In this document: piece by piece, positions 1-45,311 of the stretch
Numbering within the stretch: position 1 is the first letter of the stretch
Layout: the number at the start of each line of letters is the position of its first letter
Source of the DNA: Gemmatimonadota bacterium
Lineage (GTDB): Bacteria; Gemmatimonadota; Gemmatimonadetes; Gemmatimonadales; Gemmatimonadaceae
NCBI GenBank assembly: GCA_027307165.1
Contig: DAHUXM010000035.1
Location: forward strand, 1 to 45,311
Length of the DNA: 45,311 nucleotides
Direction of reading: 5' to 3'
Notes under the pieces: model-generated
Told to the model about the DNA's origin: nothing
The model's database searches: none
The model's input: only the letters and a program-made list of their open reading frames with translations
Position numbers and translations under genes: made by a program

Positions 1-117
1 CAGCAGAGCGATGCCGCCGGCTTCATTCGCCTGTTCGGTCTCTCTGCGCGCGTCCGTGCCCTACGCGACCAGGAGCGCGCAGTCGAGGCCGCAAGCGGAG
101 ATCAGCAAGCCGCGTAA
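1..117 (+). CDS. argG: Argininosuccinate synthase, C-terminal fragment (cut by window start)
   Basis: An open frame runs from the first base to a TAA at 115-117, encoding 38 residues. The piece contains DAAGFIRLFGLSARVRAL, which resembles the helix-forming C-terminus of argininosuccinate synthase, where a D-A-x-G-F-I-x-L-F-G-L segment precedes the end. The enzyme joins citrulline and aspartate using ATP, the step before ArgH in arginine synthesis. The next gene downstream is argH, which supports the assignment. Only the tail is visible, so the call rests on a short motif plus context. Another protein ending in a similar helix cannot be excluded. Confidence 0.7.
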   Translation, partial: QQSDAAGFIRLFGLSARVRALRDQERAVEAASGDQQAA

Positions 118-146
118 GGGCGGGGCCCCCGTGCCCGCCCCTACAT

Positions 147-228
147 GACCCACGCGATACACGACCCACGCGATACACACGACCCACGCGATACACGATC
201 CACGCGATACACGATCCACGCGATACCT
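147..228. repeat. Five tandem copies of a 16-bp repeat between argG and argH
   Basis: The unit GACCCACGCGATACAC occurs at 147-162, 163-178 and 181-196. It recurs with C-to-T at the fourth base at 197-212, and at 213-228 with a diverged last two bases. A 2-nt AC insertion separates copies two and three. The array ends 7 nt before the argH start codon and so fills the ribosome-binding region. The units touch with no spacers, so this is a direct-repeat (VNTR-like) array and not a CRISPR. Confidence 0.9.
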
Positions 229-235
229 TACGTAA

Positions 236-1645
236 ATGACCGCCGACTCTCACAAACTCTGGGGTGGCCGCTTCGCCGCGCCCACCGCGCACGCACTCGA
301 CGCACTCAATCGCTCGATCGCCACCGACTTCCGGCTCTGGCCATTCGACATCCGACTGTCCCAGGCGTGGGCCTCCGCGCTCGCTGAAGCGGGTGTCCTC
401 ACAGAAGAAGAGCGCGATCAGATCCGCGGCGGCCTCGACGTCGTCGCGGAAAAGCTCGCCAAAGGCGCGCAACCAGAAGGCTCCGACGAAGATGTGCATA
501 CGATGATCGATCGCATGCTCCACATCGAGATCGGCGAACCCGCATCACGCCTGCACACCGGTCGCTCGCGCAACGACCAGGTGGCAACCGCCACACGCAT
601 GTGGACGATGGACGCATCAGCCAGAGTCGATACGGCTGTTCAGGCTCTCCAGCGCGTAATGCTCGAGCACGCAGAGCGATTACGTGCGACGCTGATCCCC
701 GCGTACACACACATGCAGCGCGCCCAGCCGGTCTCCGCCGCACACTGGATGCTGAGCCACTTCTGGCCGCTCGAGCGCGATCGCATTCGCGTGGCAAATG
801 CCGCAGCCTCCGCAGCCACCCTCCCGCTCGGCTCCGGTGCAATCGCCGGATGTGCGTTCCCCGTACCGCGCGACCAGATTCGCAAGGAGCTTGGCTTCGC
901 AAGCATCTCCCGGAATTCGATTGACGCCACCGGCGATCGCGACTTCGTTGCCGACATGCTGTACGCCATGACGATGCTCGGCGTTCACCTGTCCCGTCTC
1001 AGCGAAGACCTGATCCTGTACGGCTCCAGTGAATTCGGATTCGTAACCTTCGGCGACACCTTCAGCACCGGATCGAGCATGATGCCGCAGAAGCGCAACC
1101 CTGATGCGCTCGAGATCGCACGAGGCTCCGCCGGAAGAATGCTCGGCAACCTCACGTCCATCGTAGCAACGATAAAGAGCCTGCCGAGTGGCTACAACAA
1201 GGACCTTCAGGACGACAAGCGCCCCATGTTCGACTCGGTAGATACGATGCTGCTCATCCTCCCCGCGGTCGCCGGAACCCTCGGCGAGCTCCGCTTCAAC
1301 GAGCAGCGCATGCGCGCCGCCCTCTCATCCAGCATGATGGCAACGGACCTGGCCGACTATCTCGTTGCCAAGGGCACCAGTTTCCGAGAAGCGCACGGCG
1401 TCGTCGGTACTCTCATTCGCACCAGCGAAACAAACGGTGTCGAGCTGGACAAGATGCCGTTCAAGACATTTGCGGCCGCACATCCGTCGTTCGACCACGA
1501 CGTGTTCGACTGGCTCTCGCCTGATGCCTCGGTCGCTCGCCGCAACGTCCCTGGCGGAACAGGCCCCGATGCAGTAGATGATCAGATCGCCGCCGCGCAC
1601 TCGGCACTAGGCGCGGCTGTCCGCAGGTTGCAGCTCATTCCCTGA
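236..1645 (+). CDS. argH: Argininosuccinate lyase
   Basis: This 469-residue protein cleaves argininosuccinate to arginine and fumarate, the last step of arginine synthesis, in the cytoplasm. The N-terminus carries KLWGGRF, typical of ArgH. TGRSRNDQVATATR follows near residue 107. The fumarase/aspartase-superfamily signature GSSMMPQKRNPD lies near residue 280 and holds the catalytic serine loop. Length is normal for the family (about 460). The ATG at 236 directly precedes the conserved N-terminal segment and is 7 nt after the tandem repeat. No Shine-Dalgarno sequence is visible, so translation initiation may depend on the repeat region or on coupling to argG, which ends 118 nt upstream. The gene downstream starts 14 nt after the stop. 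Confidence 0.97.
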   Translation: MTADSHKLWGGRFAAPTAHALDALNRSIATDFRLWPFDIRLSQAWASALAEAGVLTEEERDQIRGGLDVVAEKLAKGAQPEGSDEDVHTMIDRMLHIEIGEPASRLHTGRSRNDQVATATRMWTMDASARVDTAVQALQRVMLEHAERLRATLIPAYTHMQRAQPVSAAHWMLSHFWPLERDRIRVANAAASAATLPLGSGAIAGCAFPVPRDQIRKELGFASISRNSIDATGDRDFVADMLYAMTMLGVHLSRLSEDLILYGSSEFGFVTFGDTFSTGSSMMPQKRNPDALEIARGSAGRMLGNLTSIVATIKSLPSGYNKDLQDDKRPMFDSVDTMLLILPAVAGTLGELRFNEQRMRAALSSSMMATDLADYLVAKGTSFREAHGVVGTLIRTSETNGVELDKMPFKTFAAAHPSFDHDVFDWLSPDASVARRNVPGGTGPDAVDDQIAAAHSALGAAVRRLQLIP

Positions 1646-1659
1646 ACCGAGGCGGTACG

Positions 1660-3201
1660 ATGTCCGGCACGCCCGACGAAACACCCACAGGTCCCGATCT
1701 CTCCGCGGGAATTCCAGCATCATCGGTCGCAGACGGCGCCATGCTGCTTGGTCATGTAGGTAACGATCCTGTTCTCGTCGCGCGCGCTGGCGGGTCGCTG
1801 TACGCAATCGGTGCAACCTGTACGCACTACGGCGGACCACTCGCCGAAGGAATCATCGTCGATGACACCGTTCGTTGCCCGTGGCATCATGCGTGCTTCA
1901 GCCTCAAGACAGGCGAGCCGTTGCGCGCGCCCGCACTGGATCGCGTCGCATGTTACCGCGTCGAGGAAAATGCCGGCAACGTGTTCGTGCGCGACACCAT
2001 CGAGCCGCCATCGGCGTACCTGCGCAAGCTTTCCAGTCCTCCGACATCGGTCGTCATAATCGGCGCCGGCGCCGCCGGCGTTGCCGCGGCGGAAATGTTG
2101 CGCAGATGCGGCTACACCAATTCGATCAAGCTCTTCGACCAGCTGCAGACGCCACCGGTCGATCGCCCCAATCTTTCCAAGGATTATCTCGCCGGCACGG
2201 CAGAAGAGGAATGGATCAATCTCAGACCCGATGATTTCTACACGTCACACGATATCGAGCTGATTCGCGGCCGCCGCGTCAGTCGCATCGACACCAGGGC
2301 ACACACAGTACTCACAGACGACGGCGCGAACACCAAGTTCAGCGCGCTGCTTCTGGCAACGGGCAGCTCACCCGTGCGTCTTCCCGTGCCGGGCGCCGAC
2401 CTGCCGACAGTGCACTATCTGCGCACGCTCGACGACAGCAAGGCTATCATTGCAGCTGCACAAACCGGCAAGCGTGCTGTCATTATCGGTGCAAGCTTCA
2501 TCGGTCTCGAAGTCGCTGCATCACTTCGCACCCGCAATATCGAAGTCACGGTAGTCGCGCCCGAATCCCTCCCTCTGGAACGGATACTCGGCCCTGAGCT
2601 TGGCAGAATGGTGAAGAACCTCCACGAGAGCAATGGCGTCACATTCAAGCTGGGAGCGGGTGTCAAGTCCATTACATCGGATGCAGTTCAGCTCGCTGAT
2701 GGCACATCGCTTCCCGCAGACTTCGTTGTCGTCGGCGTCGGAGTCCGTCCCGACGTTGCAATCGCGCAGGATGCCGGCATCAAGGTCGATAACGGCGTCG
2801 TAGTCAGCGCTACACTCGAAACATCCTCTCCTGGAATTTATGCTGCCGGTGATATCGCATCGTGGCCGGATCCGCGCTCTGGCCAGATTCGGGTCGAGCA
2901 CTGGGTCGTTGCGCAACGTCAGGGACAGACCGCCGCACGCAACATGCTGGGTGCAAACGAGCCCTTCACACTCACTCCGTTCTTCTGGAGCCGTCACTAC
3001 GATCTGCAGATCAACTATGTAGGCCGGTCGTCCCGCGACGACAAGCGCAAGGTCGACGGTGATCCGATGAAGCACGACTGCACCGTGACATTCGCGCCGT
3101 CGGGAGATGTCATCAGCGCGCAAGCGGACGTCGGTCGCGATCGATCCAATCTACTGGCCGAAGCGCGGCTGGACGGCGAAATTACGCAGCGTGATTCCTG
3201 A
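1660..3201 (+). CDS. Rieske-domain FAD/NAD(P)H oxidoreductase (AIF/ferredoxin-reductase-like)
   Basis: This 513-residue fusion has an N-terminal Rieske [2Fe-2S] domain followed by a pyridine-nucleotide-disulfide reductase. The iron-sulfur ligands are visible as C54-T-H56 (CTHYGG) and C73-P-W-H76 (CPWHH). The FAD-binding Rossmann motif is VVIIGAGAAGVAAAEM near residue 131. A second dinucleotide fold for NAD(P)H is AVIIGASFIGLEVAASL near 273. The late FAD-contacting motif is IYAAGDIASWPD. This arrangement matches AIFM3-like and rubredoxin/ferredoxin-reductase-like enzymes that pass electrons from NAD(P)H to a carrier or oxygenase. No oxygenase partner is nearby, so the physiological acceptor is unknown. 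No signal peptide is seen, so it is probably cytoplasmic. It lies 14 nt after argH and 12 nt before crcB and may share their transcript. Confidence 0.9.
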   Translation: MSGTPDETPTGPDLSAGIPASSVADGAMLLGHVGNDPVLVARAGGSLYAIGATCTHYGGPLAEGIIVDDTVRCPWHHACFSLKTGEPLRAPALDRVACYRVEENAGNVFVRDTIEPPSAYLRKLSSPPTSVVIIGAGAAGVAAAEMLRRCGYTNSIKLFDQLQTPPVDRPNLSKDYLAGTAEEEWINLRPDDFYTSHDIELIRGRRVSRIDTRAHTVLTDDGANTKFSALLLATGSSPVRLPVPGADLPTVHYLRTLDDSKAIIAAAQTGKRAVIIGASFIGLEVAASLRTRNIEVTVVAPESLPLERILGPELGRMVKNLHESNGVTFKLGAGVKSITSDAVQLADGTSLPADFVVVGVGVRPDVAIAQDAGIKVDNGVVVSATLETSSPGIYAAGDIASWPDPRSGQIRVEHWVVAQRQGQTAARNMLGANEPFTLTPFFWSRHYDLQINYVGRSSRDDKRKVDGDPMKHDCTVTFAPSGDVISAQADVGRDRSNLLAEARLDGEITQRDS

Positions 3202-3213
3202 CGCTCTGCCCGA

Positions 3214-3609
3214 ATGTTGACGATCTGGTACATCGCTGCCGGCAGCGCCCTCGGCGGCGCAGGCCGGTACGTGATAGGGACCGCGCTGCAACAACGCTTC
3301 GGCCTCGCCTTTCCGGTTGGTACGCTCATCGTCAACATTACCGGGAGTCTGCTGCTGGGCTTTCTTCTCCGCCTGGCACTGGGCGGAAGCCAGATCTCGC
3401 CCGAGACACGCATCTTTCTTACCACCGGATTCTGCGGCGGCTACACCACGTTCTCGACGTTCACCTACGAAACAGCGGTCATGGTCGAGAGTGGCCAGTA
3501 TCGTCGCGCAGCAGTGTACATCACGCTGAGCGTCGTTCTGTCGCTGCTTGCGACGTTCAGCGGCTTTGCACTTGCGCAATCTGCTCTCACCTTCCGCGGC
3601 AGAGCCTGA
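3214..3609 (+). CDS. crcB: Fluoride ion channel CrcB/Fluc
   Basis: The 131-residue protein has four predicted membrane segments and the family's landmarks. These are GGAGRYVIG near residue 14, the pore asparagine N41 in GTLIVNITGSLLLGF, and TGFCGGYTTFSTFTYE at 71-86, which supplies the Phe-box and Thr residues lining the fluoride path. CrcB/Fluc works as a dual-topology dimer in the inner membrane and exports fluoride to relieve toxicity. Length is typical (about 125-130). The gene is followed after 2 nt by a DUF190 protein, a pairing seen repeatedly with crcB. I see no fluoride-riboswitch signature in the 12-nt gap upstream. If one exists it would have to lie elsewhere. Confidence 0.95.
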   Translation: MLTIWYIAAGSALGGAGRYVIGTALQQRFGLAFPVGTLIVNITGSLLLGFLLRLALGGSQISPETRIFLTTGFCGGYTTFSTFTYETAVMVESGQYRRAAVYITLSVVLSLLATFSGFALAQSALTFRGRA

Positions 3610-3611
3610 CA

Positions 3612-4028
3612 ATGACGATGCGTGGCCTCAAGGGCGAGCGCGTGCTGATGCGCATTCACATCGGCGAACGTGACAGATTCGAGGGAAAGCCGTTGTACGA
3701 AGCACTCGTCAATCTGCTTCGCACTCGCGGATATGCAGGCGCTACGGTTTTCCGCGGTGTCATGGGCTACGGCGCAAGCGGCCGGCTCGCAACCGATCAC
3801 ATGGAGCTGCTCGCATTCGATCTCCCGCTCGTGATCGAGTGCGTGGATACGCAGGAAAAGATCGAAGCGATTCTGCCCGAGATAGACCTGATGATCGACG
3901 CCGGCCTGATCACACTCGAGCGTGCAAAGGTGATTCTCTATCGAGGCAAGCGCAACGACTCGCCGCCGCACACGCTTCCCGAGGAAGACAGAATAGACAT
4001 CACCGGAGACTGGAAGCAGCAGAAATGA
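3612..4028 (+). CDS. DUF190 protein (PII-like fold) paired with crcB
   Basis: This 138-residue soluble protein starts at ATG 3612, 2 nt after the crcB stop, and is almost certainly co-transcribed with it. It carries the DUF190 pattern: GERVLMRIHIGERDRFEGKP at the N-terminus, then LRTRGYAGATVFRGVMGYG near residue 40, and a C-terminal strand ending in VILYRG. DUF190 proteins have a GlnB/PII-like ferredoxin fold and often neighbour crcB. Their biochemical role in fluoride resistance is not settled. A regulatory or accessory role for the channel is inference from context. A strong terminator follows 5 nt after the stop. Confidence 0.9.
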   Translation: MTMRGLKGERVLMRIHIGERDRFEGKPLYEALVNLLRTRGYAGATVFRGVMGYGASGRLATDHMELLAFDLPLVIECVDTQEKIEAILPEIDLMIDAGLITLERAKVILYRGKRNDSPPHTLPEEDRIDITGDWKQQK

Positions 4029-4032
4029 AAAA

Positions 4033-4064
4033 AGCCCCTGGTCCATGTGACCAGGGGCTGTTTC
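4033..4064. terminator. Bidirectional intrinsic terminator between DUF190 gene and omp gene
   Basis: A perfect 11-bp stem (4033-4043 with 4049-4059) closes a 5-nt CATGT loop. It is preceded by a run of A and followed by GTTTCCT. It sits between two convergent genes and can serve both strands. Confidence 0.9.
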
Positions 4065-4083
4065 CTCGTGCCTTACGGCGCTG

Positions 4084-4650
4084 TTAGAACATCACGCCGA
4101 ACGTGATTGGAACGAAGCTGGTGCTTCCGCCACCATCGTTGTTGAAGTGGTTGTAGCGTGCTTCCACGAAGGCGTTGAAGCCGGACAACGGAATCGTCAG
4201 ACCGCCGCCGAGGTCGAAGCCGAACTTCGTGCCGCTGCTCGCAGAATACGTGCTGCCGCCCGTCGAGGTGCTGACGCCTGGCTTGAAGCCACCAATGCCG
4301 CCGATGACGTACGGCCGAATCCCAGTCATGGTCGGAATGTCATAGACCGCGTTGGCCGTGTACGACCATACGTGTGCGTTGGAGTTGCCCGATCCCTTCG
4401 CGCCGAAGTTGTCGTAGTTCACATCACCGCGAAAGCCGATCGGAATCGCCGGTGATCCAAGTCCCACGTGGCCGCCGATGTTGTAGCCGGTGTTTACACT
4501 GTTCGACAAATCACCCGTGGGGATCGATGCGCCACCAGAGAGCCCTAGCGAGAACGGCTTCGTCGCACTCGTTACACTCTGCGCGCCTGCAACAGTTGCA
4601 CTCGAGATCACTATCGCTGCAACCGCTGCAAACTTTGAAAGACTTACCAT
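4084..4650 (-). CDS. Outer-membrane beta-barrel protein (OmpW/opacity-like)
   Basis: A 188-residue protein with a clear Sec signal peptide (MVSLSKFAAVAAIVISSATVA, cleavage likely after AGA or AQS). Alternating hydrophobic strands rich in glycine and aromatic residues follow. It ends in a terminal strand with phenylalanine (FVPITFGVMF), the usual BAM-recognition signature of outer-membrane barrels. The size fits an eight-stranded barrel. The mature N-terminus has GLSGGASIPTGDLSNSVNTG, shared in pattern with the neighbouring barrel (4806-5351), so the two look like paralogues from a local duplication. A good ribosome site (GAGGGGAG) lies about 6 nt upstream of ATG. The function is unknown; pore, adhesin and structural roles are all possible. 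Confidence 0.85.
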   Translation of the reverse strand: MVSLSKFAAVAAIVISSATVAGAQSVTSATKPFSLGLSGGASIPTGDLSNSVNTGYNIGGHVGLGSPAIPIGFRGDVNYDNFGAKGSGNSNAHVWSYTANAVYDIPTMTGIRPYVIGGIGGFKPGVSTSTGGSTYSASSGTKFGFDLGGGLTIPLSGFNAFVEARYNHFNNDGGGSTSFVPITFGVMF

Positions 4651-4680
4651 GAATTGCTCCCCTCAGAGGTTCTAATCAAA

Positions 4681-4711
4681 CGCGCCTCGGATTCTGAAAA
4701 TCCGCGGCGCG
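4681..4711 (-). terminator. GC-rich hairpin upstream of the omp gene (terminator or leader structure)
   Basis: CGCGCC (4681-4686) pairs with GGCGCG (4706-4711), and CGGATT (4688-4693) with AATCCG (4699-4704), around a 5-nt loop. Read on the minus strand it is followed by TTTGATT. It lies 95 nt past the end of the upstream barrel gene and 31 nt before the start of the next one. It could therefore end the first transcript, or act as a 5' leader hairpin of the second. Confidence 0.6.
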
Positions 4712-4805
4712 ACAATAACACTTTACTTCTATGCCAGGACGATTCAAGGGTTCCGCAAAAACAGGAACAACATTCGTTTATTTGCCATGTTCGCGCATCA
4801 AATGT

Positions 4806-5351
4806 TTAGAACATCAATCCAAGTGTCATTGGGATGTAGTGGATGGAGGTGTATGGTACCTTCTCCGACCGGTTCACATCGTGGTATCGAGCCTCTATGA
4901 ATGCGCCAATGCTGGTGTAGGGGAGCGGGAAGGCAACGCCGGCACCACCGTTCGCACCGAAATCATTTTCGCGTTTCGCAGCACCTGGCAAACGAAGTGG
5001 ATACCAGCCAGCGCCACCTATGAGATACGGCTTTACGTAGCCAACCCTGAACGCCACTACGAGATTCGCAGACAGGGAGTTTATGTGGATGTCAGCGACG
5101 CGGTCGCCCGCGATAGTCTTGCCGTTGAAGCCGGCGTACGCATAGTCGATCCGCATGCCGAGCGGAGATTCCCGGGGCCCTAGCGAGAGAGTCGCGAGCC
5201 CAGCAGCGCCCGCTGAATAGTTGCTGTCGAGCTTTCCCACTGGGATCGCGGCACCGCCGGCCAGGCCCAGATGCAGCGAACTTTGGGCTCGCGCCGAAGG
5301 TGCCAGACATATTCCGATTATGGCTGCTATAGCCATGGCCGAGTGCTTCAT
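4806..5351 (-). CDS. Outer-membrane beta-barrel protein, paralogue of 4084-4650
   Basis: This 181-residue protein has a signal peptide (MKHSAMAIAAIIGICLAPSA, then RAQS) and a barrel-like body. It ends in a C-terminal strand with phenylalanine (YIPMTLGLMF), nearly the same ending as its neighbour. The mature start LGLAGGAAIPVGKLDSNYSAG parallels the start of the adjacent barrel, and the two are similar in length, which supports paralogy. Its start codon lies at the edge of a 56-bp intergenic region carrying inverted AATATCCT repeats. That region also serves the divergent HTH gene at 5408, so the regulator probably controls this gene (inference). The function is unknown beyond outer-membrane location. 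Confidence 0.82.
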   Translation of the reverse strand: MKHSAMAIAAIIGICLAPSARAQSSLHLGLAGGAAIPVGKLDSNYSAGAAGLATLSLGPRESPLGMRIDYAYAGFNGKTIAGDRVADIHINSLSANLVVAFRVGYVKPYLIGGAGWYPLRLPGAAKRENDFGANGGAGVAFPLPYTSIGAFIEARYHDVNRSEKVPYTSIHYIPMTLGLMF

Positions 5352-5353
5352 GT

Positions 5354-5409
5354 ATAATATCCTAATATACTAGGTTAATTGTAAATATCCTCTGATTCTA
5401 GGATATTAT
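5354..5409. promoter_or_regulatory. Divergent promoter with inverted AATATCCT operator half-sites
   Basis: ATAATATCCTA at 5354-5364 is the exact reverse complement of the sequence at 5399-5409. A third half-site AATATCCT (5384-5391) faces its complement at 5400-5407 across 8 nt. A TATAAT hexamer occupies 5353-5358. The last half-site overlaps the ATG of the regulator gene (5408). The arrangement suggests autoregulation and control of the divergent barrel gene, but the binding protein is inferred. Confidence 0.65.
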
Positions 5410-5782
5410 GCCGCTCTACAACACCGCTACAGCCGCAACTGCCATCGGAGTCACCAGCAAGTGGCTCGATAACCTGCTGTCCCACAACCACATACCCGGT
5501 GTCCAGAGCGAGTCGCAGGGCGTGTCCCGCCGCCTTTCACTCGCAGCCGTCACTCAGATTGCGCTGACCAAGGAACTCGTCCAGCTCTTGAATGTTCCCG
5601 TGCCCACGGCCGTGCAGGTCGCCTCAACCATGCTGGCTGACCCGGACGGCAAGAGCCTGGGCGATTCACCCATACGCATTACAATCGACCTGCACGAGTT
5701 CCAGGCTGACGTGCTGCAGTGCCTCGCCCGCGCCGTAGAGCTTGCCCCCACCCGCCGGCGGGGACGCCCGCCCAAAAGATAA
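5408..5782 (+). CDS. Small HTH regulator with C-terminal AT-hook-like tail
   Basis: This 124-residue protein has no family name I can give with certainty. Residues 5-55 (NTATAATAIGVTSKWLDNLL, then HNHIPGV and a SRRLSLAAVTQIAL segment) look like the MerR/excisionase-type winged helix. In that fold the first helices recognise DNA and a wing precedes an R-R/L-S-L helix. The middle is a predicted helical/strand segment. The last residues, RRRGRPPKR, form an AT-hook-like minor-groove motif centred on GRP. A DNA-binding regulator is therefore likely. The ATG lies inside one arm of an inverted repeat with no room for a Shine-Dalgarno site, so the message may be leaderless. The neighbouring divergent omp gene is the likeliest target. 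Confidence 0.7.
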   Translation: MPLYNTATAATAIGVTSKWLDNLLSHNHIPGVQSESQGVSRRLSLAAVTQIALTKELVQLLNVPVPTAVQVASTMLADPDGKSLGDSPIRITIDLHEFQADVLQCLARAVELAPTRRRGRPPKR

Positions 5783-5834
5783 GCTGATCCGCCTTCGGGC
5801 GCGTGCTCGACGCACGTGGGAATAGCGCCCGCAA

Positions 5835-5872
5835 CGAAAGAGGGGCATCTCTTTCGAGACGCCCCTCTTTCG
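5835..5872. terminator. Convergent terminator between HTH gene and cspA
   Basis: CGAAAGAGGGGC (5835-5846) pairs with GCCCCTCTTTCG (5861-5872). The loop contains a further TCTC/GAGA pairing. The A/T-rich outer stem gives T-rich tails on both strands, which suits a bidirectional terminator. Confidence 0.85.
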
Positions 5873-5891
5873 CCATTGCTTCAGGATCGCG

Positions 5892-6104
5892 TTACCCGTT
5901 CATCCGGGTGACATTCTCCGCCGCAGGCCCCTTTTGCCCCTGGACGATGTCGAACTCCACCGCTTCACCCTCTTGCAGCGACTTGAAGCCGTTGCCGGAG
6001 ATGGCGCTGTAGTGAACGAAGCAGTCCTTCTGACCGTTGTCGGGTGTGATGAAACCAAACCCTTTCGCGTCATTGAACCACTTCACCTTTCCGGTCGTGC
6101 GCAT
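5892..6104 (-). CDS. cspA: Cold-shock domain protein (CspA family)
   Basis: A 70-residue single cold-shock domain. RNP1 is KGFGFI (residues 14-19) and RNP2 is CFVHYSAI (about 28-35), the aromatic face that binds single-stranded RNA and DNA. It begins with the family-typical [15 protein letters not shown]. The protein acts as an RNA chaperone in the cytoplasm. Length is exactly that of CspA proteins. The start is fixed by AGGAG about 10 nt upstream of ATG. The region upstream (6105-6250) is a long untranslated leader with a small hairpin, as is usual for cold-shock genes, but nothing shows whether this copy is cold-induced. Confidence 0.96.
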
Positions 6105-6244
6105 TCCAACTAACTCCTGAATAGAAACTTGTCCGGAAGCAGGAAACGCCTACCCTGACAATACTGCGGGTAGTTCAGATCCCCCGCACAGATCCATAGG
6201 ACGATCCTATGCTGGGCCACAAAATATTGGCGGCCGGAATTTTA
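6105..6244 (-). promoter_or_regulatory. Putative long 5' leader and promoter of cspA
   Basis: Between cspA and the next gene lie about 180 nt without a gene. On the minus strand a TAAAAT hexamer (complement of 6239-6244) is a possible -10 box, but no well-spaced -35 box is visible. An ATAGGA/TCCTAT hairpin occupies 6196-6210. A roughly 125-nt leader would be consistent with cold-shock genes. Promoter placement is tentative. Confidence 0.3.
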
Positions 6245-6288
6245 GGCAATAGACAAGTTTTCCTTCAAATTGATCCTGCGGCCAACGG

Positions 6289-6735
6289 TTACTGCACGAC
6301 CCTGAACGCCTGCACGAAGTATCTGGTCTCGCCAAAACAGGTAGTGGGCACACCCCTGTGCTCCCCGTATGACAGGGTCACTTGCTTTCCACCCGCCAGC
6401 TGGAGCGCCCTCGCCACCGAATCGTTCCGGATCGTGAAATCGAACACGGTTGCGCCCTTCCCGGTCGTGTCGCCAGGCGCCACCGCCGGCGCCCCCGGTA
6501 TGGGCGCCACCGCAAGCTCGCCTTCCCACGTCTTACAGAGCCATCCGCGCTGAGTCAGGTTCTTCACGTAACCGGTTCGCTCACCGGAGGAATAAACGAA
6601 GCCGAGCGTCCCCCAGGTCCAGAGTCCCGCGCCAAGTATCAGCACCAGCACTACCGGTACGCCAACCCTGAGCCACAGCCGGCGCTTCTTCTTCGGTGTT
6701 GTCGCTGCTTGCGGTATCGGTTCGCTCGACGTCAT
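6289..6735 (-). CDS. Membrane-anchored conserved protein of unknown function
   Basis: This 148-residue protein has a lysine/arginine-rich N-terminus (KKKRRLWLR). One transmembrane segment follows at about residues 24-46 ([19 protein letters not shown]), and then a periplasmic domain. The domain has the conserved pattern [25 protein letters not shown] and ends with CFGETRYFV near residue 135, giving two cysteines that could form a disulfide. Proteins with this S-G-E-R-x-G-Y and G-W-x-C-K-T-W-E-G-E-L pattern are widespread; from memory some database entries carry an unrelated dehydrogenase name, which this sequence does not support. It is divergent from ispG with about 30 nt between starts. Confidence 0.75.
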
Positions 6736-6765
6736 CCCTTTTCTCTCCGCGGTTACTTTTCGAGT

Positions 6766-8016
6766 ATGCCCTTCGGACCGCGCAGAAGAACGGTGACGAC
6801 CCTCGTCGGCGACGTCGCCGTCGGGTCAGACCATCCGGTCGTGGTGCAGTCCATGACCAACACAGATACCGCTGACGTCGGTGGCACCGTCGCCCAGGTT
6901 GCGGCTCTCGCCGCCGCTGGATCTCAGCTCGTACGTGTCACTGTCAATAATGAGCCTTCAGCAGCCGCCGTGCCGGAAATCGTCAAACGGCTTGCTGATC
7001 TTGGAATCGATGTCCCCATCGTCGGCGACTTCCACTACAACGGCCACATCCTGCTCGCAAAGTATCCCGACGCAGCACGTGCTCTCGCGAAATATCGCAT
7101 CAATCCTGGAAACGTGGGCGGTAAGCGACGCGACGAACACTTCCGCACCATCGTCCGGATCGCCATCGATAACTCCAAGCCGGTCCGCATCGGCGTAAAC
7201 TGGGGCTCGCTCGATCAGGACCTCCTCACTTCCATGATGGACGAGAACGCGATCCGCCCCGATCCCCTCGGCGCACGCGACGTCTACATCGAAGCAATGC
7301 TCGAAAGCGCACTTCGTTCGGCAATACTCGCCGAAGAGACGGGCCTGGGACACGATCGGATCATCATCTCCGCCAAGGTCTCCGGTGTCAACGATCTCGT
7401 CGACATCTACCGCCTCCTCGCCGCACGCTGCGATTATCCGCTTCATCTCGGTCTGACCGAGGCGGGACTCGGCATGAAGGGGATCGTCGCCAGTACCGCC
7501 GGACTCTCGATTCTGCTGAGCGAAGGGATCGGCGACACCATTCGCGTCTCGCTCACCCCAAAGCCGGGCGGCGACAGAACCGAGGAAGTGCTGGTCGCCC
7601 AGCAGATCCTCCAGTCACTCGGTTTGCGATCCTTCACACCGCAGGTGACGTCATGTCCCGGTTGTGGCCGAACGACATCGACATTCTTCCAGCACATGGC
7701 GGAAGACATCCAGACCTACCTGCGCGAGCAGATGCCTGAATGGCGCGCACAGTACCCGGGCGTCGTCGAGATGAAGGTTGCAGTGATGGGGTGCATAGTG
7801 AACGGACCCGGTGAGAGCAAGCACGCCAATATCGGCATCTCCCTTCCAGGCACATTCGAAGATCCCAAGGCTCCCGTGTACGTCGACGGCAAGCTTGCGG
7901 TGACGCTCAAAGGTGATAACATCGTTCCCGAGTTCCTTAAAATTCTCGACGACTATGTGGAACGAACCTATGGCGCCATCAGCGGCGCTGGAAGCAACAT
8001 CACAGCTGGAGTCTGA
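6766..8016 (+). CDS. ispG: 4-hydroxy-3-methylbut-2-enyl diphosphate synthase (flavodoxin)
   Basis: The 416-residue enzyme converts MEcPP to HMBPP in the MEP isoprenoid pathway using a [4Fe-4S] cluster. The three cysteine ligands are C297 and C300 (SCPGCGRT) and C343 ([10 protein letters not shown]), with the fourth ligand Glu350 in NGPGES. The TIM-barrel start [20 protein letters not shown] and the segment [10 protein letters not shown] are typical. The open frame extends 128 codons upstream, but that part overlaps the opposite gene. ATG 6766 gives the family N-terminus, so it is chosen. Length matches the short bacterial form without the inserted domain of plants and chlamydiae. The next gene overlaps its 3' end by about 47 nt. 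Confidence 0.97.
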
Positions 8017-8971
8017 TCCGCCCATAGCAGCGACGCAGGGCGGTACCTGCCTCAACTGCGGTACTCTCCTCACCGACGCATTCTGCGCCCACTGCGGTCA
8101 GCGCGCGGGCGATACGCACCTGTCAGTGCGCGACATTGCGCACGAAGCCGTCGCAGAGCACCTGGGGTTGGACAGCAAGGTTGCGCGCACGCTCGTCACA
8201 CTGCTGCGTCATCCTGGCCGCCTGACGATCGAATTCCTCTCGGGCCGCCGCGTTCGCTACGTTCCTCCGCTGCGCCTCTATCTATCTCTGAGCGTGTTGT
8301 TCTTCCTTTGCTCCGCGACCAGCGCCAGACTGAATGGCTCGAATCCGGCCGGCGTCGTTCGGTTCGACACATCCGGAGTTCCGAAAAGACCGGGACAGAT
8401 CATCTCGTTCGACACAACCACTCCGGGGAAGAGCCCCGAAAATGCAGCGCCGAACAAGCCTGTCGGCTCGACTCACATCACGTCGAACCCCATGCCCGGA
8501 ATCACGATCGATACGATGCACGGGAATGCGTTCACGCTGTTCATTCGCCGCCGGATCGGGCGTCGCGCCGCATACATGCAGAGCCACAGGGCTGAAGCTT
8601 CCGCTCGCATATCCGAAGCGTTTCAGCATGATCTTCCGGATGCTCTCTTTCTTCTCGTACCGGGGCTCGCGTTCGCGCTGTGGGTGCTGTTCCACGGCGA
8701 ACATCGTTACTTCGCCGAGCATCTGGTATTCGCGATGCACTTCCAGGGCTTCGCCTTCGCAGCGCTGACCGTCGGACTGCTCCCGATACCGTTCATCGAT
8801 GCGATTACGGGGCTCGCGATTCTGGTGTATCTGTTCCTGGCGTTGCGGAGAGTCTATGGCCAGGGCGTCGTGTTGACTACGGCCAAGTTCGCCACAATAG
8901 TCCTCGGCTACTGTATCTCGCTGGCGGTGATCATGGGAGTAGTAGCGTTTACGGTGTTTCTCTTCGCCTAG
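7970..8971 (+). CDS. DUF3667 membrane protein with N-terminal zinc ribbon
   Basis: About 333 residues if ATG 7970 is used; ATG 7955 in the same frame is equally possible. Both overlap the end of ispG in another frame. The N-terminus has a zinc-ribbon pair, CLNCG and [14 protein letters not shown]3667-like segment follows with [38 protein letters not shown], where pore-like or transport roles are unproven. The first membrane helix is at [14 protein letters not shown] soluble loop follows and then three or four C-terminal helices ([59 protein letters not shown]). It is an inner-membrane protein of unknown function. Its TAG shares the palindrome CTAG (8968-8971) with the stop of the convergent msrC-like gene. 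Confidence 0.8.
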
Positions 8972-9453
8972 CGCGCGAACCGCGAAAGTACCTGGGCAAG
9001 GCCGCGCTCGTCTTCGGAGTCGAATGTGCCGGTGTGCTCCGAGTCGATGTCGAACACTGCTATCAGATCGCCGCTCGAGTCGATTACCGGAAGCACGATC
9101 TCGGAACGTGCGCTCGCATCACATGCGATGTGACCGGGAAACGTCTCCACGTCGTGCACCACGACCGCGCGACGCTCCGCAGCGGCGGTGCCACACACGC
9201 CGCGTCCGAATGCGATTTCGAGACAGCCCAGTGTGCCCTGGTACGGACCGACGCGCATCAGCTTGCCTGGTGTCACGACGCGGTAGAAACCGGTCCACAG
9301 GAAACCAAATGCGTTGTGGACCAGCGCGCTCACCGTCGCCATCTCGGCGATGTCATCATCGATGCCGTCCAGCACGGCCTCGATATGGCTTGCTAGCTCG
9401 CTATATGCCTGACTTTTTGGAAGTCCGCGGAGGTCAAGGGTGGCTTCGGCCAT
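8968..9453 (-). CDS. msrC: Free methionine-(R)-sulfoxide reductase, GAF domain
   Basis: The 161-residue protein is a single GAF domain of the fRMsr type, which reduces free L-methionine-(R)-sulfoxide with thioredoxin. Family landmarks are FLWTGFYRV near residue 50 and the cysteine-bearing segment PYQGTLGCLEIAFGRGVCGTAA (near 73-94, interrupted here only for reading), followed by FPGHIACDASARSEIVLP. The three cysteines expected for catalysis and resolution are present (in GTLGC, RGVCG and HIACD). DIDSEHTGTFDSED closes the domain. The protein is cytoplasmic. It is transcribed opposite to the DUF3667 gene, and their stop codons overlap. Confidence 0.88.
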   Translation of the reverse strand: MAEATLDLRGLPKSQAYSELASHIEAVLDGIDDDIAEMATVSALVHNAFGFLWTGFYRVVTPGKLMRVGPYQGTLGCLEIAFGRGVCGTAAAERRAVVVHDVETFPGHIACDASARSEIVLPVIDSSGDLIAVFDIDSEHTGTFDSEDERGLAQVLSRFAR

Positions 9454-9471
9454 GCACGAAAGCTAGCACGT

Positions 9472-9606
9472 TTACTTGAATATTCCGAAGTGTCCCAGCA
9501 GCCACCACAGAATGATGAAGATGAGAATCGTTCCGCAGCCGCACCCGCCGCCGCCCAGTTTCTTGGCGCCGTAGCCCGCCGCAATCCCGCGTAGAATCTT
9601 GCTCAT
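9472..9606 (-). CDS. Small glycine/cysteine-containing membrane protein (44 aa)
   Basis: A longer frame starts at 9660, but a strong ribosome site (GGGGAGG) lies just upstream of ATG 9606, so the product is 44 residues starting MSKILRGIAAGYGAKKLGGG. A GGGGCGCG turn leads into one membrane helix (TILIFIILWWLLGHFGIF). Small proteins of this plan (GAKKLGGG plus a WWLLG helix) recur in many bacteria without known function. It lies 18 nt downstream of the msrC-like gene's start side on the same strand and may be transcribed with it. Confidence 0.72.
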   Translation of the reverse strand: MSKILRGIAAGYGAKKLGGGGCGCGTILIFIILWWLLGHFGIFK

Positions 9607-9737
9607 GAGGCCTCCCCTTATGCACGGACCGTACCGGGCACTGTAGCGGCTTTGTTTCACGGGAGCCCGTCAAATCGTCTTTTTCGAGCATTTCTCCCAC
9701 GAACAACAGACTCCGCCAGCCGCACAGCCACATCGTG

Positions 9738-10382
9738 ATGTCGCCAATGAAAACCTTATCGCTCATCGGAATAGCCGCTCTCGCGCTGATCTCCAGCAGT
9801 TCCATCGGGGCCCAGTCTTCGACCCAGTCTCTCGTCGGTGCCTGGCGCGCAGATGCACCCCTCCCCAATGGAGTGGTCCAGACATTCCGATTCGATCCCG
9901 ATGGCACGTTCGACCTGGCTCAGGCACTCGCAGTAGAAGGCCAGTACCGGATCGATGGCAACCATCTGATCGAAACCGTCACTCTACCCAACGTCGGTGT
10001 GACACATACCGACACGGCAACGTTTACCATCGCCGGTGATTCTCTGGTCGTGAGCGAGCGGGCGGGTACACCTCCGCGGGTATTGCGTCGTACAGGCGCC
10101 GCCGTCCCGTCGTCGCCGATCGCCGGTGATTGGGTGATTACGGTCGGCTCCGGAGTGGCTGCACACTACGTCTTCACCAACGACGGTGCGATGCACATGC
10201 ACGCACAGGTCGGCGACGAAAAAGGGAAGTACGTGGTGCGCGGCGACACGCTGCATCTGTCCAACGATCAAACCTTCCAGCTGCCTGCGACGGCTCTCTT
10301 CACGGTCGCCGACAGCGTGCTCACGCTGACTCCGCAGAACGGAAAGCAGCCGCGTCAATTTCATAAGGTCGCGCCTCGCTAG
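9738..10382 (+). CDS. Exported lipocalin-like protein with two repeated domains
   Basis: About 214 residues. A Sec signal peptide (KTLSLIGIAALALISSSSIG, cleavage near GAQS) is followed by two similar halves. Each opens with a G-x-W segment (LVGAWRADAP near residue 31 and IAGDWVITVG near 130) and continues with a strand bearing FDPDGTFDL or FTNDGAMHM. It then has a G-x-Y-x-x-x-G-D/N element (GQYRIDGNHL and GKYVVRGDTL) and a strand with DSLVV or DSVLTL. This is the pattern of short lipocalin-like/DUF-type beta barrels, here duplicated. Starts at GTG 9735, ATG 9738 and ATG 9747 all keep the signal peptide. The ligand is unknown. Confidence 0.7.
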   Translation: MSPMKTLSLIGIAALALISSSSIGAQSSTQSLVGAWRADAPLPNGVVQTFRFDPDGTFDLAQALAVEGQYRIDGNHLIETVTLPNVGVTHTDTATFTIAGDSLVVSERAGTPPRVLRRTGAAVPSSPIAGDWVITVGSGVAAHYVFTNDGAMHMHAQVGDEKGKYVVRGDTLHLSNDQTFQLPATALFTVADSVLTLTPQNGKQPRQFHKVAPR

Positions 10383-10462
10383 GATAGGTTGCTACGCAAG
10401 CTGGACCCGCGATTCGCGAGACTCGTCATCCGTACGAAGTAGCAATGACAGATGGGCCCCCT

Positions 10463-12103
10463 CTACAACCGCGGCGCCTCGTCATCCCATAGCACGATCC
10501 CATGCACGAGCTTCCCAGCTGCACGCAGGTTCTTCACCGCCGCTCGAAGATCTGCGATCTGCGTCACACCCACCCGTGCGCACACGACCACATCTGCCGC
10601 CGGTACGATCGTGTTGGTCTTGAGCTGAGCGTAACTCGATGGGGCAACTATCACGATGAAGTCGTAGCGACGCTCCATCCTGGAAAGCGTATCGTGCAGC
10701 TTGCGGACTGCATCCGGCGATGCTGTGCCGATGCGCCCGTGGCCGCTCGGCAGCACATCGAGCGGACGATCACGCCCGACAGTGGTTGGTACGATCGCAC
10801 TGAACAGGTCGACCTCTCCACTCAGCACGCCGCGTAATCCCGGATCGGATTCGATTCGCAATACCGACGACACAGAGCTGGTGGACGGATCACCATCCAC
10901 CAGCAAGGTGCTCCGGGCTTCATAAGCCGCGACAGCAGCGAGATTGGCGGCGATCGTGGCGACGACGCCGGGAATGTCACCCGTCACGGTTACGATCGGT
11001 ACACTTGCTTCGGTCGCCGCAAGATGCAAGTACAATGTCCGGTAGCTCTCGGACGTGAGATCGATCAGTGGTGGCGTCTCGATATCCGACTGACGCCTGC
11101 CGCGCTCCACGGTGCTTCCAGGCTGTATCACACTGAGAACGCGCACGTTCGACACGGCTTCACCTTCACGCATGTGCGCCACGCGTGGATGGCGCATTTC
11201 GCCGATGAACACGACCACGAACCCAACGGCAAGTGCAATCACAAGAGCCGCAGCCAGCATGGCGATCGGTGGCGCGCCGACATTCGCGACCTGACGCGCC
11301 TGCGTCGCCACCGTATCGATTCGCGCGTTGACACTCCGTAGAGAATCGAGTCGCTGGCGCGCCTGCAGGAATTCCTGCGTTGCACTCTCTCGTGCATCCA
11401 CAAATGCTGTTGTGTCCACGTGCGTCGTCTGGAGCGTCGGTAACGGCGGGGGCGGCGCGAGGAGAGGCGCGAGACGCGCACGCAATTCCGATTGCTTCTC
11501 GGATGCGGCATCGCGAATCGATCGTCCCAATTCATTCACGCGCGCCGTCAACGCCACGTAGATCGGATCGCCCGCGCCCAGCGCGCCGAATGGCGCACGC
11601 AGCTTGTCCACCTGATCCAGCGAATCCAGCCATACTCGAACGCGCTGGTCCTTCGCGAGCGCCGGTGATTCACCCAGCGCCCTGAACGCTGGCGGTAACG
11701 GCGAATCCGCGGCGTGCGCCATGGATGCAGTGAGCGACGCAAGCAACGCACTGAGCGAATCGCGCTCCGCGCGGAGCGCCGGCGATAGAGTGTCCTGAGG
11801 AACAGCGACCGGTTGCTGCAACGCTACAATCCGACGCGCTGCGGCAAGCGCCGAGTCTGCCTGTCGTATGGAGGCGCGCGCGAGGGCGAGTGCGTCGGCT
11901 GCCGCCGATGTGTCAGCAGTCTTCTCGACCGGGCGCTCACTCGTGATGCGCACCAGACGCGTCGTCTCGCGCGGAAGAAGGACCAGCCCGATCAGCGCGC
12001 ACACGAAAGCGATACCTGTGACGATGCTCGCCAACGCCCGTCGCCTGAGTGCGTTGCGCGCTCGCGCGGCGATCCAGACGTACGTCGGATTACCCGGCGG
12101 CAT
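10463..12103 (-). CDS. Wzz/BY-kinase-like membrane protein with a degenerate P-loop
   Basis: The 546-residue protein has the layout of polysaccharide co-polymerase/tyrosine-kinase fusions. One helix lies near residues 24-44 (ALASIVTGIAFVCALIGLVL), then a long helical periplasmic region (about 45-275). A second helix (PPIAMLAAALVIALAVGFVV) leads to a cytoplasmic MinD/CpsD-like ATPase domain. Walker A-prime is kept (TLLVDGD), and RRYDFIVIVAPSS matches the family's later strand. The Walker A position reads TGDIPGVVATIAANLA with no G-K-S/T, and there is no C-terminal tyrosine cluster. Kinase activity is therefore doubtful. It stands alone, without exopolysaccharide genes beside it, so its partner is unknown. 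It could be a regulatory pseudokinase. Confidence 0.75.
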   Translation of the reverse strand: MPPGNPTYVWIAARARNALRRRALASIVTGIAFVCALIGLVLLPRETTRLVRITSERPVEKTADTSAAADALALARASIRQADSALAAARRIVALQQPVAVPQDTLSPALRAERDSLSALLASLTASMAHAADSPLPPAFRALGESPALAKDQRVRVWLDSLDQVDKLRAPFGALGAGDPIYVALTARVNELGRSIRDAASEKQSELRARLAPLLAPPPPLPTLQTTHVDTTAFVDARESATQEFLQARQRLDSLRSVNARIDTVATQARQVANVGAPPIAMLAAALVIALAVGFVVVFIGEMRHPRVAHMREGEAVSNVRVLSVIQPGSTVERGRRQSDIETPPLIDLTSESYRTLYLHLAATEASVPIVTVTGDIPGVVATIAANLAAVAAYEARSTLLVDGDPSTSSVSSVLRIESDPGLRGVLSGEVDLFSAIVPTTVGRDRPLDVLPSGHGRIGTASPDAVRKLHDTLSRMERRYDFIVIVAPSSYAQLKTNTIVPAADVVVCARVGVTQIADLRAAVKNLRAAGKLVHGIVLWDDEAPRL

Positions 12104-12170
12104 TCAATACCAGATCAGAAGCTCCGCTCACTGTTCGGCTCGGCCAAGGTTGCTACGCCAAACAAAACGA

Positions 12171-12210
12171 ACCGGCTGCCCCGGAGCAAGTTAGCTCCGG
12201 AGCAGCCGGT
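12171..12210 (-). terminator. Intrinsic terminator of the cupredoxin gene
   Basis: A 16-bp stem with one mismatch (12171-12187 with 12194-12210, loop AAGTTA) is followed on the minus strand by TCGTTTTGTTT. It lies just past the stop of the cupredoxin gene. Confidence 0.9.
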
Positions 12211-12233
12211 GAGATGCGAGATCGCGGTCGGTA

Positions 12234-12764
12234 CTACTGAACCGTGATGGTCTGCTTCATGTTCATGGCGAGGTGCGGCGTGCAGTGCGCCTCGTACGTG
12301 CCCGCCGGAATCTTCGCGAACGAGATCGTGTAGGTCTCATTCGGCTGAACCAGGAGCTTGCCAGCGAGATCGCTCATCTGATCGGGCATGTTCGCAGATA
12401 GCTGCGGCTTGACCGCCGCGGGAATCTGAGCTGGATCGAACGCAACGTCATGTGGTCCACCGCTGACGTTGGTGTAGCGGATCCCGTCGCCTTCCTTGAT
12501 CGTGATCGTGGCTGGCTCAAAACGATAGCCCTTCGCGTCGCCGATCATCTTCACATCGTGGATCGTACCGGTGATCGGGGCCGCCGCAACAGCACCAGCT
12601 GCTGGTGCCGCGGCAGTCGAGGTCGTACCCGCGGCCGCAGCCGCAGTTGTATCAGTTGCTGGGGTGGTCGCAGCAGCCGTCGTGTCGGCAGCCTTCTCGC
12701 CACCGCCGCATGCGGCGAGCATCAAGGCGCTAGCCGCTATTGCAGTAAAACCGAAATACCGCAT
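12234..12764 (-). CDS. Cupredoxin (plastocyanin-like) lipoprotein
   Basis: About 176 residues. The signal peptide ends in a lipobox (LMLAAC), so the protein is anchored to a membrane through a lipidated cysteine. A low-complexity Ala/Thr linker follows, then a single cupredoxin domain. The type-1 copper ligands are visible as His in GGPHDV and Cys-x-x-His in EAHCTPH, followed by Met in NMKQ or MNM. It is probably a periplasm-facing electron carrier. ATG 12764 is 10 nt after AGGAG; ATG 12773 is only 1 nt after it and the frame also extends to 12830. The shorter start is preferred because a Crp-like palindrome (12815-12832) would fall inside the longer frame. Confidence 0.88.
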   Translation of the reverse strand: MRYFGFTAIAASALMLAACGGGEKAADTTAAATTPATDTTAAAAAGTTSTAAAPAAGAVAAAPITGTIHDVKMIGDAKGYRFEPATITIKEGDGIRYTNVSGGPHDVAFDPAQIPAAVKPQLSANMPDQMSDLAGKLLVQPNETYTISFAKIPAGTYEAHCTPHLAMNMKQTITVQ

Positions 12765-12814
12765 CTGCTTCATTCTCCTAGATAAGTGCGCCCGACGAGC
12801 GCTCTCGCCGAGCA

Positions 12815-12832
12815 TTGTGAAACTATTCACAA
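12815..12832. promoter_or_regulatory. Crp/Fnr-family operator (TGTGA-N6-TCACA)
   Basis: TTGTGAAACTATTCACAA is an inverted repeat with 7-nt arms and a 4-nt centre. It contains the exact TGTGA-N6-TCACA pattern of Crp-type sites at 12816-12831. It is centred about 59 nt upstream of the preferred cupredoxin start codon and 61 nt upstream of the his leader ATG, so it may regulate either. The regulator is not in the window. Confidence 0.6.
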
Positions 12833-12850
12833 ACCGCGCCTAATTCAATG

Positions 12851-12879
12851 TTGACAACAAATCCGTCTCTGACCACATT
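12851..12879 (+). promoter_or_regulatory. Possible his operon promoter (-35 TTGACA)
   Basis: A perfect TTGACA lies at 12851-12856. The best -10 match at a 17-nt spacing is CACATT (12874-12879), which is weak. Such a promoter would start transcription almost at the leader ATG (12885), leaving a leaderless leader peptide. If the hairpin using 12879-12888 is real, the true start must be further upstream. Confidence 0.35.
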
Positions 12880-12884
12880 CAGGC

Positions 12885-12956
12885 ATGGCTCGTACCGCAA
12901 CCCACCACGCTCATCATCTCCATGTCCTGACGGACCGGGGATTTTGTCGTACGTGA
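12885..12956 (+). CDS. hisL: Histidine operon leader peptide (23 aa, five His)
   Basis: An ATG at 12885 opens a 23-codon frame ending in TGA at 12954-12956. Residues 7-13 read H-H-A-H-H-L-H, five histidines in seven positions. Such density almost never occurs by chance directly upstream of hisG. The peptide itself probably has no function. Ribosome progress through its His codons reports the supply of charged tRNA-His. The His codons lie at 12903-12923, immediately 5' of the antiterminator strand 12929-12942. No good Shine-Dalgarno site is visible, only AGG at 12881-12883. Confidence 0.85.
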   Translation: MARTATHHAHHLHVLTDRGFCRT

Positions 12957-12989
12957 TGGGCTGACCAGCCAAACCATCCGCGATCTCCG

Positions 12990-13020
12990 GCCCGTCCTTC
13001 TGGACGGGCTTTTTTGTTTT
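12990..13020 (+). terminator. Intrinsic terminator of the his attenuator
   Basis: GCCCGTCC (12990-12997) pairs with GGACGGGC (13002-13009) around a TTCT loop and is followed by TTTTTTGTTTT (13010-13020). It ends 31 nt before the hisG start codon. Confidence 0.92.
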
Positions 13021-13051
13021 CCAGTCCAATCTTCTCCTATTTCCCACTCAC

Positions 13052-13975
13052 ATGATACCGGCTGAATTCCAGCTCGAACCACTAACTTCCCGCACCGTGA
13101 TCCCCCCGGTCCTCCGGATCGCGCTTCCGAACAAGGGGCGTCTGGCACAGGATACGCGCGAGCTTTTCAACGACGCAGGCCTCGAAGTCCGCGCTTCCAG
13201 CGATCGGGCCCTCAAGGCTTCACTCGGCGCAGACTTCGAGGCGATCTTCGTCCGGGCCCAGGATATCCCTGAGTTCGTGTCCGACGGCGCCGCAGACGCA
13301 GGAGTTACAGGGCTGGATCTCATCGCCGAGAACAGGCGCGGTGTGGTCTCCAGACTCGACCTCGGATTCGGAAAATGCCGCCTCTCCATGGCCGCCCGGG
13401 AGGAAAGCGGAGTCGATGATTTCTGCCAATTGCCGCCGCGGTCCCGCGTCGCGACGGCATTCCCCAACATCACGGCGCGCTTTTGCGCCGAGGCAGGCCT
13501 CGATCTCGAGATAGTGCCGATCTCGGGCGCCGCCGAGATCGCCCCCCACCTGGGCATCGCTGACGTCATCGTGGATCTAGTCTCCACGGGATCCACCCTC
13601 AAGACCAACGGTCTGCGAGAGATCGGCACGATAATGCAGTCCACGGCCCAGCTGGTCGTCGCCGAGAACCGGACCGCCTGGCCGGCAGCCAAAGAAACGG
13701 CTCTGCAGGAGCTGTGCACGGCACTCGAGTCGGTGACGTCCGCACGCGGCCAACGCTACCTCATGGCCAATGTGCCGCGAGACCGTCTCGACGAAGTCCG
13801 TCAGGTCCTTCCAGGACTCAACGGCCCTACCGTGATCGACGTCCTGGACGGAGGCAGACATGTCGCCGTTCATGCGGTCGTGGCAGCATCTGCGATATAT
13901 CGAACTATTGCGGATCTGAAGGCAATCGGGGGAGAAGGGATCCTTGTAACTCGCATCGAGAGACTGATGCGATGA
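13052..13975 (+). CDS. hisG: ATP phosphoribosyltransferase, long form
   Basis: First enzyme of histidine synthesis: it condenses ATP with PRPP. At 307 residues it is the long form, with catalytic domains I-II followed by a C-terminal ACT-like regulatory domain (about residues 220-307) that binds histidine, so no hisZ partner is needed and none is seen. Visible motifs are LRIALPNKGRL near residue 21, GLDLIAENR near 86 and the PRPP-binding segment DVIVDLVSTGSTLK near 172. ATG 13052 is used. GTG 13097 in frame, just before the conserved IPPVLRIALPNKG, is an alternative. No Shine-Dalgarno site is clear. The gene is the first of nine and ends in an ATGA overlap with hisD. Confidence 0.96.
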   Translation: MIPAEFQLEPLTSRTVIPPVLRIALPNKGRLAQDTRELFNDAGLEVRASSDRALKASLGADFEAIFVRAQDIPEFVSDGAADAGVTGLDLIAENRRGVVSRLDLGFGKCRLSMAAREESGVDDFCQLPPRSRVATAFPNITARFCAEAGLDLEIVPISGAAEIAPHLGIADVIVDLVSTGSTLKTNGLREIGTIMQSTAQLVVAENRTAWPAAKETALQELCTALESVTSARGQRYLMANVPRDRLDEVRQVLPGLNGPTVIDVLDGGRHVAVHAVVAASAIYRTIADLKAIGGEGILVTRIERLMR

Positions 13976-15297
13976 CAAGCGATCCTAACTTGCGTAAAGT
14001 TTGGCTAACAGAGCGTATATCTGGCCTGACAGAGAGTGCCAAAAAGGTGCTTTTTTCGCGCGGCCCTTCGTCAGGTGACGCGGTTGCGGTCGCAACAACA
14101 AGACTCCTCGATGCAGTGAGGCTCCGCGGCGACAAGGCCCTGTCTGAGATGGCGAAGGACTTCGATGGAGTCGAGATGGCCACCTTCGAGATCGCTCGCC
14201 CAGCTTGGCGGACTGCGCTCGACTCCCTCGACCGCAGCCTCGTCAGGGCGATGGAGCGCAGCATCCGGAATCTCGAATCGGTACAGCAGGCCTTTCTCCC
14301 AACGACCTCGGAGACGTCGCCCGAACCCGGCGTCCTCGTCGGACGCCGGCCTGACCCTATCGACACAGTCGGTATCTATGCACCAGGTGGGCGTGCCGCC
14401 TACCCAAGCAGTGTCTTGATGGGCGCGGTTCCAGCCCGGGTAGCTGGCGTGCGTGAACTGATTCTGTGCTCGCCGCCTGGTCCGTCAGGACTTCCGTCCC
14501 CAGTAGTTCTTGCGGCCGCCGAGCTCACGGACGTCGACCGAGTATTCGCACTCGGCGGGGCAGGGGCGATTGGTGCGATGGCGTATGGAACGGAGACCGT
14601 TCCAGGCGTGGACCGGATAGTAGGGCCTGGAAATGCATATGTCGCCGAGGCCAAGCTCCAGGTAGCGGGTGTCGTTGCGATCGATTCGCCGGCTGGCCCG
14701 AGTGAGCTGCTCGTAATCGCTGACGCGACTTCCGATCCTGACGTAGTGGTAAGGGAGACGCTGGCTCAAGCAGAGCACGATCCGCGCGCCGTTGTCGTGG
14801 TCGTTGCCATCGGGCAGAGTGTCGCGGACTGTATTGTCGAGCGGCTCGTCGGCGCGATTTCGGCGCAGACCAGGCGCGAGGTCATCGAAGAGTCGCTGCG
14901 GACGCGCGGCGCGGTATTGTGCGCAGCGGATGTCGACGAAGCGATCGCCTTCAGCAACTCCTTCGCGCCGGAGCATCTGCTTCTCGCAGTGGCGAATGCG
15001 CGCGACTTGCTTCCGCGCTGCCGTAACGCGGGGACCATATTCGTCGGCGAGCGCAGCTCCGTTGCGTTTGGTGATTATATGACGGGCGCAAATCACGTTC
15101 TTCCGACGGGTGGACTTGCGCGCTCCTACTCGGGTCTGTCGGTGCTCGATTTCATGCGCTGGACGACATACCAGGTGATCGATCCTGCCGTCGCGAAGGG
15201 TTTGACTGAAGACGTTGGAGTATTCGCGGATGCGGAGGGTTTGCCTGCGCACGCTGCGGCAGCACGACAGTGGACGTCCGTCGGAGCGGCACAGTGA
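13972..15297 (+). CDS. hisD: Histidinol dehydrogenase
   Basis: The 441-residue zinc enzyme oxidises histidinol to histidine in two NAD-dependent steps, the end of the pathway. Conserved elements are YAPGGRAAYPSSVLM (residues 136-150), VGPGNAYVAEAK (217-228), DSPAGPSE (238-245), the zinc-ligand region QAEHD (266-270) and the catalytic pair E334-H335 in FAPEHL. ATG 13972 overlaps the hisG stop (ATGA). The frame is open further upstream inside hisG, but that part lacks family similarity. Length is normal (about 430). Confidence 0.97.
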   Translation: MTSDPNLRKVWLTERISGLTESAKKVLFSRGPSSGDAVAVATTRLLDAVRLRGDKALSEMAKDFDGVEMATFEIARPAWRTALDSLDRSLVRAMERSIRNLESVQQAFLPTTSETSPEPGVLVGRRPDPIDTVGIYAPGGRAAYPSSVLMGAVPARVAGVRELILCSPPGPSGLPSPVVLAAAELTDVDRVFALGGAGAIGAMAYGTETVPGVDRIVGPGNAYVAEAKLQVAGVVAIDSPAGPSELLVIADATSDPDVVVRETLAQAEHDPRAVVVVVAIGQSVADCIVERLVGAISAQTRREVIEESLRTRGAVLCAADVDEAIAFSNSFAPEHLLLAVANARDLLPRCRNAGTIFVGERSSVAFGDYMTGANHVLPTGGLARSYSGLSVLDFMRWTTYQVIDPAVAKGLTEDVGVFADAEGLPAHAAAARQWTSVGAAQ

Positions 15298-16325
15298 CAC
15301 GCGACAGCTACAGATCCATTTCTCTGTATGCGCCAAACCGTGCGCCGGCGGCTATCGATCTCAGCGATAATACCAACCTCTGGGGTGTTCCTCCGGCTGC
15401 TCTGCGTGCGATTACAGATGCTGCGTCGGGTACGATCACGCGTTATCCGGCGTTGTACGCGGCGGATGTGAAGCAGGCGATCGCAGATTATGCGGGACTG
15501 GCACCTGAGATGGTGGTGACAGGATGCGGCTCCGACGACGTACTTGACTCCGCAATCCGCGCATTCGGCGAGCCGGGTGATGTTGTTGCCTATCCCGATC
15601 CGTCGTTCGCAATGATTCCCATCTTCGCCCGGATGAACGGGCTTGTCGGCGCACCGATTCCGCTCACTGCACGGAACGATGCGGACGTCGAGCGATACAT
15701 CGAGACAAATGCGACCATTACTTACCTGTGTTCGCCGAACAACCCGACAGGCGCATCGTTCTCGCGCGACGCGATAGAACGGGTCGTCTCTGGTGTGACT
15801 GGTATCGTGATCATCGATGAAGCATACGCCGAGTTCGCGGGGTGGAACTGTCTGGATTTGCTGGTCCGGTTTCCCCGTGTCGTGATCACGCGCACCTTAT
15901 CCAAGGCGTTCGGCCTGGCCGGTCTTCGGGTTGGTTATGCACTGGGTGATCCGGAGTTGGTAGCAGAGATAGAGAAATCCCGCGGTCCATACAAGGTGAA
16001 TGCGATCGCTCAACATGCAGCCGTTGCGGCTCTCACGACAGACCGTGCCTGGGTCGATCGCCACGTTCGGGACGCAATTGCGAATCGCGACCGATTGCGA
16101 GAATCGCTCATGGCGATTGGATTGGAGCCATTGCCGAGTGACAGCAATTTCGTGCTGGTCCCTGTCAGGAATGCAGCGGAGCTCGACCGGCAGCTGCGTA
16201 CGCGCGGCATCGCCGTCCGGCCATTCGTTGCACTACCCAACATCGGAGACGCCTTGCGCATATCGGTTGGGCCGTGGCAGCTGCTGGAACAATGCATCGC
16301 CGCGTTGCAGGAGTGCGCTGTATGA
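15294..16325 (+). CDS. hisC: Histidinol-phosphate aminotransferase
   Basis: A PLP-dependent class I/II aminotransferase of 343 residues that converts imidazole-acetol phosphate to histidinol phosphate with glutamate. Visible motifs are LSDNTNLWGVPP at the N-terminus and YLCSPNNPTGASF, the substrate/PLP segment. IVIIDEAYAEF follows (the Asp contacts the pyridine nitrogen), then the Schiff-base lysine in TRTLSKAFGLAGLRVGY. GTG 15294 overlaps the hisD stop as GTGA, matching the spacing of the whole operon. The upstream part of the frame is shadow sequence within hisD. Confidence 0.96.
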   Translation: MTRDSYRSISLYAPNRAPAAIDLSDNTNLWGVPPAALRAITDAASGTITRYPALYAADVKQAIADYAGLAPEMVVTGCGSDDVLDSAIRAFGEPGDVVAYPDPSFAMIPIFARMNGLVGAPIPLTARNDADVERYIETNATITYLCSPNNPTGASFSRDAIERVVSGVTGIVIIDEAYAEFAGWNCLDLLVRFPRVVITRTLSKAFGLAGLRVGYALGDPELVAEIEKSRGPYKVNAIAQHAAVAALTTDRAWVDRHVRDAIANRDRLRESLMAIGLEPLPSDSNFVLVPVRNAAELDRQLRTRGIAVRPFVALPNIGDALRISVGPWQLLEQCIAALQECAV

Positions 16326-16918
16326 ACGGGAAGACGATCATCACCGTCTTCGACTACGGCGCCGGCAACATGCATTCGCTGCTGAAGGCGCTCGACATAG
16401 GGGCCGACGTCGAAGTGCGGTTGCAGACTGACCCCGAGGCCGCGCTGGAAACTGATGCACTGGTTCTGCCCGGCGTGGGGGCCTTCAGCAATGCGGCTGG
16501 CAGGCTTGCATCCGGTGCTCCTGCGATGCGCGATGCAATCCTCGGCGGTTTGCCGACTCTCTGCATCTGCCTCGGGATGCAGCTGCTTTTCGACGACAGC
16601 GAGGAGGGGCCCGGCGCAGGACTCGGGGTCATACCGGGCCACGTACGCAGGCTCAGGGCGAAGAGAGTTCCCCAGATTGGATGGAATGAAGTCGAATCGC
16701 TCGATGAAGCGCTGCCGCAGGTTGCATATTTCGCGAACAGCTATGTATGCGACCCGGATGATCCCGACTGTATCACGGCATATACGACCCATGAGCGCGA
16801 CCGATTCGCGTCGGTCGTGACTGTCGCCAACACTATCGGGGTGCAGTTCCATCCTGAGAAGAGCTCCCGGGCGGGAGTCAGCTTCGTGCGAGACTTCGTC
16901 AACGGAGTGATTCGATGA
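16322..16918 (+). CDS. hisH: Imidazole glycerol phosphate synthase, glutamine amidotransferase subunit
   Basis: The 198-residue class I glutaminase subunit releases ammonia from glutamine and passes it to HisF. It has the N-terminal FDYGAGNMHSL. The nucleophile is Cys83 in LCICLGMQLLF, and the catalytic His and Glu are in VQFHPEKS near residue 176. Length is typical (about 200). ATG 16322 overlaps the hisC stop (ATGA). Its partner hisF lies three genes downstream, with hisA and hisB between, a common his operon order. Confidence 0.97.
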   Translation: MNGKTIITVFDYGAGNMHSLLKALDIGADVEVRLQTDPEAALETDALVLPGVGAFSNAAGRLASGAPAMRDAILGGLPTLCICLGMQLLFDDSEEGPGAGLGVIPGHVRRLRAKRVPQIGWNEVESLDEALPQVAYFANSYVCDPDDPDCITAYTTHERDRFASVVTVANTIGVQFHPEKSSRAGVSFVRDFVNGVIR

Positions 16919-17628
16919 TCGCGATACCAGCGATAGACATTCGCGATGGAGCGTGCGTTCAGCTCGTTGGCGGTTCGTATGACGCCGAGCAGGTGAGACT
17001 GGATGATCCTGCCGGGGTCGCGCACAAGTGGGAGTTTGCGGGCTTTCGCCGTCTGCACATGGTCGACCTCGACGCGGCGACGGGACGCGGCAACAATGCA
17101 GAGATGATCCGTGAGGTGTTGCGCGCAACTTCAATGGAAGCACAGGTGGGCGGCGGCGTACGCGATGAAGAGCGAATCGAGTCGCTGCTTCGCGAGGGTG
17201 CGCAACGCGTGGTTCTTGGTACGAAGGCTGTCGAGAGCGCCAACTGGCTCGGCGACATGGCGGAAGCATTTCCGGGTACGTTGATCGTAGCCGCCGATGT
17301 GCGCGACCGGCATGTCGTCACGAGAGGCTGGACGCGCACATCGGACCGTTACGTGCTGGACTTCATTGAAGAGCTCAACGCGCTTCCACTGGCCGGTGTA
17401 ATGGTCACGGCCGTGCACAAGGAAGGTCTCATGGAAGGAACCGATCTCTCTCTAATGGAAGATGTGGTGGAGGAGAGCGAGCATCCGGTGTGTGCCAGTG
17501 GCGGTATAGGCACGATCGGTGATCTACGTGCACTCGAGGACCGGGGAGTGGCATCAGTTGTCATAGGGATGGCGCTGTACACGGGCGCTATCGATCCAGG
17601 AGCCGTTGCTGAGGAGTTTGCCGAATGA
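16915..17628 (+). CDS. hisA: ProFAR isomerase (phosphoribosyl-formimino-AICAR-P isomerase)
   Basis: The 237-residue beta/alpha-barrel opens the ribose ring of ProFAR to give PRFAR. The catalytic aspartate near the N-terminus lies in IPAIDIRDGACVQLVGG. The half-barrel phosphate sites are VGGGVRDEERI (about residue 78) and CASGGIGTIGDLRAL (about 194), the internal repeat shared with HisF. ATG 16915 overlaps the hisH stop (ATGA). Confidence 0.97.
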   Translation: MIAIPAIDIRDGACVQLVGGSYDAEQVRLDDPAGVAHKWEFAGFRRLHMVDLDAATGRGNNAEMIREVLRATSMEAQVGGGVRDEERIESLLREGAQRVVLGTKAVESANWLGDMAEAFPGTLIVAADVRDRHVVTRGWTRTSDRYVLDFIEELNALPLAGVMVTAVHKEGLMEGTDLSLMEDVVEESEHPVCASGGIGTIGDLRALEDRGVASVVIGMALYTGAIDPGAVAEEFAE

Positions 17629-18176
17629 GTGAAAGGATAGTAGTGGAGCGCAAGACGCGCGAGACGCAGATCCGGCTCGAGGTTCAGCGTGGAGAAGGGA
17701 AGGGTGACGTTGCAACGGGTGTTCCGTTTCTGGATCACATGATGGTTACGTTCGCACGTTACTCGGGCCTCGACGTGACCTTGCGCGCGACCGGTGACCT
17801 GAGACATCACACGATCGAGGATGTGGCGATTGCCATGGGTTCGGCGGTTGCTGACGTCATCAGTCCATCGGCGGCACGCTATGGCGATTGTACCATTCCG
17901 ATGGATGAGGCGTTGGTTCAGGCGTGCGTCGATATGGGTGGCCGGCCGTATTATCGCGGGCCGGTGCCGAGTGGTCTGTACGATCACTGGATGCGCTCCT
18001 TCGCGGACAATGCGAAGGCGACGATTCACATTCGCGTCCTGCGCGGTGTCGACCGGCACCACATTGTAGAGGCTGCGTTCAAGGCTCTCGGTCTGGCGAT
18101 TCGCAAGGCGATGGTTGATACTGGTGCGGGTGCCGTATTCAGCACCAAGGGTGCTGTATCGCTGGACGTAAAGTGA
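17625..18176 (+). CDS. hisB: Imidazoleglycerol-phosphate dehydratase
   Basis: The 183-residue Mn-dependent enzyme dehydrates IGP to imidazole-acetol phosphate. It is the monofunctional form without the HAD phosphatase domain found fused in enterobacteria; that phosphatase step is supplied here by hisN. Metal-binding histidine motifs are visible as [29 protein letters not shown] and [16 protein letters not shown] 17625 overlaps the hisA stop (ATGA) and the gene ends in a GTGA overlap with hisF. Confidence 0.97.
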
Positions 18177-18937
18177 CGCTCACACGCAGACTGATAGTGT
18201 GTCTCGATGTCAGGGATGGCCGGGTGGTGAAGGGGACGCGTTTTGTGAACCTTCGCGACGTTGGCGATCCTGTGGAGTTGGCAGCGCGATACGAAGCGGA
18301 AGGCGCCGACGAGATAGTCTTTCTGGATATCTCCGCGAGTGTCGAAGGACGTGGTACACTGCTGGATGTGGCGCGACGAACCGCTGAGAAGCTGTTCATC
18401 CCGCTCACAATCGGTGGTGGAGTGCGGAGTGCTGCTGATGTCGCTCAGGTATTGCGCGCCGGTGCGGACAAGGTCGCAATCAACTCTGCTGCCGTACTAC
18501 GACCAGCAGTGCTGGAGGAAGCGGCGGCCATGTTTGGCGCGCAATGTGTTGTGTCCAGCATCGACGCCAAAATGGTCGACGGATCGTGGCGCGTCTTCAC
18601 GAATGGCGGAAGAACAGCTACGGATCTCGATGCCGTGGAGTGGGCGCGAAAGTGCGAGCGGCGCGGTGCGGGGGAGATACTTCTCACCAGCATAGATCGT
18701 GATGGATCCAGGGACGGATATGACCTCGACCTGACGCGCACCGTTGCGGACGCTGTGAGCGTTCCCGTCATCGCATCGGGCGGGGCCGGCGCGGCGCGTG
18801 ACGTCGTCGAGGTGATTCAATCGGGCCGCGCAGATGCGGCACTTGTCGCTGGCATCCTGCACGATGGGGTGACGACAGTGTATGAGCTCAAGACGTGCAT
18901 GAGAGAAGCATCGTTACCCGTGAGAGACGCAGCATGA
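18173..18937 (+). CDS. hisF: Imidazole glycerol phosphate synthase, cyclase subunit
   Basis: This 254-residue beta/alpha-barrel receives ammonia from HisH and forms IGP plus AICAR from PRFAR. The catalytic aspartate near the start is in [17 protein letters not shown] second is in VSSIDAKMV near residue 129. The phosphate sites are [11 protein letters not shown] and [12 protein letters not shown]. The GTG start at 18173 overlaps the hisB stop (GTGA). Product AICAR feeds purine synthesis, linking both pathways. Confidence 0.97.
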
Positions 18938-19701
18938 ACGATTCATATCTGGAAGCAGTCGTCGAGCTTGCCCGCGTTGCCGGTGATTTCGCGATGTCGC
19001 ACTATGGCCGGACACTCACTGTCGACGTGAAGCACGATGGTTCCCCCGTGACGATCGCGGATCGTGGCGCAGAGGAGCGCGCCAGGGCGTGGATCGAGAA
19101 GCGGTTTCCCGACGACGGAATTCTGGGTGAGGAATTCGGTGACGTGCGCCCGACCGCGCGGAGACGGTGGATTCTCGATCCGATCGACGGAACCAAGAGC
19201 TTCATAAGAAGAGTCCCCCTGTGGGGAACGCTTGTCGCCGTTACCGAAGGTGAGTCGGTGCTCGCAGGATGCGCATACTTTCCGGCAGTGGCGGAGACTG
19301 TTGCTGCAGCTGCTGGCGAAGGATGTTTCTGGAACGGCACTCGCTGCAGCGTATCATCTACCGCGACGATTGCAGAGGCGACCATCGTGATAACCGACGA
19401 ACGGTTCGAAGAACGCCCTGAGCGCGCAAGAGCGTGGCGACGGCTCGCATCGCAGGCCAGTGTATCGCGCACCTGGGGGGATTGTTACGGATATCTGCTG
19501 CTTGCCACTGGACGAGCCGACGTGATGGTCGATGACGTCGTAGCGCCGTGGGATGCGGCTGCACTGTATCCGATAGTTACCGAGGCCGGTGGGTCGTTCA
19601 CGGATTGGAGTGGCAGTGCCACAGCATTCGGCGGTGACATCATCGCTACCAACTCTGCCCTGGCCAAACCGGTGCGGAACATTCTGATTGAAGCGTCATG
19701 A
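18934..19701 (+). CDS. hisN: Histidinol-phosphatase, inositol-monophosphatase type
   Basis: The 255-residue protein belongs to the inositol monophosphatase superfamily. Metal-binding motifs are GEEFGD near residue 66 and [13 protein letters not shown] near 83. A later [15 protein letters not shown] motif completes the site. Within a his operon lacking a HisB phosphatase domain or a PHP-type HisJ, its role as histidinol-phosphate phosphatase is well supported by context. Sequence alone could not exclude activity on other sugar or inositol phosphates. ATG 18934 overlaps the hisF stop (ATGA). Confidence 0.92.
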
Positions 19702-20288
19702 CAACAGACGATCTGGATTTCGAGAAGGGCGCTGGCCTGGTCACCGTGGTCACGCAGGATGCGGTTACCGGTGCCGTGCTGATGGTCGCTCACATGGATC
19801 GCGAAGCATTCGACAGGACCGTTGCAACGGGCGAGATGCACTATCGGTCGCGTACGCGCGGGCTGTGGCACAAGGGAGCTACGAGCGGGAATGTGCAACG
19901 TGTGGTGTCGCTCACGCCCGATTGTGATCGTGATGCGATCCTTGCACGTGTAAATCCAGCCGGTCCTGCCTGTCACAATGGTACGGTGTCATGCTTCGAT
20001 CACCCTGCAAATGGAGATGCACTCACGCAACTCGCATCGGTGATCGAGTCACGGGCGCAGGGCATTGGTGACGAGAGTTATACCAGAAAATTGCTGGCCG
20101 ATCGCAACTTGCGGCTGAAGAAGCTGGGTGAGGAGACAGCGGAGCTGGTGCTGGCACTCGCGGACAGTGACGACACCCGCGCCCGTGAAGAGGCCGCGGA
20201 TCTTATCTATCATTTGATGACCGCCTTGCGCGCCAACGGCGTTACGTTGGATGACGTTCGGCGCGTGCTGGCGAGCCGTGCGGGGTAG
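19698..20288 (+). CDS. hisIE: Bifunctional phosphoribosyl-AMP cyclohydrolase / phosphoribosyl-ATP pyrophosphatase
   Basis: The 196-residue fusion covers steps two and three of the pathway. The N-terminal HisI domain (about 1-105) has AHMDREAFDRTVATGEMHY, SRTRGLWHKGATSGN and the metal-binding D-C-D segment (LTPDCDRD). The C-terminal HisE domain (about 115-196) has KLLADRNLRLKKLGEETAEL and EEAADLIYHLM, typical of the MazG-like pyrophosphohydrolase fold. It closes the operon with an ATGA overlap with hisN. No hairpin terminator is obvious in the 23 nt before the convergent rcnR-like gene. Confidence 0.96.
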   Translation: MTTDDLDFEKGAGLVTVVTQDAVTGAVLMVAHMDREAFDRTVATGEMHYRSRTRGLWHKGATSGNVQRVVSLTPDCDRDAILARVNPAGPACHNGTVSCFDHPANGDALTQLASVIESRAQGIGDESYTRKLLADRNLRLKKLGEETAELVLALADSDDTRAREEAADLIYHLMTALRANGVTLDDVRRVLASRAG

Positions 20289-20311
20289 TGGCCGCTGGTT
20301 ACAGATCCACG

Positions 20312-20575
20312 CTACTTGAGGTACGATCGAACAATCTGAGCGACCGCATCGGCTTCCGGGTTGGGGCCCTCCGCCGTCAAGCCGTGCTCCTGAATATGCT
20401 CCGCGAGCACCTCTGCCATTAGTGCGCTCATTGCACCACGGCATGCAGCGACAAGCCTCATTACGTCGACGCATTCGGACTCGCCCTTCAGGGCGCGCTC
20501 CACTGCCTCAGCCTGTCCCACCACGCGCCGCGCACGCGCTAGCAACTTCGTCTTGTCGCGAACGGTATGTCCCAT
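20312..20575 (-). CDS. RcnR/FrmR-type metal-responsive repressor (CsoR superfamily)
   Basis: The 87-residue all-helical repressor starts MGHTVRDKTKLLARARRVVG, very close in pattern to E. coli RcnR. The four side chains used for nickel/cobalt by RcnR are all present in register: His3, Cys35 (SECVDVM), His60 and His64 (LAEHIQEH). FrmR-type formaldehyde sensors keep Cys35 and His60 but not the whole set, so a metal (Ni/Co) sensor is preferred. Such tetramers bind DNA and let go on binding the inducer. It faces away from the Mg-type operon at 21400-24576, and an ATACC-N6-GGTAT inverted repeat lies 53-68 nt upstream of its start. Direct control of the Nramp-related gene is inference. Confidence 0.85.
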   Translation of the reverse strand: MGHTVRDKTKLLARARRVVGQAEAVERALKGESECVDVMRLVAACRGAMSALMAEVLAEHIQEHGLTAEGPNPEADAVAQIVRSYLK

Positions 20576-20627
20576 TGATTTCTCCGCTGACTTTCAGCGT
20601 AATCTAGCCGAAGCCAGTGTGGATGCC

Positions 20628-20643
20628 ATACCGGGATGGGTAT
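20628..20643. promoter_or_regulatory. Candidate operator of the RcnR-like repressor
   Basis: ATACC (20628-20632), GGGATG, GGTAT (20639-20643) form an inverted repeat around a G-rich core, the general form of RcnR/FrmR operators (TA-rich flanks, G-tract centre). It lies between the repressor gene and the riboswitch promoter. Assignment is by resemblance only. Confidence 0.4.
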
Positions 20644-20685
20644 ACCGTGGCCCCGGAAATTGGCGCATACTGGTACTTGACGGAG

Positions 20686-20691
20686 TATAAT
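20686..20691 (+). promoter_or_regulatory. Likely -10 box for the riboswitch transcript
   Basis: A consensus TATAAT lies at 20686-20691, about 60 nt before the M-box. No good -35 box at 16-18 nt spacing is evident (TTGGCG at 20660-20665 is 20 nt away). Transcription would start near 20698. Confidence 0.45.
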
Positions 20692-20750
20692 TTGGTTGCT
20701 ACGTTGCCCCTGTTACCGGTGTTCCCAATCGAGGAAGCGCCGATATCGCA

Positions 20751-20929
20751 GCGGTTCTCGGTAGGCGAGGCTACCCCGCACACACAGGCCACTGCCCGAC
20801 AGCGTCGACAGACGTCTGATCGCGGTAGAACAGGTTCTCCCGGATTAAGGGTTTACCCAATGTGGCTGAGGTCATGGCATCGACCTCTTACGGTGCGCGG
20901 TGCTGAAGCTCACACGAGTGAGAACGCGG
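20751..20929 (+). ncRNA. M-box (ykoK leader) magnesium riboswitch aptamer
   Basis: The sequence follows the M-box order: a 5' TAGGCGAGGCTACC block, then ACTGCCCGACAGCGTCGACA, GGTAGAACAG, TTAAGG, AATGTGGCTGAGG, and a 3' GGTGCTGAAGCTCACACGA block (consensus GUGCUAAAGCUC-ACGA). Helices are supported by pairing that differs in sequence from the B. subtilis ykoK aptamer as I recall it. P1 is 20754-20759 with 20920-20925. P2 extension is 20777-20781 with 20893-20897, and GCCAC 20788-20792 pairs with GTGGC 20862-20866. A GAGGTC/GACCTC hairpin is at 20868-20887. M-boxes compact on Mg2+ and turn off Mg transport genes. The gene downstream is an Nramp-related transporter, which fits. Confidence 0.85.
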
Positions 20930-20981
20930 CAATTGGTATACTGCGTGGCACGCGACAGCTTGCGTGCGTGCGCCGTTCCGG

Positions 20982-21020
20982 CGCCCCGGACTCACTCCCG
21001 AGTCAGGGGCGTTCTTCATT
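20982..21020 (+). terminator. Expression-platform terminator of the M-box
   Basis: CGCCCC (20982-20987) pairs with GGGGCG (21006-21011). After one G-A mismatch the stem continues with G-C and ACTC/GAGT pairs. The tail is TTCTTCATT. An alternative helix pairs 20916-20927 (the 3' strand of P1 and its flank) with 21009-21021, 12 bp with one bulge and one G-U pair. It would break both P1 and this terminator, so it acts as an antiterminator when Mg2+ is low. Confidence 0.8.
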
Positions 21021-21021
21021 C

Positions 21022-21399
21022 GTCCCAGACTTCGGCAACGAGAACCAGCCGATCCTGTGCCTCACATGACGAGGACCGAATCGGTGAACTCAAAGGGGAG
21101 GCAGTGTGCACGACGACTCCAGTAGACCGTACAGGGCAAAACATCAACGACAACACGACCCGGCTTCCTCGACGCCGAGGCTGAGAAGCAAAACGTAATC
21201 GAAATGTGGTGCCGTGAGCGCACCGCCGAGCCTGATCACAGCGCTCGTTCCATTCCGTCGCCTCTCCCTTCTCGGCGACCGGAGCCGGTCAACAGAACCC
21301 ATTACCACGATCGGCAGGCAAAAGACCGCGTGCAGTCAACGTTGGGGCGCGCCTGCTAGTGCTCTCTCACTGCGCTCCCGAGAAGAGGAGGGAATGACA
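21022..21399 (+). other. Long untranslated segment between riboswitch terminator and porin gene
   Basis: About 380 nt without a convincing gene. It holds CTCAAAGGGGAGGCAG near 21090 and a nested hairpin: GCTTC with GAAGC, inner CCTCG-ACGC-CGAGG at 21167-21180. The AAAGGGGAG string recalls the core of manganese riboswitches, but the matching 3' strand and second loop are not found, so I do not assign it. It could be extra leader structure or a second regulatory element. Confidence 0.4.
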
Positions 21400-22929
21400 A
21401 TGATCGGCTACATCTTGTTTACACCACCAGGCCGCTATCGATACCAGCGCAACACTGGCCAGCTCTACACTGCGTCACCATATAGAAGCTCCGTCGGCGC
21501 ATTGCTACTCGCGATGCTCGGTGTTGTCTTGTCGTTGTTCGTCACGCTTATCGCAACTACAGCAGTATTCAGTGTTGTGCATTCAACACTCGGCGCACAG
21601 AGTGTTGATAGCGCGCGACGCACACCGATGTCGACCAAGGGCGACATCAATACTTCCGCGCCAGCAAGCTCCGACGATTGGGGCGTACATATACTTGGCA
21701 CTCAGATCAACGTAATTGGACAGGACCTGCGCCCATTACATAGCCCGTATGCCGATGTCAACAGTCTGCGCGCTCGCGGTGATTCCAAGATCAGTCACGC
21801 ATATGGCGGTTACGTTGGCGTACAGGCCGGCACGCACCTCCAGGGTTATCTCGACGTTGAAATGATTCGTGGCAAGGGCATTAGTAGCGTCACTGGACTC
21901 GCAGGTCCAACCAACGGCGACGTGCTGCGTCAGGGCACAATCGATCTCGGCAATGGGCCGTACGTCGCAAGGGCGTTCGTACGTTATACGATTCCGCTCG
22001 CGGGCGAGGAGCATGATACGCTTCAGCGTGGTGAGGACCAATTACCCGGGATCATCTCCAAGCACCGAATTGAGATTACAGGAGGCAAGCTCGCAACCAG
22101 CGATCTGTTCGATCTGAACCGCTATGCCAATACGACCAGGCAACAGTTCATGAATTGGGATCTGTTCCAGAACACCGCGTGGGACTTTGCGGCGGATACA
22201 CGCGGTTACACGAACGGAGTCGCTATGGCTTGGATCCACCCGCGCTGGGTGCTGCGCGTTGGCAGTTTTCAGATGCCCACTGTAGCCAATGGCAACAAGT
22301 TCGATAGCGATCTTCGGCGTGCACGTGGTGATCAGATAGAGCTCACGCTGATTGCGCCAGCAACCGGCACTATCGCTCGCTTCCTCGGCTATGTGAACCA
22401 CGCGCGCATGGGAAATTACGCCGAGGCGCTTGCGATCTGGCGTGCGACAGATGCGACACCAGATATCGCCGCGGACGGCAAATCCGGCCGAAGCAAGTAC
22501 GGCTGGGGAGTGAACGTCGAACAGCCACTCGCTGACGGCGGTGAGACGGGAGCCTTCGCGCGCATCGGTGGAAATGATGGAAAGAACGAGAGCTTTGTAT
22601 TTACCGAAGTCGATCGTCACGTCAGCGCGGGCATTCAGGTGAGCGGCATTCACTGGGGCCGCACAGACGATCGCATCGGTATCGCTGTCGCGGAAACGGG
22701 AATTGTGACAGTCCACCGCGAATATCTCAACGCGGGGGGCCTCGGATTCTTGCTCGGCGATGGCAAACTCAATTACAGCCCTGAGCAGCTCATCGAGATG
22801 TACTATCGCACGCAGTTGGGAACGTATTTCCAGTTCGGCCCAGATGTGCAGTACATCCGCAATCCCGGCTACAACCGTGACCGCGGGCCTGCGACGGTTC
22901 TCTCGCTCCGCGTCAACCTACGCTACTGA
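21400..22929 (+). CDS. OprB-like outer-membrane porin
   Basis: About 509 residues. A roughly 30-residue tail precedes a hydrophobic signal segment (VGALLLAMLGVVLSLFVTL) ending near LGAQS. A large barrel follows with alternating strands. The C-terminus has LGDGKLNYSPEQLIEMYY and NPGYNRDRGPATVLSLRVNL ending in a tyrosine, the signature of OprB/carbohydrate-selective porins. AGGAGG (21386-21391) is 8 nt before ATG 21400 and 2 nt before ATG 21394, so 21400 is preferred. The long N-terminal tail before the signal is unusual. As the first gene after the M-box terminator and 26 nt before the Nramp-related gene, it is probably the outer-membrane entry route for the same substrate, rather than a sugar porin. 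Confidence 0.85.
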   Translation: MIGYILFTPPGRYRYQRNTGQLYTASPYRSSVGALLLAMLGVVLSLFVTLIATTAVFSVVHSTLGAQSVDSARRTPMSTKGDINTSAPASSDDWGVHILGTQINVIGQDLRPLHSPYADVNSLRARGDSKISHAYGGYVGVQAGTHLQGYLDVEMIRGKGISSVTGLAGPTNGDVLRQGTIDLGNGPYVARAFVRYTIPLAGEEHDTLQRGEDQLPGIISKHRIEITGGKLATSDLFDLNRYANTTRQQFMNWDLFQNTAWDFAADTRGYTNGVAMAWIHPRWVLRVGSFQMPTVANGNKFDSDLRRARGDQIELTLIAPATGTIARFLGYVNHARMGNYAEALAIWRATDATPDIAADGKSGRSKYGWGVNVEQPLADGGETGAFARIGGNDGKNESFVFTEVDRHVSAGIQVSGIHWGRTDDRIGIAVAETGIVTVHREYLNAGGLGFLLGDGKLNYSPEQLIEMYYRTQLGTYFQFGPDVQYIRNPGYNRDRGPATVLSLRVNLRY

Positions 22930-22955
22930 CCCAACTCCGCATCGGACGCAGATCA

Positions 22956-24320
22956 ATGAAGATGAAGGCGACTGGATGGGACACGCTCCCTCCAATACAT
23001 GCACAAGTGGCTGACGAACACGCAACGACAGCACCGACGCCGACGGGAATTACCGTGAGCTCCAACTGGCTCCGCAAGGTTCTCACTTTCGCCATGGTCA
23101 TGGGTCCTGGCTTGATCGTGATGGAAGCCGATAACGACGCTGGTGCGGTATCGACCTACACGCAGGCCGGTGCGCAATATGGCACGCATCTGCTTTGGTT
23201 ACTGCTGTTGCTACTTCCCATCTGCTACTTCGTCCAGGAGATGGTAGTGCGTCTGGGTATTGCGACGGGGCAGGGCCATGCGGCAATGATTTACCAACGC
23301 TTCGGAAAGTGGTGGGGGCGTTTCTCACTCGTTGATCTGCTGGTCGTCAACTTCCTTACGCTCGTGACGGAATTTGCCGCGATCGCACTCGCTGTCCAGG
23401 GAATGGGCATCGATCCTGTAATAGCCGTGCCAGTATCCGCGGCTGCACTTGTCGCGCTCGTGGTCACCGGCAGCTATCGACAGTGGGAGCGTGTCACTGT
23501 TATCCTCTGCGTTCTGGACATTGCATGGATATGGCTGGCGTTCCACGCGGACAGAGGCGGGAGTGCGAGTAGAGTAGTACACGACACGTTGGTTCCTACC
23601 ATGCCGCAAGGTGGAATCAAGCCTAATCTTGTTTTCCTCGTAATCGCCATTGTCGGTACGACCATCGCACCATGGCAGCTCTTCTTCCAGCAAAGTTGTG
23701 TGGCGGACAAGCGACTCCGTTTTAAGGATCTCAACTGGTCACGGCTCGACACGGCGATCGGCGCGACTTTCACCATCATCGTCGCAGGCTGCATGATGCT
23801 CGTTGGCAACCTTTTATTCAGGAAACATGTTCCATTCACCGATCCGGCACAAATGGGGGCTGCTCTCGCTCCAACGATGGGACGAACAGCCCATTTAGCC
23901 ATCCTGCTTCTCATGATCAACGCCGCGGTACTTGGCACTACGGCAATCAGTCTAAGTTCGGCATGGGCGTACGGCGAGGTGATGGGCTGGCCAGCCTCGC
24001 TTGACCTCAAGCCGCGCCAGGCGCCACGATTTTACACGGCATACGGTGCCTTTACAGGATTGGCGGCGGCGCTCGTACTGATCCCGAGAGCGCCGCTGCA
24101 ACTGATCATCGTCGGCGTTCAGGCGCTGGCAGGCGTAATCCTGCCGTCTGCGATCATCTTCCTGCAACTGTTATTGAACGATCACGAGCTCCTGGGCGAC
24201 GAATATGTCAATCGCTCATGGAACAACGTCATCAATTGGACAATTATCATCCTGCTTTTTGCATTGTCGATCGTCCTTGCCGCACAAGTAGTCGCACCGA
24301 ATGTGTTCCCGGCGAACTAG
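22956..24320 (+). CDS. Nramp-related divalent-cation transporter with non-canonical metal site
   Basis: The 454-residue inner-membrane protein has about 11 helices in the LeuT-like Nramp fold. Helix 1 reads GPGLIVMEADNDAGAVSTYTQ (interrupted family motif). Where classical Nramps have D-P-G-N, this protein has D61-A62-G63-A64, keeping the aspartate but not the asparagine. In helix 6 the usual A-x-M-P-H is TTIAPWQ, with Ala238 instead of the metal-binding methionine. Loss of the soft Met ligand is a hallmark of Nramp-related Mg2+ transporters (NrMT), and NrMT genes elsewhere lie behind M-box riboswitches. The M-box upstream here supports Mg2+ uptake. Which metals it really carries is untested. 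It follows the porin by 26 nt. Confidence 0.85.
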   Translation: MKMKATGWDTLPPIHAQVADEHATTAPTPTGITVSSNWLRKVLTFAMVMGPGLIVMEADNDAGAVSTYTQAGAQYGTHLLWLLLLLLPICYFVQEMVVRLGIATGQGHAAMIYQRFGKWWGRFSLVDLLVVNFLTLVTEFAAIALAVQGMGIDPVIAVPVSAAALVALVVTGSYRQWERVTVILCVLDIAWIWLAFHADRGGSASRVVHDTLVPTMPQGGIKPNLVFLVIAIVGTTIAPWQLFFQQSCVADKRLRFKDLNWSRLDTAIGATFTIIVAGCMMLVGNLLFRKHVPFTDPAQMGAALAPTMGRTAHLAILLLMINAAVLGTTAISLSSAWAYGEVMGWPASLDLKPRQAPRFYTAYGAFTGLAAALVLIPRAPLQLIIVGVQALAGVILPSAIIFLQLLLNDHELLGDEYVNRSWNNVINWTIIILLFALSIVLAAQVVAPNVFPAN

Positions 24321-24369
24321 AAAACCGCACCGACCAACCATACAACCGTATAACGACAGGTAGAATCCA

Positions 24370-24576
24370 ATGGGCAAAATCGACGGCAAGCCCTCGTACC
24401 TCATAATCCATCCACTGGATGACCTTCCAGAAGTGAAGCGTACAGTCATGCCGGGAATGGGCCCTATGAAGCTGACCATGACCGCCAGGATATCGCTCCT
24501 GGCGCTACGCGCGTATCTGATAGTTATGCTAGTACTCGTGACGTATCGGGTATTTACAATGGCAACCTCGCGCTGA
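24370..24576 (+). CDS. Small single-span membrane protein (68 aa) ending the M-box operon
   Basis: The frame encodes 68 residues: a soluble N-terminus (GKIDGKPSYLIIHPLDDLPEV and a Pro/Gly/Met-rich stretch) and one membrane helix (ISLLALRAYLIVMLVLVTY) near the C-terminus. AGGTAG lies 8 nt upstream of the ATG, a fair ribosome site. It is 49 nt after the Nramp-related gene in the same direction, with no terminator between. I do not recognise the family. A small accessory or regulatory subunit of the transporter is a reasonable guess only. Confidence 0.55.
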   Translation: MGKIDGKPSYLIIHPLDDLPEVKRTVMPGMGPMKLTMTARISLLALRAYLIVMLVLVTYRVFTMATSR

Positions 24577-24594
24577 CCGTGCTGCGCATTCACA

Positions 24595-25908
24595 TCAGAA
24601 ACTCTCCAACAACTTCCGATCCACCTTCGTCGTATCGCCAACGTACGCCCAGTGGAAGTTCTTGAAGTACTTCCGCGCTGCTGCCTGCACTCCCTCCGGA
24701 GTCACCGACTTCAGATCCTGCACGAACGACATCGCGCGACGATAATCCCCCTGATACAGCTGAGACCGCGCCAGAAAATCCGCCTGCGATGCGTTGGTCT
24801 CGTTGTCCAGGAAGTACTGTGTGATGAATTGCAGCTCCAGTCGCTGCAATCCTTCGCTCGTCACGATCTCGGTCTGCAATTGCATCATGAAGAACTTCAT
24901 CAGCTTGAGCGTCGTATCGGGCGCCACCGTGGTCACGTAAAGCCCGGATGCGCTCGCAGCACGCTCCAGGAACGGCGCGTGCACGTCGTACGTGAGATTC
25001 TGTCGACCGCGAATCTCGGCGAACATCTGACCCGTAACTACCGTTGCCGCGACCCGCAGTGCTGTATAGTCCGGCGACGATGCAAGTGGCCCGGCAACGT
25101 ATCCGAGTAGATAGTTCGTCGGTAGATCCCGCTGCACCAACACCGCCGATGATGGCGTGACTGGCACGGCTGGCGGCAATGTCCACTTGTACGATCCCGC
25201 CGGAAGGCGTCCGAATGACGAGTGGATCAGTGACTCGACATGAGCACGAGTCACGTCGCCGACAACTACAATCAACATCCGTGATTTGACTATCTGCGAC
25301 TTCTGATACTGTCTCAGATCTGCAGCCATGATACTGGCCAGCGAGGTTGCATTGCCGGTCTCGGCTATCGCGTACGGATGCCCGGAGAATGCGACACTGT
25401 CGGCGAGGTCCGAAACATACGCATCCGGATCATCCCGCTCCTGCCTTTGCGCGCTCAACAGCTGCGCCCTCACCAGCTCGACTTCCGCAGGCTGAATGGC
25501 TGGGTACATCAGTCGGTCCGCAAATATCGCCCACGTCGAATCCACTGCGCTCGTAATCGTTCGCGCTCCGAACATCGTCCAATCCACACTCGGCGCTATC
25601 ACGAAGTCGCTGCCCAGCGCCGATGTCCTGCTGCGAAGAACGGCCTTGGGGTAGTGCTGCGTGCCGCGCTCCGACACGGCCAGTAGAAATGGCTCGATCC
25701 CGCTTGTAGTCGGTGTCACCTGACGCACGCCGCCCAGCAGATAGACATTGGCGACCACCACGTTGTTCGACGTATTCCGACGCAGGATCACGGGAATACC
25801 GTCGACCGAGAAGCTCGACGTGAGCGTGTCTGCCTCCGTCTGCGCGCCGACGCTTCCAATTCCGGCACACGCCAGCGCCGCAAACAGCATGACTCTGCGC
25901 AGCATCAC
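24595..25908 (-). CDS. M16-family protein, non-catalytic partner subunit (exported)
   Basis: The 437-residue protein has a Sec signal peptide (MMLRRVMLFAALACAGIGSVGA, one residue too long to quote fully is avoided) and the two M16 halves. It lacks the inverted zinc motif H-x-x-E-H in the N-terminal half. It keeps the substrate-binding R/Y-type region of the C-terminal half (VQRDLPTNYLLGYVAGP, YDVHAPFLERAASASGLYVT). This is the pattern of the beta-type subunit in heterodimeric M16 proteases, where one partner holds zinc and the other helps bind peptide. Its start overlaps the stop of the catalytic partner (ATGA, 25905-25908), arguing for translational coupling and a 1:1 complex in the periplasm. 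Confidence 0.88.
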   Translation of the reverse strand: MMLRRVMLFAALACAGIGSVGAQTEADTLTSSFSVDGIPVILRRNTSNNVVVANVYLLGGVRQVTPTTSGIEPFLLAVSERGTQHYPKAVLRSRTSALGSDFVIAPSVDWTMFGARTITSAVDSTWAIFADRLMYPAIQPAEVELVRAQLLSAQRQERDDPDAYVSDLADSVAFSGHPYAIAETGNATSLASIMAADLRQYQKSQIVKSRMLIVVVGDVTRAHVESLIHSSFGRLPAGSYKWTLPPAVPVTPSSAVLVQRDLPTNYLLGYVAGPLASSPDYTALRVAATVVTGQMFAEIRGRQNLTYDVHAPFLERAASASGLYVTTVAPDTTLKLMKFFMMQLQTEIVTSEGLQRLELQFITQYFLDNETNASQADFLARSQLYQGDYRRAMSFVQDLKSVTPEGVQAAARKYFKNFHWAYVGDTTKVDRKLLESF

Positions 25909-27326
25909 TTGGCCCCTCCCGCTTTGAGCTCGTCAGCGGTCAGGTGAATCCGCTGCCGCCCTTCGGGTGAGATGAGGACGCCGGTGATACGCGGCTTTCC
26001 GATGATGTACTTGTCGGCATATGCACGCAGATCTGCAGTCGTCTGATGCGCCATGTTGTCCACGTAGCCCATGTAATACTCGAGACTCGCGACGCTCCAC
26101 CAGAATCCAAGCGTGTGCGCGAATGCTGATGCCTGCTCTCTTCCGAACGCGGATGTTACTGCGCGATGTGCCTGAACTGCTTTCAATTCATCGGGATCGA
26201 AGTACGTCGGGGCATCCAGCTTCTTGATCTCCGAATCCAGAGCCGCGAGTGCCGGCCGCAATTTCTCCGGTGACGTCTGTCCACTTATCGTGATCGGCCC
26301 CGTGTGATTCAGCGTGTAATAGTTGACAGTTACCCCCTGCCACAGTCCGCTGTCCACCAAACGTTGCTGAAAGCGCGACCGCGGGTCGTTGAGAAGATCC
26401 GAGAACACATCCGCCGCGTACGTCGATTTGGGATCCTTGCCGACACTCGGGCCCTGCCACTGCAGCAACACTGTCACGGCGTTGACCTGAACCTCCGCTA
26501 CGACTGCATCACTCGCTGTAAGCGGTGGAATGTCGGGAATGGGATCGGCAACGAACGGATCCGGACCGCGCGCCCATCCGCCGAGCTGGCGCGCTGCTAT
26601 GGCGAAGATACTATCCGGCTTCACATCGCCCGCGACTATCAGTACCGAGTTGTTCGGGATGTAGTACTTGTGCTGGATGAACCGCATCTTCTCAGGTGTG
26701 GTCGTCGCCACAACCTGACGATCGCCTATGACATTCTTTCGTGAGTAGTTGCCGGGATACAGCTTCATGTCCATCTGTCGCTGCAACTGGAAGAATGGAC
26801 TGGACTCGTTGCGATCGTACTCGCCGATTACGACCTGTCGCTCGACGGCCAGCTCGCTCTCCAGGAACAACGGCTCGCGCAGTGCCGGCGTCAGCCACTG
26901 AATTGCGCCGCGAACCGAATCCGCCGGAACGGTGAGATAGTAGCTCACCGTTTCTTCCTGCGTCGTTCCGTTGAACACGGCGCCCAGTTGCGCGGCGCGA
27001 TCGAGATACATCTCGCTCTCCGGATACTGCTGGTTCGCCCGGAAGAACATGTGCTCGTACATGTGAGCAAGACCAGCATATTCAGGCGTCTGCGTGAACG
27101 AGCCGTTCCGCACGTTTACTTCGACGGTAGCGAGTGGAACGCCGTGGTTCTCCACTACTATCACCTCGAGTCCGTTCGGCAACACACGTCGCTGAATGAT
27201 CTTCTCGAGAGCGGCACGCTGAGCTGGCAGAACTGCTGGCACAAGCGCTGGAAGCAAACATGCTCCGGCAACGAGTGCCATTACGGCCCAAGCCCTCTGA
27301 TGCTGTCGAACTTTCATCTTCCTCAC
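25905..27326 (-). CDS. M16-family zinc peptidase, catalytic subunit (exported)
   Basis: The 473-residue protein has an N-terminal signal segment (AWAVMALVAGACLLPALVPA). The inverted zinc-binding motif H-M-Y-E-H is in LAHMYEHMFFRANQQYPE, with the third ligand expected about 75 residues on, within the QEETVSYYLTVPAD/ELAVERQVVIGEYDR region. The C-terminal half holds a second LuXS/MPP-like fold. It is an insulinase/pitrilysin-type oligopeptidase. Together with the adjacent non-catalytic M16 protein it should form a periplasmic peptidase. It overlaps the upstream M28 gene by 4 nt (27323-27326) and the downstream partner by 4 nt. Confidence 0.92.
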   Translation of the reverse strand: MRKMKVRQHQRAWAVMALVAGACLLPALVPAVLPAQRAALEKIIQRRVLPNGLEVIVVENHGVPLATVEVNVRNGSFTQTPEYAGLAHMYEHMFFRANQQYPESEMYLDRAAQLGAVFNGTTQEETVSYYLTVPADSVRGAIQWLTPALREPLFLESELAVERQVVIGEYDRNESSPFFQLQRQMDMKLYPGNYSRKNVIGDRQVVATTTPEKMRFIQHKYYIPNNSVLIVAGDVKPDSIFAIAARQLGGWARGPDPFVADPIPDIPPLTASDAVVAEVQVNAVTVLLQWQGPSVGKDPKSTYAADVFSDLLNDPRSRFQQRLVDSGLWQGVTVNYYTLNHTGPITISGQTSPEKLRPALAALDSEIKKLDAPTYFDPDELKAVQAHRAVTSAFGREQASAFAHTLGFWWSVASLEYYMGYVDNMAHQTTADLRAYADKYIIGKPRITGVLISPEGRQRIHLTADELKAGGAK

Positions 27327-28867
27327 TTGCGTGGAAACATCTCGTCCCTGTTCGCGAGCTCGTACGCCGTTGCGGCGACCACCACCGCGGCCTGCTTCAG
27401 ATCCTCGAGCTCCAGATGGTCATACACGTCGTTCGAGGTATGGTGCGTCCGGAGGCCATATTCGATCGGATCCTGGATGAAGTTGAACCCGGGAATACCA
27501 GCGTCGTCGAACGAAACGTGGTCCGTGCTTCCGGTATTCCCGTGCCGTACCGCTACCACGCCGAGGTCATGGAACGGCCACAGAATCTGTTCGAATATCG
27601 GGATCGCCTTTGCGTTACCCTGGTCCCAGACCCCACGAATCCTGCCGGTACCGTTGTCCAGATTGAGATACGCCGAGATCTTCGGTGCCAGCTCCGGATG
27701 CTTTTTGATCCATCCTCGCGAACCATAGATCCCTTCTTCTTCGCCGCTCCACAGAGCGATCCTGATCGTACGCCTGGGGTGCAGATCGAGCGTCTTGAGA
27801 ATGCGCATCGCTTCCATCATCACGATGGAGCCGGCCGCGTTGTCAGTCGCGCCATTTCCATAATGCCAGGAGTCGAGATGGGCGCCAATCATCACATACT
27901 CGTCAGGCTTGTCCGTCCCACGAATATCGCCGAGCGTGTTGTATGCGTTCAGATCATCCGTGAGAAATCTGTTCTGTACCTTGAGCTGCACAGTGACGGG
28001 TACGCCGCTCGTCACGTTGCGGTACATCTCGTTGTACTGCTCCTGCTGCACTATGACGTTCGGCACGGGAATCGGCATGGCTGGATTGGTCGCGGACCAG
28101 TCTCCGCCGCCGCGTATCGTTCCGTACGCACTTCCCGAACCAGTAATCACACCAGCCACGCCGGCAGCTCGCAGCAGTGAATCTGCGTGAGCCTGCTGTT
28201 TCTGAATCTTCACCAGCAGAGTGTCCCATCCAATCGGTGGGCGAGCGCGCTGATTGACCGGCGCCAGTAGCGAGTCGACCGGCGTTCGGCGCTCTTCGGG
28301 ATCACGAAACTCAGGCGGCAACGGCCGTGCTGGCGCGAGCAACACCAGCGCACCGCGGAGCTTGGTGCCGTACTTGGCAATGCTGTCGACTCCGCCCTCG
28401 ACCACCATCACAGGTGCCGTTATCGTCCCTTTTGTGTTTCCGGTCCACGCGCTCGCCTGGCCTGGCATCGGCTGGCTGTATGGAGTGAGGATGCGGCCCT
28501 CGTACGACACGTTCTTCCAGCCGCGCCCGAAGCGGCCCCACGGCTCCACTTCGACTCCCGTCAGCCCCCATGACTTCAGTGTCGTCGCAGTCCACTCGTT
28601 CGCCGCTTTCATCCCCGGTGAACCAGTGAGCCGCGGCCCTATGACATCCGTTAGATGATGCGCGAGCGCCGGAATCTGGGAGCGCTCGAGTCCCTCCTGC
28701 CGTATGCGCGCGATTACACCGAGATCCACCTTCTCCTGCGCGATCTGCCCGCTCGCCTGACTCACCGGAACGGTTAGAACCAATGTGGCGGCAACCATCG
28801 CCACCGCTGGAACCGCGAACAGCGCGCGGACGCGCAACATGACACGAGCTCTTGAATGCCCTGACAT
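27323..28867 (-). CDS. M28-family zinc aminopeptidase with PA domain (exported)
   Basis: About 514 residues from ATG 28867. The frame is open to 28948, but AGGGAA precedes ATG 28867. The signal segment is FAVPAVAMVAATLVLTVPVS. A protease-associated domain is inserted at about 130-300. The dizinc M28 site is visible as H in MIGAHLDSWHYG, the bridging D in GATDNAAGS, the Glu pair in WSGEEEGIYGS, D in LNLDNG and the last H in RTHHTSNDVYDH. The enzyme trims peptides or dipeptides outside the cytoplasm. It is the first gene of a three-gene operon with two M16 proteins, each junction being a 4-nt overlap, so the three likely form one peptide-degradation unit. Confidence 0.92.
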   Translation of the reverse strand: MSGHSRARVMLRVRALFAVPAVAMVAATLVLTVPVSQASGQIAQEKVDLGVIARIRQEGLERSQIPALAHHLTDVIGPRLTGSPGMKAANEWTATTLKSWGLTGVEVEPWGRFGRGWKNVSYEGRILTPYSQPMPGQASAWTGNTKGTITAPVMVVEGGVDSIAKYGTKLRGALVLLAPARPLPPEFRDPEERRTPVDSLLAPVNQRARPPIGWDTLLVKIQKQQAHADSLLRAAGVAGVITGSGSAYGTIRGGGDWSATNPAMPIPVPNVIVQQEQYNEMYRNVTSGVPVTVQLKVQNRFLTDDLNAYNTLGDIRGTDKPDEYVMIGAHLDSWHYGNGATDNAAGSIVMMEAMRILKTLDLHPRRTIRIALWSGEEEGIYGSRGWIKKHPELAPKISAYLNLDNGTGRIRGVWDQGNAKAIPIFEQILWPFHDLGVVAVRHGNTGSTDHVSFDDAGIPGFNFIQDPIEYGLRTHHTSNDVYDHLELEDLKQAAVVVAATAYELANRDEMFPRK

Positions 28868-28953
28868 CAATGAATTCCCTGGAATCGAGTGACTGACGGA
28901 GACGTGAACTTCACGCCGTATATTTGATGGGCCATGCGATCGCACCATAACCT

Positions 28954-29934
28954 ATGACCGGGCTCGACAACATGACGAGCGATGGCGCCGCGCCGACAGA
29001 AAACTACGCGTACGAGGACCTGGCGGCTCTGCTCGATCCGTCGCGGCTCCTTCGCGACGAGCCCATCGCGCCATACACGACGTTTCGCATCGGCGGCCCG
29101 GCGGACCTTTTCTATTCCGCTGATTCAGCCGATGATCTGGCCAACGCAATCACCGCCGCTCGGCGCACACGTGTTGCCTTCTTCGTGCTCGGTTTGGGCG
29201 CGAACATTCTCGTTGGAGACCGGGGGTTTCGCGGGCTGGTTATCCGAAACCGCGCCCGCAGCTTCGAGTTTCACGACGACGGACACCTCCACGCGGAAAG
29301 TGGCGTTGTCATGGCCGATCTCATTCCGCAGGCAGTGGAGCGGGGATGGTCCGGCCTCGAACACTACGTTGGAATTCCCAGTACCGTTGGTGGCGCAGTA
29401 TGGCAGAATCTGCACTTTCTCAGTCCAGCTCCTGAGCGCAACCGAACGATGTTCATCGCCGAAGTGGTGGACTCGTGCGACATTCTGAGCGCCGAAGGTG
29501 ATCGGCGTACTGTCGGCACGGACTACTTGCAGTTCGGGTACGACGACTCGGTGTTTCACCATCGCGCCGATTACGCCCTCGCCGTCACGTTCCAGCTCGA
29601 TAAAGGTGACCCGGCCGCAATGCACCGAATCATTCAGGAAAATCTCAGCTGGCGCGGTGCGAGACATCCCTGGCTGCAGTTCCATCCATCGGCAGGCTCC
29701 ATCTTCCGGAAGATCGAAGGCGTCGGAGCCGGACGTCTGATCGATCAGCTCGGCATGAAGGGGTATCGCATCGGTGGTGCTCAGATCTCACACATTCACG
29801 CCAATATCATGGTGAACCTGGGCGGTGCAACCGCGCGCGACGTACGCGAGCTGATCGCGCTCGCGCAGCGACGCGTGAGGGATGAACTGGGCCACGAGCT
29901 CACACCCGAGATCGCATTCGTGGGTGAGTTCTGA
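28954..29934 (+). CDS. murB: UDP-N-acetylmuramate dehydrogenase-like flavoprotein, variant active site
   Basis: The 326-residue protein has the FAD-binding fold of MurB: TTFRIGGPADLFY (42-54), VLGLGANILVGDRGFRG (78-94) and YVGIPSTVGGAVWQN (138-152). The proton-donating serine is Ser249 in HPSAGSIFRKIEG and the C-terminal Glu is E319. MurB reduces UDP-GlcNAc-enolpyruvate to UDP-MurNAc in peptidoglycan synthesis. Two oddities are seen: the usual GGA-x-x-x-NAG region reads GGAVWQNLHFLSPAPERNRT, and the catalytic Tyr-Arg-x-Ser motif (Arg159 in E. coli) reads GYDDS, with Asp197 in place of Arg. It is first in a string of genes with 1-4 nt overlaps. Confidence 0.85.
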   Translation: MTGLDNMTSDGAAPTENYAYEDLAALLDPSRLLRDEPIAPYTTFRIGGPADLFYSADSADDLANAITAARRTRVAFFVLGLGANILVGDRGFRGLVIRNRARSFEFHDDGHLHAESGVVMADLIPQAVERGWSGLEHYVGIPSTVGGAVWQNLHFLSPAPERNRTMFIAEVVDSCDILSAEGDRRTVGTDYLQFGYDDSVFHHRADYALAVTFQLDKGDPAAMHRIIQENLSWRGARHPWLQFHPSAGSIFRKIEGVGAGRLIDQLGMKGYRIGGAQISHIHANIMVNLGGATARDVRELIALAQRRVRDELGHELTPEIAFVGEF

Positions 29935-30170
29935 TGCCGACAGAAAGGGATGGGACAAACGACATCGTCGTCATTCGTACGTTCCCGGACGCTATTTCTG
30001 CGCACATCGCGCAGGCCGCACTCGATGCGAACGACATTCGCTCCATCATCGTCGGCGACGACGCAGGGGGCGCGTATCCAGCACTGACATTCTCGAATGG
30101 AGTACGACTTGCCGTGCAACATTCGGACGCAATGAAGGCGCTTCGGCTACTCGACCAGGAGGAATCATGA
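29934..30170 (+). CDS. DUF2007-type small protein
   Basis: A 78-residue ferredoxin-fold-sized protein. TFPDAISAHIAQAALDANDI is the usual helix of DUF2007 proteins, in which a transmembrane or binding site selects between copies. IIVGDDAGG and a C-terminal VRLAVQHSDAMKALRLLDQ follow. DUF2007 proteins are called putative signal-transducing proteins, but no function is proven. The ATG overlaps the murB TGA by 1 nt (TGATG) and its stop overlaps the next gene by 4 nt, so it is translated in coupling with both. Confidence 0.75.
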   Translation: MPTERDGTNDIVVIRTFPDAISAHIAQAALDANDIRSIIVGDDAGGAYPALTFSNGVRLAVQHSDAMKALRLLDQEES

Positions 30171-30316
30171 TCCGCAAGCTCAAGTCAGGCGAGTACCGCC
30201 TGTACTCGAAAAAGACCGATCCAAAGACCGGGAAGCGACGTAATCTTGGTACTTTCAATACACGTGCAGCCGCTGAGAAACACGAGCGCGATGTACAGTA
30301 TTTCAAGCGACACTAA
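30167..30316 (+). CDS. Very small basic conserved protein (49 aa)
   Basis: This 49-residue product begins MIRKLKSGEYRLYSKKTD and continues PKTGKRRNLGTFNTRAAAEK, ending QYFKRH. It is highly basic and lacks a signal or helix. The G-E-Y-R-L-Y and G-K-R-R-N-L-G-T-F patterns match small conserved proteins I have seen in many bacteria, with an integrase-arm-type (AP2-like) sheet as a possible fold. The function is unknown. Its ATG overlaps the stop of the DUF2007 gene (ATGA). A larger overlapping frame from 29882 contains it only at its end and is not used. Confidence 0.8.
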   Translation: MIRKLKSGEYRLYSKKTDPKTGKRRNLGTFNTRAAAEKHERDVQYFKRH

Positions 30317-30320
30317 CAAT

Positions 30321-30336
30321 TCGAACGATCGTTCGA
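30321..30336. promoter_or_regulatory. 16-bp perfect palindrome upstream of msrA
   Basis: TCGAACGATCGTTCGA is perfectly self-complementary and lies 17 nt before the msrA start. Its size and symmetry suit an operator of a TetR-type or other homodimeric repressor. It has no T tail, so it is not a terminator. Confidence 0.45.
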
Positions 30337-30352
30337 TCGATGAGGTTTAAGG

Positions 30353-30826
30353 ATGACAGCCAAGGCAACATTTGGTGCCGGATGCTTCTGGGGAACGCAG
30401 GCCACCTTCGAGAAGATTCCCGGCGTCATTGCCACGGCCGCAGGTTATGAAGGCGGGACGAAGCCCAATCCCACATACGAAGAAGTGTGCAGCCACGCCA
30501 CCGGACACGCCGAAGTGGTCCAGGTCGAGTTCGATCCAGCGTTGGTGAGCTACAACACGCTGCTCGACGTCTTCTGGAACAACCACAACCCGACCACCCT
30601 CGATCGCCAGGGCCCGGATGTGGGAACTCAGTACCGGTCGGCGATCTTCTATCACAACGAAGAGCAGAAGGAGCTGGCCGAGCAGTCAAAGGCGGTCCTT
30701 TGCGAGACCGGCCGGTTCGCGCAGCCAATCGTCACGCAGATCGTGCCCGCGTCCACCTTCTGGGTAGCGGAAGACTACCATCAGAGCTATCTGGATAAGC
30801 ACGGCTTGGCGACCTGCCACGTTTGA
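30353..30826 (+). CDS. msrA: Peptide methionine-(S)-sulfoxide reductase
   Basis: The 157-residue enzyme reduces methionine-S-sulfoxide in proteins. The catalytic motif GAGCFWG is at residues 8-14 (nucleophile Cys11). EEVCSHATGHAEVV and FDPALVSYNTLLDVFWNNHNPTTLDRQG (read as separate motifs SYNTLL and NHNPTTLDRQG) are typical, as are GTQYRSAIFYH and AEDYHQSYL. A resolving cysteine may be C155 in LATCHV. It is cytoplasmic, since no signal peptide is seen. AAGG precedes the start. With the msrC-like gene at 8968 the strain has both protein and free-methionine repair. Confidence 0.95.
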   Translation: MTAKATFGAGCFWGTQATFEKIPGVIATAAGYEGGTKPNPTYEEVCSHATGHAEVVQVEFDPALVSYNTLLDVFWNNHNPTTLDRQGPDVGTQYRSAIFYHNEEQKELAEQSKAVLCETGRFAQPIVTQIVPASTFWVAEDYHQSYLDKHGLATCHV

Positions 30827-30877
30827 GAGAGAACTCCCCTCATATGTCCCGAGAGCGCTCCTGAGTAACCTTCTCTG

Positions 30878-31699
30878 ATGCATGAGTCCGGGAACGGAGA
30901 GGATGCCGTTACACTCGTCCATCCATCAGGAGCTTCTGCTCGCATAACCCATCACGGCGCCCATGTCGTGAGCTGGGTCGATCCGAGCGGCAGGGAACGA
31001 CTGTATCTCAGTCCCAAGGCGCAGTTCGGACCCGGTCAGGCAATTCGCGGTGGCATTCCCGTGATATTCCCGCAGTTCGCGACTGGTCCGCTCCCAAAAC
31101 ATGGATTTCTCCGAACCCGTCGCTGGTCGCTGATCGCGCACCTGGGCTCCAGCGCCACCTTTCGGATAACCGACGACGACCAGACCAGAGCACTCTGGCC
31201 CTACCCGTTCATAGCCGAATTGACGGTACAGCTGGCGGAAATGCTCACGGTCTCGCTCCGAATCACCAATTCCGGCGACTCGCCATTCTCATTCACAGCG
31301 GCTCTCCATAACTATTTCGCGGTTGGCAACGTCCAACAGTCCGCGGTGCAGGGACTCACCGGCCTCGTCTACGTGGACAAGGTCCTGTCGGGTGGCCGTT
31401 ATATCGAGGAAGCGAGCGAGCTTTGCGTGAACGGTGAAACTGACCGCATCTATATCTCCGGCCCCCGACAGGTGACGATCGCCACAGCCATCGGCTCCAG
31501 CTCCACGGTCGTAGGGGCGGATGGGTTCGGTGATTGGGTAGTCTGGAATCCATGGCGGGAAGGATCCGCAGCGTTGGCTGACATGGGCTCTGAGGACTAC
31601 CTTGAGATGTTGTGCGTGGAAGCGGCACGGATCTCCGATCCGGTGGTATTAGATGCCAGAGCCGCATGGTGCGGGACTGAGGTCATCGGCGCTACCTGA
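30878..31699 (+). CDS. Glucose-6-phosphate 1-epimerase-like (aldose-1-epimerase superfamily)
   Basis: The 273-residue protein resembles YeaD-type hexose-6-phosphate mutarotases. The N-terminal domain starts ITHHGAHVVSW, and RGGIPVIFPQFATGPLPKHGFLRT follows (read as IFPQFATG and PKHGFLR). The active-site histidines are in KHGFLR and ALHNYFAVG, and a Glu base lies in DYLEMLCVEAAR. The enzyme interconverts alpha and beta anomers of glucose-6-phosphate in the cytoplasm. It is 51 nt after msrA with no terminator between, so the two may be transcribed together. Confidence 0.87.
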   Translation: MHESGNGEDAVTLVHPSGASARITHHGAHVVSWVDPSGRERLYLSPKAQFGPGQAIRGGIPVIFPQFATGPLPKHGFLRTRRWSLIAHLGSSATFRITDDDQTRALWPYPFIAELTVQLAEMLTVSLRITNSGDSPFSFTAALHNYFAVGNVQQSAVQGLTGLVYVDKVLSGGRYIEEASELCVNGETDRIYISGPRQVTIATAIGSSSTVVGADGFGDWVVWNPWREGSAALADMGSEDYLEMLCVEAARISDPVVLDARAAWCGTEVIGAT

Positions 31700-31725
31700 A
31701 CTAGCCAGCTGGCTGGGATTCATAC

Positions 31726-32451
31726 ATGGTCATGCATCCAACAAGAACGGACGCTACGGTGCTTGTCATCGACGACGAACCGGAAATTCGTCACGTCGTA
31801 CACTCCGCCCTCCGCTCAACCGTCGCGCGGGTACTCGACGCGGCAGACGGACGTAGTGCACTCGCTACGGTCAAGGCACAAACGCCGGATCTGATAGTTC
31901 TGGATCTCGGGCTGCCAGATCAATCCGGACTGGATCTCTGTCGAGCGATTCGAGCTCACTCGCTTGCGCCCATCGTCGTGCTCACGGCACGACACATCGA
32001 GTCCGACAAGGTCGCACTCCTTAACGCCGGCGCCGATGACTATGTAACCAAGCCGTTCAGCACTTCCGAATTCGCCGCGCGCGTCGCCGCGCAGATCCGG
32101 CGCGCGCGAACCGCGCGCCCCGGGACCTCCGGCGCAGTCGAAGCGGACGGCATGTCGGTCAACTTCACCTCGCGTCACGCACACCGCGACGGCAAGCCGG
32201 TGCGACTCACTCCAATCGAATGGGCCATCCTGCGCGCACTCACCGCGGACCCGGGGCGAGTGTACACACATCAGCAACTGTTCGATGCAGTCTGGGCCAG
32301 AGAGTTTGGCGACGCGCGACAGTACCTGCGGGTACACATAACCAACCTCCGCCGCAAAGTGGAGCGCGACCCCACTCATCCACGCGTCATCATCACCGAA
32401 CCTGGTGTCGGTTATCGGTTCGGGACCCCGCTGGTCCAGGAATCGGCATAA
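31726..32451 (+). CDS. OmpR/PhoB-family response regulator (KdpE-like)
   Basis: The 241-residue regulator has a receiver domain with the acidic pair in VLVIDDEPEIR. The phospho-acceptor Asp is in LIVLDLGLPDQSG, and the conserved Thr and Lys are in VVLTAR and DDYVTKPF. A winged-helix DNA-binding domain follows with LTPIEWAILRALTADPGRVYT and QYLRVHITNLRRKVERDP. The C-terminal pattern ITEPGVGYRF matches KdpE. The partner histidine kinase follows after 16 nt. No kdpFABC genes are in the window, so the target may be remote or different. Confidence 0.92.
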   Translation: MVMHPTRTDATVLVIDDEPEIRHVVHSALRSTVARVLDAADGRSALATVKAQTPDLIVLDLGLPDQSGLDLCRAIRAHSLAPIVVLTARHIESDKVALLNAGADDYVTKPFSTSEFAARVAAQIRRARTARPGTSGAVEADGMSVNFTSRHAHRDGKPVRLTPIEWAILRALTADPGRVYTHQQLFDAVWAREFGDARQYLRVHITNLRRKVERDPTHPRVIITEPGVGYRFGTPLVQESA

Positions 32452-32467
32452 CGGTCAAGTGGAGCGC

Positions 32468-33580
32468 ATGGCGCAGCTTCGCTCGAGCGCGACGATATCG
32501 GTCGTGCTGTGGTACGGTTTACTGATACTTGTAACGGTCGTCATGCACCTGACTCGCGAAACTCAGCAGAGCCAGGCACACGTCGTCCTTATCTACCTCC
32601 TTGTCGTACTGGGCGGCAGCCTGAGCGGCGGCCGTCCGCTCGGATTCACGCTCGCGGCCGCGGCGACGATTCTCATATCGTATTACTTCCAGCCGCCCTT
32701 CGACAGTTTCTCGCTCACCAAACCGATCGACGCCGTGGTTCTTTCGGCATTCTTCGCCACGGCCGGAACCACGACGTATCTGCTCGTACGTGCGCAGGAA
32801 GAAGCCGCGCAGGCGCGCGCGCACGCCGAAGAGGTCGAGCGGTTGTCGAACGAAGCAAGCCACGCGGAAGCATTGCGTGAAACCGCGCGCTTCAAGGATG
32901 TGCTCCTCGCCTCTGTATCGCACGACCTTCGCACTCCGCTCACCAGCATCAAGGCACTCGCACAGGATGCGGCGGATTCAGGCGATCCGAACGCTGTCAT
33001 CATCGTTGCACAGACCGAACGGTTGAGCAAGATGGTAGCCCATCTGCTCGACATGTCGCGTCTGAATGCGGGCGAGTTCCCGGTCAGCATCGAGCTAAAT
33101 ACCGCCGAGGATCTCGTGGGCGCTGCAGTGCTCGAAATGACCGGATCGAATGGCGCCGATCGCATACGTGTCGAGATCGACTACGCAGCGCCTGTGCTCA
33201 TCGGCATGTTCGATTTCGTGGAATCGCTCAGAGTGCTTGTGAATCTCCTCGACAACGCGCTGGTCTATTCTCCTCCGACTTCGCCGGTCATTCTGTCCGC
33301 CACTCGCGTTGGTGATTGGCTGCAGCTGAGTGTATCAGATCGCGGTCCCGGCGTTCCAAGGACGGACGCCGAGCGAATCTTCGAGCCATTCTATCGTCAT
33401 GCATCCACCGCGAATGCGGTACATGGTACCGGCCTCGGCCTCGCCATCTCCAAATCGCTGGCAGAGGCCCAGGGTGGCCAGTTGATCTACTCCGAACGAA
33501 GTGGTGGCGGCAGCGTTTTCACGCTCCGGCTCCGTGCGGTGGGCGCTACGGACCCTGCAGAACTGCCAGTGGAACAATAG
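32468..33580 (+). CDS. KdpD-like sensor kinase lacking the KdpD/Usp input domains
   Basis: A 370-residue histidine kinase. Four membrane helices of the DUF4118 type lie in the first 110 residues (ISVVLWYGLLILVTVVMHL, VVLIYLLVVLGG, LGFTLAAAATILISYYF, VVLSAFFATAGTTTYL). A coiled linker leads to a HisKA domain with SVSHDLRTPLTSI and an ATP-binding domain with LVNLLDNALVYSP, SDRGPGVP and HGTGLGLAI. The roughly 400-residue N-terminal KdpD and universal-stress domains of classical KdpD are absent. Such short forms are widespread. ATG 32468 with GGAG upstream is chosen. It pairs with the regulator just before it. Confidence 0.9.
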   Translation: MAQLRSSATISVVLWYGLLILVTVVMHLTRETQQSQAHVVLIYLLVVLGGSLSGGRPLGFTLAAAATILISYYFQPPFDSFSLTKPIDAVVLSAFFATAGTTTYLLVRAQEEAAQARAHAEEVERLSNEASHAEALRETARFKDVLLASVSHDLRTPLTSIKALAQDAADSGDPNAVIIVAQTERLSKMVAHLLDMSRLNAGEFPVSIELNTAEDLVGAAVLEMTGSNGADRIRVEIDYAAPVLIGMFDFVESLRVLVNLLDNALVYSPPTSPVILSATRVGDWLQLSVSDRGPGVPRTDAERIFEPFYRHASTANAVHGTGLGLAISKSLAEAQGGQLIYSERSGGGSVFTLRLRAVGATDPAELPVEQ

Positions 33581-33662
33581 CTGCACACTGCCCGGCAGCG
33601 CCCGATCCAGTTCCGATGTATTCTTCGTAACCGGCCTCCTCCCATCAACCACATCCAATAGC

Positions 33663-34034
33663 ATGGCTCACTCACCGGCATTTCTCGCGTTGATTGACTC
33701 GGTACATTCATCCGTCCCCGACGTCACCGTGGAGCACACGCGAGCGCGGCTCCGCGCCAACCCCGATCTCAAATTCGTGGATGTTCGCGAAGACAGCGAG
33801 TGGGCCGCGGGTCACGCGTCCGGCGCAATCCACATCGGAAAGGGCGTCATCGAACGCGACATCGAAGAGAAGATACCGGACAAGAACGCAGAGTTGATTC
33901 TCTATTGCGGTGGCGGCTTTCGATCCGTCCTCGCCGGCGACGCACTCAAGAAGATGGGTTACACCAACGTGTCGTCGATGGCCGGTGGATGGCGGGAATG
34001 GAAGGTGGTAGGGGCACCGACTGAACAGCCCTGA
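33663..34034 (+). CDS. Single-domain rhodanese
   Basis: The 123-residue protein is one rhodanese homology domain. It has FVDVREDSEWAAGHASGAIHI and an active-site loop with the persulfide cysteine in LYCGGGFRSVLAG. It ends MGYTNVSSMAGGWREW. Sulfurtransferases of this type move sulfane sulfur or detoxify thiol compounds in the cytoplasm. No signal is seen. The donor and acceptor cannot be told from sequence. ATG 33663 is chosen; the open frame upstream lacks domain similarity. Confidence 0.88.
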   Translation: MAHSPAFLALIDSVHSSVPDVTVEHTRARLRANPDLKFVDVREDSEWAAGHASGAIHIGKGVIERDIEEKIPDKNAELILYCGGGFRSVLAGDALKKMGYTNVSSMAGGWREWKVVGAPTEQP

Positions 34035-34142
34035 GCAACTGCAGAAGAAATCGTTCAGATGCAAGAGTGACCAGATCGATCACCTTGCTATATTGATGGG
34101 CCGCTCGACCCATCTCCTCCGCGTTTTCGCTCCATTGATTCC

Positions 34143-35189
34143 GTGATTCTAACAGCCTTGCTCGCTGCCGTATCGCTCGGCAGCACTTCGATCAGCACCG
34201 CACGCGCCTCCTCCATCGACGCCGCATTCCTCGCGACGGCATCGTTTCAGGCTACTGCACAAAAACCCGCGAAGACTTCCGACTCTACTCGCAGCCACAA
34301 GGCTCGCGCGAAGAAGAGCTCCAAGGCGTCCAGGAGTCACTCGGCAGCCGACACGGTTCCAAGCAGGAAGGTCCCACCTCAACCAGCGTTCACGGTCGCA
34401 CCGTTACCGAATTCGCTGCTTCCAAAGAATCGGATCGTCGTGTACTACGGTAATCCGCTCTCCAAAAAGATGGGCGTGCTGGGCGAGTACCCTGAGTCAG
34501 TCATGCTGGCGAAGCTGCAACAGGAGGTTCATAACTTCCAGGTTGCCGATCCTGCCACCCCAGTGAAGCCGGGACTCCATCTCATTGTCTCTGTCGCACA
34601 GGGGTCGCCGGGCAAGAATGGCATGTACCGCCTGCGCATGACCGATTCATTGATCGACCACTGGTGCAAACTCGCGGAGAGCAAGGGATATATCATCTTT
34701 CTCGACGTGCAGGTCGGACACAGCACAGTCCAGTCCGAGCTCCAACCACTCATTCCTTATCTCAAACGACCCTACGTGCACCTTGCGCTCGATCCGGAAT
34801 TTTCGATGCACCACGGATCAGAAGGAGTCGTTCCGGGACGTAAGGTGGGAGTGATGGACGCAGCAGAGATCAATTACGCCATCAAGACTCTGGCTGATAT
34901 CGTCAAACAGAACAATCTCCCGCCCAAGGTGCTGGTGATTCACCGCTATACGCAGAAGATGGTCACCAACTACCGCGAGATCCGGCCGGTGCCCGAAGTT
35001 CAGGTCGTGATGAACATGGACGGCTTTGGTCCGCCATGGCTCAAGCGTGATTCATACGACGCTTACGAACGCATGCAACCGGTTCAGTACACCGGCTTCA
35101 AGCTCTTCTATAAGAACGACAAGCCGATGCTGACGCGCGAAGAGGTAGTGAAGCTCAAGCCATCGCCACTCTTCATCACGTTCCAGTAA
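34143..35189 (+). CDS. Exported TIM-barrel-like protein of unknown function
   Basis: The 348-residue product begins at GTG 34143. A hydrophobic signal-like start (TALLAAVSLGSTS) is followed by a Lys/Ser-rich linker (about 40-75, KARAKKSSKASRSHS). A globular domain then starts with RIVVYYGNPLSKKMGVLGEY. Strand-helix alternation with LHLIVSVAQGS, GYIIFLDVQVGH, YVHLALDPEF, KVLVIHRYT and VQVVMNMDGFG suggests a beta/alpha barrel like glycosidase-related or deacetylase-related domains. I recognise no catalytic signature. Upstream TGACCA and TATATT at 34068-34094 may be a promoter. A strong terminator follows the gene, so it is probably transcribed alone. Confidence 0.7.
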   Translation: MILTALLAAVSLGSTSISTARASSIDAAFLATASFQATAQKPAKTSDSTRSHKARAKKSSKASRSHSAADTVPSRKVPPQPAFTVAPLPNSLLPKNRIVVYYGNPLSKKMGVLGEYPESVMLAKLQQEVHNFQVADPATPVKPGLHLIVSVAQGSPGKNGMYRLRMTDSLIDHWCKLAESKGYIIFLDVQVGHSTVQSELQPLIPYLKRPYVHLALDPEFSMHHGSEGVVPGRKVGVMDAAEINYAIKTLADIVKQNNLPPKVLVIHRYTQKMVTNYREIRPVPEVQVVMNMDGFGPPWLKRDSYDAYERMQPVQYTGFKLFYKNDKPMLTREEVVKLKPSPLFITFQ

Positions 35190-35223
35190 AGCTCGACGTA
35201 GCTCTGGAACGATTGTCCACACT

Positions 35224-35253
35224 AAACAGGGCGCCCAACGAGGCGCCCTGTTT
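35224..35253 (+). terminator. Intrinsic terminator after the exported barrel gene
   Basis: AAACAGGGCGCC (35224-35235) pairs perfectly with GGCGCCCTGTTT (35242-35253), loop CAACGA, followed by CTTCG. The 12-bp stem is strong and ends the upstream transcript before tldD. Confidence 0.9.
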
Positions 35254-35315
35254 CTTCGTACAATCTTGACACCTGCTTCACTTTACAGTCCTCAAAACCT
35301 GCTCAACGAGACTCC

Positions 35316-36908
35316 ATGACCAGCAGACGAGACTTCCTGAAAACCGCCGCCATTGGTGCCGTCGCCGCAGCCGGCACTTCGCGGATCGCCAGATCCGAGT
35401 CACTACTGGATCCGTGGAGCAGTCACACAGGCGACCCGATGGCCAATGAGATCGCGCTCGCCGCAATTCAGGCTGCGAAGGACGCCGGCGCATCTTATTC
35501 CGATGCGCGCGTCGGACGCTACCGCCGCCAGTTCATTGCAGCACGCGAGCACCAGATTACCGGAGTCAACGATTCGGAATCTTTCGGGATTGGCGTGCGC
35601 GCTCTCGTCAACGGTGCATGGGGATTCGCCGCGACACGTGACGTATCGCGCGAGGGCGCGGTCCGCGTCGCGCAACAGGCCGTTAAAGTTGCACGCGCAG
35701 CCAGGGCGGTTACACGCACGCCGGTCGTGCTCGCACCGACACCTGCAGTTAAAGGTTCCTGGCGCACACCGGTTCAGCAGGATCCGATCGACATTCCGAT
35801 CGAGGACAAGGTCGCACTCCTGCTGGCCGCCAATGAGGCGGCCCTCAAGGTTCCTGGGGTTCGCTTCGCCAATTCAGGTCTCGCTCTTCTGCGTGAAGAA
35901 AAGACGCTTGCCACAACCGATGGAACGCTCATCACGCAGACGTTCGTGCGTGTTGGACCTTCGTTCACGGTCACAGCAATTGGTGATGGTGATTTTCAAT
36001 CCTACACAGAAGAGATGGCGCCACGCGGCTCCGGCTGGGAATACATCACGTCGCTCGACATGGTAGGCAACGCGCCAAAGTGGGCAGCGATAGCGGCGGA
36101 AAAGCTCACCGCCAAATCAGTGGACGTCGGCCGTTACGATCTCATTCTCGATCCCACGAATCTGTGGCTCACAATACACGAATCAGTTGGTCATCCAACC
36201 GAGCTCGACCGCGCGCGCGGGTACGAAGCCAACTATGCGGGAACCAGTTTCGTGGCGCCGCCGGAAAAGATGATCGGCAAGCTCAAGTACGGTTCGCGGT
36301 TGATGAACATTCAGGCCGATCGCGTACAGCAGGATTCTCTCAGCCGGTGCGCATGGGACGACGAAGGCGTTGCCGCCGAGTCGTGGCTCCTGATCAAGGA
36401 TGGAATGTTCCATGACTATCAGACAGTACGCGATCAGGCTCCGGCAATTGCATCGCTCAATGGCGTGAATCATTCGCATGGCTGCTCCTTCGCCGATTCA
36501 TGGGATACCGTTCAGTTCCAGCGCATGCCGAACGTATCGCTTCTTCCAGGCAACGCAGACACCACGATCGATGACATAATTGCCGACACGGATCGGGGAA
36601 TCGTCATCAAGAACCGCGGATCCTGGTCGATCGACCAGCAACGCTACAACTTCCAGTTCTCCGGACAGGTCTTCTACGAAGTCAGGAAGGGCAAGATCAC
36701 CGGAATGCTGAAGGATGTAGCGTACCAGGCACGCACCCCGGACTTCTGGGGCTCCATGGACATGATCGGTGGCAAGCGATCCTACTGGCTCGGCGGCACA
36801 TTTTCCGACGGCAAGGGCGAGCCGGGACAGGCGAGTTCAGTCAGTCACGGATGTGTGCCGGCAAGATTCCGGCAGGTGAACATCATCAACACGGCGAGGA
36901 GCGTCTGA
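35316..36908 (+). CDS. tldD: TldD-like metalloprotease with Tat signal peptide
   Basis: The 530-residue protein begins with a twin-arginine signal (MTSRRDFLKTAAIGAVAAAG), so it is predicted to be exported folded. The TldD zinc motif H-E-x3-H is visible as H288-E289-x3-H293 in TIHESVGHPTELD. Later NVSLLPG and SHGCVPARFRQVNI match the family. E. coli TldD is cytoplasmic and works with TldE on small peptides (microcin B17, CcdA). A Tat-exported form is known in many soil phyla but its substrate is not. The stop overlaps the start of the partner gene by 1 nt (TGATG). Confidence 0.92.
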   Translation: MTSRRDFLKTAAIGAVAAAGTSRIARSESLLDPWSSHTGDPMANEIALAAIQAAKDAGASYSDARVGRYRRQFIAAREHQITGVNDSESFGIGVRALVNGAWGFAATRDVSREGAVRVAQQAVKVARAARAVTRTPVVLAPTPAVKGSWRTPVQQDPIDIPIEDKVALLLAANEAALKVPGVRFANSGLALLREEKTLATTDGTLITQTFVRVGPSFTVTAIGDGDFQSYTEEMAPRGSGWEYITSLDMVGNAPKWAAIAAEKLTAKSVDVGRYDLILDPTNLWLTIHESVGHPTELDRARGYEANYAGTSFVAPPEKMIGKLKYGSRLMNIQADRVQQDSLSRCAWDDEGVAAESWLLIKDGMFHDYQTVRDQAPAIASLNGVNHSHGCSFADSWDTVQFQRMPNVSLLPGNADTTIDDIIADTDRGIVIKNRGSWSIDQQRYNFQFSGQVFYEVRKGKITGMLKDVAYQARTPDFWGSMDMIGGKRSYWLGGTFSDGKGEPGQASSVSHGCVPARFRQVNIINTARSV

Positions 36909-38284
36909 TGGCCGATACCCTCATGACCCGCGACGCGATGCAGACGCTCGCGAAACGCATTCTCGCACTGAGCAGCGCGGACGAGACCCGCGTCAACATA
37001 AGCAGCGATGCCGCTGGCAACACGCGCTTCGCAGCCGGCGACATAACCACGAGCGGCGATACCGAAGACACCGTCATCTCGATCACGAGTACCGTTGGTG
37101 GCCGCCGTGCGTCGTCCACAACCAATCTGATGGACGATGCATCGCTCAAGCGTGCAGTGGATACCGCTGAACGCCTCGCCAGGCTTTCACCACAGGATCC
37201 TGAGCTCGTTCCGGAACTCGGACCGCAGCAATACCAGAACGTAGACGCGAGCAACGCAGACGTATCCGATCTCAATGCTGCATCGCGCGCTCACGCAGTA
37301 GAACAACTCCTTATCGCTGCACGCGCGCCAGGCGGCGCAATGCCGATAGATCCGGCAACTCTCTTCGTTGCTGGATTCCTCGAAGCGAGAAGCGGAGCGC
37401 GCGGCGTTGCCACATCGAAAGGTCTGTTCGCATATCACGCCAGCACCGACGTATCGCTGTCGTGCACCGCCAGAACGCCCGACGGCACTGGTTCAGGTTA
37501 CGCGTCCGCAGGTGGCCGCGCCTGGACCGCAGTCGACCCCGGTGCGCTCGGCAGGCGCGCAGCACAGAAAGCGCTGGCATCACGTAATCCAGTCGCGATC
37601 GAGCCCGGTCGTTACACCGTCATTCTCGAGCCCCGCGCTGTTGCGGACTTCATCCCCGGACTCATGGGCTCGCTCAATGCGCGCTCCGCCGACGAAGGCC
37701 GCAGCGCATTCTCCAGGAAGGGCGGTGGTACGAAACTCGGCGAGAAGATCGTGGATGAGCGCATCACGATGCTCTCCGATCCCTTCGACCCGGATCTGCG
37801 CGGCCAACCGTTCGACAGCGACGGCCTCCCACTCAAGCGTGTCGTATGGATCGAGAACGGCGTTCTCAAGAACCTCGCGTACTCACGCTTCTGGGCAGCA
37901 AAGAAGGGCGTGGAACCAACGGGCGGCGGTGGTGGTGGATTCGGTCGCAACCCTGCTGGCTTGAAATTGGCCGGAGGAACAAAGTCGGTCGACGAGTTGA
38001 TCGCCGGAACGGACCGCGGCGTTCTCGTCACGCACTTCTTCTACATACGATCGCTCGATCAACGCACAGTTCTTCTGACAGGGCTCACACGTGACGGCAC
38101 ATTTCTCATAGAGAACGGCAAGATCACGAAGAGCATCAAGAATTTCCGCTGGAATGACAGCCCGTTGCTATCTCTCGCGCGACTTGCCGACATCGGCAAG
38201 GCAGAACCAGTCGAGGCAGGACTCGTAATGCCATCGTTGAAGATCAACGATTTCACATTCTCGTCGCTGTCAGACGCAGTGTAA
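36908..38284 (+). CDS. TldE/PmbA-like partner of TldD, without signal peptide
   Basis: A 458-residue PmbA/TldE homologue: DTEDTVISITSTVGGRRASSTTN region, then GRYTVILEPRAVADFI and KLGEKIVDERITMLSDP. LKNFRWNDSP is near the C-terminus (NFRWNDSPLLSL). It lacks the H-E-x3-H zinc motif, as expected for TldE, which serves as the non-catalytic half of the heterodimer. In contrast to the preceding TldD it starts MADTLMTRDAMQ with no signal sequence. The 1-nt start/stop overlap implies coupled synthesis. If the pair is exported, this subunit may travel with its Tat-bearing partner. Confidence 0.9.
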   Translation: MADTLMTRDAMQTLAKRILALSSADETRVNISSDAAGNTRFAAGDITTSGDTEDTVISITSTVGGRRASSTTNLMDDASLKRAVDTAERLARLSPQDPELVPELGPQQYQNVDASNADVSDLNAASRAHAVEQLLIAARAPGGAMPIDPATLFVAGFLEARSGARGVATSKGLFAYHASTDVSLSCTARTPDGTGSGYASAGGRAWTAVDPGALGRRAAQKALASRNPVAIEPGRYTVILEPRAVADFIPGLMGSLNARSADEGRSAFSRKGGGTKLGEKIVDERITMLSDPFDPDLRGQPFDSDGLPLKRVVWIENGVLKNLAYSRFWAAKKGVEPTGGGGGGFGRNPAGLKLAGGTKSVDELIAGTDRGVLVTHFFYIRSLDQRTVLLTGLTRDGTFLIENGKITKSIKNFRWNDSPLLSLARLADIGKAEPVEAGLVMPSLKINDFTFSSLSDAV

Positions 38285-38360
38285 TTACGACGTCGTCATT
38301 CCCGCTGTATGGTGCGGATACATCCGCGCCTTGAACCCATGTTGCACAATATCGTAGCCA

Positions 38361-38392
38361 AACCCCGCACGGGCGTCGCCCGTGCGGGGTTT
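38361..38392. terminator. Convergent terminator between tldE and the DUF983 gene
   Basis: AACCCCGCACGGGC (38361-38374) pairs with its full complement 38378-38391 around a GTC loop, followed by TTCT. With A on one side and T on the other, it can serve both strands. Confidence 0.9.
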
Positions 38393-38393
38393 C

Positions 38394-38807
38394 TCATTTA
38401 TCGGGCGTCCTTTCCGACCGCGGCCGGACCGCAAGATCCGCTGCCAGCCACACGAGCCGGGAAATCGGATACAATGCAATCGGAAGAAGGATCATCGCTG
38501 CCACGAGTCCGTACTGAAGGAAATCCCATGGTACACGCGGATACGTCAGTAGCAGCACCCCCAGGAACCCGACGGCAAAAATGATGAAACACAACGTGAT
38601 GTTGAGCAGCATCCCGCCGATGTAGTAATCGCTTTCCTCGCCCCGCTCGAGTGCAATTCCGCACGTCGGGCAGTGCGTCCGCAGATGAAACCAATCCTTC
38701 AACACCGGCCCGCCGCCACAGTTGGGACACCGCAGAATCAATCCTCGCCCAACCATTCGAGCCGCGGTACCGAATCCCGGCCAGGACAACCCTTCCGACT
38801 CAGCCAT
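38394..38807 (-). CDS. DUF983 membrane protein with zinc ribbon
   Basis: About 137 residues from ATG 38807, preferred over the in-frame TTG at 38816. An N-terminal zinc ribbon has CPNCGGG and CPTCGIALERGEESDYYIGG (two C-x2-C pairs). Two membrane helices follow (LLNITLCFIIFAVGFLGVLLL and FLQYGLVAAMILLPIALY). This is the DUF983 pattern; the family is often found near cytochrome oxidase genes, but none are in this window. The role is unknown. Confidence 0.87.
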   Translation of the reverse strand: MAESEGLSWPGFGTAARMVGRGLILRCPNCGGGPVLKDWFHLRTHCPTCGIALERGEESDYYIGGMLLNITLCFIIFAVGFLGVLLLTYPRVPWDFLQYGLVAAMILLPIALYPISRLVWLAADLAVRPRSERTPDK

Positions 38808-38933
38808 TTGTGACAACGCTCACCTAGTATAGATACGTCTAATGCTAATATCCGGCCACGACGGGATCTGGCCGTCTTCGGCCAGGTCCATCGAACCTAC
38901 CGCCTCATCGCATCAATGCCCATTTTGGGTAGC

Positions 38934-40013
38934 ATGAATTCCCAACTCCGCCGTTGCCTGACAACGCTCACGGCAGCTCTCATATCTGTCGCACTTCCTG
39001 CCTCCGCTTCATCCCAGGGAACGTTCGTCGCACACACCGTCGCCCCCGATTCGGGTGAACAGCGGCATCTCGTCAACATCCGGCAGCTCACGAATGGTGG
39101 CGAGAATGCAGAAGCCTATTTCAGCGCTGACAGCAAGCGGCTCATCTTCCAGAGTACGCGCGATGGACGGACGTGCGACCAGCAATACATCATGAACATC
39201 GATGGCACCGGCGTTCACCGGGTATCGAACGGCAAGGGAAAGACGACCTGCGGCTATTTCATGGATGGCGATCGGCGCATCTTCTTCGCGTCCAGCAGCG
39301 CGGTGGATACCGCCTGCACGCCGCGCCCCGATCCTTCCAAGGGGTACGTCTGGCGCCTGGATCCATACGACATCTACACCGCCAATCCCGACGGATCGAA
39401 CCTCAAGCGTCTCACCAGGTATGGCGTCTACACCGCCGAAGGCGTCCTTTCGCCCGATGGCAAGCGGATCGTGTTCACATCGCTGAAGGACGGCGACCTC
39501 GACATCTACACGATGAACGCAGACGGAACCAACGTGAAACAACTCACTCACGCCCTGGGCTACGACGGTGGCCCGTGGTGGTCGCCTGACGGAACGAAGA
39601 TCGTGTACCGCGCCTTCCATCCAACCAGCCCAAAGGATATTGCCGACTACAAGTCGCTACTCGCCGAGCGTCTGGTGCGCCCCAACAAGATGGATCTGTG
39701 GACGATGAACGCTGACGGATCCGACCAACGTCAGATCACCCACCTGGGCGGCGCCAGCTTTGGCCCATCGTGGACCCCCGACGGCAAGAAGATCGTCTTC
39801 TCATCCAACTACCACACCGATCCCAAGCTGGGCAACTTCGACGTTTTTCTCATCAACCCGGACGGGACCGGGCTGGAGCAGATTACGACCAACCCCACCT
39901 TCGACGGCTTCCCCATGTTCAGTCCGGACGGCAAGAAGCTGGTCTGGGCATCGAACCGGCTGGTGAAGAACCCGCACGAAACCAACGTCTTCATAGCCGA
40001 CTGGCGCAACTGA
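38934..40013 (+). CDS. Exported TolB-like beta-propeller (WD40-like PD40 repeats)
   Basis: About 359 residues from ATG 38934, with a signal peptide (RRCLTTLTAALISVALPASA). At least five PD40-type blades with the pattern D-G-x-x-L/I-x-F-x-S follow: SADSKRLIFQSTRDG, SPDGKRIVFTSLKDG, SPDGTKIVYRAF, TPDGKKIVFSSN and SPDGKKLVWASNR, each paired with a MNADGTN/D-type strand (NIDGTGVHRV, NADGTNVKQLT). This resembles the propeller of TolB without its N-terminal domain. It is probably a periplasmic or surface binding protein. The ligand or partner is not deducible. ATG 38916 is a possible earlier start. Confidence 0.85.
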   Translation: MNSQLRRCLTTLTAALISVALPASASSQGTFVAHTVAPDSGEQRHLVNIRQLTNGGENAEAYFSADSKRLIFQSTRDGRTCDQQYIMNIDGTGVHRVSNGKGKTTCGYFMDGDRRIFFASSSAVDTACTPRPDPSKGYVWRLDPYDIYTANPDGSNLKRLTRYGVYTAEGVLSPDGKRIVFTSLKDGDLDIYTMNADGTNVKQLTHALGYDGGPWWSPDGTKIVYRAFHPTSPKDIADYKSLLAERLVRPNKMDLWTMNADGSDQRQITHLGGASFGPSWTPDGKKIVFSSNYHTDPKLGNFDVFLINPDGTGLEQITTNPTFDGFPMFSPDGKKLVWASNRLVKNPHETNVFIADWRN

Positions 40014-40018
40014 ACGGC

Positions 40019-40062
40019 GGGGCCGGAGTGGGGACGGAGTGGGGCCGGAGTGGGGACGGACT
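40019..40062. repeat. Four 11-bp G-rich direct repeats
   Basis: Two copies of a 22-bp unit lie at 40019-40040 and 40041-40062. Each splits into two near-identical 11-mers (GGGGCCGGAGT and GGGGACGGAGT; the last ends ACT). They start 6 nt after the beta-propeller stop codon. The G runs on one strand could form a quadruplex. Confidence 0.85.
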
Positions 40063-40167
40063 CCGGAGGAACCTTCTGCCGGGCGGACGGACTCAGCTCG
40101 GACCCGGGACGGGCCCGCGATCCATGTTTCCCAGGCCGAGCTTACCGTCATCCCCCAGACAACCAGC

Positions 40168-40362
40168 TTATTCCTTCGTCTCGCTGTTCCGGTCGATTTC
40201 CGCGAATTTGTCCCGATCCTGCTTCGATACTGGCGCGATCTTGTCGCCACGATGGATCTGATCGACCTCTTCCTTGTTCTCCTCGATCAGATGCTCGTCC
40301 GTCGGGCGAAACTTGCGATCGGTCGCTGGCACCAATCGCTGGCCCTTGTATGATTGCGTCAC
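40168..40362 (-). CDS. Small charged protein (64 aa), uncertain
   Basis: The frame begins at GTG 40362 with GAGGA 7 nt upstream, a good ribosome site. The product is very hydrophilic: TQSYKGQRLVPATDRKF, then a Glu/Lys/Asp-rich helix (EENKEEVDQIHRGDKI) and SKQDRDKFAEIDRN. There is no signal or membrane helix. Composition resembles small stress-associated or intrinsically disordered proteins, and I do not know the family. It lies alone between a + gene and the ABC-F gene on its own strand. Confidence 0.55.
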   Translation of the reverse strand: MTQSYKGQRLVPATDRKFRPTDEHLIEENKEEVDQIHRGDKIAPVSKQDRDKFAEIDRNSETKE

Positions 40363-40453
40363 CCGTCGATCCTCGCTTTAAGGTTTCTACCACCAGAAAG
40401 CGTTCACGATACGTGCCGAGGCTACCACTTTCGACCGTTCGGGGAGCGAGCCG

Positions 40454-42391
40454 TCAGCCTGCCGAACTGTCCACCAGACTCGTCCATTCCTCGAGAGCCC
40501 GGTCCAGGCTGCGCCGCACACGGTCGAGATCCTTGCCCAGCTTCACCGCGCGCGCAGTTCCGTCGGTCGTCCCGTATAGCGAGGGGTCCTCGAGGGTTCG
40601 AGTCAGCTCAGCTACCTGCGCTTCGAGTTCCTCGACCCGGGATTCGGCCTCTTCCGCGCTCCGTTTCATCTCCCGCTTGGACGCGCGTTCCTTCTCCATG
40701 TCCGACTCGTGTCGCCGGGTTTTCTGCTTCTCGCGCACCCGGCGAAGACCCTCTTCCTCCTCGGCGCTGACCCGAGCTGCATGCTCGCGCTCCTCGCTCG
40801 CCACTTCCCATTCGGCAAAGGTGCCGGCGAAGTCCGTGACATGCGTGTCGTGCAGAACCCAGACGCGTGTGCACAGCGCCCTCAGCAACGCGCGGTCGTG
40901 GCTCACGAGGATGACGGTCCCTTCATAACCCTCGATCGCATCCTCGATCGCCTCGATCGACTCGACATCCAGGTGATTCGTCGGCTCATCGAAGATCAGC
41001 AGGTTCGCTCGCGACAGCATCATCATCGCGAGAGCGACACGCGCCCGCTCTCCGCCCGATAGCGTCGCCGCTGTTCTCGCAGTCTCCTCACCCGAGAAGC
41101 CGAAGCGGCCCAAGTGACCGTAGACCAGCCCCCGCTCCCACTGTGGACGCATGTCGCTGATGACGTTGTACAGCGTCTTGTCACTCGGCACCTGCGCCAT
41201 GTCCTGCCTGTAGTACTCCACTGTGATGGAGCCGCCCATCCTGAGTACGCCTGCCTGCGGCGTCCTGTCTCCGATCAGAGTCTTCAGGAAGGTCGATTTC
41301 CCGGCGCCGTTGGGACCGACGATCCCCAGCCGGTCCCCGCGATTCACGACCGATGTCAGGTCACTGATCAGCGTCCGGCCATCGACTCCCACGGTGACGT
41401 GGTCCGCGACGACCACCTGATCGCCGCCGCGTTCGAGCGTCTGGAGCCGCAGCGCCATCGTACCGCTCTCGCCCGGCGGCGGGCTCAGCCGGCCCACCCG
41501 TTCCAGGCGCTTGCGGCGCCCCTTCGCCTGCTTGGAATTCTGGCCGGCGATGTTACGCCGGATGTAATCCTCCTCCTCGGCAATCACACGCGACTGCTTC
41601 GAGAAGGCGCGTTGCGCCGCTAACCGGCGCTCCGCACGCTGGCGAACGAACTCCTCGTAACCGCAAGCGTAGGCCGTGGCTGTGCCCGACTCGAAATGAA
41701 GCATGTGATCCGCCACCTCCGCGAGAAACGCACGGTCGTGGCTTACGAGCAGGATCGTCTTGTCGGTCTCCCGCAGGTACGATTCCAGCCATGCGGTCGT
41801 ATCCAGATCGAGATGGTTGGTGGGCTCGTCCAGAAGAAGAACTTCTGCCGTGCTCACCAGCTGCCTCGCAAGTCCGACTCGGCCGCGCTCTCCGCCGCTC
41901 AGATGAGCGAGCGGCCGCGTACGCGACTCCACGGGATCGAAGCCAAGCCCGTGCAGCACGGCGTCGACGCGCGGCGCGAACGTATATCCACCTTCACGCT
42001 CGAATCGTTCGAGATCGCGCGAATAGCGGTCCAGATCACGCTCCGTGCACGCCTCACCGAGCTCACCGAGTCGATTCGCCTGATCCGCGAGCGATTTCTC
42101 GAGCGCCAGCAATTCCGCGAATGGACCGGCCGCTGCCTCCCATACCGTGGTCGCTCCCTCGAAGTCCCGATGCTGATCGAGGACGGAGATCTTCATCGTG
42201 GGAGACTTCGCCACCGCCCCTGAAGTGGGACGCAGCTCGCCGGTGATGAGCTTGAACAGCGTGGTCTTTCCCGTGCCATTGCGCCCGACAATGCCCCACC
42301 GCTCGCCCTCGGCGACGGTGAACGTGATGTCCTTGAATAAAGTCGTCGCGCCAAATTCTACGGACGCGTTTGAAACGGATAGGAGAGTCAA
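40454..42391 (-). CDS. ABC-F family ATPase (Uup/EttA-type, ribosome-associated)
   Basis: The 645-residue soluble protein has two ATP-binding cassettes and no membrane helices. The first has Walker A GRNGTGKTTL near residue 36, signature LSGGERGRVGLARQL and Walker B LLLDEPTNHLDLD. The linker (about 235-325) is basic and rich in Arg/Lys (QNSKQAKGRRKRLERV). The second has GPNGAGKSTF, LSGGERARVALAMM and LLIFDEPTNHLDVE. A long C-terminal coiled coil (about 540-645) is Uup-like. Such proteins act on the ribosomal E site, and some give antibiotic resistance, but the linker does not identify a drug. The start is a TTG at 42391; no ATG is available upstream before a stop in the same frame. Confidence 0.93.
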   Translation of the reverse strand: MTLLSVSNASVEFGATTLFKDITFTVAEGERWGIVGRNGTGKTTLFKLITGELRPTSGAVAKSPTMKISVLDQHRDFEGATTVWEAAAGPFAELLALEKSLADQANRLGELGEACTERDLDRYSRDLERFEREGGYTFAPRVDAVLHGLGFDPVESRTRPLAHLSGGERGRVGLARQLVSTAEVLLLDEPTNHLDLDTTAWLESYLRETDKTILLVSHDRAFLAEVADHMLHFESGTATAYACGYEEFVRQRAERRLAAQRAFSKQSRVIAEEEDYIRRNIAGQNSKQAKGRRKRLERVGRLSPPPGESGTMALRLQTLERGGDQVVVADHVTVGVDGRTLISDLTSVVNRGDRLGIVGPNGAGKSTFLKTLIGDRTPQAGVLRMGGSITVEYYRQDMAQVPSDKTLYNVISDMRPQWERGLVYGHLGRFGFSGEETARTAATLSGGERARVALAMMMLSRANLLIFDEPTNHLDVESIEAIEDAIEGYEGTVILVSHDRALLRALCTRVWVLHDTHVTDFAGTFAEWEVASEEREHAARVSAEEEEGLRRVREKQKTRRHESDMEKERASKREMKRSAEEAESRVEELEAQVAELTRTLEDPSLYGTTDGTARAVKLGKDLDRVRRSLDRALEEWTSLVDSSAG

Positions 42392-42409
42392 CTTTTGATT
42401 CTTGCTTTG

Positions 42410-42440
42410 ACGTGGTTACAAGCCGAAATGTAAACCACGT
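42410..42440 (-). promoter_or_regulatory. Leader hairpin before the ABC-F gene
   Basis: ACGTGGTTACA (42410-42420) pairs with TGTAAACCACGT (42429-42440) with a one-base bulge and loop AGCCGAAA. It lies 18 nt upstream of the TTG start on the minus strand. It might regulate translation or mark an attenuator. No T tail is present. Confidence 0.45.
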
Positions 42441-42485
42441 ATTCACATGGCCGGCCGCGTGGCTCGCTCGAGGGACCGGCTCATG

Positions 42486-42839
42486 TCACCCGGCAGATGC
42501 AACCCACGACTTCCACTCCGCCTCGGCGAGGCCTAACGTGACCTTCTGGCCGAAACGCACCATCGGCTGCATTAGCAGGAGCGGCTCCTCCGCGAGCTTC
42601 GCGAGCCAACTGTCGTCGCCCATGCGCGCATGCTGCAATCCGAGATCGAGATAACGCGGCGATTTCTTGTCGATGAGAGATCCGACCCCGAACTTCTGAG
42701 CGAATCGCCTCAACTCTCCCAGCGACGCTGCGCGCTCGTTCAGGTCCACGAAGTGAATCTTCACTCGTCGTTCGGTAAAGAACCGCTGCGCCTTGCGCGT
42801 GTCGGCACTCTTCTTCGTGCCGAAGATCTGCACTTCCAT
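42486..42839 (-). CDS. ArsC/Spx-like thioredoxin-fold protein without catalytic cysteine
   Basis: A 117-residue protein from ATG 42839 (the frame is open to 42890). It has the ArsC/Spx/YffB fold pattern: VQIFGTKKSADTRKAQRFF where an ArsC would have C-x-x-C or C-T-C, followed by KIHFVDLNERAASLGELRRF and later EPLLLMQPMVRFGQKVTLG, the P-x-x-R-x-G-x-x-x-x-x-G segment. All cysteines of the usual redox site are replaced by Lys-Ser-Ala-Asp, so arsenate reduction is not expected. Proteins with this GTKKSxDTRKA start recur as a separate subgroup of unknown function. Confidence 0.8.
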   Translation of the reverse strand: MEVQIFGTKKSADTRKAQRFFTERRVKIHFVDLNERAASLGELRRFAQKFGVGSLIDKKSPRYLDLGLQHARMGDDSWLAKLAEEPLLLMQPMVRFGQKVTLGLAEAEWKSWVASAG

Positions 42840-43028
42840 GCGCTGTAATTTAGGCTGTGGTCCATCGATGGATTGGCGGACGGGCGACAATCAGTACCTG
42901 ATCATTCGCACAGCTGTGATAGCGGATCGACAGCGGCTCTTACCGTTCGTATTCGAAAGGTATAGGCTTTTCCTCCATGTGACATCAGCGTTTCGCGACG
43001 CACATGCGTGTAGTACGTCGAGCCAGAC

Positions 43029-43862
43029 GTGGCCGATTTACCTTTGCCGGACGCAGATAGCCCCGGACGTGACAGAATCCGATCCGACTTGATATACATC
43101 GTTTTTCTGCCGCCAGATGTGTTGCGAACTGTATCCTCTATCGCCGCCGGCTATGGCGGCAGTATGGTGTCCCTGCCGAATGCTCGCCAGCTTCTGGCCG
43201 CGATTGCGTTCCCCGACGGTGACTGCCTGGTCATCGATCCATCTCTCACCACTCCGATAATATCTGAGACTATCGTCAGCGCCCTGGCCAAATTCCCGCG
43301 TCCGGTCGTTGTTTTCAGTGCTGTCAACGCGGCGGCAATGGAGAGCGTGGTGATTCTGGCCCGGCGCAGTCAGGCGCGGTTTGTTTTCCGTGGTGTTCCG
43401 ACCGAGCGCTCGACACTGGAGCAGGCGTTGCTCCTGACCCCGGACGTCAAGCTGCGCGCGGCGTTGCTATCGGAGATCGACGCTCATATGGCTCGCCTCC
43501 CGTCGGTCATCGGAGACAGGCTCAGGGACGCATTCATGACAGGCGATGGCGTACGTTCTCTCGATGCACTTGCTGCGATGACGGGGCTCACACGCCGCGG
43601 CCTCGACCGACGTTTCGCCAGCGCTGGCTTCGTCTCTGGCAAACGACTGCTGGATGCGTGGCACATCGTGGCTTGTTACACGGCGATTACAAGATCGATG
43701 GTACCGCTCGGAAGGATCGCGCGCATGCTCGGTTGTACGACGCGGGCGATGGATGCGCAGTTCGTGGCGATGCTTGGTGTTACGTGCAGTGGGTTACGGG
43801 CAGAACCGATATCAGTTGAGGAACTAGCGGGGCGAATGGCGCGACGATTGACTGAACGTTAA
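43029..43862 (+). CDS. AraC-type HTH regulator with degenerate receiver-like N-terminus
   Basis: A 277-residue protein from GTG 43029. Residues about 20-130 show a receiver-like alternation (LIYIVFLPPDVLRTVSSIAAG, DCLVIDPSLTTPIIS, RPVVVFSAVNAAAM and ARFVFRGVPTE) but lack the N-terminal acidic pair of true response regulators. D in VIDPSL is the only plausible acceptor. The C-terminal part has two helix-turn-helix units of AraC type: SLDALAAMTGLTRRGLDRRF and MVPLGRIARMLGCTTRAMDAQF. Known regulators of this mixed design respond to protein partners or unknown signals. Target genes are not evident. The region 42840-43028 upstream has no obvious operator. Confidence 0.75.
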   Translation: MADLPLPDADSPGRDRIRSDLIYIVFLPPDVLRTVSSIAAGYGGSMVSLPNARQLLAAIAFPDGDCLVIDPSLTTPIISETIVSALAKFPRPVVVFSAVNAAAMESVVILARRSQARFVFRGVPTERSTLEQALLLTPDVKLRAALLSEIDAHMARLPSVIGDRLRDAFMTGDGVRSLDALAAMTGLTRRGLDRRFASAGFVSGKRLLDAWHIVACYTAITRSMVPLGRIARMLGCTTRAMDAQFVAMLGVTCSGLRAEPISVEELAGRMARRLTER

Positions 43863-44090
43863 TGGTGTCGTGTCGGGGGAAGCCCGAAAGCGCGCGTGAA
43901 GAGATTATAGTGCGTAAAGGCTGGAGTACGAGCCTCCGACGAACCCAAGGCAATTCACTCATCGCTGTACCGCGAAGATGAAAGACGCTTCACCAAGATC
44001 ACTCGTCACGATCGCGGCGATGTCGCTTCTTATGAGGTCGGAAACTTCCCCGAGCAGTTCCAATGAAACCACACCCGAATTCATTGAAGC

Positions 44091-44708
44091 TTACTGAAGC
44101 TTTTCAAGCATTGGGCGCTGCTCATTATGACGCTTCTGCCTGTCGATTAGATCAGCCGGAGGGCCGTTTTGGACATAATCGCGCAATGATGCTATCCAGT
44201 CATGTTTCCTTGCACACCTGTCTGGAGGAATTCGCTCGACGAACGCCAATTCTTGGGCCACGCATATCCTTTCGATGCGATCCTTTAACTCTGGCGTGTA
44301 CGGTATCCAGCGACGATTAATGTAAGCATGAGTTGCCTCGTGGATTAGCACCGCAGCTGTTTGCCATGCAGTTCCGCTCATAGCAGTCGCAAGATCCAAT
44401 ATGCACATCTTGCCCGCAGCCGAGTAGTATGACAACGGAGTCGACTTGATCAGAATGCGCCACATCACGCGTCTGCCACGTACAAAACCATCAGGATCCA
44501 AGTCACGCCACGCGTAGAGTGCAGCACGCACATTGTTAATCACTCGTTCAGCTTCAGGGGCACCTATAAGTGGATATGCTGCCACCTGAAAACCGTCAAT
44601 CACGGTCCAATCCGGGATGTGTCGCCAGATCCATCCGTTAAATGCCCGGTATGAGAAACGGTGTATCCCTGGTCCTTGCTGCATAAGCTTACGGAATAAG
44701 CGGGACAC
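44091..44708 (-). CDS. Predicted zinc-binding (HExxH) protein of unknown function
   Basis: This 205-residue product has a zincin-like motif in a helix: L-I-H-E-A-T-H-A-Y (near residue 121). A third ligand may be a later Glu or His (CVAQELAFVERIP is 25-30 residues on). The N-terminal part (RAFNGWIWRHIPDWTVIDGF) and the WRDLDPDGFVRGRRVMWRIL region have no clear relatives I can name. There is no signal or membrane helix. The start codon is GTG 44708; ATG 44684 is an alternative. Base composition is visibly more AT-rich than the rest of the window and the gene abuts an IS element, so it may be horizontally acquired. It could be a peptidase, a toxin or a domesticated gene. Confidence 0.65.
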   Translation of the reverse strand: MSRLFRKLMQQGPGIHRFSYRAFNGWIWRHIPDWTVIDGFQVAAYPLIGAPEAERVINNVRAALYAWRDLDPDGFVRGRRVMWRILIKSTPLSYYSAAGKMCILDLATAMSGTAWQTAAVLIHEATHAYINRRWIPYTPELKDRIERICVAQELAFVERIPPDRCARKHDWIASLRDYVQNGPPADLIDRQKRHNEQRPMLEKLQ

Positions 44709-44742
44709 GTGACATTCGGTCTAGGGGGTTAAATCAAGCAAC

Positions 44743-45311
44743 TGGAGTTCCCCCGATTTGACAGACACGGGGTTTACGCTGCCACTTCGTGCGGTAGCGT
44801 TTGCATCTCGCAGTCTCTTGCGCACTTCGCTTCGTAGTCGGCAGGGCTGAGATAATCAATCGAGGAGTGCCGACGCTCTCGATTGTACCACACTTCGATG
44901 TACTCGAAAAGGGCTGCTCTGGCTTCTTCTCTCGTTTGCGAGAGCCGTTCCCAGCCTGCGTCGTTCACCAGCTCCTTCTTCAGTATTGCAAAGAAACTCT
45001 CGGCCACCGCGTTGTCCCAGCAGTCGCCCTTTCGGCTCATGCTGCACATCATCCCGTTCTGATCAAGAAGCTCTCGATAGTCCCCACACGCGTACTGACT
45101 TCCGCGATCCGAATGATGTAGCACGCCAAGCTCTGGAGTGCGCTGCGAGAGCGCCATCCTGAGCGCATCGAGTGTCAACGATCTCTCCATCGTGTGCTTC
45201 ATGCTCCATCCCACCACCCGCCTGGAAAACAGATCCAGGATCACTGCCAGATACAGCCAGCCCTCCGCCGTCGGAATGTACGTGATGTCACTCACCCACA
45301 CCCTGTTCGGA
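44743..45311 (-). mobile_element. IS3-family insertion sequence, partial (runs off the window)
   Basis: One end begins near 44743 with TGGAGTTCCCCCGATTTGAC and continues ACAGACACGGGG just outside the transposase stop, in the manner of IS3-type terminal inverted repeats. The other end lies beyond 45311, so length, the first open frame and target duplication cannot be seen. Confidence 0.6.
44774..45311 (-). CDS. IS3-family transposase, catalytic part (OrfB), truncated by window end
   Basis: The visible C-terminal 178 codons continue past the window edge with [13 protein letters not shown] in frame. The DDE catalytic core is visible: first Asp in WVSDITYI, second in [10 protein letters not shown] and Glu in [31 protein letters not shown] near the end is typical of IS3 OrfB. 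The core is intact in this stretch, so the copy may be active. The upstream OrfA and frameshift site are outside. Confidence 0.92.

Follow-up and report, generated by a model that had tools for sequence, protein, structure and literature searches.

A probable histidine attenuator with a predicted leaderless leader peptide, conserved upstream of hisG in Gemmatimonadota

Introduction

Attenuation of the histidine operon at a leader peptide is a textbook mechanism in enterobacteria. In mycobacteria, polycysteine ORFs are said to act as leaderless leader-peptide attenuators, as reportedly described by Canestrari in 2020 (cited in PMC13236596). The enterobacterial his leader peptide contains seven consecutive histidines (PMC3896937). 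According to a 2010 paper, leader peptides had until then been shown only in Proteobacteria and Actinobacteria; his leaders were predicted there in bacilli, the Firmicutes cases being those of hisZ/hisS* (PMC2965389). A 2022 paper adds predicted his leaders of the Bacillus cereus group, Peptostreptococcaceae and Erysipelotrichales (PMC9413887). A survey of Actinobacteria found no histidine leader (PMC1262725). Leaderless leader peptides were reported in Streptomyces for trp, leu, ilv, met and thr, including trpL1, leuL2 and ilvL (PMC8079986). Leaderless leader-peptide attenuators were also described at trpL of Sinorhizobium (PMC7298713) and at ilvBNC of Corynebacterium (PMC11857589). A search of the literature for Gemmatimonas or Gemmatimonad- returned no report of leader-peptide attenuation, an earlier listing in older surveys (Vitreschak 2004, Lopatovskaya 2010) being possible, and no leaderless his attenuator was found in the searchable literature.

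Genomic setting

The window, i.e. the whole stretch of 45,311 nucleotides that was analysed, comes from a genome of 3.7 Mb that is 98% complete. Its hisG has named relatives in Gemmatimonadaceae and Gemmatimonadetes bacteria, and a third one, L032, that is labelled Omnitrophota. These relatives place the locus in Gemmatimonadota and bear out the first-pass annotation, which had supposed a phylum very distant from enterobacteria. All features described below lie on the forward (+) strand. The his operon has the order hisG-D-C-H-A-B-F-N-IE and begins at 13052 with hisG (13052-13975; TIGR00070, E 4.8e-62). The remaining genes, hisD, hisC, hisH, hisA, hisB, hisF, hisN and hisIE, mostly overlap and occupy 13714-20288, the start of hisD being uncertain. 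The operon includes a hisN-type histidinol-phosphatase (18895-19701, +) that overlaps hisF and is followed by the fused hisIE. Further downstream, an M-box (ykoK) magnesium riboswitch (20750-20929, +; 120.8 bits) precedes frames for an OprB-type porin (21214) and an Nramp transporter (22956). The whole genome G000 (98% complete) has no match to TIGR00118, the large subunit of acetolactate synthase, which all control genomes match; a branched-chain amino acid auxotrophy of G000 is therefore possible.

A His-rich leader ORF and its candidate control codons

A leader peptide ORF of 23 codons, MARTATHHAHHLHVLTDRGFCRT, extends from the ATG at 12885 to the TGA stop at 12954-12956 (12885-12956) and has no Shine-Dalgarno site. 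The candidate control codons (12903-12923) are the histidine codons 7, 8, 10, 11 and 13, located at 12903-12905, 12906-12908, 12912-12914, 12915-12917 and 12921-12923. The frame with five histidines in seven positions ahead of hisG, from which the earlier reading of this DNA had started, is thus present as claimed. Together with a terminator before the first gene, such a short ORF ahead of a biosynthetic operon, with a run of codons for the amino acid that the operon makes, is the layout of an attenuator.

The upstream regions of hisG in relatives were searched for frames of 8-60 codons with at least four histidines in nine codons. Of 91 Gemmatimonadaceae regions, 89 contain such a frame. One of the two exceptions is interrupted by assembly Ns (L014) and the other has another gene context (L024). 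The same search of the 91 family regions with other rare residues gave 0-2 matches (none for W, Y, F, M, N, K and D), and histidine on the reverse strand gave 4 matches vs 89 in sense. Both family members bearing a divergent hisG copy also have a His-rich leader. Across the leaders, histidine is encoded by 420 CAC and 316 CAT codons, so that third positions change while the residue is kept, and gaps in the ORF alignment are mostly multiples of three. This synonymous variation and these in-frame gaps point to selection on the residue and not on the RNA alone. The number of histidines (4-9) and their spacing differ among leaders, and the interval between leader stop and terminator arm is held within 25-41 nt.

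Beyond the family, the leader was found in 8 of 19 regions from other families of the order and in 20 of 30 from the class; none of the five upstream regions from outside the class contained it. Of the 12 regions of the order that lack a leader adjacent to hisG, 11 have a same-strand frame that ends 3-21 nt before hisG, which is thus not the first gene of those operons. Within the order, the leader is found chiefly where hisG opens its operon. In L107 (longer region L226), the leader lies 632 nt before hisG, ahead of the preceding frame, and is introduced by TTGACA-17-TACAGT-8-ATG; because of this position, the order counts eight leaders in one tally and seven in the other. A distant leader ahead of operons with an internal hisG was sought in 14 longer regions; 13 were without one and only L226 was positive.

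Several relatives deserve separate mention. In ten regions of the same order (L102, L105, L108-L113, L116 and L117), hisG stands directly behind another gene and has no His leader. The different his operon type of family f2 appears not to use one. Region L024 (genome G033) is the only intact family member examined that has neither leader nor terminator. The divergent frame before its hisG reads like an HU DNA-binding protein, and this context suggests that the attenuator was lost through rearrangement. Finally, L032 carries, at its positions 1261-1335, a leader of Gemmatimonadota type, MARIATHHALHHLHVLTGRGSCRT. Its contig, PLNN01000017.1, is labelled Candidatus Omnitrophota; its hisG shares 86% identity with the query, and the record is probably mislabelled or misbinned.

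Three mutually exclusive helices

The leader RNA can be described by four pairing strands. Strand 1 (12916-12927, AUCUCCAUGUCC) overlaps the last His codons and pairs with 12932-12942 to form the protector hairpin 1:2. Strand 2 (12929-12942, GACGGACCGGGGAU) is the 5' arm of the antiterminator and pairs with 12983-12996. A 14-position helix had been proposed here; 13 of the 14 positions do pair (one as G-U), the remaining one being an A-C mismatch that is absent from most relatives. In the fold of 12921-12996, the antiterminator has an inner extension (12948-12982) in which 12948-12961 pairs with 12973-12982 and whose 5' side contains the stop codon. The energy of the core helix is -21.3 kcal/mol, and -30.1 kcal/mol with this extension. 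Strand 3 (12983-12997) combines the antiterminator 3' arm (12983-12996) with the terminator 5' arm (12989-12997), which overlap as had been noticed from the letters. The intrinsic terminator (12989-13020) consists of a stem of nine pairs, 12989-12997 with 13002-13010, followed by TTTTTGTTTT. Its U run ends about 31 nt upstream of hisG (13052), again in agreement with the annotation. Two terminator-like sites were observed in the region vs 0.3 expected in shuffles, and the leader folds better than 200 of 200 shuffles (z -3.2).

Covariation was examined in 74 leaders of pairwise identity under 80%. Standard pairs occupy 91.7% of the cells in helix 1:2, 83.8% in 2:3, the least well paired of the three, and 93.1% in 3:4. 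The covariation scores of all three helices lie above all 500 shuffles and all slid controls; these shuffle counts are not probabilities, because the leader sequences are related, and the slid controls guard against kinship only in part. In an alignment-free comparison within the family, the duplex of each strand 2 with its own terminator arm (-24.8 kcal/mol) is stronger than that with swapped arms (-23.3 kcal/mol; permutation p < 1e-4). The 25 leaders that do not belong to the main set likewise have own duplexes stronger than swapped ones (permutation p < 1e-4). An intrinsic terminator is present in 112 of 120 leaders. Some lineages have quite different terminators, of GCCGGC type, still behind a His-rich leader; four leaders of such lineages (L099-L101 and L106) have weak own duplexes, below many swapped arms, so that support for the design is strongest in Gemmatimonadaceae and the class-level families. 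Overall, the antiterminator takes up the 5' arm of the terminator, excludes both terminator and protector and is kept by compensatory change, as in an attenuator. The comparison of hisG upstream regions that the first-pass annotation had proposed as a check thus shows conserved His runs and compensatory changes in all three helices, and the loss of His codons or competing helices, which it had named as a refutation, is not the pattern of the relatives examined.

A covariance model was built from the 74 leaders, the window leader among them. In the home genome it has a single match, at this leader (E 1.3e-14), and nearly every hisG-bearing family genome has one strong match, beside hisG. Nothing stronger than E 1e-6 was found elsewhere in the family genomes, and family genomes lacking hisG gave no strong match. 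Since the model was trained on many of the same leaders, its hits are expected, and it is the lack of strong matches at other places that is informative. The Rfam model RF00514 (His_leader) has no match at its gathering score, nor up to E 5 in 12780-13100; the leader is therefore classed as a ribosome-mediated attenuator by its design and not as a member of RF00514. The T-box riboswitch model has no match in the leader either. At permissive E-values, Rfam gives weak matches only, including Trp_leader (E 0.55), and these were rejected. A general habit of attenuation in the group was also considered; no convincing leader peptides were found upstream of trpE (28 loci) or ilvB (15 loci).

A predicted promoter directly ahead of the leader ATG

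A predicted promoter of sigma-70 type (12851-12879), on which the earlier annotation is silent, lies directly ahead of the leader start codon. It consists of TTGACA (12851-12856), a spacer of 17 nt and CACATT (12874-12879). The latter ends 5 nt upstream of the ATG and is a weaker -10 element than that of most relatives; the spacing to the ATG is conserved in the family. The family pattern is TTGAC-16..18-TANNNT, ending 4-11 nt ahead of the leader ATG. A promoter score of at least 9 is reached by 86% of 93 family leaders vs 1.1% of shuffles, and a 6-nt shift of the anchor abolishes the signal. As the choice of start codon had given weight to the -10 match, the analysis was rerun taking the ATG that most closely precedes the His run; the same start was obtained in 109 of 117 leaders and 84% of the family still score at least 9. 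Class-level relatives have a weaker promoter match (45-60% at a score of at least 9).

The Shine-Dalgarno energy of the leaders is weaker than in shuffles. Gemmatimonadota possess an anti-Shine-Dalgarno sequence (PMC10783764), hence the missing site is a feature of this leader. Zheng et al. recognize leaderless genes by a TANNNT box that lies about 10 nt ahead of the start codon (PMC3160421). Here, judged from sequence only, the start codon follows a few nucleotides after a -10 element and no Shine-Dalgarno site is present, as in leaderless attenuators. The expected transcription start is the leader ATG itself or a position no more than about 2 nt away. With the ATG 4-11 nt behind the promoter and no Shine-Dalgarno site, the RNA is predicted to be leaderless, beginning at or next to its ATG. 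The label "classical" given to this attenuator has to be qualified in two respects: the ORF is predicted to be leaderless and without a Shine-Dalgarno site, and the compact four-strand RNA does not match the Rfam His_leader.

Proposed mechanism and alternative explanations

The comparison of relatives makes it very probable that the his operon is controlled by ribosome-mediated transcription attenuation in response to charged tRNA-His. Conserved His runs and covarying, mutually exclusive helices support this interpretation, which the first-pass annotation had already put forward. Since transcription would start at or next to the leader ATG, a ribosome could enter at the 5'-terminal AUG with no need of a Shine-Dalgarno site. 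When charged tRNA-His is scarce, it would stall at the first His codons (12903-12917) and keep strand 1 open. Strand 2 (12929-12942) could then pair with strand 3 (12983-12996) and the polymerase would read into hisG. When charged tRNA-His is plentiful, the ribosome would travel on to the stop (12954), which lies within the antiterminator 5' side, and block 2:3; the terminator 3:4 would form and transcription would end at about 13015-13020. If no ribosome is present, 1:2 would form and the terminator would win again. The stalling and the response to histidine are inferred from this design.

Folding agrees with each of these states. In the fold without a ribosome, 12916-12927 is paired to 12932-12942. 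If the first 36 nt are masked to mimic a stall at the early His codons and strand 4 has not yet been made, helix 2:3 forms with its inner extension (-30.8 kcal/mol). With the RNA masked through 12970, as by a ribosome at the stop, the terminator alone remains. Strand 2 starts just 6 nt past the last His codon and would be partly covered by a ribosome standing there, so that stalling would have to act at earlier His codons. In the trp and his attenuators, the switch is kinetic and co-transcriptional. All folds that include strand 4 have the terminator in their minimum-energy structure, so the switch of this leader, too, must presumably be kinetic.

The same attenuator might operate with an ORF that is not leaderless, the RNA starting further upstream and initiation using a 5' UTR that lacks a Shine-Dalgarno site. 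The imperfect -10 (CACATT) of the window and the weaker promoter match at class level would fit this reading. It is nevertheless rather unlikely, given that most family members carry TTGAC, 16-18 nt away from a TANNNT-like hexamer whose end lies 4-11 nt ahead of the ATG (1% in shuffles), that this signal vanishes with a 6-nt shift and the Shine-Dalgarno energy falls below shuffle strength, and that the nearest ATG, picked independently of the promoter, agrees.

Two further explanations dispense with ribosome-mediated attenuation. The conserved frame could encode a functional small peptide, for instance a metal-binding one as its histidines would permit, the hairpins being an ordinary terminator only. 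This is very improbable, as the count and spacing of the histidines vary, the element is tied to hisG and a plain terminator has no need of three mutually exclusive covarying helices. Alternatively, an RNA-binding protein or uncharged tRNA could exert control in a TRAP-like or T-box-like manner, the ORF being incidental; according to the 2022 paper, T-boxes or the HisR repressor do control his genes in other bacteria (PMC9413887). A leader without a match to T-box or other Rfam models, whose reading frame is conserved with synonymous variation of His codons, makes such control scarcely credible. Within the attenuation reading, the terminated RNA (about 130 nt, its own AUG first) might serve as a small leaderless mRNA/sRNA acting in trans like rnTrpL/peTrpL of Sinorhizobium, with the class-level his attenuator having evolved independently of Proteobacteria and Firmicutes; this combined proposal is speculative and quite improbable.

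Comparison with known systems

As far as the searchable literature shows, this leader adds another phylum to the users of ribosome-mediated attenuation, and it suggests that leader-peptide attenuation arose repeatedly. It accounts for a small gene and RNA that recur, without annotation, in Gemmatimonadota genomes and are absent from Rfam, and the model can readily be tested on the class-wide set of more than 100 leaders. A leaderless start, as predicted, would couple translation to transcription from the first nucleotide. Initiation would have to use the 5'-terminal AUG, and this start without a Shine-Dalgarno site would constrain how attenuation can work.

With hisL of Escherichia coli and Salmonella (RF00514), the leader shares a His-rich leader peptide, mutually exclusive antiterminator and terminator, and the operon that follows. 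Contrary to enterobacterial hisL, it is predicted to be leaderless, has four pairing strands only and an interrupted His run, is unrelated in sequence, has no Rfam match and belongs to the phylum Gemmatimonadota. The his leaders of Firmicutes, as far as the available parts of their descriptions go, likewise combine a short His-rich ORF with a terminator and antiterminator and are based on comparison only. They occur in scattered lineages, whereas the Gemmatimonadota leader is conserved over most of the class, and leaderless starts are not mentioned in those parts. With the leaderless attenuators of Streptomyces, Sinorhizobium, Corynebacterium and mycobacteria, the leader has in common an RNA that starts at the leader ATG, as predicted here, and cognate control codons; several of them also have an intrinsic terminator. 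They serve other amino acids in other phyla, with no histidine case among those compared. The principle of attenuation is itself known, and what distinguishes this leader is its class-wide conservation together with its predicted leaderless start.
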